Source: Geitlerinema sp. PCC 7407
GTDB lineage: Bacteria; Cyanobacteriota; Cyanobacteriia; PCC-7407
Reading direction: 5' to 3'
Length of the DNA stretch: 64,000 nucleotides
NCBI RefSeq assembly: GCF_000317045.1
Contig: NC_019703.1
Location: 1,414,501-1,478,500, forward strand
The translations under genes and the position numbers were made by a program. The first letter of the stretch is position 1, and every line of letters begins with the position of its first letter. Of the stretch, positions 1 to 64,000 are shown in pieces. The notes beneath the pieces are model-generated. The model had not been told where the DNA came from. It saw only the letters and a list, made by a program, of their open reading frames with translations, and searched no databases.

Positions 1-937
1 GCCCGAACCGAGCGATCGCGCCTTGCTGGTGCGGCTCAAGGCCGCCGGTGTCAATCCCATCGACACCAAGCTGCGGCAGCGGGGGACCTTCTACCCCGAT
101 CAAATGCCTGCCATTCTCGGCTGTGACGGGGCGGGCATCGTGGAAGCAGTAGGCCCTGGGGTGCAGCGCTTTCGGGTGGGAGATGCGGTGTACTTCTGCA
201 ACGGCGGCCTGGGAGGACATCCGGGCACCTACGCGGAGTACGCCACCGTGGATGAGCGCTTTGCGGCCCACAAGCCGGTCTCTGTGGACTTTGTGACGGC
301 GGCGGCGGCTCCCCTCGTGCTCATCACGGCCTGGGAAGCGCTCTACGATCGCGCTCGCCTCGACGGCGGCCAGCGAGTGCTGGTTCATGCTGGGGCCGGG
401 GGCGTGGGGCATGTGGCCATCCAGCTAGCCAAGCTAAGAGGGGCGCAAGTGGCCACGACGGTCAGCAGCGAAGAAAAGGCTGACTTCGTGCGGCAGCTGG
501 GCGCTGATCACGCTATTTTTTATCAAAAAGAAGATTTTGTGGCGTCGGCCCTGAGCTGGACCGGCGGCGAAGGGGTGGACATCGGCTTCGATACGGTGGG
601 GGGTGCAGTGCTCTCCCAAACCTTCGCGGCGACTCGGGTCTACGGCGATGTGGTGACGATCTTGGCGCCGGACGCCCAGACTGACTGGAAGACGGCCCGC
701 GATCGCAACTTGCGCTTTAGCCTGGAGCTGATGCTGACACCGATGCTTCAAGGGTTGACCGAGGCTCAGCAACAGCAGGCGCAGATTCTAGAGGAGTGCG
801 CTCGCTGGATTGACGGCGGGCAGCTGCGGATTCACGTCGGCCAAACGTTTCCTTTGGCAGAAGCGGCAGCGGCCCATCGCCAGCTGGCGACGGGCCAAAC
901 TGTGGGCAAAATTGTGCTGATTCCGGATGCTGAATGA
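1..937 (+). CDS. Zinc-type alcohol dehydrogenase-like / quinone oxidoreductase, 5' truncated by window edge
   Basis: Member of the medium-chain dehydrogenase/reductase superfamily, quinone oxidoreductase branch, which uses NADPH to reduce quinones or other electrophilic carbonyls in the cytoplasm. The reading frame is already open at base 2, so the true start lies upstream; the TTG at 23 is only the first in-frame start-like codon. Visible are the early LKAAGVNPIDTKLR motif, the catalytic-domain stretch GCDGAGIVEAVGPGV, and the nucleotide-binding AGAGGVGHVAIQLAKL near residue 115. No structural zinc-binding Cys cluster is seen, which favours the quinone-reductase branch. The stop codon overlaps the next start (ATGA), so the two genes are probably translationally coupled. 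Exact substrate unknown. Confidence 0.85.
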   Translation, partial: PEPSDRALLVRLKAAGVNPIDTKLRQRGTFYPDQMPAILGCDGAGIVEAVGPGVQRFRVGDAVYFCNGGLGGHPGTYAEYATVDERFAAHKPVSVDFVTAAAAPLVLITAWEALYDRARLDGGQRVLVHAGAGGVGHVAIQLAKLRGAQVATTVSSEEKADFVRQLGADHAIFYQKEDFVASALSWTGGEGVDIGFDTVGGAVLSQTFAATRVYGDVVTILAPDAQTDWKTARDRNLRFSLELMLTPMLQGLTEAQQQQAQILEECARWIDGGQLRIHVGQTFPLAEAAAAHRQLATGQTVGKIVLIPDAE

Positions 938-3159
938 GGCGATCGCCCGGGGCGTGGGTCGAGTGGCGTAGGGCTGGAGCCCAGATCTTGGGGGTAATAC
1001 TGCTGCTTGCGGCGCTGTGGTGCTGCTGGCTGATGCCGGCTGGGGCGGCTCCCTTTGGCGATGACGCATCGAAGCGTCAGCCCGATCGCCAGCTCTTGAC
1101 CCTGGAGCTTCTGCAAGAAAGGCTGCGATCGCCCCTCGATCGCGACGGCCTGAAAGTTCTGGATCTGCGGCAGCTCACCATCGATCTGCGGCCCGAAAAT
1201 GCCGAATTTCGAGAGCAGTTTTACCGGCGCTTGCAAGCCCAGCTTCAGCGCTCGGGCTCCTCTCCCCTGGGTCTCGATTTGAGCTATTCCCTGGTGCAGG
1301 GAGAGTTCCGCATTAGCCAACTGGGCCTGCGGGTGCCGCGCTATGGCCAGGCCCTCTCGCCCCTGCTGACCCCCGAGGAGCAGACCCAGCTTCAGCGCGA
1401 TCGCCGCCGCCTGAGCCAGCTCCAGCAGCTCTCTCAGTCCCTCCTGTTCGAAAATAGCCTGGGCACCACGCCCCCGGCCCAAATCTCGGTTTTTCGAGGC
1501 CCGCTCAACCTGACCCAGGCCCGGTTCAGCGGCTTTGCCAACTTCAGCAATACGTTTTTCCTCGATCGCGTCGAGGCTCAAGGCGCGACCTTTGGTCAAG
1601 ATGTGGACTGGTCGGAGGCGCGCTTTAGCCAGCTTTCCAACTTCGCCAGCGTCAGCTTCCAGCAGGCGAGCCGCTTCCGCAACACGATCTTTTTTGATCG
1701 GGTCCGCTTCAATCAGGCTCGTTTTCAAGGGCCTGTGAGCTTCCAGGGAAGCGAGTTTCAGGAGACGGCCAACTTCAACCAGGCGCTGTTTGAGAGAAGC
1801 GCAAACTTTAGCCGGATCCAGTGGCAGCAAAATGCGGACCTGGCTCAAACTCAATGGCTGGACCAGGTGCAGTTCAACAAGTCTAGGTTCTTGGAAAGCT
1901 GCTTTTTTAATGAGGCGATTTTTGAGAAATTCGCCACGTTTCGCGAGGTGCTTTTCCGGCGGCCGGTCAACTTGCGGGGGGCGACCATCCTCGATCAGGT
2001 GGACTTTAGCGATGCGGCCTTTGCCCAGGGCGCTTACTTAAATCTGGCGGGCCTCAAGTTTGACGCCGATGAAGCGAAGATTTTGGGCGATCCGGGCCGC
2101 ATTGGGCAGCTGCTCTCGGTGCCGTCGCTCCAGGGAAACGAAACGGTGCTGCGGAACCTGGTGCGCAACTTTCGGCGGCTGGAGCAGATTCCTGACGCCA
2201 ATCAGGTGGAGTACACGACGGAGCGACTGCGGCTGCGGGAGCTGGGGCAGCGGCTGCTGGGGCTGAACTTGAACATTGCAACCCCGGAGCAGCTTCAAGA
2301 CCTGGGGCTGTCAGCGGCCCAGGCAGCGGCGATCGCCCGTCGCCGAGAGCAGCAGCTCTTTCGCAACAGTACGGAGCTGCTGGGGGTGGAGGGCATTGAT
2401 CTGGCGACCTATGTGAAGCTGCGGGATCAGGTAGTGGCGGGAGATCCGCTGTCCTGGGGGAGCTGGCTGCTCCAGGCGCTCAACTGGCTGGGCCTGAGCC
2501 TGCTGCTGCTGCTGAGCCAGTACGGCACGAATTTTTGGCTGGTGTTTGGCACGGGGCTGCTGGCGATCGCCTACTTTAGCCTGCTGTTTTGGCTGGTGGA
2601 TCGGGTTCGGCGCTGGGGTCAGCCGCCGGTGCGCCCCACCTGGGACGAGGTTGCGTGGACTCTGGGTAGCGTGCTGGTGCAGGCGTTGGCAGGGCTGCTG
2701 GCGATTTTTCGCACGGCCAGCGATCCGTGGCTCACGCTGCTGAGCTTGGCCATTATTGCGGTGCCGCTGCCGGTGGTGCTGCTGGCCTGGCTCTACGGTC
2801 TGGGCCGCTGCCACGATTTGAGCCAGGTCAGCTACTTTGTAGAAGACGGCAGCTTGCGGCAGCTCCGCCTGCTGATTGGCCGCTTGCCGGTGATGCCGCG
2901 CTACGGCTTCTTTCGCGATCGCTATATGCCGCTGCTCTGGGATCGCCGCTGGAACTGGCTCAACTACTACGATTTCAGTCTCAATAACCTGCTGAAATTC
3001 GGCTTTAATGACATTCGCCTGCGCGACGAGCAGATGCCAGGGCCGATCTCGACTTTGGCCTGGTATCAGTGGAGCCTGGGGTTGCTGTACATCTCCCTGC
3101 TGCTGTGGACGCTGTCGCGCACGATTCCCGGCCTCAATTTGCTGATTTATTTCAAGTAG
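934..3159 (+). CDS. Pentapeptide-repeat membrane protein with a helix-hairpin-helix-like segment
   Basis: A 741-residue protein. It starts with a signal-anchor (about residues 16-38, ending PAGAAP). Degenerate pentapeptide repeats of the A-x-F type fill about residues 185-370 (for example ANFNQALFERSANFS). Residues about 445-500 (IATPEQLQDLGLSAAQAAAI ... LLGVEGIDLATY) look like a ComEA-type helix-hairpin-helix. The C-terminal third has about four transmembrane helices plus a final hydrophobic segment. The repeats form a right-handed beta-helix in known structures; here they would presumably lie outside the plasma or thylakoid membrane, but the function is unknown. It overlaps the upstream oxidoreductase by 4 bp and is followed after 18 bp by another pentapeptide gene, suggesting one operon. 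Confidence 0.8.
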   Translation: MRRSPGAWVEWRRAGAQILGVILLLAALWCCWLMPAGAAPFGDDASKRQPDRQLLTLELLQERLRSPLDRDGLKVLDLRQLTIDLRPENAEFREQFYRRLQAQLQRSGSSPLGLDLSYSLVQGEFRISQLGLRVPRYGQALSPLLTPEEQTQLQRDRRRLSQLQQLSQSLLFENSLGTTPPAQISVFRGPLNLTQARFSGFANFSNTFFLDRVEAQGATFGQDVDWSEARFSQLSNFASVSFQQASRFRNTIFFDRVRFNQARFQGPVSFQGSEFQETANFNQALFERSANFSRIQWQQNADLAQTQWLDQVQFNKSRFLESCFFNEAIFEKFATFREVLFRRPVNLRGATILDQVDFSDAAFAQGAYLNLAGLKFDADEAKILGDPGRIGQLLSVPSLQGNETVLRNLVRNFRRLEQIPDANQVEYTTERLRLRELGQRLLGLNLNIATPEQLQDLGLSAAQAAAIARRREQQLFRNSTELLGVEGIDLATYVKLRDQVVAGDPLSWGSWLLQALNWLGLSLLLLLSQYGTNFWLVFGTGLLAIAYFSLLFWLVDRVRRWGQPPVRPTWDEVAWTLGSVLVQALAGLLAIFRTASDPWLTLLSLAIIAVPLPVVLLAWLYGLGRCHDLSQVSYFVEDGSLRQLRLLIGRLPVMPRYGFFRDRYMPLLWDRRWNWLNYYDFSLNNLLKFGFNDIRLRDEQMPGPISTLAWYQWSLGLLYISLLLWTLSRTIPGLNLLIYFK

Positions 3160-3177
3160 CTGTTTCCCACTCGACCG

Positions 3178-3699
3178 ATGGCGATCGCCCCTTTCTCCTC
3201 CTTGACCCTGCCCGAAGACTTGCCCCCGGCCCTCGCCCAGGCCTGCCGAGATTTCTTGCTGGCCTCCGCAGGCGATCGCCGCCAAGCGTTGCGCCAGTTG
3301 GGCTTGGGCCGCTACGACTTTTTGGTCTCGCTGCCCGCGACCGACGCTAATTTGCGCTGTCTGAGCCGCTTTTTGGCCCAGCCGAGCCGCGTGAAGTTTC
3401 CCCAGCTTCAGGGTGTGGAGCTGCCGGGTGCGGCCCTAGAGGGCGTGAACTGGATTCGCGGCAACCTCCAGGGAGCGAATTTGCAGGGCGCTCGCCTGGG
3501 CCGGGCAGATTTGCTGTTTGCTGATTTTTCGGGAGCGGATTTGCGGCGGGCCGATTTGCGAGGCGCGACCCTCGCCGAAACGGTGTGGCATCAAGCGCAG
3601 GTGCAGGGGTGCCACCTCGGGACGGATCTGGGGCTGAGCCCTGAGCAGGCCCGGGACTTGGTGCGGCGAGGTGCAATGATTGCAGACTCAGACGCCTAG
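3178..3699 (+). CDS. Pentapeptide repeat-containing protein
   Basis: A 173-residue soluble protein. An N-terminal helical part (about 1-75) is followed by a run of A(N/D)LxG pentapeptides at about 78-135, such as GANLQGARLGRADLLFADFS, predicted to form a short right-handed beta-helix. The C-terminus (LGLSPEQARDLVRRGAMI) resembles tails of other cyanobacterial pentapeptide proteins. There is no signal peptide, so it is probably cytoplasmic. It lies 18 bp after the larger pentapeptide membrane protein and is likely co-transcribed with it. Molecular function unknown. Its last codons form one arm of a perfect inverted repeat shared with the convergent gene. Confidence 0.8.
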   Translation: MAIAPFSSLTLPEDLPPALAQACRDFLLASAGDRRQALRQLGLGRYDFLVSLPATDANLRCLSRFLAQPSRVKFPQLQGVELPGAALEGVNWIRGNLQGANLQGARLGRADLLFADFSGADLRRADLRGATLAETVWHQAQVQGCHLGTDLGLSPEQARDLVRRGAMIADSDA

Positions 3700-3718
3700 G
3701 AACTAGGCGTCTGAGTCT
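3684..3718. terminator. Perfect 16-bp inverted repeat across two convergent stop codons
   Basis: The arms 3684-3699 and 3703-3718 are perfectly complementary around a 3-nt loop. Each arm contains the last codons and TAG stop of one of the two converging genes, so both proteins end in Asp-Ser-Asp-Ala. It is a plausible bidirectional terminator hairpin, although neither strand has a clear following T-run. Confidence 0.65.
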
Positions 3719-4338
3719 AGCTCGTACAGGAGCCAGTGGGGATAGCCAAAAGAATCGGTCCCTTGGGGACAAAGGTCATTGGGCGCGCGATCGCTGATCC
3801 ACTGGGCGATCGCCTGAAGCATGTCCCCTTGCTGAGCCGCCTCCCCAAAGGCTTCTAGACCCAGGCTCCACCATGCTGCCTTTTGCACCTTGAGCTCGGT
3901 GATCTCGACGCCGCAGCCGCAAGCCACCCGCCGCCCCCGCTGAACCGGCTCTACCTCATGGGCTGCACTCAGGGTATAAAAGCGCTGCGATCGCCGCTTG
4001 TCAACGCGCAGCCACGGCCCTTTGCGCAGAATCTGGGGCGCAATCACCGCCTTCAAAATCGGGCTGCCCACCTGCCATTTCAGCCACTGCTCCGGTTTTC
4101 CAGACCACCCCGCCGCTGTTGTGAGCTTGGGCAGCTCGGCCTGACGCAGCTTGAGCTCGAGGTGTCCCTGGCGCAGCTTGAGATTGACTGCCTCTAGGCC
4201 CGGAATCGGCAAGTAGCGATCGCTGCGAGACTCCAGCGGCGTGATATTGCGCCCCAATGGGTCCTGCTGAAACCAATTTTGAATCGATGGCGTGATTGGG
4301 CCGTGGTAAAACCAGCGTACTTCGGTCGTCATCGCCAT
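3703..4338 (-). CDS. Conserved cyanobacterial-type protein, CYTH-like features
   Basis: A 211-residue cytoplasmic protein with no signal or membrane segment. I do not recognise a named family with certainty. Alternating charged and hydrophobic strands (VNLKLRQGHLELKLRQ, near residue 55), a WLKWQV strand, a basic PWLRVDKRRSQRFY segment and a late VEITELKV strand recall the beta-tunnel of CYTH/triphosphate-tunnel proteins, but I cannot confirm the ExExK signature. Two ATGs, at 4338 and 4332, could start it and neither has a good ribosome binding site. It converges with the pentapeptide gene across a perfect inverted repeat. Confidence 0.65.
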   Translation of the reverse strand: MAMTTEVRWFYHGPITPSIQNWFQQDPLGRNITPLESRSDRYLPIPGLEAVNLKLRQGHLELKLRQAELPKLTTAAGWSGKPEQWLKWQVGSPILKAVIAPQILRKGPWLRVDKRRSQRFYTLSAAHEVEPVQRGRRVACGCGVEITELKVQKAAWWSLGLEAFGEAAQQGDMLQAIAQWISDRAPNDLCPQGTDSFGYPHWLLYELDSDA

Positions 4339-4546
4339 GACTGCGTTATCCCCACCGCTTGCGTCTTGGCTTCAGCCTACCAACAGGATGCAGTTTGCAG
4401 GGATGTCTTGGAGACGTAAATCGATCAAAAAGGCGATCGCGGACGATCTTTCAAGTCACTCCCCCAGCCAAGTTCTCACCCAGTCCGAGCCTGTGGGAAA
4501 ATGCCAGGGAAAGCGAAATGAAAGCATTGATATTGCAAGGAATAGC

Positions 4547-5017
4547 GTGACTGTGTCTGGTACTGAAATTATTCCGTCCACGCTTCAGGCCGAGCAGCCT
4601 TGGTTTGACTATCCTGTGCGGGTGCAGCCTCATCACACAGACTATTCAGGCGGCGTTTGGCATGGCACCTATCTCACCTGGATGGAAGCAGCGCGAGTAG
4701 AGTGTCTCCGATCCCTGGGCGTGGACTTTGAAGAACTGGTGGCTCTGGGATGTGATTTGCCAGTGGTAGAAATATCCATTCGCTATCACCGGCAATTGCA
4801 GATGGGCGCTCAAGCCTTGGTGCGAGCCCGAATGCTAGAAGTGTCTGGGGTTCGCATTCCTTGGGAATATCAAATTCAGGCCCCCGATGGTCAGGTGCTC
4901 TACACGACTGCTCAGGTGACTCTGGTGGCAGTCGATCGGGAAAAAGGCAAAATTCTGCGTCGTTTGCCGGCGACGGTGGAAACTGCACTGACGCGCTTGG
5001 CTGGCAAAGCTTTCTAG
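4547..5017 (+). CDS. Acyl-CoA thioesterase (4-hydroxybenzoyl-CoA thioesterase family, hotdog fold)
   Basis: A protein of about 156 residues that should hydrolyse a (2-hydroxy)acyl- or aryl-CoA thioester in the cytoplasm. The 4HBT signature is clear: YPVRVQPHHTDYSGGVWHGTYLTWMEAARVECL carries the catalytic Asp of the Y(S)DTD-like motif and the N-terminal end of the hot-dog helix. Downstream, VVEISIRYHRQLQMGAQALV is the usual beta-sheet region. I chose the GTG at 4547 because AAGGA lies about 6 nt upstream and it gives the typical family length; an upstream ATG at 4337 would add 70 unconserved residues overlapping the divergent gene. In other cyanobacteria such proteins include the phylloquinone-pathway DHNA-CoA thioesterase; that assignment is possible but unproven here. 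Confidence 0.85.
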   Translation: MTVSGTEIIPSTLQAEQPWFDYPVRVQPHHTDYSGGVWHGTYLTWMEAARVECLRSLGVDFEELVALGCDLPVVEISIRYHRQLQMGAQALVRARMLEVSGVRIPWEYQIQAPDGQVLYTTAQVTLVAVDREKGKILRRLPATVETALTRLAGKAF

Positions 5018-5134
5018 CGCATTTAACCACGCTTGAATACAAGTGAATACAAGCCAAGCGCGCCGCCCTGAATGATTTTCGGGCGGCGCGCTTGCTACAA
5101 GCTGATGGTGCTCAGTTCAGGCTACAAGCGAGGC

Positions 5135-6577
5135 CTAGACCGCTTGCAGGGTCGGCAAAGCGCGCTTGTACGCTTCGTCGAGGACCTCAGAGAGGGTTGG
5201 ATGAGTGTGCACCAAGAAGGCCAAATCGCTGACAGACTGGCGCTGGGCGATCGCGTTGGCCGCCTCATGGATCAAGTCAGCGGCGTGGGGACCGATGATG
5301 TGCACGCCGAGGACTTCGCCGGTGTCTTGGCGATAGATGACCTTCGCCATCCCCTCGGCTTCGCCTTCCGCGATCGCCTTGGAGTTGCCCTTGAAGTGCG
5401 ATCGCACCACATTCACCTCAAACCCTTCAGCGCTGCCCAGCTCGCGGGCCGCAGGCTCCGTGAGACCCACAAAGCTGATCTCTGGGTGGGTGAACGTCGC
5501 TGCTGGGACGCTTCGGTAGTCCACCTGGCGCGGACGGCCACAAATGGTTTCCACCACAGCGATGCCCTGGGCGGATGCCGCGTGGGCCAGCATCATCTTG
5601 CCGGTCGCGTCCCCGATCGCCCACACGTTCGGCACCGCTTGATCATTCGCCAAAACGGCCATCGAGTCGTCCACCGGAATAAATCCGCGGCGATCGGTTT
5701 CCACGGCGATCGTCTCTAGCCCCAGGTCCTTCGTTGCCGGAATGCGGCCCGTAGCCACTAGGCAGGCGTCCACTTCCAGCACTTCCACCAGTTCCTTCGT
5801 CTTCGGATCGGCCAGCTCGATCACTACCGGCGAACCAGGAATCACCTTCCGCGCAATCAGCCCAACCTTGGTCTCGATATCGCGCGTCGCGATCAAGATC
5901 CGCTGAGCCAGCTTGGCCATGTCTGGATCAAAGCCCGGCATCAGCTGATCGAGGGCCTCGATCATCGTCACTTCTGCGCCCAGAGCCGTATACACATCCG
6001 AAAACTCTAGGCCGATGTAGCCGCTGCCGATAATGGCTACCCAGGGCGGCACGGTTTCCAGCTTGATACCTTCATCGCTGGTGAAGACCGTCTTGTGATC
6101 GACCTCGATGCCGGGGGGCACGAAGGGAATAGAGCCCACGGCAATAATGATGTCTTTGGCGCTGTAGGTCTTGTCGCCGCTTTCGGTGGTGACTGTGACC
6201 TGCTGGGCGCCCGAAACGCGCCCCCAGCCCTGGATGGTGTCCACGCCCAGACGCTTGAGGCTATTCGTCAGGTCGCCCCGGATCTTGGTGACCAAGTTGA
6301 TGGCGTGATCGGCGATCGCCTGCCGGTCAAACACCACATTGCCAACCTGAATACCCAGTGCTTTGAGGTGATGAGTATCCCGCAATTCCCGCACTCGGCC
6401 CGAGGCGGCTAGCAGCGCCTTTGAGGGAATGCATCCGCGGTTGACGCAGGTGCCGCCCATTTCCGCTGCTTCGATAATTGCAGTTTTCAGACCACAGCTC
6501 ACAGCGTGGAGGGCCGCCCCATGGCCGCCGACTCCCGCTCCAATGATGATGAGGTCGTAATCGAAAGACTGACTCAC
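5135..6577 (-). CDS. lpdA: Dihydrolipoyl dehydrogenase (E3)
   Basis: Flavoprotein disulfide reductase that reoxidises protein-bound dihydrolipoamide with NAD+, serving pyruvate dehydrogenase and the glycine cleavage system. About 480 residues. Visible are the FAD-binding [16 protein letters not shown] near the N-terminus, the redox-active disulfide motif [16 protein letters not shown], the NAD-binding [15 protein letters not shown], the second FAD motif VWAIGDATG and the C-terminal [13 protein letters not shown] containing the catalytic His-Glu dyad. The GTG start at 6577 is preceded by GGAGG at good spacing, and the protein then begins SQSFDYD; a longer frame to 6649 would add non-conserved residues. 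It stands alone, divergent from the gene at 7121. Confidence 0.96.
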
Positions 6578-7120
6578 TTCACCCTCCTGGCACACAATTC
6601 TCCTATTCTCGACTGCCGAGGGGGCTTTAGACAACACTTCCCCGGACACCCTGTATTCTCTCCTGCGTGCACAATTAGGCGTTTTCGGCGGAACCTGTCA
6701 AAGATCCCAGATCTCCCACTCGATCGGCTAACGGGGGCTGAAAAGTCACAGTTTTTGATGACAAATTTGGGTAATGCTCGTGATTTCAATCGCTCTGAAC
6801 CATGGTGAAATACGCTCATAGCCCTGTTTGTGCGATCGCCCTTCGCCTAGCAAGTCAAGGGCTTGGGGACTAGAGCTCTCAACGAAACCCACTTGATTTG
6901 AGTCCGAGTTGTCCTTACCACAGCGATCGCGCTGATGTATTCATCTAGGGCTGGGGCATCCTTAAAAATATGAGGTCAGAGCCAAAGTCTGTTCCAAGCC
7001 AGCCTGTTGCTGGGAGAGGGATGCAGCATCGGTGTTACTGGCTCAAGTCAAATCCGAAAAGCCAGTCTGCCGACTGTAGCAACGACTAAAACATTTGTTT
7101 TGATGAGGGAGTCAAGCGTT
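6578..7120. other. Intergenic region between lpdA and the small gene at 7121
   Basis: About 540 bp of divergent upstream sequence. It must hold the promoters of lpdA (reverse) and the small gene (forward). No convincing gene, RNA or repeat is visible; short frames here have no homology-like features. Confidence 0.5.
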
Positions 7121-7351
7121 ATGAATCAGCGTCAGCAGGAGTTACGTCGCGCCGCGGCTGAAGCGTTTGCGCAGTCCCTCGACCACCTGAGCAAAACCCT
7201 CAACGAGCAGCCTGAGACGCCTCCAGAGCCCACCGTCCCAAAACCGGCTCCGCCTAAAGCCAAAAAAGCCTTTGACCTGGCGGATTTGGAAGCAGCCGCA
7301 GCTGATATTGAGCAGTTTATGGAGTCTCGCCAGAAAAACTCAGACGTCTAG
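7121..7351 (+). CDS. Small conserved hypothetical protein
   Basis: A 76-residue acidic and Pro/Ala-rich protein. An N-terminal helix (NQRQQELRRAAAEAFAQSLD), a proline-rich linker and a C-terminal helix (FDLADLEAAAADIEQFMESR) are visible. The ATG at 7121 is preceded by GAGGGA about 11 nt upstream; the frame extends farther upstream but without protein-like sequence. The function is unknown. Its TAG stop overlaps the stop of the convergent RNA methyltransferase by four bases (CTAG). Confidence 0.65.
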   Translation: MNQRQQELRRAAAEAFAQSLDHLSKTLNEQPETPPEPTVPKPAPPKAKKAFDLADLEAAAADIEQFMESRQKNSDV

Positions 7352-8130
7352 GGATGTTCGCGCTGGCGCTTGGCCTCATAAAGGACTAAGGAAGTGGCGA
7401 TCGCCACGTTCAAAGACTCCACCCCAGCGCTTAGGGGAATCTGCACCTGATGGTCCGCTAGGGCCATCAAGTCCTCAGACAGTCCTGCTCCCTCGTTGCC
7501 CACTAGCAACAGACTGGGCTGCCGAAAATCCAGCTCCCAGTAGCTCAGGCGAGCGCTGGGCACCGTTGCAATGGTTTGAATTCCCTCAGCCCGCGCCGCC
7601 TCAATCAGTTCTGGTAGCCGATCGCTCACCCCCATCGGCAACCGGAACCACTGGCCCGCCGTTGCCCGCAACACTTTCGGATGGTCCAGATCGACGCTGT
7701 CTTCGCTGACCCACAGGCCGTCAACGCCGGCAGCGGCAGCGGTGCGAATGATGGTTCCCAAGTTGCCCGGGTCTTGGACCGTCTCCAGGACCAAGCCGAG
7801 CTGCACTGGCAGATCAGGCGGGCTCGGCAGCTGCCGGGCGATGGTGGCCACAACTCCGTCTGGATTGACAGTGGTGGCGATCGCCGCCAGCACGGCAGGA
7901 CTCACCAGCTCCATCCGGTCCGTTCTTTGGGCCACCACGGGCCACAGCTGGGGATAGCGGGCCTGCCAGCTCTCGGTGAAGCACACCGTCAGCAAGGGAT
8001 AGCCCGCCGCGATCGCCTCCTCCAGCAGATGAGTCCCCTCCAGCAAAATCTGCTGTTGCTGATGCCGTTCCTTTGTCCGCTGTAGCTTGCGGAGCTGCTT
8101 GACCAGGGGATTTTGGAGACTCGTCAGCAT
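7348..8130 (-). CDS. TrmH (SpoU) family RNA 2'-O-methyltransferase
   Basis: S-adenosylmethionine-dependent methyltransferase of the SPOUT fold that methylates the 2'-OH of rRNA or tRNA. 260 residues: an N-terminal RNA-binding region (LTSLQNPLVKQLRKLQRTKE, typical of RlmB/TrmH-like enzymes) and a C-terminal knotted catalytic domain. Its three motifs are visible: motif 1 DPGNLGTIIRTAAAAGVDG, motif 2 LLLVGNEGAGL, and motif 3 IPLSAGVESLNVAIATSLVLYE. ATG start at 8130. It converges with the small gene at 7121 and lies just downstream, in its own reading direction, of the tRNA-Leu at 8300-8383. The modified nucleotide cannot be told from sequence. Confidence 0.93.
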   Translation of the reverse strand: MLTSLQNPLVKQLRKLQRTKERHQQQQILLEGTHLLEEAIAAGYPLLTVCFTESWQARYPQLWPVVAQRTDRMELVSPAVLAAIATTVNPDGVVATIARQLPSPPDLPVQLGLVLETVQDPGNLGTIIRTAAAAGVDGLWVSEDSVDLDHPKVLRATAGQWFRLPMGVSDRLPELIEAARAEGIQTIATVPSARLSYWELDFRQPSLLLVGNEGAGLSEDLMALADHQVQIPLSAGVESLNVAIATSLVLYEAKRQREHP

Positions 8131-8299
8131 AGACCGATGAAGACAGAATTTGAGGGGCGATCGCCCCAGCAGTCAAAAGCTAGAGACTTGCACTGCGAAA
8201 GATCCAAAAGCGTATGGCCCCGACAAACATCAGCTTCCTAACGTTGGTCGAGGCCACATCTTACTGGCTTGCCGTTCACCAGAGCAGGTGAACTTCCGA

Positions 8300-8383
8300 T
8301 GCGGAACCCGGGACTTGAACCCGGAAGTCTTTGCAGACACTAGAACCTGAATCTAGCGCGTCTACCAATTCCGCCAGTTCCGC
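8300..8383 (-). tRNA. tRNA-Leu (anticodon CAG)
   Basis: Read on the reverse strand, it starts GCGGAAC and closes with the paired GTTCCGC plus discriminator A. The anticodon stem CTAGA/TCTAG encloses the loop TTCAGGT, giving CAG. A long variable arm typical of class II tRNA-Leu and the T-loop GGTTCAAGTCC are present. CCA is not encoded. Confidence 0.95.
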
Positions 8384-8574
8384 TTGTGGCGCTGTTTGCG
8401 CCGCGATTACATATAGTTACTTAAAAAACCGGACGAGTCAAGGGGGTAGCTGAAAATTTTTTCCAGCTGCCTTGGCGAACGAAAATGATTCCCTAGAATC
8501 AACCCTAGACATCTGAAATCTTTCCGGTAAAATCTAAACCAAAATTCAAAGTCTGCTAACACACTCCCTAAGTC

Positions 8575-9957
8575 TTGGAGGTCAGGCCAATTACTTCTTC
8601 TCTCAGCTCGTCGAACTCGTCACTGTCTCCCGAAGCAGGCCAAGAAGCGCTGCACATCTGGGGACGGACTCCTCTGAAGGGCCACGTCACCATCAGCGGA
8701 GCCAAGAACTCGGCACTGGTGCTGATGGCTGGCTCATTGCTCTGCCCCCAAGACTGCCGCCTGCGCAATGTCCCGTCCCTGGCAGACGTCAACCGCATGG
8801 AGCAGATCCTGGCTGCTCTTGGGGTTCGCATTCAGCGCAACGGTGATGCACTAGATATCAACGCGAGCGATCTGGGACACTCCCAGGCTCCCTACGACCT
8901 GGTGAGTCAGCTGCGCGCCAGCTTTTTTGTGATTGGTCCCCTCCTGGCCCGCCTCGGCGTCGCCCGAGTGCCGCTGCCGGGTGGCTGCGCAATCGGTGCT
9001 CGCCCTGTGGATCTCCACGTCCGCGGCCTCCAGGCCATGGGTGCGGATGTCCAGATTGACCACGGCATGGTCCATGCCTACGTCACTGGCCCGAGCCGTC
9101 GCCTCAAAGGAGCTCGCATCTATCTGGACTATCCCAGTGTCGGTGCGACCGAAACCCTGATGATGGCGGCGACCTTGGCGGATGGCGAAACCATTTTGGA
9201 GAATGCGGCCCAAGAGCCCGAAGTGGTGGATCTGGCCAACTTCTGCCGAGCAATGGGCGCTCGGATCCGCGGCGCTGGGACCAATACCATCACGATTGCT
9301 GGGGTTCCTAGCCTGCACACAACGGATTACAGCATCATCCCCGATCGCATCGAAGCTGGGACCTTCTTGGTGGCTGGGGCAATCACCCACTCGGACATTA
9401 GCCTGTCCCCCATCATTCCCGATCACCTCACAGCGGTGATTGCGAAGCTCAAGGAAATCGGCTCCCAAGTGATTGTGGAAGCGCCGAACCGGATTCGCCT
9501 CATCGGTGGCCAAACCCTGCGAGCAACGGACATTGAGACGCTGCCTTATCCAGGATTTCCCACCGACATGCAGGCTCAGTTTATGAGCTTGCTGACCTTG
9601 GCGGAGGGTGACAGTGTGATCACGGAGACGGTGTTCGAGAACCGCCTGCGTCACGTGGCTGAGCTCAACCGGATGGGGGCAGATATCCGCGTAAAAGGCA
9701 CCCACGCGATTATTCGGGGTGTGCCGATGTTGTCGGGTGCCCCTGTGGTGGCGACGGACCTCCGGGCTTCGGCGGCGCTGGTGGTGGCGGGTCTGGCGGC
9801 TGAGGGCAAGACGGTGATTCAGGGCCTCAACCATCTCGATCGCGGCTATGAGCACCTGGAGGTGAAGCTCCAGAAGCTGGGTGCGCGGCTTCAGCGAGTC
9901 CCGATGGACGCGAGTGAAGTGGTGGTTTCTCCATCGACGGCGCTGGAAACGCTCTAA
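8575..9957 (+). CDS. murA: UDP-N-acetylglucosamine 1-carboxyvinyltransferase
   Basis: Catalyses the first committed step of peptidoglycan synthesis, transferring enolpyruvate from PEP to UDP-GlcNAc in the cytoplasm. 460 residues with two inside-out alpha/beta barrels. [20 protein letters not shown] carries the conserved Lys-Asn pair. [12 protein letters not shown] carries the catalytic Cys (residue 138 in this frame), so the enzyme should be fosfomycin-sensitive. Near the C-terminus, [21 protein letters not shown] and [17 protein letters not shown] are canonical. The start is uncertain: the only upstream in-frame start-type codon is TTG at 8575 with no good Shine-Dalgarno sequence, and the first 25 residues look non-conserved. 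Strong terminator structures follow. Confidence 0.96.
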
Positions 9958-9975
9958 AGCTAGGTCAATGAACCG

Positions 9976-10041
9976 AGGGAGCGATCGCTCCCTCCCAAAG
10001 CTCTAACCCCGCGATCGCTATACTGGGGGTTAGAGCTTTTG
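9976..10041 (+). terminator. murA terminator region: HIP1 palindrome followed by a rho-independent hairpin
   Basis: A 20-bp perfect palindrome (9976-9995) is centred on a HIP1 site. It is followed by a 14-bp inverted repeat (arms 9997-10010 and 10026-10039) ending in a TTTT run. The second structure is a clear intrinsic terminator for murA. Confidence 0.85.
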
Positions 10042-10091
10042 CTATGGGGGTCTAGGCTCCCCTCATTTTGGGTCCCAGGGTAGAAATCATC

Positions 10092-10967
10092 ATGACGTTC
10101 CCAAGACAAGCACTCGTGGGTTTGACGGCGAATCAGTTTCGCCACCCTCTGGATTTGGAAGCAACCCGGGCGCTTCAGCAGCTTCCAGGACTTGATTTGG
10201 CGATCCGGAGCCTGCTTGGGCCTGTGGCAGAGCAGTTTTTCTACCTAGACAATATTGCTTCGAGTATTCGGGTGGGCAAAGATCAGTTGCCAGACTTGCA
10301 CCATTTGCTGCTTGAAGCCGCTGCGATTTTGGATCTAGAGCCGCCAGAGCTGTATTTGCGACAGCATCCGGTGCCCAACGCGTACACGTTTGCCATGCGG
10401 GGTCGGCAGCCGTTTATGGTGATTCATACGTCGCTTTTGGAGTTGCTCAATCCTCCAGAAATCCAGGCGGTCATGGCTCACGAACTGGGCCATCTCAAGT
10501 GTGACCACGGGGTGTACCTGACGCTGGCCAATTTATTGGTGCTGGCGGCGGGGCAGTTGCCGAGCTGGGGAGCGGCGATCGCCCAAAGCCTCCAGGCCCA
10601 AATGATGGAATGGCTCCGGTGTGCCGAGTTTACGTGCGATCGCGCAGCCCTGCTGGTGGTCCAGGATCCCAAGATTGTGGCATCGTTGCTCATGAAGCTC
10701 ACGGGCGGCTCGCCTAGCCTTGTCTCCAAGCTGAATGTGGACGCTTTTCTAGCCCAGGCTCGCTCCTATGAAGACCTCAGCCACACCCAGCTGGGCCAAC
10801 TCCTCAAGCAGGCCCACGCGACCAACTTGACCCATCCCGTGCCGGTGCTGCGGGCCAAAGAAATCGATCGCTGGGCTACGAGCCAACTTTACCAATCCCT
10901 TTTACAAAAGCGTTCCATGCCCTATAATGGGGAAGCTTCATCCAAGGGCGGATGGCGAAATTGGTAG
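10092..10967 (+). CDS. M48 family zinc metalloprotease
   Basis: A 291-residue Ste24/HtpX-type endopeptidase. The zinc site HELGH is at about residues 130-134, within EIQAVMAHELGHLKCDHGVY, and a downstream EFTCDRAALLV supplies the third ligand (Glu) and the conserved Asp. A weakly hydrophobic segment (LTLANLLVLAAGQLPSW) follows the zinc helix, as in cyanobacterial members that are probably peripheral or membrane-linked. The ATG at 10092 matches the conserved N-terminus TFPRQALVGLTANQF. Its last seven codons and TAG stop lie inside the tRNA-Leu gene at 10946, and the promoter of that tRNA lies inside this coding sequence. Confidence 0.9.
   Translation: MTFPRQALVGLTANQFRHPLDLEATRALQQLPGLDLAIRSLLGPVAEQFFYLDNIASSIRVGKDQLPDLHHLLLEAAAILDLEPPELYLRQHPVPNAYTFAMRGRQPFMVIHTSLLELLNPPEIQAVMAHELGHLKCDHGVYLTLANLLVLAAGQLPSWGAAIAQSLQAQMMEWLRCAEFTCDRAALLVVQDPKIVASLLMKLTGGSPSLVSKLNVDAFLAQARSYEDLSHTQLGQLLKQAHATNLTHPVPVLRAKEIDRWATSQLYQSLLQKRSMPYNGEASSKGGWRNW
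10901..10928 (+). promoter_or_regulatory. Sigma70-type promoter for tRNA-Leu(CAA), inside the M48 gene
   Basis: TTTACA at 10901-10906 (one mismatch to the -35 consensus), a 16-nt spacer and a perfect TATAAT at 10923-10928. Predicted transcription start is about 10935, some 11 nt before the mature tRNA 5' end. Confidence 0.75.
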
Positions 10968-11027
10968 ACGCATCACACTCAAAATGTGACGGCTTCGGCC
11001 GTGAGAGTTCGAGTCTCTCTCCGCCCA
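10946..11027 (+). tRNA. tRNA-Leu (anticodon CAA)
   Basis: The acceptor GGGCGGA pairs with TCCGCCC plus discriminator A. The anticodon stem TCACA/TGTGA encloses CTCAAAA, giving CAA. The variable arm GGCTTCGGCC region is class II, and the T-loop is AGTTCGAGTCT. CCA is not encoded. The 5' 22 nt overlap the end of the upstream protease gene. Confidence 0.95.
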
Positions 11028-11086
11028 TTTTTCGAAAACGTCAAAGTCCTCTGTGTAGTTCTCAAAGACGAACTCACGGGTAACCT

Positions 11087-11326
11087 ATGGCTCGGTATCT
11101 CAAGCGTTGGGAGTCGCCCCGCAAAGAGGGTCGCAACGACAAAGGACGAGGGGGCTCTGCGCGTCAGCGCCAGCTGAAAAAGCGTGAACAGCAACTGCGC
11201 AAACGCCTGCAAAAAGAAGGGGATGCTTCACCAGACAGCGCTTCGCCTCCACACCCCACAGACCCAACAAAAAATCAAACAAACAAAAGGGAGAGAATCG
11301 AACAAGTTCTCTCCCTTTTGTTTTAG
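11087..11326 (+). CDS. Small basic hypothetical protein running through a terminator-like hairpin
   Basis: A 79-residue, very basic frame (RYLKRWESPRKEGRNDKGRG, then RQRQLKKREQQLRKRLQKEG, probably a charged helix). Codon choice in the first 50 codons resembles that of neighbouring genes. No strong Shine-Dalgarno sequence is seen. The stop codon (11324-11326) comes immediately after the T-run of a perfect 13-bp terminator hairpin, so either the hairpin is not an efficient terminator or the last part of the frame is fortuitous. No family recognised; it may be a chance frame in the trailer of the tRNA. Confidence 0.4.
   Translation: MARYLKRWESPRKEGRNDKGRGGSARQRQLKKREQQLRKRLQKEGDASPDSASPPHPTDPTKNQTNKRERIEQVLSLLF
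11285..11323 (+). terminator. Rho-independent terminator downstream of tRNA-Leu(CAA)
   Basis: Perfect 13-bp inverted repeat (arms AAAAGGGAGAGAA and its complement, 9-nt loop) followed by TTTTGTTTT. It is positioned to end the transcript carrying tRNA-Leu and the small frame at 11087. Confidence 0.85.
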
Positions 11327-11393
11327 AAATTTCGTGGGGCGATTCGGCAGGCAAGACTAATCCTCTCAGCAATCTTTGAGCTGAGCGAGGGGC

Positions 11394-11723
11394 CTAGCGC
11401 GGATGGCGGGGGGTGGGATTCATGATGGGCAGCGGCGCCTGAGAGGAGTTGGGCGGTAGGTACCGCTGGGGCACAGGCTCGCTTTCTTCTGGCTCGTACT
11501 GTTGGAACTGCCACCAACGATATGCCAACGCCAAGCCAATGGTTCCTAATCCAAACAGCGTAAGAGAAGTACTTTCTCCGAATCCGCCAATGAAAGCATC
11601 AACACATCCAATAGTGACTGCGAAGCAAAAAACCGGCTCTCTTCGATAAGCAGACTTGATGATGCGAGGCAACACGGCATTCATATCGTAGGGATTGTTC
11701 TGAAGAGGTTCCCAAAGGAACAT
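11394..11723 (-). CDS. Small membrane protein, hypothetical
   Basis: A 109-residue protein with two hydrophobic segments (about 29-46, PVFCFAVTIGCVDAFIGGF, and 51-69, SLTLFGLGTIGLALAYRWW). They are followed by an acidic and then proline-rich tail (YEPEESEPVPQRYLPPN). An alternative start at the internal ATG gives a protein beginning NAVLPRIIKSAYR. The likely topology is a hairpin in the membrane. No named family recognised. It lies on the reverse strand, just downstream of the Hlip gene in reading direction and separated from it by about 195 bp. Confidence 0.6.
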   Translation of the reverse strand: MFLWEPLQNNPYDMNAVLPRIIKSAYRREPVFCFAVTIGCVDAFIGGFGESTSLTLFGLGTIGLALAYRWWQFQQYEPEESEPVPQRYLPPNSSQAPLPIMNPTPRHPR

Positions 11724-11918
11724 TCGCCCTTCAGTGTACAGGAGAAATTACCTTCTCCCATCTCTCTCCTAGGCTAACCCAGACTGGGAATTTCTTCCCA
11801 TAGGTTTACGATCGCTTTAGGTCACTCAGAAGAGCGTCCAGCCAACCCCAGACAGGCTGAAGGCTGGCTGAGCACTCTCCCATAGAACTAAAAACAGCGG
11901 AAAAGGAAGCGGGACAGT

Positions 11919-12089
11919 TTAGCCGAGACCGAGCCAGGAGAGCAGGCCTTGACCGCTGACGTACTCAATGATGAGGGTCAACACAAAACCGATCATGGCT
12001 GCCCGGCCATTGAGACGCTCAGCATATTCACTGAAGCCGAACTTGGGATCTTCAAACTTGGGGGTGGTTGTCGGTTGAGGCTGTGTCAT
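11919..12089 (-). CDS. High-light-inducible protein (Hlip/SCP, one-helix CAB-like)
   Basis: A 56-residue single-helix chlorophyll/carotenoid-binding protein of the thylakoid membrane. Such proteins associate with PSII assembly intermediates and chlorophyll-synthesis enzymes and dissipate excess energy. The signature FSEYAERLNGRAAMIGFVLT contains the conserved ExxNGRxAMIG chlorophyll-binding motif, followed by a single helix ending in SGQGLLSWLGLG. I chose the ATG at 12089 (MTQPQP...) because Hlips normally start with a short polar tail; the frame is open for another 36 codons upstream. An HLR1-like repeat lies about 120 bp upstream, matching RpaB control of hli genes in other cyanobacteria. 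Confidence 0.93.
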   Translation of the reverse strand: MTQPQPTTTPKFEDPKFGFSEYAERLNGRAAMIGFVLTLIIEYVSGQGLLSWLGLG

Positions 12090-12209
12090 GATTTTGAACC
12101 TTGTGCTTCTGCAGAGTTGACGATGCGTGTAAGACCTCGACTGACCGGATGGTCTTTCGATCATCCCTACTGGGAAGACGATGGTCTCATAGTCCAACTC
12201 TAGCGCAGT

Positions 12210-12235
12210 TTTACAAAACTTTACAGGCTGTAAAG
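12210..12235. promoter_or_regulatory. HLR1-like element (RpaB site) upstream of the Hlip gene
   Basis: Two direct TTTACA half-sites (12210-12215 and 12220-12225) start 10 bp apart, as in the HLR1 consensus (G/T)TTACA-4N-(G/T)TTACA. A third, inverted copy (TGTAAA, 12229-12234) makes a perfect CTTTACAG/CTGTAAAG palindrome with the second. It lies 121-146 bp upstream of the Hlip start on the opposite strand. Confidence 0.65.
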
Positions 12236-12856
12236 CTGATGAACAGGCACGATCGCGCTTTTCAGTGTTCTCAGAGGATCTGCATTTCTGGCGTTTTCTC
12301 GCTGCCTACTGGAGAAAATCCTCTGCTTCCCGCCTGCGGTAGAAATTTGCGTAAAACCACGGAGTGAAAGTTTGGCGATCGCCTTTGACCGGAAGAGAAG
12401 ATTCGATTGACGTCTCTGGTGTTGCGATCGCCAGAAAATGGCGGACGACTCCCGAGCTAAAAGGCGTAACGCGTCTGAGAAGTTTTTGGAGCCAAGAAGT
12501 TTCGCTCTAAAAGTTGATGGCGATCGCCCTCCAGAATCGTCATGCTGATTACAGTACATCAGCAAAAAAGTAAGCCATAGTAAACCTGTCAAAGGCAAAA
12601 AACAGCCCTTTTGTCGAGGATAAACCCAAGACTTACTAGGGCAAAATTATGCTGAAAATTCTTGAAGCAAGAGAGTTGTAAGGATTTTAAAGAGTCTGTA
12701 TTCAAGGCCAGACACTCGAAAAAAGAATGTTTATTCTGGAGAAAAGCCGCCAACTGAAACGTGCTGTAAACCTATTGGGATCAGTGCCTTAGGTCGGTTT
12801 CAGAGCTGAAGTGCAGGGATGACAGATTCACAAAGCAGAGATTGAAGAGGTGCTGC
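12236..12856. other. Intergenic region upstream of alanine dehydrogenase
   Basis: About 620 bp, AT-richer than its surroundings in the part near the gene. It must carry the ald promoter. No convincing gene or RNA is seen. Confidence 0.5.
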
Positions 12857-13945
12857 ATGGAAATCGGCGTTCCCAAAGAAATTAAGGATCAAGAGTTTCG
12901 AGTGGGCTTGAGCCCGGTGAGTGTGCGGGTCCTGGTTGAAAACAATCACCAAGTTTTTGTACAGACTGGTGCCGGAGTGGGATCGGGCTTTTCGGATGGG
13001 GAGTACAAACAGGCGGGTGCTCAAATTGTTGAGGATGCTAGGGCGGCCTGGGACCACGAAATGGTGGTCAAAGTAAAGGAGCCGCTGCCCGCAGAGTATG
13101 AATTTCTCAAGCCCAATCAACTGCTGTTTACCTACTTGCACCTGGCAGCCGATCGCCGCCTGACAGAAGCGCTGCTAACGTCGGGGATAACGGCGATCGC
13201 CTATGAAACTGTCGAGCTTCCCGATGGGCGCCTGCCTCTGCTGATGCCCATGAGCGTGATTGCAGGCCGCTTGGCTGTGCAGTTTGGCGCGCGATTCCTA
13301 GAGCGCCAAGAAGGTGGCCGAGGCGTACTGCTGGGCGGTGTGCCAGGGGTTCGCCCGGCCAATGTGCTGGTCTTGGGGGGTGGCGTTGTGGGGACGGAGG
13401 CGGCCCGAATTGCCGTAGGCATGGGGGCTCACGTGCAGATCGTCGACATCAATGTGGACCGACTGACCTATTTGGAAACGCTGTTTGGTTCGCGGGTGGA
13501 TCTGCTCTACAGCAATTCTGCGCAAATTGAGGCAGCCACAGCCGATGCGGATCTGCTGATTGGGGCAGTGCTGCTGCCGGCCCGCCGCCCGCCCACTTTG
13601 GTGCCGCGATCGCTCGTTCGCCGGATGCGGCCGGGGTCTGTCATTGTCGACGTTGCCGTGGACCAGGGCGGCTGCGTGGAGACCCTGCGCCCCACGTCCC
13701 ACACGGAGCCAACCTACGTCGAGGAAGGGGTCGTTCACTACGGCGTTCCCAATATGCCTGGCGCTGTGCCCTGGACTGCGACCCAGGCGCTCAACAACAG
13801 CACGTTCCCCTACGTTTTGAAGCTGGCCAATCAGGGGCTGGGCGCTCTGTCTACGGACAAAGCCCTCGCTGGTGGCCTAAACGTGAAGAACTATCGGCTG
13901 ATGCATCCAGCGCTCCAGCAAGTTTTTCCGGACTTGGCCGCTTAG
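12857..13945 (+). CDS. ald: Alanine dehydrogenase
   Basis: Reversible NAD-dependent oxidative deamination of L-alanine to pyruvate and ammonium in the cytoplasm. 362 residues, the normal family length. The N-terminal EIGVPKEIKDQEFRVGLSP contains the conserved substrate-binding region, LFTYLHLAAD includes the catalytic His, VLVLGGGVVGTEAARIAVG is the NAD-binding Rossmann motif, and GVPNMPGAVPWTATQALNN is the family signature. The ATG at 12857 has GAAGAGG 6 nt upstream. It stands alone, with a long upstream region, and converges with topA across a 30-bp spacer. Confidence 0.97.
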   Translation: MEIGVPKEIKDQEFRVGLSPVSVRVLVENNHQVFVQTGAGVGSGFSDGEYKQAGAQIVEDARAAWDHEMVVKVKEPLPAEYEFLKPNQLLFTYLHLAADRRLTEALLTSGITAIAYETVELPDGRLPLLMPMSVIAGRLAVQFGARFLERQEGGRGVLLGGVPGVRPANVLVLGGGVVGTEAARIAVGMGAHVQIVDINVDRLTYLETLFGSRVDLLYSNSAQIEAATADADLLIGAVLLPARRPPTLVPRSLVRRMRPGSVIVDVAVDQGGCVETLRPTSHTEPTYVEEGVVHYGVPNMPGAVPWTATQALNNSTFPYVLKLANQGLGALSTDKALAGGLNVKNYRLMHPALQQVFPDLAA

Positions 13946-13975
13946 GCTGGGTCCAGCGGGTCTGGGGGCGATCGC

Positions 13976-16684
13976 CTAGCTAGTGGACGAGGACTTCTTG
14001 CGGGTGGATTTGGTCGAAGACCGGGTGCTGGTCTTAGTCCCGGTCTTCGACGACTCTTTTTTGGCGGCAGTTTTGGTGGTCTTCTGCCCAGCAGTCTTGG
14101 TGCTGCTGCTCTTGCGAGTACCCTTTTTCTTCGTGCCTTCCTTGGCCGCTAGGAGCTCGAGGGCTTTCTCTAGGGTGATCGACTCGACGGTTTCGCCTTC
14201 GGGAATTCCCGCGTTAGTTTTGCCGTGCTTGATGTAGTGGCCGTAGGGACCCTCATAAACATTGATGGCTTCCCCGTCCTCGGGATGAGCGCCGAGTTCT
14301 CGAAGCGGTGCTTTGGACCGGCTGCTGCGGCTGCCGCGTCCTCGCTTGGGCTCTGCCAGCAGCTCAATGGCGCGCTCTAGGGTCACGCTCAAGACATCAT
14401 CACCGGCTTTGAGGGAGCGATAGTCCTTGCCCTCTTTGCCCTGATCGTGCACCACGTAGGGACCAAAGCGGCCCAGGCCGGCCTGGATTCGAGCGCCGGT
14501 CTCAGGGTGAGTCCCCAAGGTGCGCGGCAAGGACAGCAGGCCCACGGCCATCTCCAGAGTGACCTGCTCGGGACTGACCCCCTTGGGCAAAGAGGCTCGC
14601 TTGGGCTTGGGCTGCTCTTCGGTGGCGTCTCCAAGCTGGACGTAGGGTCCATAAGAGCCAATTAATAGATAGATCGGCTCGCCGGTTTCTGGATGGAGCC
14701 CGACTTTGTCAGGGCCTTCGGTTTTCTGGCGCAGCAAGACTTCGATTTGCTCCCGGTCTAGGTCAGCCGGGGTCAAATCCTTGGGAATGGAGGCTTTGAC
14801 CATGCCATCGCCGTTCTCGGCCTCGATGTAGGGCCCGAAGCGCCCGATGCGGATTTTGGCGTCGGTAATGTTGTCGAGCTCGACGGTGCGCGCTTCGTTG
14901 GGGTCGATCTGGTCTTCGCGGGTCTTGACCTGGTTTTCGAGGCCCGAATCGCCGCAGTAGAACTGGCGCAGGTAAGGCAGCCATTCTACGTCCCCCATGG
15001 AGATTTCGTCGAGGGTCCGCTCCATCCGGGCTGTGAAGCTGGTGTCCACGAGATCGGGGAAGCTTTTTTCGAGGAGCGAGGTGACGGCAAAGGCCGTGAA
15101 GGTGGGCACGAGGGCGTTGCTCACGAGCTGCGCATAGCCGCGATCGATGATGGTGCTGATGATGCTGGCGTAGGTGCTGGGGCGGCCGATGCCTTCGCTT
15201 TCGAGGGTTTTGACGAGGGAGGCTTCGGTGTAGCGTGCGGGCGGCTGGGTTTCGTGGGCGATCGCCTCTAGGGCCTTGCAGGTTGGCTGGTCGCCCTTTT
15301 TGAGGTTGGGCAAAATCACTTCTTGATCTTCGATCGCCGCATCTGGATCGTCGGAGCCTTCCACGTAGGCCCGGAAAAAGCCGGGAAAGTCAATTCGCTT
15401 GCCTGACGCGCGAAACACGGCGTCTTCGACTTCGATGTTGACGGTGATGTGCGTTTGGCGAGCCTCGGCCATCTGGGTGGCGACGGTCCGCTTCCAGATC
15501 AGGTCGTAGAGAGAGAGCTCGCGGCCGCTGAGACCGGTTTCCTGGGGCGTGCGGAAGCGACTGCCCGCTGGGCGAATGGCTTCGTGGGCTTCTTGGGCGC
15601 CCTTGCTCTTGGTGGCGTACTGCCGGGGCTCGGGGCTGAGGTACTCGGGGCCGTACTTGTGCTCAACGCAGTCGCGAGCCGCGGCGATCGCCTGCTGCGA
15701 CAGGTGCACCGAGTCTGTCCGCATGTAGGTGATATAGCCCTGCTCGTAGAGGCTTTGGGCCGTCCGCATGGTTTCCTGGGCGGACAAGCGCAGCTTGCGG
15801 TTTGCCTCCTGCTGCAGCGTGGAGGTCGTAAACGGCGGAGAAGGCTTGCGAGTGGAGGGCCGCTCGTCAATGCTGGCTACGGTCCAGGGCTTGTCCTGGA
15901 GCCGCTCCCGCAGGGCGATCGCCTCGGTTTCATTGAGCAAGACGACCTCGCGACCTGCCAAAATCTGGCCCGTATCCGGATCAAAATCGCTGCCCGTCGC
16001 CAGTCGCGTTCCGCCCAGGCTCACAAGCTTGGCTTCAAAAGCATTTTTGGCCTTGGCCAGCGTGGCCTTGAGATCCCAGTAAGCCCCCTTGCGGAAGGCG
16101 CGTCGCTGCCGCTCCCGGCGGACCAGCAGGCGCACGGCCACCGACTGAACGCGCCCCGCTGAAAGCCCCCAGGCGATCTTTTTCCACAGCAAAGGCGACA
16201 GGGTGTAGCCTACCAGGCGATCGAGGATGCGCCGGGTCTCTTGGGCTCTCACTAGCTGATCGTTCACCGTCCGGCAGTTCTTGAGGGCGGCCCGGATGGC
16301 GTCTTCGGTGATTTCGTGGAAGACCATCCGCTTGATCGGCACCTTGGGGTTGAGAATCTGGAGCAAGTGCCAACTAATGCTCTCTCCTTCGCGGTCTTCG
16401 TCCGTTGCCAGGATCAGTTCATCAACGCCTTTTAGAGCATCTTTGAGCTCTTTAACGACTTTCTTTTTGTCCTTGGGCACCACATAGATCGGCTCAAAGT
16501 CGCCGTCTACATTGACCCCCAGCTGGGCCCATCGCTCTCCCTTGATCTCGCCTGGAATTTCGCTTGCGGACTGTGGCAGGTCGCGTACGTGCCCCATGGA
16601 TGCCTCAACCCGGTAGCCCTGGGGTAAGTAGTTCCGAATGGTACGCGCCTTGGTGGGAGATTCGACAATGACCAGAGTTGACAT
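13976..16684 (-). CDS. topA: DNA topoisomerase I (type IA)
   Basis: Relaxes negative supercoils by transient single-strand cleavage. 902 residues. The Toprim domain is at the N-terminus ([17 protein letters not shown]; the acidic triad in [15 protein letters not shown]). The cleavage domain contains [17 protein letters not shown] with the catalytic Tyr. The C-terminal half has several topoisomerase C-terminal repeats of the form LG.HPETGE.I....G.YGPYV, instead of the cysteine zinc fingers of E. coli TopA. The last 60 residues are a Lys/Ser/Thr-rich disordered tail ([20 protein letters not shown]), typical of cyanobacterial homologues and probably DNA-binding. ATG start at 16684. Confidence 0.97.
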
Positions 16685-17382
16685 GGGGATACTTAGGGCG
16701 TGAAGAAAAGTCTGAGATGTCCCAGTGAGCGTTAAGCAGTCGCTAAAGGCGAGGTTTTAAAGAGAGGTTTTTCAAGAAACCCCGAAAATGTCAAGCAATG
16801 CTGAGTGTACGAGACAGCGGGATGGCCGAAAAATCCTTGGAATGGGGCGAAGGTGCGATCGCCCAGCGCCAAAGCCTCAAAATTAGGGTGATTGGCTCGG
16901 GCTGGGCCAGGACAGGAGCAACCAAAATCCCAGTTCACACTGCCCTGGGCCGCTGGCCTCAGGATAGCAACCGAATCCGCTGGGGTGATCAAGCTTTACT
17001 CTCTCTTATAGCGGATTCGCTGAGAAGACAACCGCAAAGGGGGACGCTTGGGGACTAGAACTTGGTCTCTGCGGGGGGTATTGGTAGGTACGATCCAGCG
17101 AAGAAGACTGACCCGCACTCTATAACTTAGATAGCGAGTTTGGCTAGAAATTTCCAAATGGCTCTTTGGTTCGAGAAGGAAAAAATCTTGGATGGCGATC
17201 GCCCCTGATCGTGATGCTGCCTAGCCTACACGCCTTTTCGGCTGGTAACTGTTGGGGGGCGGCTCTTCGCCGCTCGTTACAAATCGCTATAGAATCTCCC
17301 AGAAAATGCGGAGAAATGGTGCTTCGAGCGATCGCTCAGGGATCCTCCAGCGACCTCTCCCCTTATGGGGCGATCGCTGACC
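16685..17382. other. Intergenic region upstream of topA, left of the IS200/IS605-like element
   Basis: About 700 bp without a credible gene. The topA promoter should lie near its left end. Short frames present on both strands show no conserved features. Several HIP1 sites occur. Confidence 0.5.
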
Positions 17383-17813
17383 GTGACATACTCCTACGCG
17401 GATACTGACGCATACAGCGTAGGCTTCTCAGTGACCCCTGGTAACCCATCGGGCGTATCCTGAGCTTTATTTTGAGTCCACGGAATGCCCTACCGCAGAC
17501 TTTGAACAAGGACCAAAGTATGTTCAACCTCTGTACTGTCAAAGTTTTACGCATCCACAGAAACACGAATTCGCTATGACTGGATGCAACCGCATACTTT
17601 GAGTTGTTGTGGTTCAGATTTCAGGGCGGCGATTAGCTCAAACCCTTGCCCTGACTATATCACCCCTACTTTGTGCCATGAACGATTTGCTCGTTTCCTC
17701 CCCCTTCCCTTCCCGCGCCTGGGGCATAGGTCAGGGGAGCGTCGTCATCTCACTCGCATTCATCTCACGCCAAGCCAAGGATGATGGCGTGGGGCTTCTG
17801 CTGCTTTAGCTAA
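17383..17813 (-). mobile_element. Non-autonomous IS200/IS605-like element, copy A (no transposase); candidate structured RNA
   Basis: About 431 bp, homologous to 30124-30556. On the reverse strand it starts near TTAGCTAAAGCAGCAG, with a subterminal hairpin (17766-17772 with 17785-17791), and ends in a hairpin (CCTACGC 17393-17399 with GCGTAGG 17417-17423) followed by AGTATGTCAC. This arrangement of subterminal hairpins without inverted terminal repeats is that of IS200/IS605 ends. No tnpA or tnpB frame is present. Internal stems 17502-17507/17522-17527 and 17551-17556/17582-17587 are preserved in copy B with different bases. Element boundaries are inferred only from where the two copies stop matching. 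Confidence 0.7.
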
Positions 17814-18021
17814 AGTGCCATTTTTGGCTCGCCCACGAGCCACTCCTCCTTTTCCTGAAGCGTTTGGGGCAGCCAGATGCGCGACGATCCCCAAAATTCC
17901 GGTAGGATTGCTCTTGGTAGCCCCCGTCGATCGCCCAGCTTGGGCAAGTCTAGAACCGGTGTGCACTGGCCCCAAGACGCCACGCACACTTGCTGACACC
18001 ACTCCCAAAACGACGCGAAAT

Positions 18022-18058
18022 TCCCGAGACTTTTGGGCAAAAAGGCCAAAACTCGGGA
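18022..18058. repeat. Long imperfect hairpin in the ndhB upstream region
   Basis: Outer arms TCCCGAG (18022-18028) and CTCGGGA (18052-18058), with inner TTTTGG and CCAAAA arms, form a stem of about 13 pairs about 180 bp before ndhB. It has a terminator-like shape but no terminal T-run on the forward strand. It could end the transcript entering from the left or sit in the ndhB leader. Confidence 0.5.
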
Positions 18059-18240
18059 GATTGTAGCGACGCTTGATGTGAAAGATTGGAAATTCCAGTC
18101 ATTCGCAGCGAGAAAAAGTGTCAAGCTGATTATGGCGATCGCCTGCGCTTCCTCGAATATCCCTTGCCTTTAGACAAGACGGTTTCGGGAGCGACGGTCT
18201 CCCAATGTGTGCTGAGAAAGCAGTTCAACCCGAGAACGTT

Positions 18241-19821
18241 ATGGACTTTGCAAATCTTGCAGCCCAGCTTAACGCCGGAAATATTTTGCCGGAAGGCATC
18301 GTCATCATCACACTGCTGGCGGTGCTGGTTGGGGATCTGATTGCGGGCAGAGGATCGGCCCGCTGGACACCCTATCTGGCCATTGCAGGCCTTGCTGGCT
18401 CTGTGGCGGCGCTGGTTTACCAGTGGAATGTCGTCGAACCCCTGGCGTTTCTGGGCAGCTTTAATGGAGACGCCCTGAGTGTGGTGTTTCGCGGCATCAT
18501 CGCACTGTCAGCGGCAGTCACGATTTTGATGTCAATTCGCTACGTGGAGCAGTCTGGTACCTCCCTGGCCGAATTCATCGCAATTTTGCTGTCTGCTACG
18601 GTGGGCGGCATGTTTTTGTCCGCGGCCAACGAACTGGTCATGATCTTTGTGTCCCTGGAGACGCTCAGTATCTCGTCCTACCTGTTGACGGGCTACATGA
18701 AGCGGGACCCGCGCTCCAACGAGGCAGCCCTCAAGTACTTGCTGATCGGAGCGGCGAGTTCGGCGATTTTCCTATATGGAATTTCACTGCTCTACGGCCT
18801 GTCCGGCGGGGAAACCCAGCTTGACTTGATCGCGCAGAAGATCTCTGAACTCGGTCAGCCCATTGGCCTGCTGATTGCCTTGGTCTTTGCGATCGCCGGT
18901 ATCTCCTTCAAAATCTCGGCGGTGCCCTTCCACCAGTGGACGCCCGACGTTTACGAAGGCTCTCCCACCCCGGTGGTGGCCTTTTTGTCCGTTGGCTCTA
19001 AGGCGGCAGGATTCGCCTTGGCCCTGCGCTTGCTGATCACCTCTTTCCCCTTGCTGGCCGATCAGTGGCACTTCGTCTTCACGGTGCTGGCCATCCTCAG
19101 CATGGTGCTCGGCAACGTGGTGGCCTTGGCCCAGACCAGCATGAAGCGAATGCTGGCCTACTCCTCCATTGCCCAAGCGGGCTTTGTGATGATTGGCTTG
19201 ATCACTGGGACTGAGGCGGGCTACGCCAGCATGATTTTCTATCTGCTGGTTTACCTGTTTATGAACCTGGGCGGTTTCACCTGCGTGATTCTGTTCTCGC
19301 TGCGCACCGGGACGGACCAAATCAGCGAGTATGCGGGCCTCTATCAGAAAGATCCGCTGCTCACCCTGGGCCTGAGCATCTGCCTGCTCTCTTTGGGCGG
19401 CATTCCGCCTCTGGCTGGCTTCTTTGGCAAAATCTACCTGTTCTGGGCCGGTTGGCAAGCAGGCCTTTACGGCTTGGTCTTGCTGGGTCTGGTGACCAGC
19501 GTGGTCTCCATCTACTACTACATCCGCGTGGTGAAGATGATGGTGGTCAAGGAGCCCCAGGAAATGTCTGAGGTGGTGCGTAACTACCCAGAGATTCGCT
19601 GGAACCTGCCCGGCGCAAGACCGCTGCAAGTGGGCCTAGTGCTGTCCTTGGTGGCTACCTCCCTGGCGGGCATCTTGTCCAATCCCCTCTTCACTTTGGC
19701 CAACGATTCGATCACCCGGACGGCGCTGTTTCAGACTGCTGCTGTGACTCAGCCGGAGCCTGAGGCCGAGCCGGTTATCCAGGCGCTGGTCGCTCCGACC
19801 CTCAGCCCGATCGATGGCTAA
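18241..19821 (+). CDS. ndhB: NAD(P)H-quinone oxidoreductase subunit 2 (NdhB)
   Basis: Antiporter-like membrane subunit of thylakoid NDH-1, which passes electrons from ferredoxin to plastoquinone in cyclic flow, respiration and CO2 uptake. 526 residues with about 14 transmembrane helices. The conserved core with its charged helix residues is visible ([46 protein letters not shown]). I chose the ATG at 18241 ([13 protein letters not shown]) because this is the conserved N-terminus; a GTG 36 bp upstream is less likely. A strong terminator follows at 19917. Confidence 0.97.
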
Positions 19822-19916
19822 TCTCGCTGGCTAGAGCGACTCGACGCTTGCTACAGCCCCGGCGGGGATGAGGCGTCGAGGTTGCGCCTAGCCCAATTCT
19901 TTGCGTGTTCTGGAAG

Positions 19917-19945
19917 CGCCTGACTGTATCGGTCAGGCGTTTTTG
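19917..19945 (+). terminator. Rho-independent terminator after ndhB
   Basis: Perfect 8-bp stem CGCCTGAC / GTCAGGCG with a 7-nt loop, followed by TTTTTG. Confidence 0.85.
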
Positions 19946-19981
19946 TCCGTTCTGTGATGCTGTTGTTTTCGGCCAAAAGTT

Positions 19982-21862
19982 TTGTTTTCTGATTTTCAAC
20001 CCCTGGCGGCGATCGCTACGACTCCCCACGGTGCCCGGCGTTTGCAGGCGATCGCGGCTTTGGAAGAGCCGTGCTGGGTCCCTGCATCGGTCTCCCTTGC
20101 CAACACCCAGACTTATACGGGCGCTCTCAAGGACCACGTGGCGGCCCTGTGGCCCCACCAGCGAAGCTTTGTGTTTTGTTTGGCAGTGGGGGCGGTGGTG
20201 CGCCTGATTGCGCCGTTGCTGCGGGACAAGGCCACCGATCCGGCGGTGGTGGTGGTGGATGAGGCGGGTCAGTACGTGATCAGCCTGTGCGGCGGGCACC
20301 AGGGCGGAGGCGATCGCCTGGCTCAGGCCCTGGCGCGCCAGCTGGGTGCGACGCCCATCTTGACGGGAGCCTCCAACTACTGGGGGCTGCCCGGAGCGGA
20401 TGTGCTGGGACAGCCCTTTGGTTGGGGGCGTGGCCCCGGGGACTGGACGGGGGTCAGCAGCGCGATCGCCCGTCAGGCGCGGGTCCAGGTGATTCAGCAG
20501 GCAGGCTCGACGCTCTGGCAGGCCCACTTGCCGGAGGGCCACGGCCTAGAGTTGGTCTCGGCTCCAGGTTCAGCCGCCGAGGGAGATGCGCCAGAAGCGC
20601 GGCTGCGAATCACAGCAGCCGCACCCACCCCAGCCGACCGGCCAGAGGCCTGGTGGCATCCGCGGGTGCTGTGGGTGGGTGTGGGCTGCGAGCGGGGAAC
20701 GCCGCGATCGCTGATTGAGCAGGCAGTGAGCCAAACCTGCGCAGAGCACGGACTAGCAGAAGGGGCGATCGCCGGTTTGGCGACCCTGGACCTGAAAGCC
20801 GATGAGGTGGGCTTGGTGGAGCTGAGCCGCGATCGCCCTTGGCCCCTGCGCTGCTTCTCGGCGGAGGAGCTGCGGGGGGTGCCGGTGCCGACGCCGTCGG
20901 AGGTAGTGGCGGCGGAGGTGGGGACGCCCAGCGTGGCGGAGGCGGCGGCCCTAGTGGCGGCCCGCCAAGCCCAGGCCTGGTTGCCGGACCTGCCGGAGCC
21001 GCAGCTGCGGGTCACCAAACAGATCGTGCGGGCTGAGGGGGTGCTGGGGGCGGTGACCGTGGCGATCGCCGAGTCAGCCCTGGAGATGACCGGGCGACGC
21101 GGCCAGCTGTGGCTAGTGGGCACGGGTCCAGGCAGCCTGGATCAGATCACCCCTGCTGCCCAAACGGCCATTACCCAGGCGGATGTGGTGATTGGCTATT
21201 CCCTCTACGTTGACCTGGTGCGGCCCCTGCTGCGCACCGGCCAAATTGTCGAGGCCCTGCCGATCACCCAGGAAAAGCAGCGCGCCCAGCGGGCGATCGC
21301 CCTGGCGCAGTGGGGGCTGACCGTCGCCGTGATTTCGTCGGGCGACTGCGGCATCTATGGCATGGCGGGCCTGGTCCTGGAGGAGCTGCGGGCGGGGGGC
21401 TGGGACGGCCAAACGCCCAGAGTGCAGGTGTTTCCGGGAGTGACGGCCCTGCAAGCGGCGGCCTCTCGGGTGGGTGCCCCGCTGATGCACGATTTCTGCG
21501 CCATCAGCCTGAGTGACCTGCTGACGCCTTGGCCCGTGATCGAAAAGCGTCTGGGGGCGGCGGCGGCGGCAGACTTTGTGACGGCGCTCTACAACCCGCG
21601 ATCGCGCACCCGCACCGACCAAATTGTCCAGGCTCAGCAGATTTTCTTAGCCCACCGCAGCCCAGAAACTCCGGTGGCCCTGGTGCAGTCGGCCTATCGC
21701 CCCGAGGAGCGCGTCACTCTGACGACCCTGGGCCAGATGCTAGAGCAGACCATCGACATGCTGACGGTGGTTCTGATTGGCAACAGCAGCGGACGCACCT
21801 ACGAGGGGTGGTTCATTACCCCTCGCGGCTACTTGGGTTTTGATCCCGATCAGGTGTCCTAG
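19982..21862 (+). CDS. cobJ: CbiG-CobJ fusion: cobalamin biosynthesis protein / precorrin-3B C17-methyltransferase
   Basis: A 626-residue two-domain cytoplasmic enzyme of corrin-ring synthesis. Residues about 1-365 are CbiG-like (FVFCLAVGAVVRLIAPLL, GGHQGGGDRLAQALA, then the C-terminal WVGVGCERGTPRSLIEQAV domain), which opens the ring A delta-lactone. Residues about 376-626 are CobJ/CbiH (LWLVGTGPGSLDQITPAAQ, the SAM-binding ISSGDCGIYGMAGLVLEEL, FVTALYNPRSRTRTDQI), which methylates C17 and contracts the ring. Such fusions are known in cyanobacteria. The only usable start is TTG at 19982, without a clear ribosome binding site, so the N-terminus is uncertain. No other cobalamin gene lies nearby. 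Confidence 0.93.
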   Translation: MFSDFQPLAAIATTPHGARRLQAIAALEEPCWVPASVSLANTQTYTGALKDHVAALWPHQRSFVFCLAVGAVVRLIAPLLRDKATDPAVVVVDEAGQYVISLCGGHQGGGDRLAQALARQLGATPILTGASNYWGLPGADVLGQPFGWGRGPGDWTGVSSAIARQARVQVIQQAGSTLWQAHLPEGHGLELVSAPGSAAEGDAPEARLRITAAAPTPADRPEAWWHPRVLWVGVGCERGTPRSLIEQAVSQTCAEHGLAEGAIAGLATLDLKADEVGLVELSRDRPWPLRCFSAEELRGVPVPTPSEVVAAEVGTPSVAEAAALVAARQAQAWLPDLPEPQLRVTKQIVRAEGVLGAVTVAIAESALEMTGRRGQLWLVGTGPGSLDQITPAAQTAITQADVVIGYSLYVDLVRPLLRTGQIVEALPITQEKQRAQRAIALAQWGLTVAVISSGDCGIYGMAGLVLEELRAGGWDGQTPRVQVFPGVTALQAAASRVGAPLMHDFCAISLSDLLTPWPVIEKRLGAAAAADFVTALYNPRSRTRTDQIVQAQQIFLAHRSPETPVALVQSAYRPEERVTLTTLGQMLEQTIDMLTVVLIGNSSGRTYEGWFITPRGYLGFDPDQVS

Positions 21863-21874
21863 GGGTGGGCGACT

Positions 21875-22225
21875 CTAGGCTTCGTCGGTGCCGACGAGCT
21901 GGTTCAGGACGCTGGTGACCAGGGTGAGGACAATCGAGCCCAAGATCGCGGGGACGAGCCCGTTGATATTGAGGCCGGGGGTCAGGGCACTGGCGATCAG
22001 CAGGCTGAGGGCGTTGACCACCAGCAAAAACAGGCCCAAGGTCAGAATGGTCAGCGGCAAGGTCAAGATGACTAGCAAAGGACGCACAACGGCGTTTACC
22101 AAGCCGAGGATGACAGCAGCGATCGCCCCCGCGACCAGGCCGCTGACCTCAAAGCCGGGCACGATGTAGGCGGTGATCATAAAGGCGATCGCCGTCAGCA
22201 GCCAGGTAATCAAAAATCGTGGCAT
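21875..22225 (-). CDS. Small membrane protein of the phage holin family 4 superfamily type
   Basis: A 116-residue protein with four predicted transmembrane helices and very few polar residues (PRFLITWLLTAIAFMITAYI; ILGLVNAVVRPLLVILTLPL; ILTLGLFLLVVNALSLLIAS; a last segment ending SVLNQLV). The NAVVRPLL..LTLPLTILTLGLF pattern is diagnostic of the widespread PF04020 family of bacterial inner-membrane proteins, which have no demonstrated function. The ATG at 22225 gives the conserved start PRFLITWLL; an upstream TTG at 22255 is less likely. It converges with cobJ, leaving a 12-bp gap. Confidence 0.85.
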   Translation of the reverse strand: MPRFLITWLLTAIAFMITAYIVPGFEVSGLVAGAIAAVILGLVNAVVRPLLVILTLPLTILTLGLFLLVVNALSLLIASALTPGLNINGLVPAILGSIVLTLVTSVLNQLVGTDEA

Positions 22226-22411
22226 AGCAATCGGTTTTGATAACAGTTGGATCAAAAGCGCCGGAAGCTAGGCCCCCGAGCGACTGCTCCGATTGTACTG
22301 GGGGGTGTCTCAGAAGGCGATCGCGGCTAGATTCTCGGCCCTGATCGATACTGAAAGCGGTGGTGTTTGGCCTGATCCGGATGCTGCCCTCGTTGTTTTT
22401 GGCCATTGATC

Positions 22412-22975
22412 ATGCTTTCTCGGCTGCTTTCGCGATTTTTCCGCCGTTTTCTCTCCCCAGCGCTCCAAAGCTCCATTTTTGAGCCCCTACTGCCCAAAGG
22501 GGCCGCGATCGCCCTGATTGCGGCCTTGTTCTGGCTGGCTGCGGCCCCGGCCCAGGCCGACTGGCAACACCCCATGTCCTACAGCAACGCCGAGCTGACC
22601 GGGCGGGATTTCTCGGGCCAGACCCTCCAGGCCTTCGAGTTTTCCAATGCGAACCTGGAGCGCGCCAACTTTGAGGGAGCCGACGTGCGGGGTGGCGTCT
22701 TCAGCGCCTCGGTCCTCACCGACGCCAACTTGCAGGGTGCAAACCTGACCAATGCCTTGATGGATCAGGCGAATCTAACGCGGGCGGATTTGCGCGGGGC
22801 GATTTTGAGCGAGGCCATTTTATTGGGCTCGACCTTCGCGGAGACGGCGATCGCCGGTGCAGACTTTAGCGATGCGATCCTCGATGGTGCCCAGATCAAG
22901 GCCCTGTGTCAGCGGGCCGAAGGAGTGAACCCCGTCACTGGCCTGTCGACCCGCGAATCCCTGGGCTGCCGCTAG
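22412..22975 (+). CDS. Exported pentapeptide-repeat protein (thylakoid-lumen type)
   Basis: About 187 residues. An N-terminal basic region and hydrophobic helix (AIALIAALFWLAAAPAQADW) form a signal peptide, probably cleaved after AQA. A pentapeptide domain of about 20 repeats follows (GRDFSGQTLQAFEFSNANLERANFEGADV ... DFSDAILDGAQI), and then a Cys-containing tail LCQRAEGVNPVTGLSTRESL. The same repeat plus LCxxAxGxNxxTGxxTRxSLxC tail occurs in plant thylakoid-lumen pentapeptide proteins, so a lumenal or periplasmic location is likely. The paired Cys of the tail may form a disulfide. Function unknown. The stop overlaps the stop of the convergent 5-oxoprolinase (CTAG). Confidence 0.85.
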   Translation: MLSRLLSRFFRRFLSPALQSSIFEPLLPKGAAIALIAALFWLAAAPAQADWQHPMSYSNAELTGRDFSGQTLQAFEFSNANLERANFEGADVRGGVFSASVLTDANLQGANLTNALMDQANLTRADLRGAILSEAILLGSTFAETAIAGADFSDAILDGAQIKALCQRAEGVNPVTGLSTRESLGCR

Positions 22976-25900
22976 GCCTCTGGAGCCCCGAAGCCGCCGC
23001 CCCCCGGCGTCTCGATGATGAAGAGATCGCCGGGCTGGAGCTGGGCGATCGCCGTGCCGCCGAGGGATTCCTCAGCGCCGTCCGCCCGCTGAATCCAGTT
23101 GCGTCCGGGGGTGCCGGGGTGTCCGCCCTGGAGACCATTCGGCCCGATCGCCCGATGACTGGAAAGAATTGCGGCGGTCATGGCCTCCCGGAACCGGATG
23201 CGCCGCACCACCCCGTGACCGCCGCGATGCTGGCCGGGGCCGCCGCTGCCCGCCCGAATCTCGAAGCGATCGACAAGAACCGGGAATCGCCACTCCAGCA
23301 CCTCGGGGTCGGTGAGGCGGGAGTTGGTCATGTGGGTGTGCACGGCGTCGGTGCCGTCGAAGGTGGCCCCGGCTCCCGATCCACCGCAAATGGTCTCGTA
23401 GTAGGCATAGCGATCGTTGCCGAAGGTGAAATTGTTCATGGTGCCCTGGGAAGAAGCGAGGACGCCGAGGGCGCTGTACAGCGCGTCGGTGACGGCCTGG
23501 GACACCTCGACATTCCCGGCCACGACGGCGGCAGGCGCTTGGGGATGGAGCAGGCACCCCTCGGGAATGCGGATCTCGATGGGCTTCAGGCAGCCAGCAT
23601 TCAGCGGGATATTGTCATCGACGAGGGTCCGGAAAACGTAGAGGACGGCGGCCTTGCAGACCGAAACAGGCGCATTGAAGTTGCTGGGCTGCTGGGCCGA
23701 GGTGCCGCTGAAGTCGACCTGGGCGGTTTGGCGATCGCCGTCAAGGGTGACCGCCACCTGGATCTGGCTGCCGTTGTCGAGGGGATGGACAAAGGTCCGG
23801 CGCTGATGGCCCTGGGTGCGAGCCAGCGCGGCGATCGCCCGCCGCACCGCCGCCTCGGCATTGTCCTGGACGTGCTGCATATAGGCCGCCACCACCGGCA
23901 GCGAGAAATGCTCGACCATCCGGTGTAGCTCCTGGACTCCTTTCTCGTTGGCAGCAATCTGGGCCTTCAGATCCGCGATGTTTTGTACCGGGTTGCGGGC
24001 GGGGTAGGGACCGCTAGTGAGCAGCTCCGTGATGGCGGCCTCCTGAAATTCACCCCGATCGACCAGCTGGAAGCAGTCAATTAAAATGCCCTCGTCGTGA
24101 ATCGAGGTGCTGGTGGGGGGCATGGAGCCGGGAGTGATGCCGCCGATGTCGGCGTGGTGGCCCCGCGAGGCGACATAGAACAGGATCTCAGGGCGATCGC
24201 TCCTTGTCTCAGTGGCAAACACGGGCGTAATCACCGTCACGTCGGGCAGGTGAGTGCCGCCGTTGTAGGGATTGTTGAGAACGTAGACGTCTCCTGGCTG
24301 CAACGCTTCGCCGACCTGGGCGATCAGGGTTTGGACACTCTCGCCCATGGAGCCCAGGTGCACCGGAATGTGGGGCGCGTTGGCCACTAGCTGGCCCCAG
24401 CGATCGAAGATAGCGCAGGAAAAATCCAGCCGCTCCTTAATGTTGACCGAGTAGCTGGTGTTTTGCAGCGTGACGCCCATCTGCTCGGCGATCGCCATGA
24501 ACAGGTTATTAAAAATTTCCAGCAGCACCGGATCGGCTTTTGTCAGGTCAGTGGTGCGCGCGTCGCTAGCTGGCTGCCCCGCCACCCGCGATCGCGTCAA
24601 CAGCAGCTCTCCCCGGCCCGTGACCGCAGCTTCCCAGCCGACCTCCAGCACCGTTGTGCCCGTCGCCTCGACAATGATGGCCGGTCCCACCAGGCGATCG
24701 CCCGCCCCCAGGCTAGATCGCGCGTACACCGGCGTTTCGTGCCAGGCGGCTCGACTGTACATGGCAACCGATCGCAGGGGAACTGGGGGCTTGGCCGTAG
24801 CGGGCAAACTGGCTGGCGCGGGGGCTTGGGTCGGGGCGATCGCCTCCACCGCAATGGCCGCCACCACCAGCGCCTTCTCGGGCGTAAAGAAGCCGTAGCG
24901 CTGCTGGTGGGCCTGCTCAAAACGTTCGCGCATCGTAGCCAAGTCCCCAAACGCCACCACCAGCGACGAGTCGGTGCCCACGTAGCGCAGGTGAACGCGC
25001 TGCTCTAGGCGGATCTCGCGGGTTTCGGGGACGCCTTGGGCGATCAGTTCGGTTTGGGCCGCCTGGCCCAGCGCCGCGAGCTGCTCCGTGAGCTGGGGCA
25101 GCAGCTCGGCGGTGAGCTCCGCCTCGATCGACTGCTCGCGCAGCGATCGCACGTCCGCTAAACCCATCCCATAGGCCGACAGGACCCCCGCGTAGGGATG
25201 CACAAACACCCGCTCCATCCCCAGCGCCTCGGCGATCAGGCACGCGTGCTGACCCCCCGCCGCCCCAAAGCAGCACAGCGTGTACTCCGATACGTCGTAG
25301 CCCCGCTGGGTCGAGATTTTTTGGATTGCGTTGGCCATGTTGTCCACGGCGATCGCCAAAAAGCCCTGAGCCACTTCTTCTGGCGATCGCCCGTCCCCCG
25401 TGGCCTGACGAATTTCGGCGGCGAGGTCGCTAAAGCGCTGACGCACAACCTCCCCATCAATGGGCAGATTGCCCTCCGGCCCGAAGACTTGGGGGAAAAA
25501 GTCTGGCTGAATTTTGCCCAGCATGACATTGCAGTCAGTAACCGCCAGGGGTCCGCCGCGCCGATAGCAGGCAGGCCCTGGATTGGCCCCCGCCGACTCC
25601 GGCCCCACGCGGTAGCGCGCCCCATCAAAGAACAGCACCGAGCCGCCCCCCGCCGCCACGGTGTGAATGGCCATCATGGGCACGCGCATCCGCACACCGG
25701 CCACCTCCGCTTCGAAGGTGCGCTCGTACTCGCCGCTGTAGTGGGCGACGTCCGTCGAGGTGCCCCCCATGTCAAAGGTAATAATCTTGTCAAAGTCCGC
25801 CGCCAGGCTGCTTTGCACCGCTCCCACGATACCGCCCGCTGGCCCCGACAGGATGCTGTCTTTGCCCTGGAAAAAGTGAGCGTCCGTCAGCCCGCCATTG

Positions 25901-26643
25901 GACTGCATAAACAGCAGGCGCGTCTGGCCGACCTGCCCCACCACCCGGTCGACGTAGCGCCGCAAAATCGGCGACAGATAGGCATCGACAACAGTGGTGT
26001 CCCCGCGCCCGACCAGCTTGATCAAAGGGCTGACTTCGTGGGAGGTCGAAACCTGGGTAAAGCCGACCTGGCGGGCGATCGCCGCGATCGCCTGTTCGTG
26101 AGCCGGATATCGGTAGCCGTGGAGAAACGCGATCGCGCAGGCTCGAAATCCCTCGTCGTAGGCCTGCTGGAGTGCCTGCCCCAGGCGATCGCCCTCCGCC
26201 TCGCTCAGGGCCACCAGCACTTCTCCCTGGGCGCTGTGGCGCTCCCGCACCTCGATCACCCGCTCGTAGAGCATCTCTGGCAGCAGGATCTGCCGCGCGA
26301 AGATGTCTGGGCGATTTTGGTAGCCGATGCGCAGGGCGTCGCGAAAGCCTTCTGTGATCAGCAGCAGCGTCGGATCGCCTTTGCGCTCCAGCAAGGCATT
26401 GGTGGCCACGGTGGTGCCCATGCGGATCTCCGCGATCGCCTCCCCCGGCAGGGCGGCCTCTTTGCCCAGGTCCATCAGCTCCCGGATTCCCTGAATCGGC
26501 GCGTCGCTGTAGCGTTCAGGATTTTCGGACAGCAGCTTGTGCAGGCGAATCTGGCCGTCAGGCCCCTGAGCCACGATGTCGGTGAACGTCCCTCCCCGGT
26601 CAATCCAAAACCGCCACTGCCCTTGCGCGAGATTGCTGGCCAT
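22972..26643 (-). CDS. 5-oxoprolinase, ATP-hydrolysing (HyuA-HyuB fusion)
   Basis: A protein of about 1223 residues, the length of eukaryotic and bacterial OPLAH. It cleaves 5-oxo-L-proline to glutamate with ATP, recycling pyroglutamate from glutathione turnover and spontaneous glutamine cyclisation. The N-terminal half is hydantoinase A-like ([31 protein letters not shown] for nucleotide binding). The C-terminal half from about residue 720 is hydantoinase B-like ([50 protein letters not shown]). The ATG at 26643 has GGAGG 7 nt upstream. It is last in a same-strand series PhzF - M28 - OplAH, 121 bp after the peptidase. Confidence 0.93.
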
Positions 26644-26764
26644 GCCCGTTGCCTCCGTGCCAATGCATTGCAAAAACCACTATAAAAGCGTTTTTTGGCG
26701 GCGTTGGTTCACAGAAGTTGGGGTCTCTGGGTTTGCTGGCAATCCTACTGCGGGCGAGTCGTCG

Positions 26765-27616
26765 CTACAGCGTTTGCAGGCCCAAAATCATTCCCTGGCA
26801 CACCAGCGTCAGAAAATCCAGGTCAAGGGTTTCCAGGCGATCGCTGGGCTGGTGGTAGTGCGGATTGCGCAAGAAAGCGGTGTCCGTCACCATCAGGGCG
26901 CGGTAGCCCCGGTCCCAAAAGGGGGCGTGGTCGCTCTGGCGCGTCTGGGGAACCATCAGGCCCCGGCGTCCCGCTGGCAGCCACTCGCTGCGAGCGCCGA
27001 CGCGCTGCATGGCGCGATGGAAGTGCAGCAGATCGCCCAGGGTGGCGACATTGCCAATCAGACCAATAAAGTCGCCTTGACTGGGATAAAAACGGTCCAA
27101 AATGCTGGGATACCGCTGGGAACCGGGTGCGCGATCGCAGTATCCCAGCATCTCCAGGGAAATCATCAGCCGCAAAGAGACTTTGTCAGCGCGAAGGGCC
27201 GTGGCGTACTGCTCGCTGCCCACTAGGCCCATCTCCTCCAGGTCAAAGGCCACGCAGCGGACCGGATGCCGGGCCGGATGGTGGGCGATCGCCCGGCCGA
27301 TTTCCAGCAGAGCCGCAACCCCGGTAGCGTTGTCGTCCGCCGCCGGGGAGCCGGGCACGCCGTCGTAGTGAGCGCCGACCAAAATGGGCGATCGCCCGGA
27401 GTCCCGCCCCGGCAAATCCAGGACCCAGTTGCGATGCTCTCGCCCATTGGCCCGAAACCGATGGGCGCTCACGGTGCCCCACTGCTCCAGCTGCTGGCGC
27501 ACATAGGTTTCCACGTAGAGGTGCCCCGCCGCCGCAAAGTAGGGGTCGCGCTCCCGCGCAACCTCGGCTAGATGTCCTTGCAAGCGGTCTTTGAGCGCGA
27601 CGTCCACGGTTGCCAC
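26765..27616 (-). CDS. M28 family metallopeptidase (aminopeptidase)
   Basis: A 283-residue di-zinc exopeptidase fold. Metal and catalytic residues are visible: ILVGAHYDGVPGSPAADDNATGVAAL (His and bridging Asp), FDLEEMGLVGSEQYA (catalytic Glu followed by a Glu ligand), a later Asp/Glu segment MISLEMLGYCDRAPGS, and the final His in TRQSDHAPFWDRGYRALMVTDTAF. No signal peptide is evident. The start is GTG at 27616, 11 nt after the stop of the PhzF gene, implying one transcript. The Glu-Glu pair fits aminopeptidases better than glutaminyl cyclases of the same clan. Upstream of 5-oxoprolinase, it could feed N-terminal residues from peptide turnover. Confidence 0.88.
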   Translation of the reverse strand: MATVDVALKDRLQGHLAEVARERDPYFAAAGHLYVETYVRQQLEQWGTVSAHRFRANGREHRNWVLDLPGRDSGRSPILVGAHYDGVPGSPAADDNATGVAALLEIGRAIAHHPARHPVRCVAFDLEEMGLVGSEQYATALRADKVSLRLMISLEMLGYCDRAPGSQRYPSILDRFYPSQGDFIGLIGNVATLGDLLHFHRAMQRVGARSEWLPAGRRGLMVPQTRQSDHAPFWDRGYRALMVTDTAFLRNPHYHQPSDRLETLDLDFLTLVCQGMILGLQTL

Positions 27617-27627
27617 AGCCTTGGCCT

Positions 27628-28524
27628 CTAGAGAAACTCCCCCCGGGCGACCAAAATCACCCTGCCCCCGACCGACACTCGAATTGGGTCAGCACCGCCC
27701 TCGGCCTCCAGCAGCAGCAGAGACGGACGACCGATTTCGTAGCCCTGCTCCACCCGCACCGAAATGCGATCGCCCCCAAAGTAGCGGTGCTTCACCAAGT
27801 AGCCAGCCAGACAGCCGTTGGCGCTGCCCGTGGCCGGGTCCTCGATTACCCCGAGGGCCTCCCCAAACATCCGCGCGCTGAGCTGATTGTCGGCGGATCG
27901 CGTCTCTGGGCAAAAGGCCAGAATCGCTTTGGCATCGAGATTTTCAATCAGCTGGAAGTAGCGATCGCGGTTGACCTGAATTTGCTGAAGCGCGGCCAAT
28001 GTTCTTAGCGGAGCCATGAGGAAGGGGACGCCGGTGGACACCTCCTCCAGGGGAAATCTGGCGTCAAACGCTTCGGGGTCTAGCCCCAGCACGTCCGCCA
28101 CGGCTTCAACGGAGAGCGATCGCCCAAAGGTTGGCGCTTTTTGCTCCATCCACAGGTACTCAGGGGCTCCATCCCCACCATTCCCATAGTTCAGCGTCAC
28201 CGGAATCTGGCCAACCGCTAAGTTGAGGGTGATCTGCGCTACCGGCTGATCCACAACCTTTTGTTGCAAAATATAGGCCGTTCCCAGCGCTGGGTGTCCC
28301 GCAAAGGGTAGCTCCTGAGCTGGCGTAAAAATTCTCACATCATACCCACCCTGACGTGGGTGAGTATGGGTAATGAACGTCGTTTCAGAATAGTTGATTT
28401 CCTTAGCAATTTGCTGCATTTGCGAGGGGTCTAGCGCCCTGTTCAGCACGAAAACCGCTAAGGGATTGCCAGCATACTTAGTCTCAGCAAAGACATCAAC
28501 AACGTAATAAGGAAGGCCGGTCAT
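27628..28524 (-). CDS. PhzF family isomerase/epimerase
   Basis: A 298-residue protein of the diaminopimelate-epimerase-like fold. YYVVDVFAETKYAGNPLAVFV is the conserved N-terminus. The catalytic Glu lies in EINYSETTFIT. Further motifs are DVRIFTPAQELPFAGHPALGTAYIL, DPATGSANGCLAGYLV and the terminal VSVGGRVILVARGEF. PhzF of phenazine synthesis isomerises a dihydro-hydroxyanthranilate; the many homologues outside phenazine producers, as here with no other phz gene, have unknown substrates. ATG start at 28524. Probably first gene of an operon with the M28 peptidase and 5-oxoprolinase. Confidence 0.92.
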   Translation of the reverse strand: MTGLPYYVVDVFAETKYAGNPLAVFVLNRALDPSQMQQIAKEINYSETTFITHTHPRQGGYDVRIFTPAQELPFAGHPALGTAYILQQKVVDQPVAQITLNLAVGQIPVTLNYGNGGDGAPEYLWMEQKAPTFGRSLSVEAVADVLGLDPEAFDARFPLEEVSTGVPFLMAPLRTLAALQQIQVNRDRYFQLIENLDAKAILAFCPETRSADNQLSARMFGEALGVIEDPATGSANGCLAGYLVKHRYFGGDRISVRVEQGYEIGRPSLLLLEAEGGADPIRVSVGGRVILVARGEFL

Positions 28525-28791
28525 GGGTATTTTGGCGCAAAGATAAAGTCTTGCGGGATTTTTCCCAGCCTACTAAATTTAGTCTAAAGGGTAGTGCATC
28601 AGTCGCTCAAAGCGACTCTCAGAGCCGAGGGATCAGCGTCGGTGCGATCGCACGGTGATTCAGACTGAACCAGCATCAAACCGCAGCTACAGCGGCTACG
28701 ACCCAACCTAAGGCAGATTTAATTTTTTTATTGGTTGGTATACTTGCTCACAGTTTGCTGCGTCTGTTGTGCATCTTTCTGAAGCAACTAC

Positions 28792-30127
28792 ATGACTTTT
28801 TCCGGAATTATGTGGGCTGCATCCTGCTTGGGATGCCTAGTCTCACTGCATCATCATTCCCTGAAGCCGTCCTACTTTCCTACGCAGCCCCTTCCCCAGA
28901 AGGTGCTTTCGGCCCTCAGTATCCCCTTGCAGCGATCGGGCTCTAGCCTCCACCAGCGAGGCCAGCGGAGCCGCAAACGCCCCCTGTCGGCGATCGCCCC
29001 CCTTTCGCCCATCGCCGCCGCCAGCGACGCTTCGGCTCGCTTGCCCAAGGCCCTCGTGTTCAGGGGCTCCTGGCTGCTCAATGAGGCTTTGCACTCGCCG
29101 CTGCCAGACCTGCCAAAGCTCGCGCTGTGGGCTGCGCCCGCAGCAGCGGCTGAGAAACCTCCGGCCATTGTGCCCGTGGTTTTGGGAGATGCGGCAGTCG
29201 AGCCGACCGTGCCTCGGGGCGTGAGTCACTTGATCCAGACGGTGTTTCGCTGGACGCCCGGTGTAGCCCAGAGCAGTAAGGCGGGCGCTTCTGAGGTGAG
29301 TATTCGGACGCAGTACTTGGCACCGGGCGATCGCCCCTTCACGCCCCTGGGCCAGTGCACGCTGCCAGAGCGCAAAAAATTCTCCATGCCCTTTACCGAA
29401 AACTTGATCGGTGGCCAGCACCGCCGCAAAGAATTTCAGGTGTGGGTACGGGGGTGTCTGGTGGCTACCTTCCCGGAGATGGCCGAAGCCAAGGCGCTGG
29501 GCGACCGGCTGGATCTGTTTTTGCGCAACACAAAGCTGGACGCGGCTCAGCTGGTGCCAGCGCTGGTGAGCGATCGCTATGTCGGCAAGGTGGGCGATCG
29601 CGTTTTGTTTGAAGTGGAGCCCGCTGTGGCCCAGCGTCTGCAAGAAGACGTCGAAGTGTTGCTCATCCAGTGGGTGAACAACCTGCGCATTGCTCTGGGA
29701 GGAACCCCGCTGTCCTTTGTCGAAGCTCAGCAGCATCTCTACGCCCTAGAAGAAACCACCAACAAGATCGAAGGCATCGCATCTTGTGTATGGTCCCTAT
29801 TTTCATGGGCGTTTGACCGCCACCGGGGAAATCTTTGACCAGAGTGAATTAACGGCGGCCCATCCTTCCTTGCCCTTTGATACCTACCTCAAGGTCAAGA
29901 ATCTCAAAAACGGCTATTCGGTGATTGTCCGCATCAACGATCGCGGCCCCTACTTTGAAAATCGCACCCTGGATTTGTCCCGTGAGGCGGCCCGCCGCAT
30001 TGACAGCGAGAAAACGGGTGTTGTGCCCATCGAAGCCGTGATCATGCGCCCCTCCGGTCCGATCCAGGAGGGGCAAGTCATTTCTGGGAACCCAGGCGAT
30101 CGCCGGGTGGCTCTCAACGCGCCGTGA
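28792..30127 (+). pseudogene. rlpA: Septal-ring lytic transglycosylase RlpA-like, interrupted by a +1 frameshift
   Basis: The first frame (28792-29838) and the second (to 30127) together make one RlpA. The first gives a cyanobacterial N-terminal region ending QQHLYALEETTNKIEGIASC; the second continues YGPYFHGRLTATGEIFDQ ... LPFDTYLKVKNLKNGYSVIV ... RINDRGPYFENRTLDLS, the double-psi beta-barrel with the conserved His, Asp-Arg-Gly-Pro and LS residues. The switch falls at 29785-29791: TCT TGT G TAT, where relatives read Ser-Trp-Tyr; one extra T would explain it. No slippery heptamer is seen. RlpA cleaves denuded septal glycan. No convincing signal peptide is visible in the first frame, so the N-terminus may also be damaged. 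The final TGA lies in the first bases of the adjoining mobile element. Confidence 0.8.
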
Positions 30128-30556
30128 CATACTCCTACGCTGATACTGACGTATGCAGCGTAGGCTTCTCAGTGACCCCTGGTATCCCATCGGGCGTTTC
30201 CTGAGCTTTATTGACGATACGGGATGCCCCACCGCACCGGAACAATACAAAGAGTGTTGTTCTCTCCTTTGTACTGCTGGAATTTTACCTGCCCACAGAT
30301 GCGACGACGCATCGTCTGTTTCCAGGCAGAACCCCATATTCCAGGTTGTCAAGGTTCAAGTTTCAGGGCGGTGATTAGCTCAAACCCTTAGCCTGAGTGT
30401 ATCGCACCCGTTTTGTATCATGAGAGGTTTGCTCGTTTCCTCCCTCTCCCCTCCTCGCGCCTGCGGCATAGGTCAGAGGAGTGTCGTTCGCTCGCTCGCA
30501 TTCATCTCAACGCCAAATCAAAGATGATGGCGTGAGGCTTTTGCTGCTTTGGCTAA
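30124..30556 (-). mobile_element. Non-autonomous IS200/IS605-like element, copy B (no transposase); candidate structured RNA
   Basis: About 433 bp, same organisation and orientation as 17383-17813. The terminal hairpin CCTACGC 30134-30140 / GCGTAGG 30158-30164 is next to GTATGTCAC on the reverse strand. The other subterminal hairpin is ACGCCA 30510-30515 / TGGCGT 30528-30533. Internal stems 30240-30245/30257-30262 and 30289-30293/30325-30329 sit where copy A has different but complementary bases. No transposase frame. It lies exactly between rlpA and the Crp-type gene: the rlpA TGA is at its left end and the regulator's TAG falls in the TTAG at its right end. Confidence 0.7.
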
Positions 30557-31185
30557 GCAACTGGCTTAGAGGTCAAAACAAGGTGACGGCTGCGATCGAT
30601 GGTGAGCCAGCCGTCTTGCCGAAACTGGCCCAAAAGCCGGGTCACGGTCACGCGGGTCGTGCCGATGGCGCTGGCGAGGTGCTGGTGCGTCAGGCGCACG
30701 CCGAGGCGAGTTCCCTGGGGAACTGGCTGCCCGACTTCTTCTTGGAGCAGCAGCAGCAGCTGCCGGAGGCGCTCCTCGACGCGGCGGTGTCCCGCCAAGG
30801 CCAGGAGGGCTTCGGTTTGGCGCAGACGCCGGTTGAGCTGCCGAAAGATGCTCTGGCTCAGGACGGGGGACTGCTCGATTTCGGCGATCGCCAAGGGCAT
30901 TAGGTCAACGTCTGAAAGGGCGATCGCCTGATAGGGGTGAATCAGCGTCAGCGGCAAGCCAAAAGGCATCGAGGGACTCGCTAGCCCCAAAAGGGCTTCT
31001 TCGCCGTTGGCGTAGAACGTATTGAGCTGTACGACTCCCCGACACACAATCCAAACCTGATTGTCCTGTAGAGGAATCGGCTGGCCTGCGCGAAAGGGAT
31101 GCAGAGTTTTCTCCTGGTACAGTTCCTCGAGAAGATCTCGAAGATCGCGTTGGAGGGTGACCTCAAGGGGGGAGTAATGGAGCAT
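30553..31185 (-). CDS. Crp/Fnr family transcriptional regulator, NtcA-like
   Basis: A 210-residue dimeric DNA-binding regulator. The N-terminal cupin-type effector domain (HPFRAGQPIPLQDNQVWIVC ... GVVQLNTFYANGEEALLGLA) is followed by the dimer helix and a C-terminal winged helix whose recognition region LTHQHLASAIGTTRVTVTRLLGQF is strikingly like that of the nitrogen regulator NtcA. It is therefore probably an NtcA paralogue recognising a GTA-N8-TAC-like site; its effector is unknown, and conserved NtcA 2-oxoglutarate contacts cannot be checked here. The stop codon abuts the mobile element, so the C-terminus could have been trimmed slightly, though NtcA-like proteins end close to this point. 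Confidence 0.9.
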   Translation of the reverse strand: MLHYSPLEVTLQRDLRDLLEELYQEKTLHPFRAGQPIPLQDNQVWIVCRGVVQLNTFYANGEEALLGLASPSMPFGLPLTLIHPYQAIALSDVDLMPLAIAEIEQSPVLSQSIFRQLNRRLRQTEALLALAGHRRVEERLRQLLLLLQEEVGQPVPQGTRLGVRLTHQHLASAIGTTRVTVTRLLGQFRQDGWLTIDRSRHLVLTSKPVA

Positions 31186-31341
31186 ACAGACTTAATCAGT
31201 CCAACTCTGTCATAATTCACCCTCAAAGTAGTGCCACGACGTAAAGAAAACTTAATCAGCAGTTTGCGATGAGGTTAAGTTTTGGTTACGTAAGCTGGGT
31301 GATTCTAAAGATTTTTGGAATTCTGCTCCTGAAGGCTTTCC

Positions 31342-31869
31342 CTACCACCCCCAGGTGCCAGGGCCTCCCTTAAAAGGCCCCACGATATTGGACGTGATCC
31401 AGCCGCCATAAAAATCCCCGGCCTGGGCCTGGACCGCTTCCTCGTCGACCCAGCAGGCGTCCATCAGGTGCGGGTAGAAAGCGACATAGTGGGCAATGCC
31501 CTCAAAGGCGGGAGTCGGATTGGCGTAGAACCAGGCGGCGTTGGGCGCTTCGCGATCGCCCACGCGCACCGTGTAGTAGCCCGCTTGGCCTTTCCACTCG
31601 CACCAGCTGCCGCGCGGTGTCGGGTGTAGGCAGCCCGGCAGGATGTCCTCGGGCGGGATGTAGTACACCGGCGGATGGCTGGTTTCGAGCACCCGCTGCG
31701 ATCGCTGGGTTTCGGCGATCACCACCTGATTGAAAATCACCCGAATGTGGGCGCTCGAAGCTTCGAGGCGCGGCGGGCGGGGATAGTCCCAAACGGACTC
31801 TTGGCCGGGACCGGGAGGAATGCGGTTGGAGAAAAAGTTCACGGCTTGGTTACTCAGATAGGGGGTCAA
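31342..31869 (-). CDS. DUF427 domain-containing protein
   Basis: A 175-residue protein. The DUF427 fold is recognisable from PPGPGQESVWDYPRPPRLE, VIFNQVVIAETQRSQRVLET, PVYYIPPEDI, then WCEWKGQAGYYTVRVGDREA and AWFYANPTPAFEGIAHYVAFY. These small beta-rich proteins are common in cyanobacteria and actinobacteria and have no established role. The frame begins with TTG at 31869; an internal GTG at 31842 is an alternative and neither has a strong Shine-Dalgarno sequence. It lies 29 bp downstream of tamB on the same strand, so it is probably co-transcribed. Confidence 0.85.
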   Translation of the reverse strand: MTPYLSNQAVNFFSNRIPPGPGQESVWDYPRPPRLEASSAHIRVIFNQVVIAETQRSQRVLETSHPPVYYIPPEDILPGCLHPTPRGSWCEWKGQAGYYTVRVGDREAPNAAWFYANPTPAFEGIAHYVAFYPHLMDACWVDEEAVQAQAGDFYGGWITSNIVGPFKGGPGTWGW

Positions 31870-31898
31870 TGAGCGATGGACGTAGGGGAGGCGATCGC

Positions 31899-34800
31899 CT
31901 AGAAGCGAGTGCCAAACTCGATCACGGCTCGCGTATCGCCCGAGAAATCCGTCCCGCCCCGCAGCAGCAGCTCATCGCTCAGGCGATAGCGAATGTTGTA
32001 CTGGGTGGGCTGGGACGCAGTGAGAATTTGCAGAACCGAGAAAGAGAGGCGATCGGTGATGTCGATGCCCGCTTCGGCGCCGAGGGCCAAGGTCGACGTC
32101 CGAGCATCATCGGAGATCACCGTCGTGGGGAAAAGGCGAAACTCGCTGAGGCCGAGGGCGTTACCGATGGCATTTTGGATATTCGATAGCAGCGCCGATC
32201 CGGCTAGGTTGGCGATCGCCAAGGTGCCGTCGCCCCGGCCCAGGGTATCGATAAAGCTGCCGCCCAGCAGCGCAATAATCTCAGAGCGATTGCGCGAGGG
32301 GCTGCTCGTGAGCTCCAGATTTTCGAAAATCTGGCTGGCTGGGCCTTCGACTTGGGCCTGAATGCGCACAGTTTGCAGCGCGCCCAGGTTGGTCGCAGGG
32401 CCGTCCTCGATCTCGGACCCGGTGACGCCAAAGTAGGGTAGACGATTGCGCGTCACCTCGGTCACCGAAGCAATCAGCCGAATATCCAGCACCGGGTCGG
32501 TGCCGCGCTGGGGCGTAAACTCAGCGGTTTGGGGATAGCCCCGCGCCAGGTTGAACTGGGTGGTGAACAGGTTCACCTGACCGCTGCGGAGGCGAATCGT
32601 GCCGTCGGGCTTGAGGTCCTCGAGGGTGCCGTTGAGGGTCAGGTCGCCGGTCGCTACAAAGCTCAAAATCGGCTCACTGATAATCTGGACGCGATCGCCC
32701 AGGGTCAGGATCAAGTTGCTGAAAATCGGCGGTGCAAAGCTCAATCCGCCGGTGTCAGGCGCTGCGGCAGGGGCGATCGCCGCCTGATTTTCGGGCAAAA
32801 ACACCCGGCCATCGGACAGCGTGATTTCCCCGCCGATGCGCGGACTCAGAGCGTAGCCCGTCAGCGTGATCCGGCCGTCAGCGCCCCCGCGATAGATGCC
32901 CGTCAGGTTCAGCGACAGCTGATCCAGGTTGAGCGTCAGCGGGTTCTCTAGATCCGGATCGTCAAACCCGAGGGGCCGCGCAATCGGCAGCACCCCCTGG
33001 GCCGTCACCTGGCCGCGGCTAAACTGGCCTCGCACATCCTCCACCAGGATGCGGTCTTGGGCAAACCGAATTGTCCCGTTCAAGTTGGTCAGCGGCTCGG
33101 GCAGGGCCTGGGCGGTCACCGTGGCGTTGGTCAGCGTTGCTGCCCCCTGGATTTCTGGCTGCGTCAGGGTGCCTCGCACCGCCACATTCACCTCGCCCTC
33201 GCCGCCCTGCCAGCTCACCTGCTGCCGCGTCAGCAGATCCAGCAGCGCCAAGCCTTCATTTTTGACATTGATGTCCAGGCTGATGGCGTTACTGTCTGGC
33301 TCCACCGACGCGAAGGGCAGCTTGTAGGGAATGCTGCCATTGCGAATCCGCACCGGCTCCGGCTCTGTCACCACAATCGTGCTGCCAAAGCGAAGCCGCG
33401 CGTCGGCATAGTTAAAGCTGCCGCGAGCCGTTTGGACGGGGGTTTGATTGAGGGTGCCATTTTCCAGCAGCACCTCGCCCCGCGCCTCGGGATTAGCCAG
33501 GTTGCCGGCCAGGGTCGCGGTGGCGCTCAGGTCGCCGGTGATGTCCACCGGCAGGGCCACAAACTCCGACAGGAGCGTCGCCGGGACTTTCTCCATGCGC
33601 AGCTGACCAGACTGCTGCTCTCCGCCCACCTGCCCAGCAAAGGTCAGCAAGGTTTGGTCAGACTCGATGCGCAGCGGCAGCAGCGTCAGGGCGCCGTCGC
33701 GGAAATTACCCGCGACGATCACCTGATTGGCTTCGTAGGGGCCCCAAACCCAGTCCTCGCCCCGGAAATCAAAATCTAGAGCGACGCCTTGCTGAAGAGA
33801 GCCCGACACGTCCACTTTGCCGTTGAAGGTGCCGGCCAGCTCGCCCAGCTCTGGCAGGGGCGAAGCGGCTTCTCGCTGGGCAATCTGCTGGCTGAGGAGC
33901 TGCTCAATTTCGGAGTAGCGCCGCAGCTGGGTAATCAGCTTGGCGTCGGGTAGGCCGACCGGCACCGGCACCAGCAGGGACTGGGCGAGCTCGTTGGGGA
34001 AGTCGGGGGCTTGCAGGCCGCGACCCACATCCTCGATGTCAAACCATTGCAGGGCCAGCAGGATGTCTTGGACGCGACCGTTGATCGCTTCGATCTCGCC
34101 GTCGAAGGTGGGGTCTGGCCCCTGGGTAAAGGTGCCGCTGGCCAGGTAGGTGCTCTCGCCCTGGAGCAGGCGACCATCCTGGAGAGTGGCGACGCCGTCG
34201 GCATAGCGGAAGGAGCCTGAGAAGCGATCGGCCAGGATCTGACCCAGGCCGGGCTGCTCGATGGTCACGGTGCCCGCGGCGGCAACGGCGGCCAGATCGA
34301 CGCTGAGGTCGCCGGAGATCAGGCCGGTGACGGCACCGAGCCCAAGCTGGGGAGCGGGCTGGAGGTTGAGGGCGGTCAGGGGGAAGTTAGCGACGTTGAC
34401 GGCCAGCTGGTTGGGGCCGGTGGCGCGGCCGGTGGCGATCGCCTCTCCGCGCCGCACATCAAAGGACTCTGGGGTAAAGGTCGGTCCCAGCACCAGGGCG
34501 ATCGCATCTTCGCCGCCACTCACGTCAACGCTCAGACCGCGATCGCCGATCACGCTGAGGCGACCGGTCAGCAGAGGCTCAAAGGGCACGCCATTGAGGG
34601 CAAAGCGCAGCAGCTCCAGATTTCCCTGGACCTGGGGCGAAAGGGGCGATCCCTCCAGGCGGCCCTCAAAATTGGCCAGACCCGCAAGCTGGAGAGCCTC
34701 AGGAATCGGGAAGGGCAGGCTCGCGAGCTCGTAGTTGGTAGCCGCCACATTCAAATCCAGACGGCTAATGGCGGGAGCCCCTTCCCCTTCGAGCTGAGCG

Positions 34801-36668
34801 TAGACAAAGCCGTCCGCGCTAAAGCCCGGAGCGCTGGCCTGATCCACAATGATTTTTTCGCCGTCCCAGCGGACCTGGGCGGTCAGGGGGTCCTCGACCA
34901 GCGCGAGACCTTGGGAGAAGCGCACTTGGCCCTCGGCCCGCACCCCTGCGGGCTTGAGGTTGTCCAGGGTGCCAGCAAGGTTCAAGTTGCCGCTAAAGAG
35001 GCCCCGCAGGTCCGGCGAAAAGCGGTTGAGCTGGACGCCCTCTCCCTGCACCACCGCCTGCCAGCGATCGCCCACGATCTGTCCCTGGCCGCGCACGGTG
35101 CCGCCTTCCACCATCAGCTGGGTGTTGCGGAAGATCACGTTTTCCCCCGCGACGACCACCTCGCCCCGGCCTGGATAGGTCGCCCGGGGCGCTTCCCACT
35201 GCACCACCGTTTGCAGGTCCGCCGAGGGACCAAAGATCTGAGCGCGCGCCGAGACCGGACCAATGGCGATCGCCTCCGCATTGAAGCCGTAGAGCCGCCC
35301 AATGCTGTCCCCAGGGATATCCTGGGCCAGCAGATCCAGCACAATGCCCCCGTCTTCGCTGACATTGATCTGGCCGGAGCCCGTCACCAGGCCCCCCGCC
35401 ACCGGCACCCCGCGAATGTTGCTAATCGTGAGATTGGGCACATCCATCCGGAAGTCGGCCGTGATCTTGCGAAAGTCCACCCGATCCACCTGCGCCTGGG
35501 TCGTGGTTTCTACAGACCCAGTCAAAATTGGACGCTCTAGCGCTCCAGTGAGCTGGAGATCGCCCCGGACTTCGCCAGCGGTTTCGAAGGGAACCTCGAT
35601 TTCTAGTGTCGAGAGAATTTTTTCGGCGTCTAGTGCCGGGACTTGGGCGACCACGTTGAAGCCTTTCTCGACGTTAATGGTGCCCTTGGCCTGGAGCGGC
35701 ACTTGGCCATAAACAGCTCGCACGTTTTCGAGGCTGATGGTTTGGCCTTGGAAGCGAACGGGGCCGTTGGCTGCCGTAAAAGGTTTGGGAACCTGCTGGA
35801 CCTGGGCGGTGACGTTGCGCAGCTGGGCGTCTCCCAGGAGATTTACGGGGGCGTTGGGGCGCAGCTCGATGGCCAAGTTACCGCCGACCTGCCCAGCCTG
35901 GAAGGCGATGGGCAGATTCAGGGTGCCTTTGATCAGGTTGCTGACGTCAACGGCCCGCAGATTTTGGCCTTGGATGGCGAGGTTGTAGGCTTGTTGGGGC
36001 AGCAGGGCCTCGCCCTGAACGCTGACTTGGCCCTGGGTGGCGAGCTTCCCGTCGACGCTGAAGCGCAGTCGCTGGGCGTTGTCGAGAAAGTCCACCTGAC
36101 CATCAACTTGGGGAAACAAAATCGAGACGGCGCGATCGCGCGCTGGCCGAGACACCGCGGTGATCGTAGCGTCCTCAATTTGCAGGGTCTTGAGCTCGAT
36201 CTTGATCTGCTGCTCGCGCTGCTCCGTATCCAGCGAAAAGTCGACCCACTGGCCCGTGGCGGTCTGCTCCAGATAGGCGGTCGGACGCACCAGGGTGACC
36301 TCGAGAGGCAGCGTCCGATTCCACAGCACCGACAGCAGGTTAAAGCCGACATCGACCGCCTCAACGGTCACCTGGTTGGGGTCGGTAGCGGTGGGCGGGA
36401 TCGAGGCAGAGCCGAAGCGCAATCCGCTAAAGGACACGCTTTCGAGAGCGCCGATTTCGACGGGGCGATCGAGGGTCTCAGAGAGGGCTTTGGCGACGGT
36501 GGGCGCTAGCTCGTTCTGGATAAAGAGCCAGGTCCACCAAGCCCCAGCGGCGATCGCCGTCAGCAAGATCAAAACCAGAGCAATCCCGGTTCGGCCCAGC
36601 AGCAGCAGCCACAGGCGTTGATTGGGAGTGGGATTGGGAGGTGGTGGCGGAGTCGGAGAAGTTGTCAT
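31899..36668 (-). CDS. TamB/Tic236-type translocation and assembly module protein (DUF490)
   Basis: A 1589-residue envelope protein. After a proline-rich cytoplasmic tail a single N-terminal anchor helix (IALVLILLTAIAAGAWWTWLF) places the rest in the periplasm. The body is a long series of AsmA/TamB-like beta repeats (recurring L.GT...L...G...G.G...), predicted to form an extended hydrophobic groove. The C-terminal about 400 residues are the DUF490/TamB domain (ILTLGDRVQIISEPILSFVA, then LIASVTEVTRNRLPYFGVTG), ending TDFSGDTRAVIEFGTRF. Bacterial TamB works with Omp85 proteins and in lipid transport between membranes; the plastid homologue is TIC236. ATG start at 36668. Confidence 0.93.
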   Translation of the reverse strand: MTTSPTPPPPPNPTPNQRLWLLLLGRTGIALVLILLTAIAAGAWWTWLFIQNELAPTVAKALSETLDRPVEIGALESVSFSGLRFGSASIPPTATDPNQVTVEAVDVGFNLLSVLWNRTLPLEVTLVRPTAYLEQTATGQWVDFSLDTEQREQQIKIELKTLQIEDATITAVSRPARDRAVSILFPQVDGQVDFLDNAQRLRFSVDGKLATQGQVSVQGEALLPQQAYNLAIQGQNLRAVDVSNLIKGTLNLPIAFQAGQVGGNLAIELRPNAPVNLLGDAQLRNVTAQVQQVPKPFTAANGPVRFQGQTISLENVRAVYGQVPLQAKGTINVEKGFNVVAQVPALDAEKILSTLEIEVPFETAGEVRGDLQLTGALERPILTGSVETTTQAQVDRVDFRKITADFRMDVPNLTISNIRGVPVAGGLVTGSGQINVSEDGGIVLDLLAQDIPGDSIGRLYGFNAEAIAIGPVSARAQIFGPSADLQTVVQWEAPRATYPGRGEVVVAGENVIFRNTQLMVEGGTVRGQGQIVGDRWQAVVQGEGVQLNRFSPDLRGLFSGNLNLAGTLDNLKPAGVRAEGQVRFSQGLALVEDPLTAQVRWDGEKIIVDQASAPGFSADGFVYAQLEGEGAPAISRLDLNVAATNYELASLPFPIPEALQLAGLANFEGRLEGSPLSPQVQGNLELLRFALNGVPFEPLLTGRLSVIGDRGLSVDVSGGEDAIALVLGPTFTPESFDVRRGEAIATGRATGPNQLAVNVANFPLTALNLQPAPQLGLGAVTGLISGDLSVDLAAVAAAGTVTIEQPGLGQILADRFSGSFRYADGVATLQDGRLLQGESTYLASGTFTQGPDPTFDGEIEAINGRVQDILLALQWFDIEDVGRGLQAPDFPNELAQSLLVPVPVGLPDAKLITQLRRYSEIEQLLSQQIAQREAASPLPELGELAGTFNGKVDVSGSLQQGVALDFDFRGEDWVWGPYEANQVIVAGNFRDGALTLLPLRIESDQTLLTFAGQVGGEQQSGQLRMEKVPATLLSEFVALPVDITGDLSATATLAGNLANPEARGEVLLENGTLNQTPVQTARGSFNYADARLRFGSTIVVTEPEPVRIRNGSIPYKLPFASVEPDSNAISLDINVKNEGLALLDLLTRQQVSWQGGEGEVNVAVRGTLTQPEIQGAATLTNATVTAQALPEPLTNLNGTIRFAQDRILVEDVRGQFSRGQVTAQGVLPIARPLGFDDPDLENPLTLNLDQLSLNLTGIYRGGADGRITLTGYALSPRIGGEITLSDGRVFLPENQAAIAPAAAPDTGGLSFAPPIFSNLILTLGDRVQIISEPILSFVATGDLTLNGTLEDLKPDGTIRLRSGQVNLFTTQFNLARGYPQTAEFTPQRGTDPVLDIRLIASVTEVTRNRLPYFGVTGSEIEDGPATNLGALQTVRIQAQVEGPASQIFENLELTSSPSRNRSEIIALLGGSFIDTLGRGDGTLAIANLAGSALLSNIQNAIGNALGLSEFRLFPTTVISDDARTSTLALGAEAGIDITDRLSFSVLQILTASQPTQYNIRYRLSDELLLRGGTDFSGDTRAVIEFGTRF

Positions 36669-37327
36669 CGGTTTCTAAGGATGACCAAACACCCAAGGCA
36701 ACAATGTGAGGGCCAAAACGGCGGTGTGTGAGGAGCGCCCATTTAGCAAGTCGTCGGTGAGGACTCAGGAGCCAGAGGGCTGGCGCTTGTGGCGCTCAGC
36801 GTTCTGGGTGGGCCTACTGCACGACGACGGTTCCGATCACGGTGTGCCCTGCCAAAGGCGATCGCCCTTGGTCAGAAACGCTAGGTTGAACGGGGATTGA
36901 TCATTCCGCCAGCACAACAAGATGAACTGGATTCAATCGACAAATTCAGCAGGTTTAACAAGTTCAACAGTCTTGAATTTCCTTGAACTTTGACACAAAG
37001 TTTTGAGGCTGTGCCTGATCAGGGTCTTAGGAGCTGTCCCGGAGGGGTCAAACAGTGACGGCCTTGACTGCTGACCGCGCGACAGAGGTCGGCGATGAAA
37101 CCTCAGGAGACAACGTGATCTTAAAGGCGATCGCCCCAAAAATTTTGTTTCATCCGTAAACAAATAGGTGCATGGGAACAAAAACTTGCCTGGGAGCAGC
37201 GCGAAAATTCCCCTCCATTGAACCACAGGCAACCTCGAGTGCCCACGGGCAGGCGGCCTAACCCAGGGCTCGCCTAGCCCACCCCCTACAATAAAAAAGA
37301 ATATTGGTTGAACCGACTTCTGAACCC
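36669..37327. other. Divergent intergenic region, tamB / DUF3110
   Basis: About 660 bp that must carry the tamB promoter (reverse) and that of the DUF3110-murQ pair (forward; a TACAAT -10-like sequence is at 37286-37291). No gene, tRNA or repeat is recognised. Confidence 0.5.
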
Positions 37328-37708
37328 ATGCAAGTATTTGTCTTGCTCTTTAATGCCCGCCAGGAAAACGAGGGAATTCATACCCTAAAAGTGGGCGATC
37401 GCAACACGGTCCTCATGTTTGAATCGGAGGACGACGCAATGCGCTTTGGGCTGTTGCTCGAAGCCCAGGATTTCCCGACGGCAACGGTCGAGAGCATCGA
37501 CGAGCAAGAAGTGCGGGAGTTTTGTGAGAGCGCTGGCTACGACTGCCAGCTGGTGTCCGAAGGAATGCTGGCGGTGCCGCCCGAGAGCAACGTCGACCAA
37601 ACAGACTGGAGCCCAGAAGGCCCGACCAGCGCTCCCGCCGAGTCAGGAGCAGATCTGTCATCGGACGAGATTGAACGAATTCGCCGTCGCCTAGAAGGAT
37701 TACTGTGA
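37328..37708 (+). CDS. DUF3110 domain-containing protein
   Basis: A 126-residue soluble protein of a family found in cyanobacteria and plastids. The N-terminal DUF3110 domain is clear: QVFVLLFNARQENEGIHTLK, then VLMFESEDDAMRFGLLLEAQDFPTATVESID. An acidic, disordered-looking tail ends in a short helix SSDEIERIRRRLEGLL. The ATG at 37328 matches the conserved start; the frame is open a little upstream. Function unknown. Its stop overlaps the GTG start of murQ (GTGA), implying translational coupling. Confidence 0.88.
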   Translation: MQVFVLLFNARQENEGIHTLKVGDRNTVLMFESEDDAMRFGLLLEAQDFPTATVESIDEQEVREFCESAGYDCQLVSEGMLAVPPESNVDQTDWSPEGPTSAPAESGADLSSDEIERIRRRLEGLL

Positions 37709-38649
37709 GCAGCGTGGAAAAGGTTTCGTTTGAAGCGCCCCATGAGCGTGGGCACCTGCTGACCGAGCAAGCCAATCCGGCCAGCCAAAACCTCGATGAG
37801 CTGTCTTCCCTGGAGCTAGTGGACCTGTTTAATCGGGAAGATGAGCGGGTTCTCGCCGCGATCGCCCAGGCCCGCAAGCCCCTGGCCGAAGCCATCGACC
37901 GAGCTGCCGAAGCGCTGCGCCGGGGCGGACGCTTGTTTTATGTGGGGGCGGGGACCAGCGGTCGCCTGGGCGTGCTGGATGCGGCGGAGTGTCCGCCCAC
38001 CTTCTGCACCCCGCCGGAGCTGGTGCAGGGCATCATTGCCGGGGGTGCGGGTGCCCTGATTCGCAGCTCGGAAGATCTCGAAGATCGGGCAGAGGACGGG
38101 GCAGAGGCGATCGCCCACCGGCAAATTCACGATCTTGATGTCGTGGTGGGCATCACCGCTGGCGGCACCACCCCCTACGTCCACGGTGCCCTTCACGCCG
38201 CCCGTCAGCGCGGCGCCACGACGGTCTTCATTGCCTGCGTGCCAGCCGATCAGGTGGGCGTCCAGGCCGATGTCGACATTCGTCTGCTGGTCGGCCCCGA
38301 GATTTTGGCTGGCTCGACTCGCCTCAAGGCCGGCACCGTCACCAAGCTGGCCCTGAATATCCTCTCTACCAGCGTGATGGTCCGCCTGGGCAAGGTCTAC
38401 GGCAACCGCATGGTCGACGTGGCCGTGACCAACCGCAAACTGCACGATCGCGCCCTGCGGATTTTGCGAGATCTGACGGAGCTGAGCCGTGAAGAGTGCG
38501 CTCTGCTGCTCGAAAAGAGCGATCGCTCCGTCAAGCTGGCCCTGCTCATGCACTGGACTGGCCTCGATCGCCACGCCGGAAAGGTTTTGCTCGAGCAGCA
38601 CCAGGGCAACCTGCGCCAGGCCGTGATGAGCCATCGCCCAACCCCTTAG
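37705..38649 (+). CDS. murQ: N-acetylmuramic acid 6-phosphate etherase
   Basis: Cleaves the lactyl ether of MurNAc-6-phosphate to GlcNAc-6-phosphate and D-lactate during recycling of cell-wall sugars. A 314-residue SIS-domain protein. RLFYVGAGTSGRLGVLDAAECPPTF carries the sugar-phosphate loop, GIIAGGAGALIRSSEDLEDR the catalytic Glu region, and VGITAGGTTPYVHGAL and AGSTRLKAGTVTKLALNILS are family signatures. The start is GTG at 37705, overlapping the upstream stop by 4 bp. No MurNAc kinase (AnmK) or importer is seen nearby. Confidence 0.96.
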   Translation: MSSVEKVSFEAPHERGHLLTEQANPASQNLDELSSLELVDLFNREDERVLAAIAQARKPLAEAIDRAAEALRRGGRLFYVGAGTSGRLGVLDAAECPPTFCTPPELVQGIIAGGAGALIRSSEDLEDRAEDGAEAIAHRQIHDLDVVVGITAGGTTPYVHGALHAARQRGATTVFIACVPADQVGVQADVDIRLLVGPEILAGSTRLKAGTVTKLALNILSTSVMVRLGKVYGNRMVDVAVTNRKLHDRALRILRDLTELSREECALLLEKSDRSVKLALLMHWTGLDRHAGKVLLEQHQGNLRQAVMSHRPTP

Positions 38650-38742
38650 GGCAAGGTTAAAGGAAGGCAGATATTTCAGGCCCTTCCCCTAGGACGTGCC
38701 TAGACTGAAATCAACTCCCCTCAACTCAACAGGAGGCCCCCC

Positions 38743-39345
38743 TTGCAAAATCGTGATTACACGCTGATCCTCGACAAAAGTGGCAGCATGTCCACAACCG
38801 ATCAGCCTGCTGGCCGCAGCCGCTGGCAAGAAGTCCAGGAATCCACCTTGGCCCTAGCTCGCAAGTGCGAGCAGTTTGACCCCAATGGCATCACGGTCTA
38901 CGTGTTCTCGGGCCGCTTCAAGCGCTACGACAACGTCACTGCGGCCAAGGTCGAGCAAATTTTCCTGGAAAACGACCCCGTGGGCACGACGAACCTAGCG
39001 GCCGTGCTCCAGGACGCTTTTAACTCCTACTTCCAGCGCAAGGGGGCCGGCCAGACTGCCTCTGAAGGCGAGACGATCCTGGTGGTGACCGATGGCGAAC
39101 CGGACGATCGCAAGGCGGTGATGGAGGTGATCGTTAATGCGTCGCGGAAGATGGAGCGCGACGAGGAGCTGGCGGTGTCGTTTATTCAGGTGGGCAATGA
39201 CCCCCAGGCAACCCGCTTTCTCCAGGCTCTCGACGAGCAGCTCCAGGGCGTCGGCGCGAAGTTCGATCTGTGCGACACCATTAGCCTGGGCGATATGGAG
39301 GATCTGAGTCTGGCGGAGGTTCTGACGAACGCGATTCAGGATTAA
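38743..39345 (+). CDS. VWA domain protein, copy 1 of a tandem pair
   Basis: A 200-residue protein consisting almost only of a von Willebrand factor A domain. The complete MIDAS is present: DKSGS (residues 11-15), a Thr in PVGTTNLAAVL and the Asp in VVTDGEPDD, so it should bind a divalent cation and a partner protein. No signal peptide, hence cytoplasmic. It starts with TTG at 38743 after a strong AGGAGG. The next gene is a paralogue differing at about 16 of 200 positions. Similar single-domain VWA proteins occur next to tellurium-resistance-type genes in other bacteria, but none are here. Partner unknown. Confidence 0.88.
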   Translation: MQNRDYTLILDKSGSMSTTDQPAGRSRWQEVQESTLALARKCEQFDPNGITVYVFSGRFKRYDNVTAAKVEQIFLENDPVGTTNLAAVLQDAFNSYFQRKGAGQTASEGETILVVTDGEPDDRKAVMEVIVNASRKMERDEELAVSFIQVGNDPQATRFLQALDEQLQGVGAKFDLCDTISLGDMEDLSLAEVLTNAIQD

Positions 39346-39471
39346 GGGCGATCGCCCTTTCCGTTGCGGCGCTGCGCATTGCAGGCCCCGCGCCTAGTCT
39401 GAAAGCAGCCTCAAGCTGCTGGAGTTGTTTGATCTAACGTTCAGATCTGATTCGATCCGAAAGGAGGCCCC

Positions 39472-40074
39472 TTGCAAAATCGCGACTATACGCTGATCCT
39501 CGACAAAAGTGGCAGCATGTCTACCAAAGATCAGCGCGGCGGCCGCAGCCGCTGGCAAGAAGCCCAGGAGTCGACCCTGGCCTTGGCCCGCAAGTGTGAA
39601 GAGTTTGATCCCGATGGCATCACGGTCTACGTGTTTTCGGGTCGCTTCAAGCGCTACGACAATGTCACCTCGGCCAAGGTCGAGCAGATTTTCCTAGAAA
39701 ACGACCCCGTTGGCACGACGAACCTGGCAGCGGTGCTCCAGGACGCTTTCAATTCCTACTTCCAGCGCAAGGGAGCCGGTCAGACTGCCACCGAGGGCGA
39801 GACGATCCTGGTGGTGACCGACGGTGAACCGGACGATCGCAAGGCGGTGATGGAGGTGATCGTCACTGCGTCGCGGAAGTTGGAGCGCGACGAGGAGCTG
39901 GCGGTTTCGTTTATCCAGGTGGGCAATGACCCCCAGGCAACCCGTTTTCTCCAGGCTCTCGATGATCAGCTCCAGGCGGTGGGCGCGAAGTTCGATATCT
40001 GCGACACCATCACCCTGGGCGATATGGAGGAGCTGAGTTTGGCAGAGGTGCTGATCAACGCGATCAATGACTAA
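39472..40074 (+). CDS. VWA domain protein, copy 2 of a tandem pair
   Basis: A 200-residue paralogue of the preceding gene, about 92 percent identical by eye and identical across the MIDAS (DKSGS, VGTTN, VTDGEPDD). Most differences are conservative; the most concentrated changes are at residues 19-23 (TTDQPAG in copy 1, TKDQRGG here). It also begins with TTG, preceded by AAAGGAGG. An upstream stretch GCCTAG(A/T)CTGAAA is shared by both genes (38698-38710 and 39392-39404), suggesting that each copy has its own promoter. A recent duplication maintained in frame. Confidence 0.88.
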   Translation: MQNRDYTLILDKSGSMSTKDQRGGRSRWQEAQESTLALARKCEEFDPDGITVYVFSGRFKRYDNVTSAKVEQIFLENDPVGTTNLAAVLQDAFNSYFQRKGAGQTATEGETILVVTDGEPDDRKAVMEVIVTASRKLERDEELAVSFIQVGNDPQATRFLQALDDQLQAVGAKFDICDTITLGDMEELSLAEVLINAIND

Positions 40075-40076
40075 GT

Positions 40077-40108
40077 CTGGACTAGGCCTGGACTAGGCCT
40101 GGACTAGG
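40077..40108 (+). repeat. 11-bp tandem repeat, three units
   Basis: CTGGACTAGGC occurs three times without interruption, the last unit lacking its final base, directly after the stop of the second VWA gene. Each unit contains TAG in one frame. Confidence 0.8.
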
Positions 40109-40176
40109 TTCGTGGCTCGCTGACTGAAAAAGTGCTCTGGTGCTGGCTGCTGTTTGCCCTTGACTGCGATCGCCCC

Positions 40177-40722
40177 ATGCTTCCCCTTGACCCCAACGAC
40201 CCCATTGACAAGCTCCTAGCGGAGGTGCAGGCGGAGAGCGTGCCCCCGCCGAAGCCCCCAGCAACTCCGAGTCCGACCCCGCCGGAGAGTCGCTCTGGTC
40301 AGGCTTCGCTGGATCAGCTGCTGGGCCAGATCCAGGGCACTCCGCAGCCGATCGCCTCCCCAAGCGGGCGATCGCCCACGCCGCCCACGCCCGACCCCTT
40401 ACCGCCCCTGACGCCGCCGCGCGATCCGGGGCTAGACGAGCTCCTGGGCTCGCTCAAGACGACGTATCAGCAGCAAGAGGCAGCGGCAGAGCGCGATCGC
40501 CAGCAGGCCCTCGCCGCAGAGCGACAGCGCCAGCGCGAGCAAGAGGCGGCAGAGCGTGCTGCCTTCGCTCAGCAAGCCCAAGACTGGCTGTCCAAGCTCG
40601 ATCCGCTGTCGGCAGATGGACTGTGGTTCAACCAGTTTGCTGAGCGCTATCCCTCGCGTCTGGAGGCTGCCATCGATTTTTTGCGGGCCTCGGCGCTGAA
40701 TTCGCCAGAGGGACAGCCCTAG
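40177..40722 (+). CDS. Slr1339-like cyanobacterial protein (putative salt-stress family)
   Basis: A 181-residue soluble protein. It begins with a short motif (LDPNDPIDKLLAEVQAE) repeated as LDQLLGQIQ and LDELLGSLKTTYQ, separated by proline-rich linkers. A charged Gln/Glu/Arg-rich coiled coil (about residues 100-145) follows, then a conserved end WLSKLDPLSADGLWFNQFAERYPSRLEAAIDFL. This architecture matches what I recall of the cyanobacterial family named after Slr1339, annotated as a salt-stress protein; the role is not established. The ATG at 40177 is preferred over an upstream TTG that would add 15 unrelated residues. Confidence 0.65.
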   Translation: MLPLDPNDPIDKLLAEVQAESVPPPKPPATPSPTPPESRSGQASLDQLLGQIQGTPQPIASPSGRSPTPPTPDPLPPLTPPRDPGLDELLGSLKTTYQQQEAAAERDRQQALAAERQRQREQEAAERAAFAQQAQDWLSKLDPLSADGLWFNQFAERYPSRLEAAIDFLRASALNSPEGQP

Positions 40723-41167
40723 GCTAAACCCTCAACTTTAAGCATTTTTACGTAGACAAAGGTAATCTTTAAAACAGCCTCAAAGGGCGTATAGGCTAAA
40801 TGGCTTCTGGAGAAAAAGGAGCCTTAGCCTAAATTTTTGGCTTTTTGGAGGCGATCGCCCTTGAAACATTCACTTTTTCGCCAGTAAGCGCCAAAATCTA
40901 GCGCCCCTCGGCCTGCTTCTTTGTGAGAAGCAAAAATCCTCTGAGCTGGTACCGCATCTAGCTCAGGTAGTAGATTAATTCTTGAATTTGGCCGTCAACC
41001 GTAATAGTACTTAGTCGTCAATCGTTCGAAATTCAACACTTCGGTAATCTAAGGTGTTCATCCGCTGATTTGACCGGGAATGCTGGGAATAGTCAGCTAC
41101 CCTTCAAGATCTCGTTGATGAATTGAGCTGATTGCACGGTCTGTTTGTACTGGAGTTAGGGTAGGCA
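40723..41167. other. Intergenic region upstream of the GAF/HK-like gene
   Basis: About 445 bp, AT-rich near its right end. It presumably holds the promoter of the gene at 41168. No RNA gene or repeat recognised. Confidence 0.5.
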
Positions 41168-42640
41168 ATGGTAAGCCCAGAAAATAGATTATTTTGCCGC
41201 TTGGATGGCCTCACGGTCGCCGCCCGGGAGCAGCAGCGCCTCGCCCGCTTGACTGAGCTGGAACTTACGGAAGCCGGCAGTATCCCCATTTTTGAAGAGG
41301 CTACTCAGACCGCCGCACGTTTTCTTGAAGCTTCTATTTGTGTTCTGAGCATTATTGATCAGAAGTATCAGTGGTTTCGCGCAGCGGTGGGGCTGTCTCA
41401 CCTGGGCTTGATGAATGAGCTGGCGACCTCGCGGCAGCTGCTGCGTGAAGATTCTTTGTGTACCTACGTGGTGGACAGTCACCAGGTTTTGGCGATCGAT
41501 GACACCCTGAGCAATGGGGCGATCGCCCGGAGCTTGCTGGTCCAGCAGTATGGCATTCGCTCCTACCTGGGAGCGCCGCTGATGAGTTCCTCGGGACACT
41601 GTCTGGGGACGTTGGCGATTTTTGATCTGTCGCCCCGCACTTTCACCAGCCGCGACGCGGAGTGCTTGGAGCTGATCGCTCGCTGGAGCGTGAGCGAGTA
41701 CGAGCGCAGCCGCTATGCAGCCCAGACAAGTCGGCCCCCTCGCGTGACGCCGGCCCTAGAGCGATCGCTAGCCGGTGATCTGGAGCGATCGCTCCAGCCC
41801 GTCGCCCTCACCCATTCCCCCAATCTGGTCAAAGTGCAGCTGCTCAATCAGCTGACCCAGGAGCTGCGCACACCCCTGACGTCGGTTTTGGGCATGACCA
41901 GCGTGCTCAACCGGGAAATTTATGGCCCATTGACCAGCAAGCAAAAGGAATACCTGAATGTTATTCACTGCAGCGGCCAGTACCTGCTGTCCTTGGTGAA
42001 TGAGATTTTGGAGCTGGGCAATCTGGGTGAGGGCAGCCATCCCCTCAGCCTGACGTCGGTGGATATTGAGATGCTGTGCCAGCAGGCGATCAACAGCTTG
42101 GCCCAGGCGGCTCAGCGCCAGGAATTGCAGGTCAGCTTGTCCATCGAGCCGGGCAATCGCATTTGGGTTCTGGACAAGGAAAAAGTTCGGCAAGTGCTTT
42201 ATCACCTGCTGTTTAGCGTGATCCAAGCGGCCAATGCGGGCAGCATCATCCGGGTGCACGTCTCGCGCAAGGCCGATCGCCTGAACATTGCAATTTGGGT
42301 GACTCACCCGTGGCTTGGGGAGGGGCTGCCCTATGGTGAGCTGTATATCAATGAGGCAGCCGCTCTGGCGAATTTGAGCAGTGCGTTTGAGAATGGCGGC
42401 TTGGCGAGTGGGGCGATCGCCGGTCAGACGACGGTGACGGCTCTCAGCACGCCTCCTGAGGCGATCAAGGAACCGAATGCGGACCTGAAAACGGACGATC
42501 GCGAAAATCTTCGCCTGCTGCTGAGCTGCTATTTGACCGAACTTCACGGCGGCCAAATTTCCTTGCAGGGGACACCGGAGTCCGGCTATCGCTACGTCAT
42601 TGAGCTGCCTTCGCGCGAAGACTTGCTGGATATTTCCTGA
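41168..42640 (+). CDS. GAF-domain histidine-kinase-like protein with degenerate catalytic motifs
   Basis: A 490-residue cytoplasmic protein. A GAF sensor domain (about 40-175: ASICVLSIIDQKYQWFRAAV, then GIRSYLGAPLMSSSGHCLGT) precedes a HisKA-like dimer helix (about 222-285) and an ATPase-like domain to the end. The H-box reads LTQELRTPLTSV where active kinases have S-H-E-L-R-T-P-L, so the phospho-acceptor His is Gln231. The N-box region (KEKVRQVLYHLLFSVIQAA) lacks the usual Asn cluster, and no clear DxGxG box is visible. It is probably a pseudokinase or adaptor rather than an autophosphorylating sensor. No response regulator is adjacent. The assigned ATG at 41168 lacks a strong Shine-Dalgarno sequence. 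Confidence 0.85.
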   Translation: MVSPENRLFCRLDGLTVAAREQQRLARLTELELTEAGSIPIFEEATQTAARFLEASICVLSIIDQKYQWFRAAVGLSHLGLMNELATSRQLLREDSLCTYVVDSHQVLAIDDTLSNGAIARSLLVQQYGIRSYLGAPLMSSSGHCLGTLAIFDLSPRTFTSRDAECLELIARWSVSEYERSRYAAQTSRPPRVTPALERSLAGDLERSLQPVALTHSPNLVKVQLLNQLTQELRTPLTSVLGMTSVLNREIYGPLTSKQKEYLNVIHCSGQYLLSLVNEILELGNLGEGSHPLSLTSVDIEMLCQQAINSLAQAAQRQELQVSLSIEPGNRIWVLDKEKVRQVLYHLLFSVIQAANAGSIIRVHVSRKADRLNIAIWVTHPWLGEGLPYGELYINEAAALANLSSAFENGGLASGAIAGQTTVTALSTPPEAIKEPNADLKTDDRENLRLLLSCYLTELHGGQISLQGTPESGYRYVIELPSREDLLDIS

Positions 42641-42835
42641 ATTTTTGCGCGGATGAGGTCCCTTCCGTTGGCGGCGTTTTTGCGGATAATGGCAAGAGCC
42701 AAAACAGATAGTCTCCCAATCGCAATGATTTAATCTGGCGCTGGGACAGGTCTGTTTTCGGGGCGTCGAGTCTTGCTGATCTCGCTGCTTTTGTCTCTCC
42801 CCCGCTCGGCGGATAGGGTCTCTCGGAGGAATTCG

Positions 42836-44233
42836 ATGACTTCAATTTGGCAACAGCTGACGCTTTCTGGCTCAGTGTTGACCCAGTGGTTTCAGTACAG
42901 CTATGTCGGTCGCTTTGCGGGGCTGCTGCGCAGCTGGCGACAGGGTAGCTGGCTTTTGCAGTGGTCTGAGCCGCTTGGCTTTGGGCTGCTGAGCGCGGTT
43001 TTTGGCCTTGCGCCTTTTGTAACGAACGCGCTGATTGGCTTGCTGCTGCTGGCCTGCGGGGCTTTTTGGTTGATTGTGACGCTCTCGGACGATCGCGAAG
43101 TGGGCGGCCTGACGCCGATTCACGGGATGGTGACGCTCTTTTGGGGCGTGATGACCCTGGCGATGGGGCTGTCGCTGGTGCGCCGAGCAGCGTTTGAGGG
43201 CTGGACGAAGCTGACGCTCTACGTGCTGCTTTTTTTGCTAATGGCTCGGGTGCTGCGATCGCCCCGCTGGCGCTCTTGGCTGATCACGGTGTACCTCCAC
43301 GCGTCGCTGATCGTGAGCGTATACGGAATTCGTCAGCGCTTTTTTGGGGCGACGGCGCTGGCGACCTGGGTCGACCCGGAGTCGCCACTGTCCAACACGA
43401 TCCGGGTCTACAGCTTTTTGGGCAACCCCAATTTGCTGGCGGCGTACCTGCTGCCGGCGATCGCCCTAAGCGCCGTGGCGATTTTTCACTGGCGCGGCTG
43501 GGTACCCAAACTGCTGGCGGTTACCATGTTTGGCCTCAACACGGCGTGTCTGATTTTGACCTATAGCCGTGGGGGCTGGATTGGCTTTTTGGCTTTAGCC
43601 TTTGTGCTGTCGGTGCTGATGGTGCAATGGTGGAGTATTCGCTTTTCGCCGTTCTGGCGGGTGTGGGCGCTGCCGGTGCTGCTAGGCGCGATGGTGAGCG
43701 TGGGCGTGCTGGCGGTCCTGTTTGTTGAGCCGCTACAGCAGCGAGTGCTCAGCATTTTTGCCGGCCGCGAGGACAGCAGCAATAACTTCCGGATCAACGT
43801 GTGGATGTCGGTGCTGGAGATGATCCGCGATCGCCCCATTCTGGGCATCGGTCCCGGCAATGATGCCTTCAACTTGATTTATCCGGCCTATCAGCGGCCT
43901 CGCTTTAGCGCCCTCAGCGCCTACTCGGTGTTTCTGGAGGTCACGGTTGAGGCGGGTCTTTTGGGCTTGGCAAGCTTCTTGGGCCTGCTGTTTGTTGCGT
44001 TTAATCAGGGCTGGTCTAGCATTCAGCGGCTGCGACTGGTGGGCGATCGCGATGGGCTGTGGCTGGTCGCTGCGATCGCTGCGATCGCCGGTCTGCTGGC
44101 TCACGGTCTGGTAGACACCGTCTGGTACCGTCCCCAGGTCAACACGCTCTGGTGGTTCTGCCTGGCCCTGCTCGCCAGCTTCTACCTGCCTCGCTCTCGG
44201 ATGGCCGATGAGACGCCAGAAAGTTCTCTCTGA
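42836..44233 (+). CDS. ictB: IctB family membrane protein (O-antigen ligase-like)
   Basis: A 465-residue integral membrane protein with about 10-11 helices. It closely follows the cyanobacterial IctB pattern: the start MTSIWQQLTLSG, WSEPLGFGLLSAVFG, YSFLGNPNLLAAYLLPAIAL, LILTYSRGGWIGFLALAFV, VLSIFAGREDSSNNFRINVW and RPILGIGPGNDAFNLIYPAY. IctB was first proposed to affect inorganic-carbon accumulation, but the fold is that of Wzy/O-antigen ligase (PF04932), so its biochemical role is debated. The ATG at 42836 has GGAGGA 6 nt upstream. A bidirectional terminator follows at 44333. Confidence 0.93.
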   Translation: MTSIWQQLTLSGSVLTQWFQYSYVGRFAGLLRSWRQGSWLLQWSEPLGFGLLSAVFGLAPFVTNALIGLLLLACGAFWLIVTLSDDREVGGLTPIHGMVTLFWGVMTLAMGLSLVRRAAFEGWTKLTLYVLLFLLMARVLRSPRWRSWLITVYLHASLIVSVYGIRQRFFGATALATWVDPESPLSNTIRVYSFLGNPNLLAAYLLPAIALSAVAIFHWRGWVPKLLAVTMFGLNTACLILTYSRGGWIGFLALAFVLSVLMVQWWSIRFSPFWRVWALPVLLGAMVSVGVLAVLFVEPLQQRVLSIFAGREDSSNNFRINVWMSVLEMIRDRPILGIGPGNDAFNLIYPAYQRPRFSALSAYSVFLEVTVEAGLLGLASFLGLLFVAFNQGWSSIQRLRLVGDRDGLWLVAAIAAIAGLLAHGLVDTVWYRPQVNTLWWFCLALLASFYLPRSRMADETPESSL

Positions 44234-44332
44234 GGCCGCTTTGGCGTCCAGGGGGCCGGATTGAGGCCTCTGGGCACCAACCGGCGAGGGCGAATCCCGC
44301 TTCCCCCTTCCACTACTTGCCAATAAACGCAA

Positions 44333-44367
44333 ATTCACGCCGAACTGCCCGCGCAGTCGGCGTGAAT
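44333..44367. terminator. Bidirectional terminator between ictB and smpB
   Basis: Long stem ATTCACGCCG(A)ACTGC / GCAGTCGGCGTGAAT with a 4-nt loop and one bulged A, followed on the forward strand by CTGTTTTG. It lies between two converging genes. Confidence 0.8.
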
Positions 44368-44384
44368 CTGTTTTGTGAGCCTCT

Positions 44385-44852
44385 CTAGTACTGCTTGAGC
44401 GCCCGCTCGATTTCCCGCTTGGCCTGACGGCCTTTTAGGGTCTCCCGCTTGTCGTAGAGCTTCTTACCGCGTCCCAGGCCCAGACTGACCTTGACCTTGC
44501 CACGCTTGAGATAGAGCTTGAGGGGTACCAGGGTCAGGCCCTGCTGCTCCAGCTTGCCGATCAGCTTGTTGATTTCTTTGCGGTGCAGTAGCAGCTTGCG
44601 GTTGCGGCGCGGATCGTGCTGAAAAAACTGCCCAGCGCTTTCGTGGGGCGACACGTGGACATTCATCAGCCAGGCCTCGCCACCGCGCACCAGAGCGAAG
44701 CCGTCGCGCAGATTGGCCCTGCCTTCCCGAATTGACTTCACCTCAGTCCCCTGAAGCTGGATGCCCGCTTCGTAGGTCTCCAAAATTTCGTATTGATAGC
44801 GAGCTTGTCGATTGTCGCTTACAACTTTGTATCCGTCGTCTTCTTTGGCCAT
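44385..44852 (-). CDS. smpB: SsrA-binding protein SmpB
   Basis: Binds tmRNA and brings it to stalled ribosomes for trans-translation. 155 residues, a typical length. The OB-fold is recognisable from YQYEILETYEAGIQLQGTEV, the SIREGRANLRDGFALV motif, NVHVSPHESA, and the C-terminal basic tail SLGLGRGKKLYDKRETLKGR that enters the mRNA channel. The ATG at 44852 (AKEDDGYKVVSDNRQARYQY) is the conserved start; a frame to 44876 adds 8 non-conserved residues. The tmRNA gene itself is not in the window. Confidence 0.97.
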   Translation of the reverse strand: MAKEDDGYKVVSDNRQARYQYEILETYEAGIQLQGTEVKSIREGRANLRDGFALVRGGEAWLMNVHVSPHESAGQFFQHDPRRNRKLLLHRKEINKLIGKLEQQGLTLVPLKLYLKRGKVKVSLGLGRGKKLYDKRETLKGRQAKREIERALKQY

Positions 44853-44955
44853 AAAACGTTGGGTGCGGCTCACCAATCAAGAAGGGCATTTGAGCGCCCT
44901 AGAGTCTAGCTTATCGAGAATTTCCGGCTTCTAGCGCGATCAGAGGCGATCGCCC

Positions 44956-45225
44956 TCACTCTCCGAGTGCAATACACCACTCGTGCAGCTCGTAGCAAAC
45001 GCACTGATGTTTGACCAGCGGGTCGTGCTTCACGATCTGGCGCGCCTGCTCTAGAGACTCGGCGCGAAAAAGCAGCATACCGCCGCCGCGCTCCTTCCAG
45101 TAGCCCGTTTTGGCCTCGTGGCCCTGGTCAATCAGCTGCTGCACATAGACCTTGTGTGCAGGCACATACTGGTCAAAAACTGACTTCTCGACAATTCCGG
45201 TTTCGATTTTCACAAACCAAGGCAT
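44956..45225 (-). CDS. YciI family protein
   Basis: An 89-residue dimeric alpha-beta barrel protein. The start PWFVKIETGIVEKSVFDQYV, HKVYVQQLIDQGHEAKTGYW, the GGGMLLFRAESLEQARQIVK segment and the DPLVKHQCVCYELHEW ending match the YciI-like family, whose conserved His-Asp pair suggests a catalytic role that has not been defined. ATG start at 45225. It is on the same strand as smpB with a gap of about 100 bp, so co-transcription is possible but unproven. Confidence 0.88.
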   Translation of the reverse strand: MPWFVKIETGIVEKSVFDQYVPAHKVYVQQLIDQGHEAKTGYWKERGGGMLLFRAESLEQARQIVKHDPLVKHQCVCYELHEWCIALGE

Positions 45226-45388
45226 GGATTTTTTGTAGGGAAATCTCTAGAGTCTGGATCTCGCTAGGCCTTTGCAGGGCTGGCAGGAGGTATCGATTTC
45301 CCACTCTAGCAATTTGGTGGCGATCGCCTCGCAAGCTGTGATCGCCTGTCTGGCTAAACTAGGGGCGATCGCCTTTTGCTCGAGCACC

Positions 45389-45937
45389 ATGAGCCCAACG
45401 TCCCAGCTGTACTTCATCGCCCTGCTGCCTCCAGAACCCCTCCAGGCCGAGGCGACTGCCTTCAAAGAGCATTTCGCGGCCCACTACGACAGCCGCGCCG
45501 CCCTCAAGTCTCCGCCCCACATCACCCTGCAGCCGCCCTTTCAGTGGCCAGCCGACCAGGCCCCCACCCTCGAAACGACGCTCCAGGACTTTGCGGCCCA
45601 GCAAGCACCCCTGGAGATTCAGCTCAGCGGTTTTGGGGCTTTTCCGCCCCGAGTGATCTATCTCCACGTCCACCGGAGCGAGCCTCTTTTGGCCTTGCAG
45701 CGATCGCTGCGATCGCACCTCGAAACCACGCTGGCGATCGCCGACCCCTCAACCCGACCCTTCGCCCCCCACCTCACCCTCGCCTACAAAGACCTGCGTC
45801 CCGACCAGTTTCAGGCTGCGTGGCCCCAATTCCGCGATCGCCCCTTCAACCACCAGTTCACCGCCCAGCACCTTACCCTCCTCCTCCATCGCGATCGCCG
45901 CTGGCATCCCGTCCGCACCTTTTCCCTGCGCCCATAA
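45389..45937 (+). CDS. 2'-5' RNA ligase family protein (2H phosphoesterase)
   Basis: A 182-residue protein of the LigT/2H fold, whose members hydrolyse or form 2'-5' and cyclic phosphodiester bonds in RNA or nucleotides. Both catalytic His-x-Thr motifs are present: PPHITLQPPF (HIT) and FAPHLTLAYK (HLT). QLYFIALLPPEPLQAEATAF is the expected first strand and helix. I chose the ATG at 45389 because it starts the conserved fold; the frame is open 39 codons upstream in sequence that looks non-coding. Substrate not predictable. The long leader of the DUF4278 gene follows. Confidence 0.88.
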   Translation: MSPTSQLYFIALLPPEPLQAEATAFKEHFAAHYDSRAALKSPPHITLQPPFQWPADQAPTLETTLQDFAAQQAPLEIQLSGFGAFPPRVIYLHVHRSEPLLALQRSLRSHLETTLAIADPSTRPFAPHLTLAYKDLRPDQFQAAWPQFRDRPFNHQFTAQHLTLLLHRDRRWHPVRTFSLRP

Positions 45938-46048
45938 ATCGGCTATTTTGTTAAGTTTTGTTAATAAAGCAATTGTTCGTCATGAACAAAAATCATGAAA
46001 CACTTGCCAGGAAAGAGCTTCAGCCTTTTTGAGAATCGACTCCCGCAT

Positions 46049-46084
46049 TTGACAAAAAATCATCCTAACCGTAACAATGTATAC
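46049..46084 (+). promoter_or_regulatory. Promoter with overlapping perfect NtcA box
   Basis: TTGACA at 46049-46054 is a perfect -35. At standard spacing the -10 falls at about 46072-46078 (TAACAAT). GTAACAATGTATAC at 46071-46084 is an exact GTA-N8-TAC NtcA site and covers the -10, which suggests repression by NtcA, as known for the gif genes. The predicted transcript starts just before the riboswitch. Confidence 0.7.
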
Positions 46085-46089
46085 AGAAA

Positions 46090-46182
46090 CAAATCGTTCA
46101 TCCCTTTAGAGAAAATCCGTAAACCTAAGTCAGTTTCTCCGTAAGGGACGGAAGTAGGGAATTACCCCGAAGGAACGCGCCT
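46090..46182 (+). ncRNA. Glutamine riboswitch (glnA RNA motif)
   Basis: The conserved parts of the glnA glutamine aptamer are present in order: CGTTCATCC at the 5' side, a GAGAAA.../...TTTCTC arm, GGACGGAAGTAGG, and CCGAAGGAACGCGCC at the 3' side. P1 pairs CGTTC (46095-46099) with GAACG (46173-46177). It lies 39 nt before the DUF4278 start, and a CACCTC segment (46191-46196) could pair with the Shine-Dalgarno GGAGG at 46209-46213, suggesting control of translation. In other cyanobacteria this aptamer turns on gene expression when glutamine is high. Confidence 0.87.
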
Positions 46183-46220
46183 CTATCAACCACCTCAAAA
46201 CCAACGATTGGAGGCGATAC

Positions 46221-46673
46221 ATGAAACTCACTTACCGTGGCACCAGCTACGAATACACCCCCCCCGAAGTTTCCTTCGAAAACAGCGAAATCGTCGGCAC
46301 CGGCAAATATCGCGGCCTAGACTGGCGTTTCCGCAACCCCAAAAAAGCAATGGTGATGCCAGCGACCCTTGAGCTGCGCTATCGCGGCGTCGCCTACCGC
46401 CCCGGCGAAGCAGCCCAAGCACCTGTCGCTGAGCCCGCTGTAGCGCCCACCGCAGCACCCGCGCCCGCTCTGGCTACGGCTGTTGATCGGTCTCGCGCCC
46501 TGATGATGAAGCAGCAGCGCCAAATCAAGAACCGCCAACAGGCCCTCTTGAGCCGCTCTGCGAATGAAGTTGGCCTCAGCGAAAGCATCTCGAACTACTG
46601 GAACCGGATTCAGGGCAAAGTGCATCCCACTTTCCGGGCAATGTACGGCCGCAGCGCTGCTTCTCTGAGCTAG
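46221..46673 (+). CDS. DUF4278 protein under glutamine-riboswitch and probable NtcA control
   Basis: A 150-residue protein. The N-terminal DUF4278 domain (MKLTYRGTSYEYTPPEVSFE ... GKYRGLDWRFRNPKK ... LELRYRGVAYRPG) is followed by an Ala/Pro linker and a basic helix (ALMMKQQRQIKNRQQALLSR). DUF4278 is the domain of the Synechocystis PII-interacting regulator PirA, so a role in nitrogen homeostasis is plausible, but this protein is longer and the helix is extra. Translation starts at ATG 46221 with GGAGG 7 nt upstream. The leader carries a promoter overlapped by an NtcA site and a glutamine riboswitch; a clean terminator follows, making a complete monocistronic unit. Confidence 0.9.
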   Translation: MKLTYRGTSYEYTPPEVSFENSEIVGTGKYRGLDWRFRNPKKAMVMPATLELRYRGVAYRPGEAAQAPVAEPAVAPTAAPAPALATAVDRSRALMMKQQRQIKNRQQALLSRSANEVGLSESISNYWNRIQGKVHPTFRAMYGRSAASLS

Positions 46674-46725
46674 TGCTCGGCAGTCTGCCAACGCTGACTG
46701 GTCCAAATAACCGTTGACGTTTTCC

Positions 46726-46754
46726 GCGCCTCTGAGTCCTCAGAGGCGCTTTTG
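46726..46754 (+). terminator. Rho-independent terminator of the DUF4278 gene
   Basis: Perfect 10-bp stem GCGCCTCTGA / TCAGAGGCGC with a 4-nt loop (46726-46749), followed by TTTTGCT. Confidence 0.88.
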
Positions 46755-46798
46755 CTAGCAAGCAAAAAACAACCTGGAAACTCCAAGCTCGAAAGCAA

Positions 46799-46830
46799 AA
46801 AGGGGACTGATGCACGCATCAGTCCCCTTT
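46799..46830 (-). terminator. Rho-independent terminator of the rsbU/rsbW-like operon
   Basis: Perfect 15-bp stem (46799-46813 with 46816-46830). Read on the reverse strand it ends in a TTTTT run. It closes the reverse-strand operon, and the stop codon of the small frame at 46819 lies in its first arm. Confidence 0.85.
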
Positions 46831-47004
46831 GACGTTGAGAATCGGGAGGTTAACGCGGCCCCAGTCAACTTGGCTTGGGCCACGGGTAAGGAACGTGCCT
46901 CTTTCGTTGTGGCGTCGCCAAGCGCTACCGCGGGCGGAAGTATGCGGCAACTTGGGGCGAAGAAGCGACAGAAACCCCATGCCTCTTAGGCTGGGGTCGT
47001 TCAT
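46819..47004 (-). CDS. Possible small protein at the end of the partner-switch operon
   Basis: A 61-residue basic frame (NDPSLRGMGFLSLLRPKLPH ... RRHNERGTFLTRGPSQVDWG). Its ATG is 6 nt after the TGA of the ATPase gene and its TGA is inside the operon terminator, so it fits exactly between the two. Codon use resembles neighbouring genes. No Shine-Dalgarno sequence is visible, so it would depend on translational coupling. No family recognised; it may instead be a 3' UTR. Confidence 0.42.
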   Translation of the reverse strand: MNDPSLRGMGFLSLLRPKLPHTSARGSAWRRHNERGTFLTRGPSQVDWGRVNLPILNVKGD

Positions 47005-47010
47005 TTGGAG

Positions 47011-47472
47011 TCAATTGCTGGCAGGAGAGGCCGATGGAGCCTGGGCTGCCTTGGAGTCATCTGGCAAACTGGCCTCTAGTTTGAGACAGTTGAGGCCGTT
47101 GACCTGGAGACGATACTCGACGCGATCCATGAGGCGGTTCATGATGAGCCAGCCGTAGCCGCCTTCTTGCTTGTCTCCGGGCTCTGGAGGCAAGTAGGTT
47201 GATAGGTCAAACCCTTTACCGTGATCCCAAATCTCCAGCGCGATGTCTCGATCTTTGAGCTCTAGGCGCAGCAAGACAGGAAGATTGGGTTTATCACGAT
47301 GGGCGTGGCGAACCACGTTGGAATAGGCTTCTACCAGGGCTAAACGAAGTCGATTAGACTGCCGAGGCCAGTCCACGTGGTCACCCAGTTCGAGTTCCAA
47401 AGCTCCTAACAGCCAGTTCTCGACGATTGACAAAAACTTGAGATCACTCGGGATGTGTAGCTCAGTCCTCAT
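47011..47472 (-). CDS. Anti-sigma regulatory factor-type ATP-binding protein (RsbW/SpoIIAB-like)
   Basis: A 153-residue GHKL-fold serine kinase-like protein. The N-box LVEAYSNVVRHAH has the catalytic Glu and Asn, the G1 box is EIWDHGKGFD and the G2 box GGYGWLIMNRLMD. In partner switching such proteins bind a sigma factor or an anti-anti-sigma (STAS) protein and phosphorylate the latter. Its stop is 6 nt before the small downstream frame and its ATG (47472) is 4 nt after the stop of the PP2C phosphatase gene, so the two are certainly one operon. No STAS protein or sigma factor is adjacent. The frame extends to 47511 but without conservation. Confidence 0.88.
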   Translation of the reverse strand: MRTELHIPSDLKFLSIVENWLLGALELELGDHVDWPRQSNRLRLALVEAYSNVVRHAHRDKPNLPVLLRLELKDRDIALEIWDHGKGFDLSTYLPPEPGDKQEGGYGWLIMNRLMDRVEYRLQVNGLNCLKLEASLPDDSKAAQAPSASPASN

Positions 47473-47476
47473 CGAC

Positions 47477-49153
47477 TTATAAAACCTCCAGCGAAAGAAT
47501 GGTCTGGTCATCCTCTTGGATTTGGTTGTGCTCTCGAATCCGAGATAGCAGGTGGTTCAGCTCAAAGGGACTCTCTTCTTGGGTTAGGAGGTGCCAGAGT
47601 CCAGCCTGCTGCAGCATGGTGCCGTGGGGCTGGTTGCTACGTCCGTTGCTATTGTTCACGGTAACTTCCGTGATGCCATCACTGATTAGCAAAAGAATCT
47701 CTCCTTGACTGAGAACAAGGCTGCCGGAGGGTGCCTTCCAAAGGGGCAAAATTCCAAGGGGGACACCCCGAACCTTAAGGTAGTTTGGCTCGACTGTGAT
47801 TTCGCCGGCACTCCGTTGTTGGATGACGGTCTTGTGAGACCAGACCATGGGATAGATGTGGCCAGCGTTGGCGTACACCAGCTGCCGAGTTTCGGGGGTG
47901 TAGCGTGCCAGCACCATGGTGATAAAGCAGTTGTTGCTCACCAGATCCTCGGAGAGGATGCTGTTGAGGTTTTGCATGACAAGGTCTGGCTCGGGCGAGA
48001 TTTCTTGGGCGAGTTCTCGCCGCATGACGGAGATGCTGCTGGCCATAAAGAGGGCGGCCGGGACGCCTTTGCCGGAGACGTCGCCGACGGCTAGCCAGAT
48101 GTCGCCTTGGGGATGGATATAGACTTCGAAGAAGTCGCCGCCGACTTCGCGGGCGGGGTAGCAGGAGGCTTGGATGTTGACGCTGTCGAGGTCGGGCCAG
48201 CTTTGGCGCAGAAGGTTGCTCTGAATTTGGCGGGCGACGGCGAGCTCGGCTCGCATTTGCTGGGTTTGTTCTTGGGTCCGGCGGTAGAGGATGGCTTGGG
48301 AGATGGCGAGGGCGGCTTGGCCGGCGACTTCTTCGAGGAGCTGAAGGTCTTCGTCGGACCAGACGCGATCGCCTTGATGACCGAGAACCAGAACGGCGAG
48401 CAGGGCCTGCTGGTAGATCAGGGGGACGGCGAGCTGGTCCTGGGTGCTGGTTTCGGTTTGGGTAAAGCGGTGGGTGGTTTGGGTTTCGAGAACTTTTTGG
48501 GCGATCGCCCCTGGCTCGCGGCCAGGAGGGGGATCGGCGGACTCGGGGGGCTGACTGGGGAAGCTGTAGGTGGGCGAGACAAAGTGATCGTCTTCGACGG
48601 GGTAGAGGATGCCTTGCTCGGCTTCGAAGATCCGCCCGAGGGTCTCGACGATGGTTTGCAGCATGTTGTGGTAGTCGAGGGACTCCCGGATGGCCGTGTT
48701 GACGGCGTTGAAGATGGATTCTCGCCGCAGCGATCGCCGCAGTTCGTCGGTGCGCTGCTTGATCACCTGATAGGTCTCGGCGGCTTGCTGCACCGTCATC
48801 TTGAGCTGGTCGGAGTCCCAAGGCTTGGTGATGTACTTGAAGACTTTGCCGGAGTTGATGGCTTCGACGAGGTCTTCGACGTCGGTGTAGCCTGTCAGCA
48901 CGATGCGGATGGTGTCGGGATACTGGGCAACGGTTTTGCTGAGTAGCTCGGTGCCGTTCATTCCGGGCATGCGCTGGTCGGAGATGATGATGGCCATTTC
49001 ACCAACTTCGTCGAGGACTTGCAGCGCCTCGACGCCGCTGCTGGCTTTATAGACCTGAAACTCTCGGCGAAAGGTTCGGTACAGCAGATCCAGGTTGTGC
49101 AGCTCATCATCTACGACCATTAATCTGAGCTTGCTCCTGTCTTCCCGGCTCAT
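47477..49153 (-). CDS. Response regulator - GAF - PP2C (SpoIIE/RsbU) serine phosphatase
   Basis: A 558-residue signalling protein. An N-terminal receiver domain (LRLMVVDDELHNLDLLYRTF; phospho-acceptor Asp in IIISDQRMPGMNGTEL, about residue 59; Lys in YITKPWDSDQL) is followed by a GAF domain (about 150-300) and a C-terminal SpoIIE-type PP2C with metal-binding GGDFFEVY, GDVSGKGVPAALFMA and LLISDGITEV. Phosphorylation of the receiver by an unidentified kinase would control dephosphorylation of a STAS partner. I chose the ATG at 49153 (SREDRSKLRL), with GGAG 8 nt upstream; an ATG at 49219 adds 22 unconserved residues. It is coupled to the downstream RsbW-like gene by a 4-nt gap. Confidence 0.93.
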   Translation of the reverse strand: MSREDRSKLRLMVVDDELHNLDLLYRTFRREFQVYKASSGVEALQVLDEVGEMAIIISDQRMPGMNGTELLSKTVAQYPDTIRIVLTGYTDVEDLVEAINSGKVFKYITKPWDSDQLKMTVQQAAETYQVIKQRTDELRRSLRRESIFNAVNTAIRESLDYHNMLQTIVETLGRIFEAEQGILYPVEDDHFVSPTYSFPSQPPESADPPPGREPGAIAQKVLETQTTHRFTQTETSTQDQLAVPLIYQQALLAVLVLGHQGDRVWSDEDLQLLEEVAGQAALAISQAILYRRTQEQTQQMRAELAVARQIQSNLLRQSWPDLDSVNIQASCYPAREVGGDFFEVYIHPQGDIWLAVGDVSGKGVPAALFMASSISVMRRELAQEISPEPDLVMQNLNSILSEDLVSNNCFITMVLARYTPETRQLVYANAGHIYPMVWSHKTVIQQRSAGEITVEPNYLKVRGVPLGILPLWKAPSGSLVLSQGEILLLISDGITEVTVNNSNGRSNQPHGTMLQQAGLWHLLTQEESPFELNHLLSRIREHNQIQEDDQTILSLEVL

Positions 49154-49417
49154 GCGATGCTCCAGTGTGAGGTGAATAGCTTGCGTGGTGGTGTCTAACA
49201 GCAAAGACGCGATCGCCATTGTCTAGGATAGGTCTCTGTTGAGCCACTTTGGAAAGCATCCGGAGCGATGGGGCGATCGCCAAGGAAACTCTTCACCGAG
49301 TCAAGCGTATTGCTAAAACAATCAGGTTGCTGCTCCATAAAGTACCCAATTTCAGGCAGTTTGTAACAGCATTGCAATGCCTTGAGTCGAAAGGTCTAGT
49401 GCTTGGAGGCGATCGCC

Positions 49418-51571
49418 CTAGGATACGCTGCGAGTGTGCTCTTCGATCAGGGAAATATCGTCGGCGCTGAGGCCGTAGAGCTGATAGACCAGGGTGTCGA
49501 TGGCTGAGCGGACGGAGCTGTCGGCGATCGCCAAACCTGCCAAAGACTGGCCGACCTGGCGAATCACGGCCTGCTGGAGGGCGCGATCGCCCGCCCGACT
49601 GAGTCCTGGGACGGGCAGGGTGCGCAGCTGGGGCGGCCCTAGGCGCAGATAGCCGCCCCGCAGACCGCTGCTGCCGTAGACCTGCTGGACATAAAAGTTC
49701 ATAAGCTTGCTGTTGAGCAGGGCCAGGCCATAGCGGAGGTCTTCGCGGGGAAGCACGATGGTGGTGGACTTGCCCGCCAGGATGTCGCCCTGAAAATCGG
49801 CTACGCATTCGAGGGCCCGGGTCATGCTGGCAACAACTAACTTCGGGGTGCAGGCCTGCTGACGGCGCTTGGGCGGCAGCAGGGCCACCCGGGACTGGGC
49901 GATGCCGGGATGGGTATAGGTTTGGCCGAGGTAGCGCAGGGGCTTTTCGCCCCAGCAGCAGCGGTAAGGATCAATGGTGCCGCTATTGATGACGCGCAGA
50001 TCGCCGGACTGGGGCGTCGGAATTTCCTGAAGGAGCGGCTGGAGCTGATAGGCCTCGGCGACGGTGGCGGCCCCCCAGATTTGGGCGATCGCCTGGAGGG
50101 GGGCGCTGCTGGCTTGCAGCCGCTCCGCTAGGGCCAGGGCCGACTGCTGAATGCCCACCAGCCAGGGCCGCTGGGGATTGCCGAAACAGGCCTGATAGTC
50201 GAGGGTTTGGCGAACGAGGCGGGGCGATCCGGTGGGCGATCGCTCGAGGCGCTCGTACTGGACGCTGTGGGCGGCGGCGGGGGAAATTTTCTGCGCCACA
50301 TACACCCACGGATAAATCGAAACCGAAAAGGGCGAAGCGTGGGCGTAGTCCCGCAGCACCAAAAGGCGGTTTTGCTGGGTCAGCAATTGACGGGCTGAGG
50401 CGGCGTACTCCGCAGAACCCAGCTTGTTGGGAACGATCAGGCTGGTGATGCCGCCTGTTCGACACAGGTTGAGCCCCTGCTCCAGAAAGATGCAGAACAA
50501 GTCCCAGTTGCCGGTGGCCGTTTGATAATGCTGGGTACAGTACTGCCGCCAGGTGGGCTGGTGGAGGCTCAGGTGCTCAGCGCCCAGAAAGGGCGGATTG
50601 CCCAGCACCACCTCGAATCCGCCGCTGGCGATCGCCTCCTGATAGGCTTGCTGCCACGAAAAATCCGGAAAACTCGGCCAGGACGGGCTGGTGTCGGCAG
50701 GATGCCGCAGGGCGTTGCCCCAGTGAATTTGCTGCTCCGCCTGCTGCCACAGGGGCCACCAGTCCCGCAACCCGCGATCGCCCGTTGCCGCGATCGCCTC
50801 CAGAATGAGCGCCAGACGGGTCGTTTCGACAGCGCCCGGATCGAGATCGACGCCGTGGAGCGCTTGCAGATAGGCCAGGGGATCGGCGGGGGGAAAAGGC
50901 TTGGCAAAGCGCGATCGCAGATGGCGATAGGCCGCCAGCAGCAGCGACCCCGCGCCGCAGGCGGGATCGAGAACCCGCGGCAAAACCGAGTCTGTAGCGC
51001 TCTGGACTGCATTGATGGCGGCGGCTGCCATGTAGTCTGCGGTTTCTCGGGGCGTGTAAAAAGCCCCCCGAAGCTGGCGATCGCCGTGGGTGGCGCGCAG
51101 CTGCCCGCGCACCCGATCGCCCTCTCGCACCAGGCAATAGCGCAAACTCGCCTCGTAAACCCAGCCCAGCCACTCAGCCGAGGCTTCTGGCGAAGGAAGA
51201 TTGCTCACTGGCACCGTTTGTAGCCAGGCAGAGAGCGATCGCTCGTCGAAAAAGGGGTCAAACTGCTCTGGGATCGGCAGTCCCTCCGTCAGCCAAGGTC
51301 TCAGCCGATCGGGCGCAGTCTCCCAGCCCTGCCGATAGGCCAAGGCCAAAAACAGCCGTCGCTGAATCCAGCGGGTCACGCCTTGACGCAGCTGCGCTTC
51401 CGAGAGCTCCGGCGCGATCGCAAGCCACGCTTGGGCCACTTCTTCGCGCCAGTGGCCCAGTCTCCGAAGGAAGCTGCGGGAAAGTTGGGTTGACACGGGC
51501 TCTGCCCCGAAACTTCGAGCGATCGCCCGCCCCCAAAACGGGCCGTGGCGGTATCCCCAGTGTGCCAGCAA
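49418..51571 (-). CDS. Eco57I-type N6-adenine DNA methylase, solitary
   Basis: A 717-residue gamma-class methyltransferase. Motif X FYTPRETADYM (about 171-181), SAM-binding motif I RVLDPACGAGSLL (about 199-211), acidic motif II GVDLDPGAVE and catalytic motif IV VVLGNPPF (about 321-328) are in order, with a TaqI/Eco57I-like C-terminal part (about 330-717) that probably recognises DNA. The N-terminal 165 residues are helical, and I see no PD-(D/E)xK nuclease signature, which type IIG fusions carry there. The TTG start at 51571 has no Shine-Dalgarno sequence, and protein-like sequence (QATDKEKLAADPGRPQK) continues in frame upstream without a start codon, so the N-terminus may be truncated. No restriction gene is adjacent. 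Confidence 0.85.
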   Translation of the reverse strand: MLAHWGYRHGPFWGRAIARSFGAEPVSTQLSRSFLRRLGHWREEVAQAWLAIAPELSEAQLRQGVTRWIQRRLFLALAYRQGWETAPDRLRPWLTEGLPIPEQFDPFFDERSLSAWLQTVPVSNLPSPEASAEWLGWVYEASLRYCLVREGDRVRGQLRATHGDRQLRGAFYTPRETADYMAAAAINAVQSATDSVLPRVLDPACGAGSLLLAAYRHLRSRFAKPFPPADPLAYLQALHGVDLDPGAVETTRLALILEAIAATGDRGLRDWWPLWQQAEQQIHWGNALRHPADTSPSWPSFPDFSWQQAYQEAIASGGFEVVLGNPPFLGAEHLSLHQPTWRQYCTQHYQTATGNWDLFCIFLEQGLNLCRTGGITSLIVPNKLGSAEYAASARQLLTQQNRLLVLRDYAHASPFSVSIYPWVYVAQKISPAAAHSVQYERLERSPTGSPRLVRQTLDYQACFGNPQRPWLVGIQQSALALAERLQASSAPLQAIAQIWGAATVAEAYQLQPLLQEIPTPQSGDLRVINSGTIDPYRCCWGEKPLRYLGQTYTHPGIAQSRVALLPPKRRQQACTPKLVVASMTRALECVADFQGDILAGKSTTIVLPREDLRYGLALLNSKLMNFYVQQVYGSSGLRGGYLRLGPPQLRTLPVPGLSRAGDRALQQAVIRQVGQSLAGLAIADSSVRSAIDTLVYQLYGLSADDISLIEEHTRSVS

Positions 51572-51662
51572 TTTTTGGGGACGCCCAGGATCGGCAGCAA
51601 GTTTTTCTTTGTCAGTAGCTTGATCGGTAGCCTGTACCGACCAGGTCTAAGCCTCCCTAGGG

Positions 51663-51690
51663 CTTTCGGGGAACCGCAGCTCCCCGAAAG
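51663..51690. terminator. Hairpin downstream of the exoprotein gene
   Basis: Perfect 10-bp stem CTTTCGGGGA / TCCCCGAAAG with an 8-nt loop, flanked by CCTAG on both sides. It lies 19 bp past the stop of the reverse-strand gene. No T-run, so its role as terminator is probable rather than certain. Confidence 0.65.
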
Positions 51691-51708
51691 ATCCTAGAGG
51701 GCGATCGC

Positions 51709-54129
51709 CTACAGGGTGGACCAGGTGGCCAAGAAGGCATCCTGACCGCCAAGCGCAGACGGATTAGGCGCGCTGGCGGTGGTGATCACGGCGCCCGTTT
51801 TCACAGTGCCAAAGGCGGCGGCGCGGCCATAGCCCACCGCAAAGCCGTTGACCGTGCCGCTCGCGCCGCTTTCATTGAACGTGTTCCAGTATCGACGCGT
51901 GCTGAAGTCTGCCGAGACCGACAGCACGGCGGGTTCATTGGCGCTGTAGCTGCCCACCGTTTGGCCTGCGATGGCGGTGCTGTCTCGGTTGGCGATCGTG
52001 GCATAGGCGTAGCCGCCAATGTAGACGTTGCCCGCCGTATCCGCCGTGATGGAGTCACCCCCAAAACTGTTCCCTTCGCCGCTGCCTTTGCGGGTCAGAG
52101 CAAACTGGCTTTTCACCACCGCTCCGCTCAGGGGATCGAGGCGAGCGTAATAGATCATCGTGATCGCCCCCGGGAGGTTGTAGGGCGTGTTGTAGGCGTC
52201 GGTTTGGATCAGCTGGCCACTGCCCAGGGCGCTGGTGCTAGAGCCGTTCCAGGTGAACACGCTATTGCCGCCGTCGGTGCGGCCCAAGAAGTACAGCCCG
52301 CCGTCTTGGCCAATGCTGATGCGCACGCCGCGCGAATCCGCTGCTTTGCCACCGTTGAGGGCGGTGGTAGCGCCGTAGTCCCACTGGTTCCAGAGGGGCT
52401 TGAGGGACGCATCAAAGGCGGTGACAAAGGGAACCTGAAGGTCGGCGGACTTCTGGGTGTAGCCGGTGGCGTAGACCTGGGTGCCGTTCAGGCTGATGGC
52501 GATGTCAGCGATGTCGGTGCGCGAAGCGAGGGTGGTTTGGGCGATCGCCTGTCCCGCCGCGCTCCACAGCGTAATGGTGCGATCGCTCAGGGTTGCGAAG
52601 TTGCCGTTGTTGGCCACTGCCACCCGATCCACGGCCCCGATGGCGAGCGATCGCACCAAGGTATTGGCCCGATCGTCGTAGATTTTCACCCCCAAGCTCC
52701 CCGCCGCCACGATTTGGCCATTGCTGCGGTTGAGGTCCATATCATTCATCGTGCCGCCCAGAGGCACCGTCGCCAGCACCTGCTGACCACTCAGGGACAG
52801 GCGCTGTAGCTGAGCGACCCCATTAAAATTCCCCGCCACAATGATTTCGCGGTTGGGCGAGATCTCCACGGCGCTGGCGCTGTCGGTTCCCGCTGTGCCC
52901 AGATAGGTCGCCGTTGTCACTTCCAGATTGGTCAGGGCTCCGGTCGTCTCCGCCACCCCCGAAATCACCAGGTTATAGCCTGTGTTCTGGCCAGCCGCTG
53001 CTTGGGAGACCAGCACTTGATAGGCCCCTGCGCCTAGCCGCTGATTGATCCCCTCGGCCAGGCTGCCCGGCTGATCCGACGTGGCCACCACAGCGCCGCT
53101 GCCGTTGAGGATTTGCACCCGGGCATTGGCGCTGAGGCCATCGAGGACCAGGCTCACCTTGCTGGCGCTGGCCAGGGTGAACTGGTAGGCATCTTGGGGC
53201 GCGCTGTCTCCCACAGACTCGCGCAGAGTGCGAGTGCCGGCCAGAGCGCCCAAGCTGCTGGGCACGGGTGTGGGGCCGCTGATGGGCGGCACAACGGGCT
53301 CGACGGGAGCGGTCGTGCCGGGGTTGGTCAGGGGCGGCAGGGGCGATCGCCCTTCAAAGCGCCCAAACAGCAAGAAATGCTCCAGCGGACTCTCAAAGGC
53401 TTTCTGGCGAATGGCGGCCGCCACATCCGGATTGCGGGCGAGGTAGTAGGCATTGTCAAAAGCGGGTCCTGGGTCGCGGCCTTCTCGCGCCCCAAACAGC
53501 AGAAAATGCTGAAGACCATTTTGGAACGTCCCGCTCTGCACGGCGGCTGCCACATCGCCATTGGCTGCCAGGTAGCTCCCCTCATCAAAAAACTGCCGCA
53601 GCGTGCTTTCTGCGAACTGAGCTAGGGGCGGTGGAGGGGGCACGGCGGCAGCGCCGGTTTCCTGGGGCACGGGTGCCGCAACCAAGACCGGTGCTGGCTC
53701 TGGGGCTGTCGGGACCGTCACGCTAGTGCCCACTTCTCCCACCAAGCTGTCGAGCTGCCGCAGCAGCACCAAGTTTCGGTAGCTGCGATCGACCCATCCC
53801 CCCTCAAACACCTGCGACAGATTGGTGCCCTCCAGCTCAGGGGCTGGGCTGCGGCCCTCCTCCACCCCAAACAGGGCAAAGTGAGCAAAAGGACCTTCAA
53901 AACTGCCCATCTGGACGGCTTGGGCCACATCCGGATTGCGCAGCAGGTAGTAGGCGGCGTCAAAGCCTGCGCTGGGGTTGCGCCCTTCGCGGACCCCAAA
54001 GGCCAAAAAGTGCTGGTAGCCGCTTTGGAAAGCGCCGCTGCTCACGGCTGACTGCACATCGGGGTTTTGGGCCAGGTAGTAGGCTTCGTTGAAAAATGCT
54101 TGGGTAACGCCTAAGTCAGCAAGACTCAT
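51709..54129 (-). CDS. Large exoprotein-like protein: NPDV repeats, PPC domain, beta-propeller-like region
   Basis: An 806-residue acidic protein. Four copies of an about 40-residue repeat with consensus F(N/D)xxYYLxxNPDVxxAV..G.F.....HFxxFGxxEGRxP lie at about 12-52, 56-95, 179-220 and 224-263. A Pro/Val linker follows the first pair. A bacterial pre-peptidase C-terminal (PPC) beta-sandwich is at about 312-391 (DAYQFTLASASKVSLVLDGL ... GAYQVLVSQAA). The remaining about 400 residues are Gly/Ser/Thr-rich beta strands typical of a propeller, without Cys. There is no Sec signal peptide; such repeats are often seen in type I-secreted or surface proteins, so export by another route is likely. ATG at 54129 with GGAGG upstream. 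Confidence 0.82.
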   Translation of the reverse strand: MSLADLGVTQAFFNEAYYLAQNPDVQSAVSSGAFQSGYQHFLAFGVREGRNPSAGFDAAYYLLRNPDVAQAVQMGSFEGPFAHFALFGVEEGRSPAPELEGTNLSQVFEGGWVDRSYRNLVLLRQLDSLVGEVGTSVTVPTAPEPAPVLVAAPVPQETGAAAVPPPPPLAQFAESTLRQFFDEGSYLAANGDVAAAVQSGTFQNGLQHFLLFGAREGRDPGPAFDNAYYLARNPDVAAAIRQKAFESPLEHFLLFGRFEGRSPLPPLTNPGTTAPVEPVVPPISGPTPVPSSLGALAGTRTLRESVGDSAPQDAYQFTLASASKVSLVLDGLSANARVQILNGSGAVVATSDQPGSLAEGINQRLGAGAYQVLVSQAAAGQNTGYNLVISGVAETTGALTNLEVTTATYLGTAGTDSASAVEISPNREIIVAGNFNGVAQLQRLSLSGQQVLATVPLGGTMNDMDLNRSNGQIVAAGSLGVKIYDDRANTLVRSLAIGAVDRVAVANNGNFATLSDRTITLWSAAGQAIAQTTLASRTDIADIAISLNGTQVYATGYTQKSADLQVPFVTAFDASLKPLWNQWDYGATTALNGGKAADSRGVRISIGQDGGLYFLGRTDGGNSVFTWNGSSTSALGSGQLIQTDAYNTPYNLPGAITMIYYARLDPLSGAVVKSQFALTRKGSGEGNSFGGDSITADTAGNVYIGGYAYATIANRDSTAIAGQTVGSYSANEPAVLSVSADFSTRRYWNTFNESGASGTVNGFAVGYGRAAAFGTVKTGAVITTASAPNPSALGGQDAFLATWSTL

Positions 54130-55312
54130 GGAAATAAACCTCCGTAGCGGGTCAAGAAAAGCGCAGCGGTGAAGGAGGCTCGGTCCCGTTCCGAACTCTG
54201 GGTGGGGTATCAGCAGGCGATCGCGCCCGGCTGTCCCCGGCCACCGCTGCTGGTCCATGGCCCCGGAGCAAGCAGCAAAGGTCTCGCGTTACAAAATTAA
54301 GTAAATATACAGATCCATCAAGACTGTTTAAAGTTCAGACACAGTCCTTGTCATGGCAATTTTCGGTCTGTACACTGGTAGTGCTTCCGTAAAAACCCTG
54401 GGTAGTAAAGTATCTCCGTGCGAGACCAATTGCGTCTTTCTCCGGATTGACCGACGGGTTAGGGAATGGCGACTGCGTTTCGGGCGATCGCCATTGGTCT
54501 AGGCACGCTCTGCCAGAGCGCGCTCAGACTTTTCGGAATACTGCTCCTCACAAGAAGCCGTTGGTAATACGCGGCAATAGAAGCGTTTGGGAAAATCACC
54601 AAAAGGTTTGCGACTCCTTGGTGGTTCCCCTGGGTCATCTCTGTCTGCGTCAGACAGAGCGGTAGACGACCAAAACGAACAGATGCCTTACAAGGGGCGA
54701 TCGTGCAGACCAGGGAACTTGGACCTTCTCTGGCTCAGCGGGCGATCGCCTTTTGTATTGCGGCCTGATAGAGCGTGAAATAACCCTGAAAGCTTTGAGG
54801 GCGGCAGATGCTGGCAAAGGCTTGGAAGGTAGATGCTAGCAAGGTACCGCGCGACAGAACGCCCTGAGGTGCGCCTGGGTAACGAGTGAACTTTGTGACC
54901 CTGGCAGCTACCCTATCGCACTGCCCGGTCCCTAATCAAATTGCCCTAGAGAAATTAGTCAGCCAGTGATATCGATCACTAGGGTGGATGTCGCCTGCTA
55001 TTTCAGGATTCCCCAAATGCGCGGGACTCTCCCAGGCGATCGCGGCCTCATTTTCGGTCCTGCGGAGAGACTCCTGATAATCCAAAAGGCTCGTTCCTGA
55101 TTTTCGGAGCATTCGGCTGGATCAGGGGTCTAGGCAAGCAGGAAACTTTTTACAAAATCCTCGGGTCTTGGAACTCGGGAGACAGGGGTTTCCAGGCTGT
55201 TTTGCCACGTTTGCGCCTCAGGGAGACGGGGTACACTAGCCTTGGATCAAACCTTCTTATACTGTCGCCCTCCCCCAGCGCTGTTTCACTTTTACCCTCG
55301 AGCCCGTTATCC
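54130..55312. other. Long intergenic region between the exoprotein and lptA
   Basis: About 1.18 kb without a credible gene on either strand. It contains compact hairpins, for example CGCTCT/AGAGCG (54506-54520) and a perfect 9-bp CTCTGTCTG/CAGACAGAG (54639-54659), and several HIP1 sites. Promoters of the exoprotein (reverse) and lptA (forward) must be here. I could not match it to tmRNA, RNase P RNA, SRP RNA or a known riboswitch. Confidence 0.55.
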
Positions 55313-55861
55313 ATGCTGCTCTCCTCGACTCTACTTTCCCGCATCATGCGACCGACTGGACTGGCTCTTTTGCTGCCTGCGGCTCTGTCTGCCCTGATCA
55401 CCCTCCCCAGCACGACCGATCGCGCCATTGCCCAAGCCGCCGGACCCCAGCGATCGCTCACTCTCCGCTCGGACATTCAGGAGGCCAACGCCAAAACCGG
55501 CGTCGTGACCGCCCGGGGCAATGTCCAAATCGACTACCCTGCCCGCCAAATTCAGGCGACCGCTTCCCAGGCGCAGTACTTTAGTCGGGAGCGGCGCATC
55601 GTCCTGAGCGGGAATGTCTACATCCTCCAAGAGGGCAACAGCCTGCGCGGCGAGACCGTGACCTACCTGATCGACGAAGGCCGCTTTGTGGCGCTGCCCG
55701 ATCAGAGCCGCCAGGTAGAGTCCATTTATTTGGTCAACGACGCCAACCTGGAGGTCGACCCAGGCCCCAGCGCGCCCCCACCCGAAGTCCAAGCGCCGCC
55801 CCCAGTGTTTAGCCCAGACCCGGTGTTTGCGCCGAGCGGAGCGACCTCGACCAACCGATGA
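55313..55861 (+). CDS. lptA: LptA/OstA-like periplasmic LPS transport protein
   Basis: A 182-residue exported protein. The N-terminal hydrophobic segment (GLALLLPAALSALITLPSTT ... AIAQAA) is a signal peptide. The body is an OstA_N beta-jellyroll: SLTLRSDIQEANAKTGVVTA, RGNVQIDYPARQIQATASQA, SGNVYILQEGNSLRGETVTY. A Pro-rich tail follows. In the Lpt bridge it would carry lipopolysaccharide across the periplasm to the outer membrane. The ATG at 55313 has no clear Shine-Dalgarno sequence; ATG 55346 (MRPTGLALL) is an alternative. lptB and lptF follow on the same strand, making an lptA-lptB-lptF cluster. Confidence 0.88.
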   Translation: MLLSSTLLSRIMRPTGLALLLPAALSALITLPSTTDRAIAQAAGPQRSLTLRSDIQEANAKTGVVTARGNVQIDYPARQIQATASQAQYFSRERRIVLSGNVYILQEGNSLRGETVTYLIDEGRFVALPDQSRQVESIYLVNDANLEVDPGPSAPPPEVQAPPPVFSPDPVFAPSGATSTNR

Positions 55862-55963
55862 ACTGGACCGACGCTCCCCCAGGGATCTCTAGAAAATCCA
55901 GGGGGCGATCGCAGCTATCAACCCAAACCAACGCATCGGTGCAGCATCAGTGGGAGCTAGGCT

Positions 55964-56692
55964 TTGAAGATTGCGCTCGAAAATATTCATAAATCCTACG
56001 GGAAGCGAGAAATTGTTAGCCGCGTCAGCCTCTCCGTTGCCCAAGGCGAGGTAGTGGGGCTCCTCGGGCCTAACGGTGCCGGCAAGACCACGACTTTTTA
56101 CATCACCACGGGCCTTGAGAAACCCGACACGGGCAAAGTATGGCTCGATGAGCTGGATATAACCTCCCTGTCGATGCACAAGCGTGCGCGCCTTGGCATT
56201 GGCTATCTGGCCCAGGAGCCGAGCGTGTTTCGCAACCTGAGCGTCCGGGACAACATCATGCTGGTGCTGGAGCAGACCAATGTCCCCCGCCGAGAGTGGA
56301 ATCAGCGCCTGCGCACCCTGATCAAAGAATTCCGGCTGGAAAAGGTCGTCAACACCCTGGGCATTCAGGTATCGGGGGGAGAGCGGCGGCGCACCGAGCT
56401 GGCCCGCGCCCTGGCCTCGGGGGTAGAAGGCCCCAAATTTTTGCTGCTAGATGAGCCCTTTGCGGGGGTGGACCCGATCGCGGTGGCCGAAATTCAGGAG
56501 ATCATTGCGAATTTGCGCGATCGCGGCATGGGCATCTTGATCACCGACCACAACGTGCGAGAAACCCTGGCCATCACGGACCGGGCTTACATCATGCGCG
56601 ACGGCCAGATTTTGGCGGCAGGGAGCACAGAGGAGCTCTACGGCAACCCCCTGGTGCGCCAGTATTACCTGGGCGACAACTTCCAAGTCTAG
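55964..56692 (+). CDS. lptB: LPS export ABC transporter ATP-binding protein
   Basis: The 242-residue ATPase that drives LPS extraction from the plasma membrane with LptF/G. Walker A GLLGPNGAGKTTTFYIT, Q-loop region YLAQEPSVFRNL, ABC signature VSGGERRRTELARAL, Walker B KFLLLDEPFAGVDP and the switch His in ILITDHNVRETL are all intact. The LptB-specific C-terminus AAGSTEELYGNPLVRQYYLG is present. The start is TTG at 55964 with GGGAG 8 nt upstream. It lies 102 bp after lptA and 291 bp before lptF. Confidence 0.97.
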   Translation: MKIALENIHKSYGKREIVSRVSLSVAQGEVVGLLGPNGAGKTTTFYITTGLEKPDTGKVWLDELDITSLSMHKRARLGIGYLAQEPSVFRNLSVRDNIMLVLEQTNVPRREWNQRLRTLIKEFRLEKVVNTLGIQVSGGERRRTELARALASGVEGPKFLLLDEPFAGVDPIAVAEIQEIIANLRDRGMGILITDHNVRETLAITDRAYIMRDGQILAAGSTEELYGNPLVRQYYLGDNFQV

Positions 56693-56797
56693 GCTCGCGG
56701 TCAAGCAATACGCTCTGGCCCAGAGCAGCGCTAGGGAAGTCTACAGGCCGATCGCCTGCCCGCAATCGGAATCTGTGACTCACTTCTGGTGTGGTTG

Positions 56798-56821
56798 AAC
56801 TGGCAGAGAGCCCTGCCAGTT
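56798..56821. repeat. Perfect hairpin between lptB and lptF
   Basis: Arms AACTGGCAG and CTGCCAGTT (9 bp) with a 6-nt loop and no T-run. It may be a stabilising or attenuating structure within the lpt transcript. Confidence 0.5.
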
Positions 56822-56983
56822 CAGCCCAGAAAATGCTCGGTGGGATGCTAGGGTTCCCTGAGGACCCTACACTGGAGGTGTCAAAGCGGGTGGAGAGGTC
56901 TGCCTCTAGGCCATTGGCTGGGGTCCCTGTACGCCTGCGCCCCTCGCAGCGCCACCGTTCGTAGCCCAACGCATACGACTACC

Positions 56984-58171
56984 ATGCGATCTACTTTCCC
57001 AGATACCCTCAGGCCCAAATTCAATCTTTGGCACTTGCTGGCTGGCTGGATGTCGGTCATGGACCGCTATCTAGTGGCCGAGATGATTATGCCTTTCCTG
57101 TTTGGGGTGGGGGCATTTTCGTCGGTGGGCATTGCGGTGGGCGCGCTGTTTGAGCTGGTGCGCCGGGTCACGGAGTCGGGGTTGCCCTTTTCGATCGCGG
57201 CGGAAGTGTTTGCCCTACAGCTGCCGTACTTCATTTCGCTGGCGCTGCCCATGTCCACGCTGCTGGCGACTCTGATGGCCTACAGCCGCTTTTCTAGCGA
57301 CAGTGAGCTGACGGCTCTGCGCAGCTGTGGGGTGAGCATTTACCGACTGGTGGTGCCGGCGGTGCTCTGTAGCCTGCTGGTGACGGGGATTACTTTTGTG
57401 TTCAATGAGCTGGTGGTGCCAGCGGCGAACTACCGGGCCGCCATCACCCTGGAAAAGGCGCTCAATCGAGAGCGACCGACATTTCGACAAGAGAATATCC
57501 TGTACCAAGAGTTTCAGGATGAAATGATCGATGGCCGCAAAGTCGATCGCCTCTCGCGGCTGTTCTATGCGCGTCAGTTCGACGGGCAGCAAATGCGCGG
57601 GCTGACGATTTTGGATTTTTCCCAGGAGGGCCTGAACCAGATTGTGACGGCTCAGGCGGCGACGTGGAATCCCCAAGAGAGCACCTGGGACTTTTTTGAC
57701 GGGACGGTGTATGTGGTCGACCCGGCGGGCTCCTACCGCAGCATTGCGCGCTTTGAGCAGCAGAAGCTGTCGCTGCCTCGGACGCCGCTCGATTTGGCGG
57801 AACGGGGGCGGGACTACGGGGAGATGAATATTGTCCAGGCTCAGGAGCAGCTAAAGCTGATTGAGAGCAGCGGAGATGAGCAAAAGATTCGCAAGCTGAA
57901 GGTGAGGATTCAGCAGAAGTATTCGTTCCCCTTTGTGTGCGTGGTGTTTGGCTTGGTGGGGGCGACTTTGGGAACGAGGCCCCAACGCCGCACGAGTAAG
58001 GCGACGGGCTTTGGTATCAGTATTTTGATTATTTTTCTGTACTACCTGGCGGGCTTCATTTGCAGCTCTCTGGGGATTTTGGGAGCGCTGTCGCCGTTTA
58101 TGGCGGCGTGGCTGCCGACGTTCTTTGGCTTGGGGGCTGGGGGGCTGCTGCTGGTGCGGATCGCGCGTTAG
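56984..58171 (+). CDS. LptF/LptG family permease
   Basis: A 395-residue membrane subunit of the LPS exporter. Six transmembrane helices flank a large periplasmic beta-jellyroll: N-terminal helices MDRYLVAEMIMPFLFGVGAF, LPYFISLALPMSTLLATLMA (containing the coupling-helix region YSRFSSDSELTALRSCGVSI) and YRLVVPAVLCSLLVTGITFV, and three C-terminal helices from about residue 318. Cyanobacteria often have a single such permease for both LptF and LptG roles, and only one is present here. ATG 56984; ATG 57059 (MDRYLVAE) is an alternative start. Confidence 0.92.
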   Translation: MRSTFPDTLRPKFNLWHLLAGWMSVMDRYLVAEMIMPFLFGVGAFSSVGIAVGALFELVRRVTESGLPFSIAAEVFALQLPYFISLALPMSTLLATLMAYSRFSSDSELTALRSCGVSIYRLVVPAVLCSLLVTGITFVFNELVVPAANYRAAITLEKALNRERPTFRQENILYQEFQDEMIDGRKVDRLSRLFYARQFDGQQMRGLTILDFSQEGLNQIVTAQAATWNPQESTWDFFDGTVYVVDPAGSYRSIARFEQQKLSLPRTPLDLAERGRDYGEMNIVQAQEQLKLIESSGDEQKIRKLKVRIQQKYSFPFVCVVFGLVGATLGTRPQRRTSKATGFGISILIIFLYYLAGFICSSLGILGALSPFMAAWLPTFFGLGAGGLLLVRIAR

Positions 58172-58254
58172 GGGCGATCGCTGCTAGGCTCTAGGCAAAC
58201 ACGGCTCATGGATTAGTCATCATGATGAGCCAAGATTTTTCTGGAGAGGTGCCT

Positions 58255-59130
58255 GTGTTTGCGATCGCCGAAGAACAACGACAGTACAAGACCTATGTTT
58301 TGCGCGATGAGGGCCACGCGAGCTGCCTGGAAATCGTGCCGGAGCGGGGCGGCATTGTCACTCGCTGGCAGGTCCGAGGCCAGGAGGTGCTGTACCTAGA
58401 CAGCGATCGCTTCGCCAACCCCGAGCTCTCTGTCCGCGGCGGCATCCCGATCCTGTTTCCCATCTGCGGCAACCTGCCGGATAACACCTACACCCTCAAC
58501 GGCCAAACCTACACCCTCAAGCAGCACGGGTTTGCCCGCGATCTGCCCTGGCAAGTGAGCGATCGCAGCACCGAGGACGGCGCCAGCCTCACCCTCACCC
58601 TTGTGAGCAGCGAAGCCACCCGAGCTGTCTATCCCTTCGACTTCCGGCTGGACTTTACCTACATCCTCCGGGGAGACACCCTGACGATTCGCCAGCGCTA
58701 TCTCAACCAGTCCGGCGACCCCATGCCCTTTTCCACCGGGCTCCATCCCTACTTCCAGGTCGCAGACAAATCAGCCCTGACCTTCGATATTCCGGCCAAG
58801 AGCCTCATTAACCAGATCACCTGGTACACCGAGCCCTTCGAGGGGCGCTTTGACTTCTCGATGCCCGAAATCGATGTGGCCTTTCCGGAGCTATTGGGCC
58901 AGCGCGCTTCCATGACAGACCCCCAGCGCCAGCTCGAGATCACGATGGAAGCGGACCCAAACTACTCGGTGTTTGTTTTCTGGACCCAGCAGGGCAAGGA
59001 TTTTTGCTGTGTGGAGCCCTGGACCGCGCCGCGCTATGCCCTGGTGACGGGCGATCGCCTGCTGCACCTCGAGCCCGCCATTCCCCTCACCACCGAAGTG
59101 CGATTGACGGCCCGCTCCACCCAATCTTGA
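58255..59130 (+). CDS. Aldose 1-epimerase / galactose mutarotase-like protein
   Basis: A 291-residue protein of the galactose mutarotase-like beta-sandwich, which binds sugars or sugar phosphates and interconverts anomers. The features are LEIVPERGGIVTRWQVRGQE, RGGIPILFPICGNLPDNTY, KQHGFARDLPWQVSD (His), the catalytic region FSTGLHPYFQVAD (His) and a late Glu in CCVEPWTAPRYAL. I prefer the GTG at 58255 because GGAGAGG lies 5 nt upstream and the protein then begins FAIAEEQRQYKTYVL, but ATG 58222 is possible. The substrate is unknown; homologues are usually annotated as hexose-6-phosphate or aldose epimerases. Confidence 0.87.
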   Translation: MFAIAEEQRQYKTYVLRDEGHASCLEIVPERGGIVTRWQVRGQEVLYLDSDRFANPELSVRGGIPILFPICGNLPDNTYTLNGQTYTLKQHGFARDLPWQVSDRSTEDGASLTLTLVSSEATRAVYPFDFRLDFTYILRGDTLTIRQRYLNQSGDPMPFSTGLHPYFQVADKSALTFDIPAKSLINQITWYTEPFEGRFDFSMPEIDVAFPELLGQRASMTDPQRQLEITMEADPNYSVFVFWTQQGKDFCCVEPWTAPRYALVTGDRLLHLEPAIPLTTEVRLTARSTQS

Positions 59131-59148
59131 GAAAATTAGAAAAAAGTG

Positions 59149-59176
59149 TTGACTTTCAAGTTCGTTGTGCTAATGT
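59149..59176 (+). promoter_or_regulatory. Probable promoter of tRNA-Lys
   Basis: TTGACT (59149-59154), a 16-nt spacer and TAATGT (59171-59176) lie about 28 nt before the mature tRNA. Confidence 0.6.
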
Positions 59177-59204
59177 TATTAACCGTGCCCAGCGCACGAA
59201 AAAC

Positions 59205-59276
59205 GGGTCGCTAGCTCAGCGGTAGAGCACTCGGCTTTTAACCGATTGGTCCCGGGTTCGAATCCCGGGCGACCCA
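59205..59276 (+). tRNA. tRNA-Lys (anticodon TTT)
   Basis: The acceptor GGGTCGC pairs with GCGACCC plus discriminator A. The D-arm is GCTCAGCGGTAGAGC, the anticodon loop CTTTTAA and the T-arm CCGGGTTCGAATCCCGG. CCA is not encoded. Confidence 0.97.
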
Positions 59277-59315
59277 TGCGACGAACAAGTCATCAACCTC
59301 TTTGATAGAGAAGAT

Positions 59316-59350
59316 AACCAGAGTTTATAAACGACTCTGGTTTATTTGTT
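59316..59350 (+). terminator. Terminator after tRNA-Lys
   Basis: Perfect 9-bp stem AACCAGAGT / ACTCTGGTT with a 9-nt loop, followed by TATTTGTT. Confidence 0.75.
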
Positions 59351-59445
59351 CGCGCGAGGTTACGAAGTATTTTAATATTGACGTAAGAATTGACAACGTC
59401 AAATTTTAGTTAGCTGACAGCTTAAGAACACCTAGGAGGACCCTT

Positions 59446-60525
59446 ATGGCGCTTGTACCCATGCGACTGCTGCTAGACCACGCAGCGGAACACGGTTACG
59501 GGATTCCCGCCTTTAACGTCAACAACATGGAGCAGATCCAAGCGATCATGCAGGCTGCCCATGAAACCGACAGCCCCGTGATCCTGCAAGCTTCCCGCGG
59601 TGCTCGTAACTACGCTGGGGAAAACTTCCTCCGTCACCTGGTTTTGGCTGCGGTTGAGACCTACCCCCACATCCCCATCGTGATGCACCAAGATCACGGT
59701 AACGAGCCCGCTACCTGCTACTCAGCAATCAAGAACGGGTTTACCAGCGTCATGATGGACGGCTCCCTGGAAGCTGACGCCAAGACCCCCGCTAGCTACG
59801 AGTACAACGTGGCTGTGACCAGCGAAGTGGTGAAGGTCGCTCACGCGATCGGCGCTTCCGTTGAGGGTGAGCTGGGCTGCCTGGGCTCCCTGGAGACCGG
59901 CATGGGCGAAGCTGAAGACGGCCACGGCTTTGAGGGCAAGCTTGACCACTCCCAGCTGCTGACTGATCCTGACCAAGCCGTTGACTTCGTTGAGCGCACC
60001 CAAGTGGACGCTCTGGCAGTGGCTATCGGCACCAGCCACGGCGCCTACAAGTTCACCCGCAAGCCGACCGGCGAAATCCTGGCCATCAGCCGCATCGAAG
60101 AGATCCACAGCCGTCTGCCCAACACCCACCTGGTGATGCACGGTTCTTCTTCGGTTCCTGAGGACCTGATCGCCCTGATCAACGAGTTCGGTGGCACCAT
60201 CCCCGAGACCTACGGCGTGCCCGTTGAAGAGATCCAAAAGGGTATCAAGAGCGGTGTTCGTAAAGTGAACATCGACACCGACAACCGTCTGGCTATCACC
60301 GCTGCTGTGCGGGAAGCTTTGGCGAAGAACTCCAAGGAGTTTGACCCCCGTCACTTCCTCAAGCCTTCTATCAAGTACATGCAGAAGGTTTGCGCGGACC
60401 GCTATCAGCAGTTCGGCACCGCTGGCAACGCAAGCAAGATCAAGCAAGAATCTTGCGAACTGTTCGCCGTGAAGTACAAGAAGGGCGAACTCACTCAGGT
60501 CAGCAAGAAGACCGCTAGTGTCTAA
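59446..60525 (+). CDS. fba: Fructose-bisphosphate aldolase, class II
   Basis: Zinc-dependent aldolase of the Calvin cycle and gluconeogenesis, also acting on sedoheptulose-1,7-bisphosphate in cyanobacteria. 359 residues. The TIM barrel with its metal site is visible: [20 protein letters not shown] (His and catalytic Asp), [20 protein letters not shown] (Glu), [15 protein letters not shown] (His), [14 protein letters not shown] (His), and [20 protein letters not shown] (phosphate loop). A strong AGGAGGA lies 7 nt before the ATG. Codon use here favours C-ending codons more strongly than in neighbours, as expected for a highly expressed gene. Confidence 0.98.
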
Positions 60526-60550
60526 TTGGATATAACGTATTGAGTGATTT

Positions 60551-60579
60551 GGGGGTCTCGGTTGAGGCCCCCTTTTTTT
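60551..60579 (+). terminator. Rho-independent terminator after fba
   Basis: GGGGG(T)CTC / GAGGCCCCC stem with a short GGTT loop and a 7-T run. Confidence 0.88.
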
Positions 60580-60600
60580 GTGACGAAAAGGTTGAGGCGG

Positions 60601-61710
60601 CTAGAGGGGAGCGATCGCCGCTCGGATGGCCAAAGCGGTGGCGGGCGCGAGCAAAACGCCGTTGCGGTAGTGGCCGGTGGCGAGCAGAACGTTTTGGTAG
60701 CCAGCTAGAGGGCCAATGACGGGGGCGGGGCGATCGCTCGGCCTAGGCCGCAGGCCAGACCAGGTTTGCAGGATCTCAGCCTTTGCTAGGGCCGGACAAA
60801 ATTCGGTGGCTCGCTGGATGACCGATTGGAGGCGATCGCCTTCAGGAATCGGGTCGTGCTCGGCATCCGCCGGAAACTCTACCGTGGCCCCGAGCCAGTA
60901 CTCCGCATCGCTGAGGGGGACCAGGTGGACGTCATCGCCGGTCACAACGGGCTGAGGCGTCTGAGCGAGGGGTGCAGGGAGGCGCAGCCGCACTGCCTGC
61001 CCCAGGATGCCTCCTAGAGGGATTGGGGTGTGCAGGTGGGCGGTGAGCGGCGTGGACCCCAGGCCCGCGGCGATCACAAACCAATCCGCAGCGATCGCCC
61101 CCGCGCCAGTCCGGAGCGCTTGGCAAACCTGCGGGCCGCCTGCCTCGCTCCTCTCAGACGCAATAGTCAGCGATTCCACGGCCTGATCGAACTGGAAGGT
61201 CACGCCGTTTTGCTGGGCGGCGGCAACCAGGGCCTGGGTGAGGGCGACGGGCTGGATTTGGCGATCGCGGGGGGAGTAGATGGCCGCGGCGACGTCCTGC
61301 TGGGCTAGATAGGAATACTGGCGGGCCAGGTCCGGGGCGTCGAGGATTTCTAGGGGCCAGCCCTGGGCCTGACGCTGCTCGGCCAGCGATCGCCAGGTGG
61401 GCAGCTCCCCAGCATCAAAGCACAGCTTCAAAATGCCTTGCTGATTCCAGGGAATGTCCAGGCCCGTGCGCGATCGCAGCTCCGGAATCAAGGTTTCGTA
61501 GCGCTCTAGGCTTTGGCGTCGCAGCTGCCACGCCCGCCCTTTCGTTTTTTTGCTGATGATGCCCATGAGGACCCCCAGAGCTGCCCCCGTCGAGGCCTGG
61601 GCGGGCGCCTGGCGGTCCAGGACGCTCACCTTTAGCCCCGGCACCAGGCTCAGCTCGTAGGCGATCGCCGCCCCCACAACCCCACATCCAATCACCGCCA
61701 CCCGAGTCAT
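60601..61710 (-). CDS. FAD-dependent oxidoreductase (DAO / glycine oxidase ThiO-like)
   Basis: A 369-residue flavoprotein of the D-amino-acid oxidase/glycine oxidase superfamily. It has the dinucleotide-binding start VAVIGCGVVGAAIAYELSLV, the adenine-ribose Asp-like residue in VSVLDRQAPAQASTGAALGV, the WFVIAAGLGSTPL motif and the C-terminal TWSGLRPRPSDRPAPVIGPL ... LLATGHYRNGVLLAPATA, which closes the FAD site. This end is typical of ThiO, which makes the iminoglycine used in thiamine synthesis; cyanobacterial ThiO is usually fused to ThiG, but this protein is not. Substrate therefore open. ATG start at 61710. Confidence 0.88.
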   Translation of the reverse strand: MTRVAVIGCGVVGAAIAYELSLVPGLKVSVLDRQAPAQASTGAALGVLMGIISKKTKGRAWQLRRQSLERYETLIPELRSRTGLDIPWNQQGILKLCFDAGELPTWRSLAEQRQAQGWPLEILDAPDLARQYSYLAQQDVAAAIYSPRDRQIQPVALTQALVAAAQQNGVTFQFDQAVESLTIASERSEAGGPQVCQALRTGAGAIAADWFVIAAGLGSTPLTAHLHTPIPLGGILGQAVRLRLPAPLAQTPQPVVTGDDVHLVPLSDAEYWLGATVEFPADAEHDPIPEGDRLQSVIQRATEFCPALAKAEILQTWSGLRPRPSDRPAPVIGPLAGYQNVLLATGHYRNGVLLAPATALAIRAAIAPL

Positions 61711-61775
61711 AGGCCGTCTCCGCTCCGTGCGTCAGCGATTTTAGCGCGATCGCCTTTCCCAGCGGCACCAACAAC

Positions 61776-61803
61776 AAAGCCGCTCCCTTGCGAGAGGCGG
61801 CTT
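61776..61803 (-). terminator. Terminator downstream of psbQ
   Basis: On the reverse strand AAGCCGCCTCTC / GGGAGCGGCTT forms a stem with a small loop, followed by TGTTGTTGG. T-poor but well placed about 50 bp after the psbQ stop. Confidence 0.6.
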
Positions 61804-61851
61804 GCGGGTTGCCCGGAGGCTTTTTGGGAGGTCAGGCGCGCTCTAGCGGGC

Positions 61852-62295
61852 CTAAGACGGAATCAGCTGCAAGAAAGCATCGAAGTCTTGCAGGACTTCC
61901 TGATAGTTGCGCTGGGCCTGGGCTAGATTGCGCTCGTCTACTGCCTTGTCAATCTGGATGAGGTGGCGGAACACCTCTTGGGCTAGCTCATCGGCCTTGG
62001 GCTGGTCGGCGGGCAGCAGGCCCCGCGAGATCAGCGTCATGCCCCGACGCAGATCTCCAAAGGGACCGCGCAGCAGGCTCTTGATATTGCTCCAGTTTTG
62101 AGTAGCGATCGCAGATCCCAGCTCGGGCAGGCGATCGCGCACTTGCTGCACACCAGGCGTGAAGCGCTGGATTTGAGCAATCATGTCAGGAGTGTAGGTT
62201 GGCGGCGGCAGCGTCGCGCTAGGGCCGCCACAGGCGACTAGGCAGGTCGCCACCCAGGCCAGCAACAGGGCCAAAATCGATCGACTCTTTTTCAT
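61852..62295 (-). CDS. psbQ: Photosystem II lipoprotein CyanoQ (PsbQ)
   Basis: A 147-residue extrinsic subunit on the lumenal side of PSII that stabilises the oxygen-evolving complex and PSII dimers. The signal peptide (SRSILALLLAWVATCLVACG) ends in a lipobox, L-V-A-C, with the lipid-modified Cys at residue 22. The mature part is the four-helix bundle (IQRFTPGVQQVRDRLPELGS, WSNIKSLLRGPFGDLRRGMT, DELAQEVFRHLIQIDKAVDE, YQEVLQDFDAFLQLIP) with the conserved PF..LR region. ATG at 62295 with a GGAGG-like sequence upstream. Monocistronic. Confidence 0.93.
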   Translation of the reverse strand: MKKSRSILALLLAWVATCLVACGGPSATLPPPTYTPDMIAQIQRFTPGVQQVRDRLPELGSAIATQNWSNIKSLLRGPFGDLRRGMTLISRGLLPADQPKADELAQEVFRHLIQIDKAVDERNLAQAQRNYQEVLQDFDAFLQLIPS

Positions 62296-62578
62296 AAGAT
62301 CTCCTCCGTATCACCAATGCTTTTGGGTCACAAAGGCCGTGCCCTAGAAGGGCGGCCAAGGTTGGACGCTAGAAGGCGGCGGAGAAGCCCGCGATCGCCC
62401 TGCGTCGGGCTGCATCCGGCCATGTCCGCGTCTATTGTCTTCAGCGCCTCAAATTTCTAGCGATTCAGGACGCCCTTGGGACAGTCCTTGTTAAGAACCA
62501 TATACCAGAGCGTCGGCAGAATGTAATGAATTCCTGCCTGAAAGGCAACTTTTGGGCGAATTGCCGGCCTCAAGGGGG

Positions 62579-63427
62579 CTAGAAATCCTGACGCCGCAGA
62601 AATGGCAGCAGCGCTTCGGTCACCTTTTCGTGCCAATCTTCTTGAGGATAGTGACCAACCTCGTCGAGGGAAACTAGCTCTAGGTTGGAGTTTCGCTGAA
62701 CGGCGGCTTCGGCGATCGCCAGAGGCAGCCACGGATCTTGGCGTCCCCAGATCAAGAGACCGGGCTGGGACCACTCGGCCAGGCCTGCTTCGATTTCGGC
62801 AGTGACCTTGGGCAGCTGCAAGTTGCGCACGGTGGCCAAGAGCGATCGCCCGGCGTCTGAGCTCTTGAGGAAAGGACGCCGGTAGACGTCCAGGTCTTCG
62901 TCGGCGACCTCGTAGCGCCCGCCCCCCTCAAGGGTGCGATCGACTAGGAGGGGATCCTGGGTAAACATGTCGCCCGCCAGGGGAAGCCCGAGCTGGCGGA
63001 TCCGCCAGGGCAGCTGGGCAGCGGTGGCGATCGGGGCGTTGAGGATGGCTAGGCGCTGGACGCGATCGCGATGGCGCAGGGCAAACTGAATTCCGGCTGA
63101 GCCCAAAAAGCCCTGGGCAACCAGCGTGCAGGTCGGGATCTCGAGGGCATCCAGCCAGGCCGCGATCGCCTCCACAAAGGCGTCGGGCGTGTAGGCGAAG
63201 TCTCGCCGATCGGGCTTATCCGATCGCCCGCCTCCGATCCAGTCAGGGGCGATCGCTCGAAAGCCCTGATTCGCTAGGGCTGGCAAGATATTTCGCCAGC
63301 CGTAGCTCTGGGAGACTAGGCCGTGGAGCAGCACCACTGGGGGGCGATCCAGCGGCTGGGCGGGGACCGCCTCTCGATAAAACCAAGTTAAAGAGCCAAC
63401 GGCAATGGAATGCTCAGCAGTGGACAC
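62579..63427 (-). CDS. Alpha/beta-hydrolase fold protein lacking the usual nucleophile
   Basis: A 282-residue alpha/beta-hydrolase. The oxyanion segment VVLLHGLVSQSYGWRNILPA, APDWIGGGRSDKPDRRDFAY, the acid in IWGRQDPWLPLAIAE and the catalytic His in DEVGHYPQEDWHEKV are clear. The nucleophile elbow, however, reads LVAQGFLGSAG: where G-x-S/D-x-G is expected, the nucleophile position is Gly. The protein may be a non-hydrolytic member or use another residue. I chose the GTG at 63427 (STAEHSIAVGSLTWFYR), preceded by AAGGGA; the frame to 63577 adds a non-conserved basic stretch. No functional partner nearby. Confidence 0.85.
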   Translation of the reverse strand: MSTAEHSIAVGSLTWFYREAVPAQPLDRPPVVLLHGLVSQSYGWRNILPALANQGFRAIAPDWIGGGRSDKPDRRDFAYTPDAFVEAIAAWLDALEIPTCTLVAQGFLGSAGIQFALRHRDRVQRLAILNAPIATAAQLPWRIRQLGLPLAGDMFTQDPLLVDRTLEGGGRYEVADEDLDVYRRPFLKSSDAGRSLLATVRNLQLPKVTAEIEAGLAEWSQPGLLIWGRQDPWLPLAIAEAAVQRNSNLELVSLDEVGHYPQEDWHEKVTEALLPFLRRQDF

Positions 63428-63444
63428 AGTTTTTCCCTTAGCGC

Positions 63445-63645
63445 TTAAAGGTCTGAGCTTACCGCTTTGAGAAGACCGCCGACAAGCTGAGGGTTTCTTA
63501 GCAAAATGGCCCATCCGTAGTTTTCCGGGTATAACGGAGGATCTTTTGGGAATTCTGTCGGTATTCCTGATCTCCATAGGGAAAGGCTGCTGACTGAGCT
63601 GAAGCTCTCGAGCAAAACGAAAGTCACAATAAGCACAAAAAACAT
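63445..63645 (-). CDS. Possible small protein with hydrophobic N-terminus
   Basis: A 66-residue frame beginning FFVLIVTFVLLESFSSVSSL, a short hydrophobic segment, with GGAG about 9 nt before its ATG. It ends 17 bp upstream of the hydrolase start and could be a leader peptide or a small membrane protein. It overlaps the longer but unlikely N-terminal extension of the hydrolase frame. No family recognised; may be fortuitous. Confidence 0.28.
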   Translation of the reverse strand: MFFVLIVTFVLLESFSSVSSLSLWRSGIPTEFPKDPPLYPENYGWAILLRNPQLVGGLLKAVSSDL

Positions 63646-63713
63646 AGTGCTAACTCCAGTGATTTCTACAGGCGGCGATCGCCGCTGCTTGCCTCTCTAC
63701 TTTTCCTGGTTTG

Positions 63714-64000
63714 ATGAAGCATTTTCCTTTTTCTCTGCGCTTTTCGGTCCCTCTCATTCTGCTGGTCTTTGGCAGTGCTTTGAGTCTGCTGTCTTTCCAG
63801 CGAGCCGTTGATTTGGCACGCCACCGAGCCGAAGAGGATCTGTACCGTCAAGCCAAGGTGGCTGGGCAAAAAACGGCTGTAATTTTGGACCATCTCTACC
63901 GTCAAGAGGACATGGCGGGGGCCAACTTGGTGATCAATATGCTGCTGGGAGGGAGCAGCAAATTGCAGCTAGCCATGTTGACCAACGCCCGTCAGGAAAT
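63714..64000 (+). CDS. Membrane sensor protein, N-terminal part, cut by window edge
   Basis: The ATG at 63714 opens a frame with no stop before the window end (95 codons). An N-terminal membrane helix (FSVPLILLVFGSALSLLSFQ) is followed by a charged helix (RAVDLARHRAEEDLYRQAKV) and a helical extracytoplasmic region (ILDHLYRQEDMAGANLVINM). This is how sensor histidine kinases, nucleotide cyclases and chemoreceptors usually begin; the output domain lies outside the window, so the type cannot be fixed. Confidence 0.7.
   Translation, partial: MKHFPFSLRFSVPLILLVFGSALSLLSFQRAVDLARHRAEEDLYRQAKVAGQKTAVILDHLYRQEDMAGANLVINMLLGGSSKLQLAMLTNARQE

What the first reader, a model, noticed from the sequence alone, without database searches (positions are those of the whole stretch)
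10901..11027. tRNA-Leu(CAA) gene nested in the 3' end of a metalloprotease gene
The M48 coding sequence ends at 10967, 22 bp inside the tRNA, so its last residues are read from the tRNA acceptor and D-arm. The tRNA promoter (TTTACA-16-TATAAT) lies within the protease gene. Protease transcripts reading through would contain the tRNA, and processing of the tRNA 5' end would cut the protease mRNA within its last codons, removing the stop codon and creating a possible tmRNA target.
Basis: partly seen in the sequence, partly recalled or inferred. Interest (0 to 1): 0.5.

Follow-up and report, generated by a model that had tools for sequence, protein, structure and literature searches.

The report
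Protease tail born from tRNA gene
In cyanobacteria the last few amino acids of a protease are read from the beginning of a transfer-RNA gene, and where the tRNA gene has since moved away the protease keeps the same amino acids, so a piece of tRNA seems to have become a useful piece of protein.

Summary
The M48 protease stop (TAG, 10965-10967) is the D-loop TAG of tRNA-Leu(CAA) (10946-11027). Among 201 distinct cyanobacterial orthologues, 122 end at the same tRNA position; 119 of these end in WRNW and 3 in WWNW. In 57 more the tRNA no longer overlaps, yet the protein still ends in W-[RKS]-[NHD]-W (GGWRNW in 46). Their codons have drifted: Arg takes six forms, the stop all three, both Trp never change, and the -10 box that lay in the same stretch is gone (90/122 versus 0/57). 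Parsimony on three trees gives 4 changes for the motif and 21 for the overlap. So the peptide is under protein-level selection, and it almost certainly arose by reading into the tRNA. Relocated tRNAs often carry a fossil protease tail upstream, which suggests the junction was duplicated. The tail is predicted disordered and is best read as a C-terminal docking motif (inferred). Closest precedent: tRNA-Sec nested in selB (Mukai 2021). Overlap loss is frequent and motif loss rare, so regulation is unlikely to be the main reason the tail persists.

The parts
10092..10967 (+). M48-family metallopeptidase gene (HELGH active site); ATG at 10092, TAG at 10965-10967
   Evidence: ZMPSTE24/BepA-like fold. 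The start codon is the first ATG before the conserved region; TTG 10068 is the longest reading
10946..11027 (+). tRNA-Leu(CAA) gene, no encoded CCA
   Evidence: cloverleaf also forms in read-through RNA
10946..10967 (+). overlap: tRNA nt 1-22 (acceptor 5' strand, D-stem, part of D-loop) = last codons of the protease
10947..10964 (+). codons GGC GGA TGG CGA AAT TGG = C-terminal GGWRNW, conserved with and without the tRNA
10965..10967 (+). stop codon TAG supplied by the conserved D-loop GGTAG
   Evidence: TAG in 122 of 122 overlapping; TAA 25, TAG 24, TGA 8 in 57 decoupled
10901..10906 (+). -35 like TTTACA of the tRNA promoter, within the protease coding sequence
10923..10928 (+). -10 box TATAAT, read in frame as Tyr-Asn of the protease linker
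   Evidence: a -10-like box starts 23 nt before the tRNA in 86 of 122 overlapping loci
10914..10946 (+). codons of the predicted disordered, sequence-variable linker before the motif
   Evidence: pLDDT < 50 for residues 275-291; entropy

Best explanation
Early in the main cyanobacterial radiation an M48 protease gene already lying just upstream of tRNA-Leu(CAA) lost its stop codon and was extended through the tRNA promoter into the tRNA, ending at the D-loop TAG. The extension gave the enzyme a flexible tail ending in Gly-Gly-Trp-Arg-Asn-Trp. That tail became useful, most likely as a C-terminal short linear motif that docks the protease to a partner, substrate or membrane surface, and it has been kept by selection on the protein since. 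The same DNA serves as tRNA, promoter and protein tail in most lineages. In about 20 lineages the two were separated, at least in part by duplication of the junction: the protease kept the motif codons and lost the promoter, while the tRNA kept the promoter and a decaying copy of the tail. Shown by comparison: the overlap, its wide conservation, protein-level selection on WRNW, repeated decoupling. Predicted: disorder of the tail. Inferred: direction of origin (strong), docking role (weak).
For: 201 distinct orthologues: 122 overlapping (both Trp and the Asn of WRNW in 122 of 122, Arg in 119), 57 decoupled but ending W-[RKS]-[NHD]-W, 22 neither. Decoupled codons: Arg CGA15 CGC13 CGG12 CGT10 AGA4 AGG1, Asn AAT40 AAC15, stop TAA25 TAG24 TGA8, Trp TGG 57 of 57 twice. 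Parsimony changes per site in the decoupled set: WRNW positions 1+2 1.1, third positions of R and N 19; linker 19.1 and 22.9 (Fisher p 4e-9, changes treated as independent). Internal control: TATAAT upstream of the motif in 90 of 122 overlapping, 0 of 57 decoupled (p 6e-24). Three trees: motif 4 changes, overlap 21. Basal lineages L027/L030 have the protease stop 37 nt before the tRNA, so adjacency precedes overlap. Fossil tails upstream of relocated tRNAs: 14 of 25 match the overlapping-tail profile better than shuffles at p < 0.05 (readings). Tail pLDDT < 50.
Against: No protein, transcript or phenotype data. The motif was lost in three lineages (L016; L212; the L022/L077/L078/L203 clade) and is absent from basal ones, so it is dispensable in some settings. 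In the 122 overlapping cases the tRNA alone would conserve the letters, and free tRNAs also spell GGWRNW, so only the decoupled cases carry the argument. The fossil-tail test fails in 11 of 25 loci, and no tRNA remnant follows the stop in decoupled genes (best 7 of 12 nt). Some deep branches of the tree are weakly supported.
Confidence: 0.85

Rival explanations
1. Regulatory switch: the overlap is kept because RNase P maturation of the tRNA from read-through transcripts cuts the protease mRNA before its stop, giving a nonstop mRNA that goes to tmRNA, so that tRNA processing limits protease output.
For: Geometry is right: the cut at 10945/10946 removes the last codons and the stop; the tRNA folds in the read-through RNA; the same model was proposed for selB/selC (PMC8124441, read).
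Against: The overlap has been lost about 20 times while the motif stayed in most of these, so coupling is dispensable. The tRNA has its own promoter-like site, so its supply need not depend on read-through. No transcript data.
Confidence: 0.2
2. Pure accident: the stop was lost, the next in-frame stop lies in the D-loop, and the tail is meaningless; it looks conserved because the tRNA is conserved.
For: Free tRNA-Leu(CAA) genes also spell GGWRNW; the linker is variable.
Against: 57 distinct orthologues, in at least 9 coded families, keep the motif without the tRNA, with synonymous codons shuffled and non-synonymous positions held.
Confidence: 0.05
3. Protein first: WRNW was already the protease C-terminus and a tRNA-Leu gene later came to lie on it.
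For: The motif changes only 4 times on the tree and is older than the decouplings.
Against: It needs a chance match of some 20 nt to the tRNA 5' end. Basal lineages lack the motif, and two of them (L027, L030) have the tRNA directly downstream.
Confidence: 0.05
4. The tail is a stability signal (degron or anti-degron) or a membrane-interface anchor (two Trp around an Arg) instead of a partner-docking motif.
For: Terminal position, predicted disorder, two invariant Trp.
Against: No direct evidence for or against; it shares the conserved-peptide part of the best explanation.
Confidence: 0.35

Closest known systems
tRNA-Sec (selC) nested in the selB reading frame, Alphaproteobacteria and others (Mukai 2021, PMC8124441)
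   Same: Bacterial ORF reads into a same-strand tRNA gene; overlap conserved over a clade but lost in some members; remnant tRNA sequence left in the ORF in some; Dyella/Luteibacter have the stop inside the tRNA
   Different: There the protein and tRNA belong to one pathway, and the paper (parts 1 and 2 of 3 read) does not show the C-terminal letters to be selected apart from the tRNA. Here a housekeeping tRNA and an unrelated protease overlap by 22 nt, across a class, and the peptide outlives the overlap in many lineages
Mitochondrial tRNA/protein gene overlaps (e.g. Armadillidium cox1/tRNA-Lys, as cited in PMC8124441)
   Same: tRNA inside or at the end of a coding sequence
   Different: Compact organelle genomes; no decoupled copies with retained peptide known to me (recall)
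M48 metallopeptidases (ZMPSTE24, BepA, HtpX)
   Same: Same catalytic fold (Z 11.4 to ZMPSTE24, 11.1 to BepA) and HExxH
   Different: Smaller, no Pfam domain besides PF01435, tRNA-derived tail; below the NCBIfam HtpX cutoffs
Plastoglobule protease PGM48 (AT3G27110)
   Same: M48 protease of chloroplasts (passages of PMC12587418); possible relative (recall)

Membership tests
Peptidase family M48 | PF01435 above gathering score and HExxH motif | tested here: met
   71.8 bits vs 20.3; HELGH at residues 130-134 invariant in 41 sequences
Peptidase family M48 | M48 catalytic fold | tested here: met
   AlphaFold mean pLDDT 81; ZMPSTE24 Z 11.4 over 192 residues, rmsd 3.8
HtpX equivalog | Score above NCBIfam equivalog cutoff | tested here: not met
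   best 68.6 bits vs cutoff 341
Bacterial tRNA genes overlapped by an ORF (selB/selC kind) | Same-strand coding sequence running into a complete tRNA gene | tested here: met
Bacterial tRNA genes overlapped by an ORF (selB/selC kind) | Overlap conserved over many species | tested here: met
   122 of 201 distinct orthologues
Bacterial tRNA genes overlapped by an ORF (selB/selC kind) | Whole tRNA inside the ORF (strict nesting) | tested here: not met
   stop at tRNA nt 20-22
Bacterial tRNA genes overlapped by an ORF (selB/selC kind) | tRNA processing represses the protein via nonstop mRNA | not testable with these tools
   no transcript data; a hypothesis also in PMC8124441
PGM48 orthologues | Orthology and shared C-terminus | not testable with these tools
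   no plant sequences in the collections

The most novel reading that the evidence does not exclude
A housekeeping tRNA gene gave a protein a new functional C-terminal motif. In lineages where the two still overlap, RNase P acts as a switch between two enzyme forms, full length with WRNW, or cut before the motif and tmRNA-tagged, so that tRNA maturation sets the amount of active or docked protease. Lineages that needed to escape the switch duplicated the junction.
Probability: 0.2. Interest if true: 0.9.

Novelty: new variant of a known kind. Interest (0 to 1): 0.77.

Why it matters
It is a clean natural case of a non-coding RNA gene becoming protein sequence. The tRNA explains where the peptide came from, and about 20 separate losses of the overlap act as repeated natural experiments showing that the peptide is then mostly kept for its own sake. 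It makes the birth of a short protein motif testable, and it is a warning for annotation pipelines that reject or trim ORFs overlapping a tRNA. It also points to a strongly conserved functional tail, apparently unstudied, on a widespread cyanobacterial protease.

Tried and rejected
Sequence search of the PDB with the protein gave no match at E <= 0.01; only the fold comparison placed it. A remnant of the tRNA 3' part after the stop of decoupled genes was looked for and not found. I considered that ARAGORN had missed split or odd tRNAs in the decoupled loci; the DNA after the stop is not tRNA-like. The tRNA was searched in 31 genomes (27 with decoupled proteases, 4 with the overlap, the window's own included): 31 of 31 have a match. 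In G203 and G264 it is partial only (query nt 1-41 and 17-82). Four genomes (G015, G114, G127, G271) have a second, partial match of nt 1-41 or 1-45 elsewhere; those were not looked into. Other genes in the genome ending in this pattern: 4 matches of TGGMGNAAYTGGTRR against 1 for the reversed control. One is the overlap; one falls, by coordinates, in tRNA-Leu(CAG) of the window; the other two were not looked into. Literature: ten searches in the open-licence PMC library found the selB/selC paper and nothing in their listings on this protease overlap or on WRNW as a protein motif; most subscription papers are not held. Of papers, I read parts 1 and 2 of 3 of PMC8124441, passages of PMC12265555 and PMC12587418, and listings only for the rest. 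D-loop length: overlapping tRNAs 131 of 131 have the same length, free ones vary (class B 25 standard, 1 short; C/D 1 standard, 9 short; tRNA-only loci 39 standard, 9 short, 1 long). The tRNA-only set partly repeats genomes already counted and the overlapping set is in frame by definition, so I give this little weight.

Rows dropped: of 220 loci, 204 had distinct protein readings. L064 (no stop within the contig), L080 (frame broken early) and L081 (partial) were left out before the tree, giving 201. Of 254 genomes with a match, 168 were fetched and classed; the other 86 were not read. 134 of 388 genomes had no match at E <= 1e-60 and their proteases were not studied. Class B was widened from W[RK].W to W[RKS][NHD]W so as to count L204 (WSNW).

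Full report
What is there. The window (G000:C1:1414501-1478500) is from a cyanobacterium, judged by the named records that hold the protease. A 291-residue M48 metallopeptidase gene (10092-10967) runs into tRNA-Leu(CAA) (10946-11027) and ends at the D-loop TAG, tRNA nt 20-22. The only promoter-like site found nearby, TTTACA-16-TATAAT, lies in the protease gene and its -10 box is read in frame as Tyr-Asn. The tRNA is single copy by a search at E <= 1e-8. In the read-through RNA the cloverleaf is part of the predicted minimum-energy fold.

Relatives. By class: overlapping 131, motif without overlap 62, neither 26, no stop 1. After removing identical readings and three unusable ones, 201 remained: A overlapping 122, B decoupled 57, C tRNA nearby but protease stops before it 7, D neither 15. 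In class A the stop always lies at the same D-loop TAG; the residue before Trp-Arg-Asn-Trp is Gly in 105, Glu in 11, Lys in 5 and Asp in 1, and the three exceptions to WRNW are WWNW, where the tRNA itself differs.

Why class B matters. In class A the tRNA alone could keep the letters: relocated, free tRNA-Leu(CAA) genes also spell GGWRNW. In class B there is no tRNA under the codons; the DNA after the stop is not tRNA-like (best 7 of 12 nt). The Arg codon has become CGA, CGC, CGG, CGT, AGA or AGG; the stop TAA, TAG or TGA; the glycines any of four codons; but both Trp codons are unchanged in 57 of 57, Arg is kept in 55 and Asn in 55. By parsimony on the class B tips, first and second positions of WRNW changed 1.1 times per site and third positions of Arg and Asn 19 times, against 19.1 and 22.9 in the linker just before. 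The -10 box, which sits some 20 nt upstream of the motif and whose letters matter as a promoter, is the internal control: TATAAT is found in 90 of 122 class A and 0 of 57 class B genes, and Tyr-[NDSH] in the tail in 113 of 122 and 1 of 57. So what remains after decoupling is the peptide, not the nucleic-acid signals.

History. Three trees built without the tail (LG quick, FastTree, mixture quick) each give 4 changes for the motif and 21 for the overlap. Rooted on L220, this reads as one gain of motif and overlap, about 20 losses of overlap and three losses of the motif (L016; L212; the clade of L022, L023, L077, L078, L203). There are 24 maximal class B clades; parsimony joins some of them. 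Without a tree, class B occurs in 9 coded families, 7 of which also hold class A. Basal L027 and L030 have the tRNA, with a TATAAT of its own, 37 nt after the protease stop, so the neighbours were adjacent before they overlapped. In 25 class B loci the tRNA is still downstream within the DNA fetched, 78-1445 nt away. In 14 of these 25 the DNA before the relocated tRNA matches the class A tail profile better than shuffles at p < 0.05, for example L158 reading YLLQNQKIAYNRKVAPKGGWRNW. This fits duplication of the junction with division of labour, but 11 of 25 show no such trace and other routes may exist.

The protein. AlphaFold on 41 aligned sequences gives a mostly confident M48 core (mean pLDDT 81, pTM 0.82; blocks near residues 141-170 at 60-70) and residues 275-291 below 50. 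Nearest solved folds are ZMPSTE24 (Z 11.4), a putative Zn peptidase 3c37 (11.2) and BepA (11.1). The tail length from the conserved Trp261 is 31 residues in 85 of 122 class A and 33 of 57 class B proteins, otherwise 23 to 47. A disordered, variable linker with an invariant end is the usual look of a short linear motif; that it docks to a partner is inference.

RNase P cleavage would separate the protease mRNA from its stop codon, and tmRNA rescue would follow from established knowledge. The same hypothesis was published for selB/selC (PMC8124441). It is not excluded here. Because the overlap is lost often and the motif rarely, I do not think it is why the tail is kept.

Known or new. [quoted passage not shown] In ten searches of the open PMC library I saw no report of this protease overlap, nor of a tRNA-born peptide shown to be kept without its tRNA. 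I rate it a new variant of a known kind, with high interest.

Noticed in passing
11087-11326: Small ORF after the tRNA (MARYLKRWESPRKEGRN...); a similar M..KRWE reading lies after the tRNA in 38 of 123 class A loci, so it looks like a conserved uncharacterised gene. No Pfam hit.
   Followed up: partly
46093-46181: Glutamine riboswitch (glnA leader, RF01739), 55.6 bits.
   Followed up: no
8300-8383 (minus strand): Second leucine tRNA, tRNA-Leu(CAG), 2.6 kb from the first.
   Followed up: no
L205, L210, L211: Overlapping loci in which a tRNA change turns the protein end into GEWWNW, a possible trade-off between tRNA and protein.
   Followed up: partly
L080: Hormoscilla sp. GM7CHS1pb protease reading frame is broken early while the tRNA remains; pseudogene or assembly error.
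   Followed up: no
L022, L078 (class C), L252, L266: tRNA-Leu(CAA) genes with a D-loop one base shorter are common where the protease does not overlap (9 of 10 class C/D tRNAs) and absent where it does (0 of 131).
   Followed up: partly
G000:C1:2822381-2823211: A second M48 paralogue (36% identity); the match ends at query residue 269, before the tail.
   Followed up: no

Follow-up and report, generated by a model that had tools for sequence, protein, structure and literature searches.

IStrons combine a structured RNA, a group I intron, with IS605-type transposon ends. The guide RNA of ISDra2 TnpB (omega-RNA or reRNA), as resolved by cryo-EM, has a 116-nt scaffold that begins with a helix called stem 1, the loop of which pairs with the nucleotides preceding the guide (PMC10097598). 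RNAs derived from RAGATH-18 are guides of IS607 TnpB (PMC11061315). Type II MITEs of Anabaena sp. 90 are multi-copy, structured elements of 77-541 bp, reported in the part of the source considered here to be unrelated to IS ends (PMC3542288). They resemble the element described below in copy number, structure and cyanobacterial host, a likeness drawn from description and not from sequence, and the same part of the source proposes no RNA or TnpB link for them (PMC3542288).

A protein-less member of a resident IS200/IS605 family

The window (the whole stretch of 64,000 nt of Geitlerinema sp. PCC 7407 DNA that was analysed) carries two full-length copies of an IS200/IS605-type element, and alignment of the copies returned the limits given for copy A in the preliminary description:

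17383-17813, minus strand: copy A, whole protein-less IS200/IS605-type element (both ends set by an alignment of 18 copies)
30124-30556, minus strand: copy B, full-length like copy A and a member of subfamily B (copy comparison and alignment)
17752-17813, minus strand: left end of copy A, 62 nt, common to tnpA/tnpB elements of the same genome (~80% identity to the autonomous left end)

The genome (4.68 Mb, one contig) contains 18 full-length protein-less copies of ~430 bp, plus several fragments. The full-length copies fall into three subfamilies, A (L001-L004, including copy A), B (13 copies, including copy B) and C (L019). They are dispersed and have sharp borders, at which the flanks diverge exactly. 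Copy A is 431 bp long, with the RNA sense on the minus strand, and runs from TTAG at 17813 to GTATGTCAC at 17383. Across the 18 copies the element starts with TTAG or, in one copy, TTAA, likely the target/TAM tetranucleotide, and ends with TCAC, nearly all copies having GTATGTCAC.

As the preliminary description had stated, copy A encodes neither TnpA nor TnpB; by tblastn the right end resembles TnpB over just ~25 residues of its C-terminal tail, and stop-free frames in the element reach lengths of 77-116 codons at most. The observation of a protein-less IS200/IS605-like element with a structured interior is confirmed. Its proposed derivation from a family with autonomous members is also borne out by the same genome, which holds three copies with tnpA and tnpB and about a dozen with tnpB only, all with ends like those of the protein-less element. 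HVH motifs are visible in the three resident Y1 transposases (PF01797), whose copies have matching ends. One TnpB from this group (L034) can be aligned with ISDra2 TnpB (8bf8) at an E value of 1.8e-43, the D, E and D catalytic residues and the zinc ribbon being in place. The host genome thus has both TnpB and TnpA in intact form.

Similarity between the protein-less element and the tnpA/tnpB copies is limited to positions 1-62 (~80%) and 312-431 (~86%), and the 250-nt middle has no match to tnpA or tnpB on either strand. The element is most likely a non-autonomous member of the resident IS200/IS605 family. It shares with the non-autonomous derivatives of this group (MITE/PATE type) the ends of resident tnpA/tnpB copies, a right-end hairpin, a TTAG/TTAA left boundary and a high copy number. 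A plain MITE is an internal deletion, whereas here the 250-nt insert is unrelated to tnpA and tnpB and contains an RNA core found across cyanobacteria.

The right end resembles a TnpB guide scaffold

The features at the right end are as follows:

17383-17501, minus strand: omega-RNA-like scaffold of copy A, ~119 nt (~86% match to the tnpB 3' coding region and right end)
17475-17501, minus strand: predicted omega-RNA stem 1 of copy A, AGTCTGCGG [TAGGGCATT] CCGTGGACT (pairs in every subfamily with different bases)
17385-17389, minus strand: AUGUC, predicted pseudoknot partner of the stem 1 loop GGCAU at 17485-17489 (pairing; geometry of the ISDra2 omega-RNA, PMC10097598)
17393-17423, minus strand: right-end hairpin, TnpA recognition palindrome (sequence)
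17367-17382, minus strand: candidate 16-nt guide of copy A, consisting of flanking DNA (from the TnpB mechanism, PMC10097598)
30124-30239, minus strand: omega-RNA-like scaffold of copy B, with stem 1 CGGTGCGG/CCGTATCG, loop GGCAT and end ATGTC (sequence and pairing)

The tnpB frame of the resident copies crosses the right end and stops in the terminal hairpin, so that their guide-RNA scaffold overlaps the tnpB gene. The scaffold of copy A neither overlaps nor follows a tnpB reading frame, with similarity confined to the TnpB C-terminal tail, and we class it as omega-RNA-like instead of as a standard omega-RNA because the element has no tnpB gene. It shares with the ISDra2 type a scaffold of ~110-119 nt reaching the element border, a 5' stem 1 and a pseudoknot between the loop and the 3' end (PMC10097598), and differs in lying away from a tnpB 3' end and in being preceded by a separate structured domain with its own candidate promoter.

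Stem 1 reads TTGGCGG/CCGTCAA in the tnpB copies, AGTCTGCGG/CCGTGGACT in subfamily A, CGGTGCGG/CCGTATCG in B and otherwise in further relatives, nearly all versions being fully paired; it is 8-9 bp long in protein-less copies versus 6-7 bp in most tnpB copies. The GGCAU loop lies 100-111 nt (~108 nt) from the complementary AUGUC near the element end in most copies of the group, and a second class of relatives (class II) carries the identical pentaloop on different stems. In L133 an A-U to G-C change has occurred in the pseudoknot, and in L150 a G-U pair is replaced by A-U. In the 18-copy alignment the scaffold terminates exactly at the right border, so the flank would be the guide. Two class II relatives (L132 and L142) give weak matches to RAGATH-18 (Rfam RF03064) at this scaffold, with 23.8 and 23.9 bits far under the gathering score of 44.9, and copies A and B give none.

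By these comparisons the right end keeps stem 1 and the pseudoknot of a TnpB omega-RNA, and the conservation of both exceeds the needs of TnpA. As a counterpoint, TnpA requires the right-end palindrome, so part of the similarity between the ends would be expected without any guide function. A rival reading is a plain MITE, in which only the terminal palindromes matter, TnpA mobilises the element, and scaffold and inner RNA are passive passengers. Matching ends in resident IS605 copies fit this account, as does a 150-bp derivative in G190 (L157, 1436-1584) that has left and right ends only and lacks the core RNA, indicating that movement does not strictly depend on the inner RNA. Against it, stem 1 pairing has been kept through base changes in the protein-less copies although the coding frame is lost, the core is present in all 18 full-length copies of the Geitlerinema sp. 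PCC 7407 genome, and that core covaries strongly across genera (see below). We regard the plain MITE as unlikely.

A covarying RNA core upstream of the scaffold

Inward of the scaffold lie further structured features:

17533-17617, minus strand: conserved RNA core of copy A, with P1 at 17596-17602/17539-17545 and P2 at 17582-17587/17551-17556 (model R1, 87.9 bits, E 1.2e-16; covariation)
30271-30359, minus strand: conserved RNA core of copy B (model R1, 88.9 bits, E 7e-17)
17654-17659, minus strand: TATAGT, a -10-like hexamer that precedes the RNA domain and reads TACACT in copy B (at the position of TATAAT in relatives)
17623-17652, minus strand: 5' hairpin AGGGC...GCCCT, after the -10 box (sequence; a like hairpin occurs in L103 and copy B)
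17502-17527, minus strand: hairpin P4, TTGAACA...TGTTCAA, its GAACA/TGTTC core common with copy B (sequence)

The core spans ~85 nt with the layout GNACCUUGACAAC-P1-UANGGGGUU-P2...P2'-GGUAAAA-P1'. The preliminary description had taken base changes between copies A and B as compensatory and hence as a sign of selection on structure. GCATCC/GGATGC in copy A versus CTGCC/GGCAG in copy B is truly compensatory, and a stem that it had not listed, TCAAAGT/ACTTTGA versus CTGGAAT/ATTCCAG, is so as well. Its other example, TTGAAC/GTTCAA versus GAACAA/TTGTTC, proved weaker and is not truly compensatory, GAACA/TGTTC being present in both copies and only the stem extension differing. Two copies alone prove little, because the change within the genome is essentially one event (A versus B and C); covariation beyond chance is established by the class-wide test and not by the A/B pair, and it is on the class-wide test that the argument for structure holds.

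A pattern scan was followed by a class-wide DNA search and then by covariance model R1. Among 21 sequences, two-sided changes occur in 15 of 17 pairs, amounting to 78 such cells versus 22 in shuffles, and none of 500 shuffles reached 78. In 30 sequences outside model building, pairing reaches 97.6% in P1 and 100% in P2. Two-sided cells number 113, versus 31 in shuffles and no more than 20 in slid controls, values to be read with the facts that this alignment was fitted to R1, which favours pairing, and that relatedness inflates shuffle tests. A third helix, P3, is not general (45.6% paired in the same 30 sequences). Several pair types occur at one position, for example GC, UA, AU and GU at a single P1 pair, which is hard to explain without structural conservation. 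The first covariation set has 17 G-U pairs versus 7 A-C mismatches, an excess that appears mildly to favour the modelled strand.

The covarying internal stems are a separate RNA domain upstream of the omega-RNA-like scaffold, not the scaffold itself. The suggestion that the element is an orphan omega-RNA is upheld for the right end, with its stem 1 and pseudoknot, and does not extend to these stems, leaving the original interpretation partly supported. An Rfam search of the window, the A, B and C copies and the relatives, at gathering scores and at E<=5, found no family for the element, only the sub-threshold RAGATH-18 matches and chance matches. The same search identified a glutamine riboswitch (glnA leader) at 46093-46181 of the window, which also contains three tRNAs.

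In most loci the core is preceded by a -10-like box, commonly at a distance of 42-70 nt, and a strong box is found in 48% versus 6.5% of shuffles. A search for a -35 box upstream of the core gave nothing convincing, so the promoter assignment rests on the -10 box, and a generic promoter scan found no full sigma-70 match in copies A and B. A divergent small ORF shares the upstream region with the core in L104, L105 and L119. In some relatives (G115, G190) such a divergent mini-gene encodes an RHH_1 (CopG-type) domain, scored for L104 and L105 at 28.5 bits against a cut-off of 20.5.

TnpB is reported to trim its RNA to a scaffold of ~106 nt (PMC10278001), from which it follows that the 5' core would fall outside the mature guide. 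Its conservation is then not explained by guiding alone, trimming being expected to remove it. The strong conservation of this core is the most interesting part of the element, and the core may stabilise the RNA, offer a platform for loading or act as a regulator in its own right.

Distribution and proposed mechanism

R1 has matches in 47 of the 390 cyanobacterial genomes, which belong to 36 of 160 genera, and the core is often multi-copy. It is also present on Sphaerospermopsis, Dolichospermum and Gloeocapsopsis plasmids and in Nodularia phages. An IS605-type right end closes most of the intact relatives. R1 found no core in 74 sources surrounding matches to tnpB, tnpA or the right end, and no tnpB gene was found beside the core in ~50 loci when the tnpB proteins of this genome were the queries, a search that a divergent tnpB could escape. 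Links to tnpB copies are seen at the ends: in G190 a tnpB copy (L163) has the same right end as a core-bearing element (74% over 85 nt), and in G177 the tnpB copies have their last ~46 nt in common with a core-bearing element and ~110 nt in common with a further RNA element that is likewise protein-less. The latter (L186, L187 and L188) has a TnpB-like right end without the R1 core and may represent a second type of such RNA. Two 361-bp copies in G265 are 100% identical and have different flanks, indicating recent movement of a relative. In Nodularia phage kac65v151 a full class II element (L219 4001-4400; 119688-120090 of the phage) adjoins an intein-containing ribonucleotide reductase gene, with a transposase-annotated gene and a serine recombinase nearby.

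The pattern scan located the inner domain in Cyanobacteria bacterium RU_5_0 (L098) with 83% identity over 172 nt. Among species genomes scanned for the exact pattern this was the sole true relative, three other matches being due to chance, and exact-pattern scans of viral contigs gave no match. The L098 copy (690-905 of JAAUSF010000011.1) has no transposon ends around its core. TATAAT lies upstream of it, a terminator-like hairpin followed by a T run lies downstream, and the copy is possibly domesticated or truncated. A second RU_5_0 copy (L116) is 100% identical to it over 127 nt but has a right end. The presence of one copy (L098/L101) with a core but without a right end, and the decay of several others, speak against the proposal below.

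We propose, with a probability of about 0.6, that this is a non-autonomous IS605 element which TnpA mobilises in trans, and that the 3' part of its RNA would be transcribed and loaded as a trans-acting TnpB guide. TnpA (Y1 transposase) from complete copies would mobilise the element through the shared ends, a small RNA gene occupying the place of tnpA and tnpB. A promoter just upstream of the core, predicted from the recurring -10 box, would give a minus-strand transcript that passes from the structured 5' domain (P1/P2) into the ~119-nt scaffold with stem 1 and pseudoknot and on into flanking DNA. TnpB from sister copies would then trim and bind the 3' part, use the flank as guide and cut the empty donor or target site beside TTAG, which would favour retention and copying of the protein-less element. 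The weakest step concerns the 5' domain, which most likely takes the place of the tnpB mRNA leader and would stabilise or load the precursor. Even odds attach to the broader claim that these elements form an undescribed and widespread family of stand-alone guide-RNA transposons, present in cyanobacteria as well as on their plasmids and in one or more phages, with a 5' domain found only outside tnpB copies and omega-RNA scaffolds like those of TnpB families in the same genome, acting in trans.

A regulatory RNA or decoy that binds TnpB (or TnpA mRNA) and represses autonomous copies instead of guiding cleavage is somewhat less probable than the plain MITE. RNA parts can inhibit TnpB activity in cis (PMC10278001), the divergent RHH mini-gene of some relatives suggests regulation, and the L098 copy ends in a terminator without a guide; yet the inner domain has no extended complementarity to tnpA or tnpB on either strand compared, and most copies have an intact 3' end that continues into flanking DNA, as expected of a guide. 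An IStron-like element, with a self-splicing group I type intron joined to IS605 ends, would likewise combine a structured RNA with ends of IS605 type, but is very improbable. Neither the A, B and C copies nor the relatives match an Rfam intron at E<=5, and the conserved core, at ~85 nt, falls short of the size of a group I core.

What the covarying stems define is a new RNA domain, distinct from the guide scaffold. If the proposal of a trans-acting guide is true, TnpB guides would come also from RNA-only elements of an older, distinct class, living as parasites of tnpB copies or in cooperation with them, and trans-acting omega-RNAs would be a natural and testable phenomenon. It would also provide new guide scaffolds that carry an additional structured domain, and a function for elements so far left unannotated or labelled as spurious genes in the genomes of cyanobacteria, in plasmids and in a phage.
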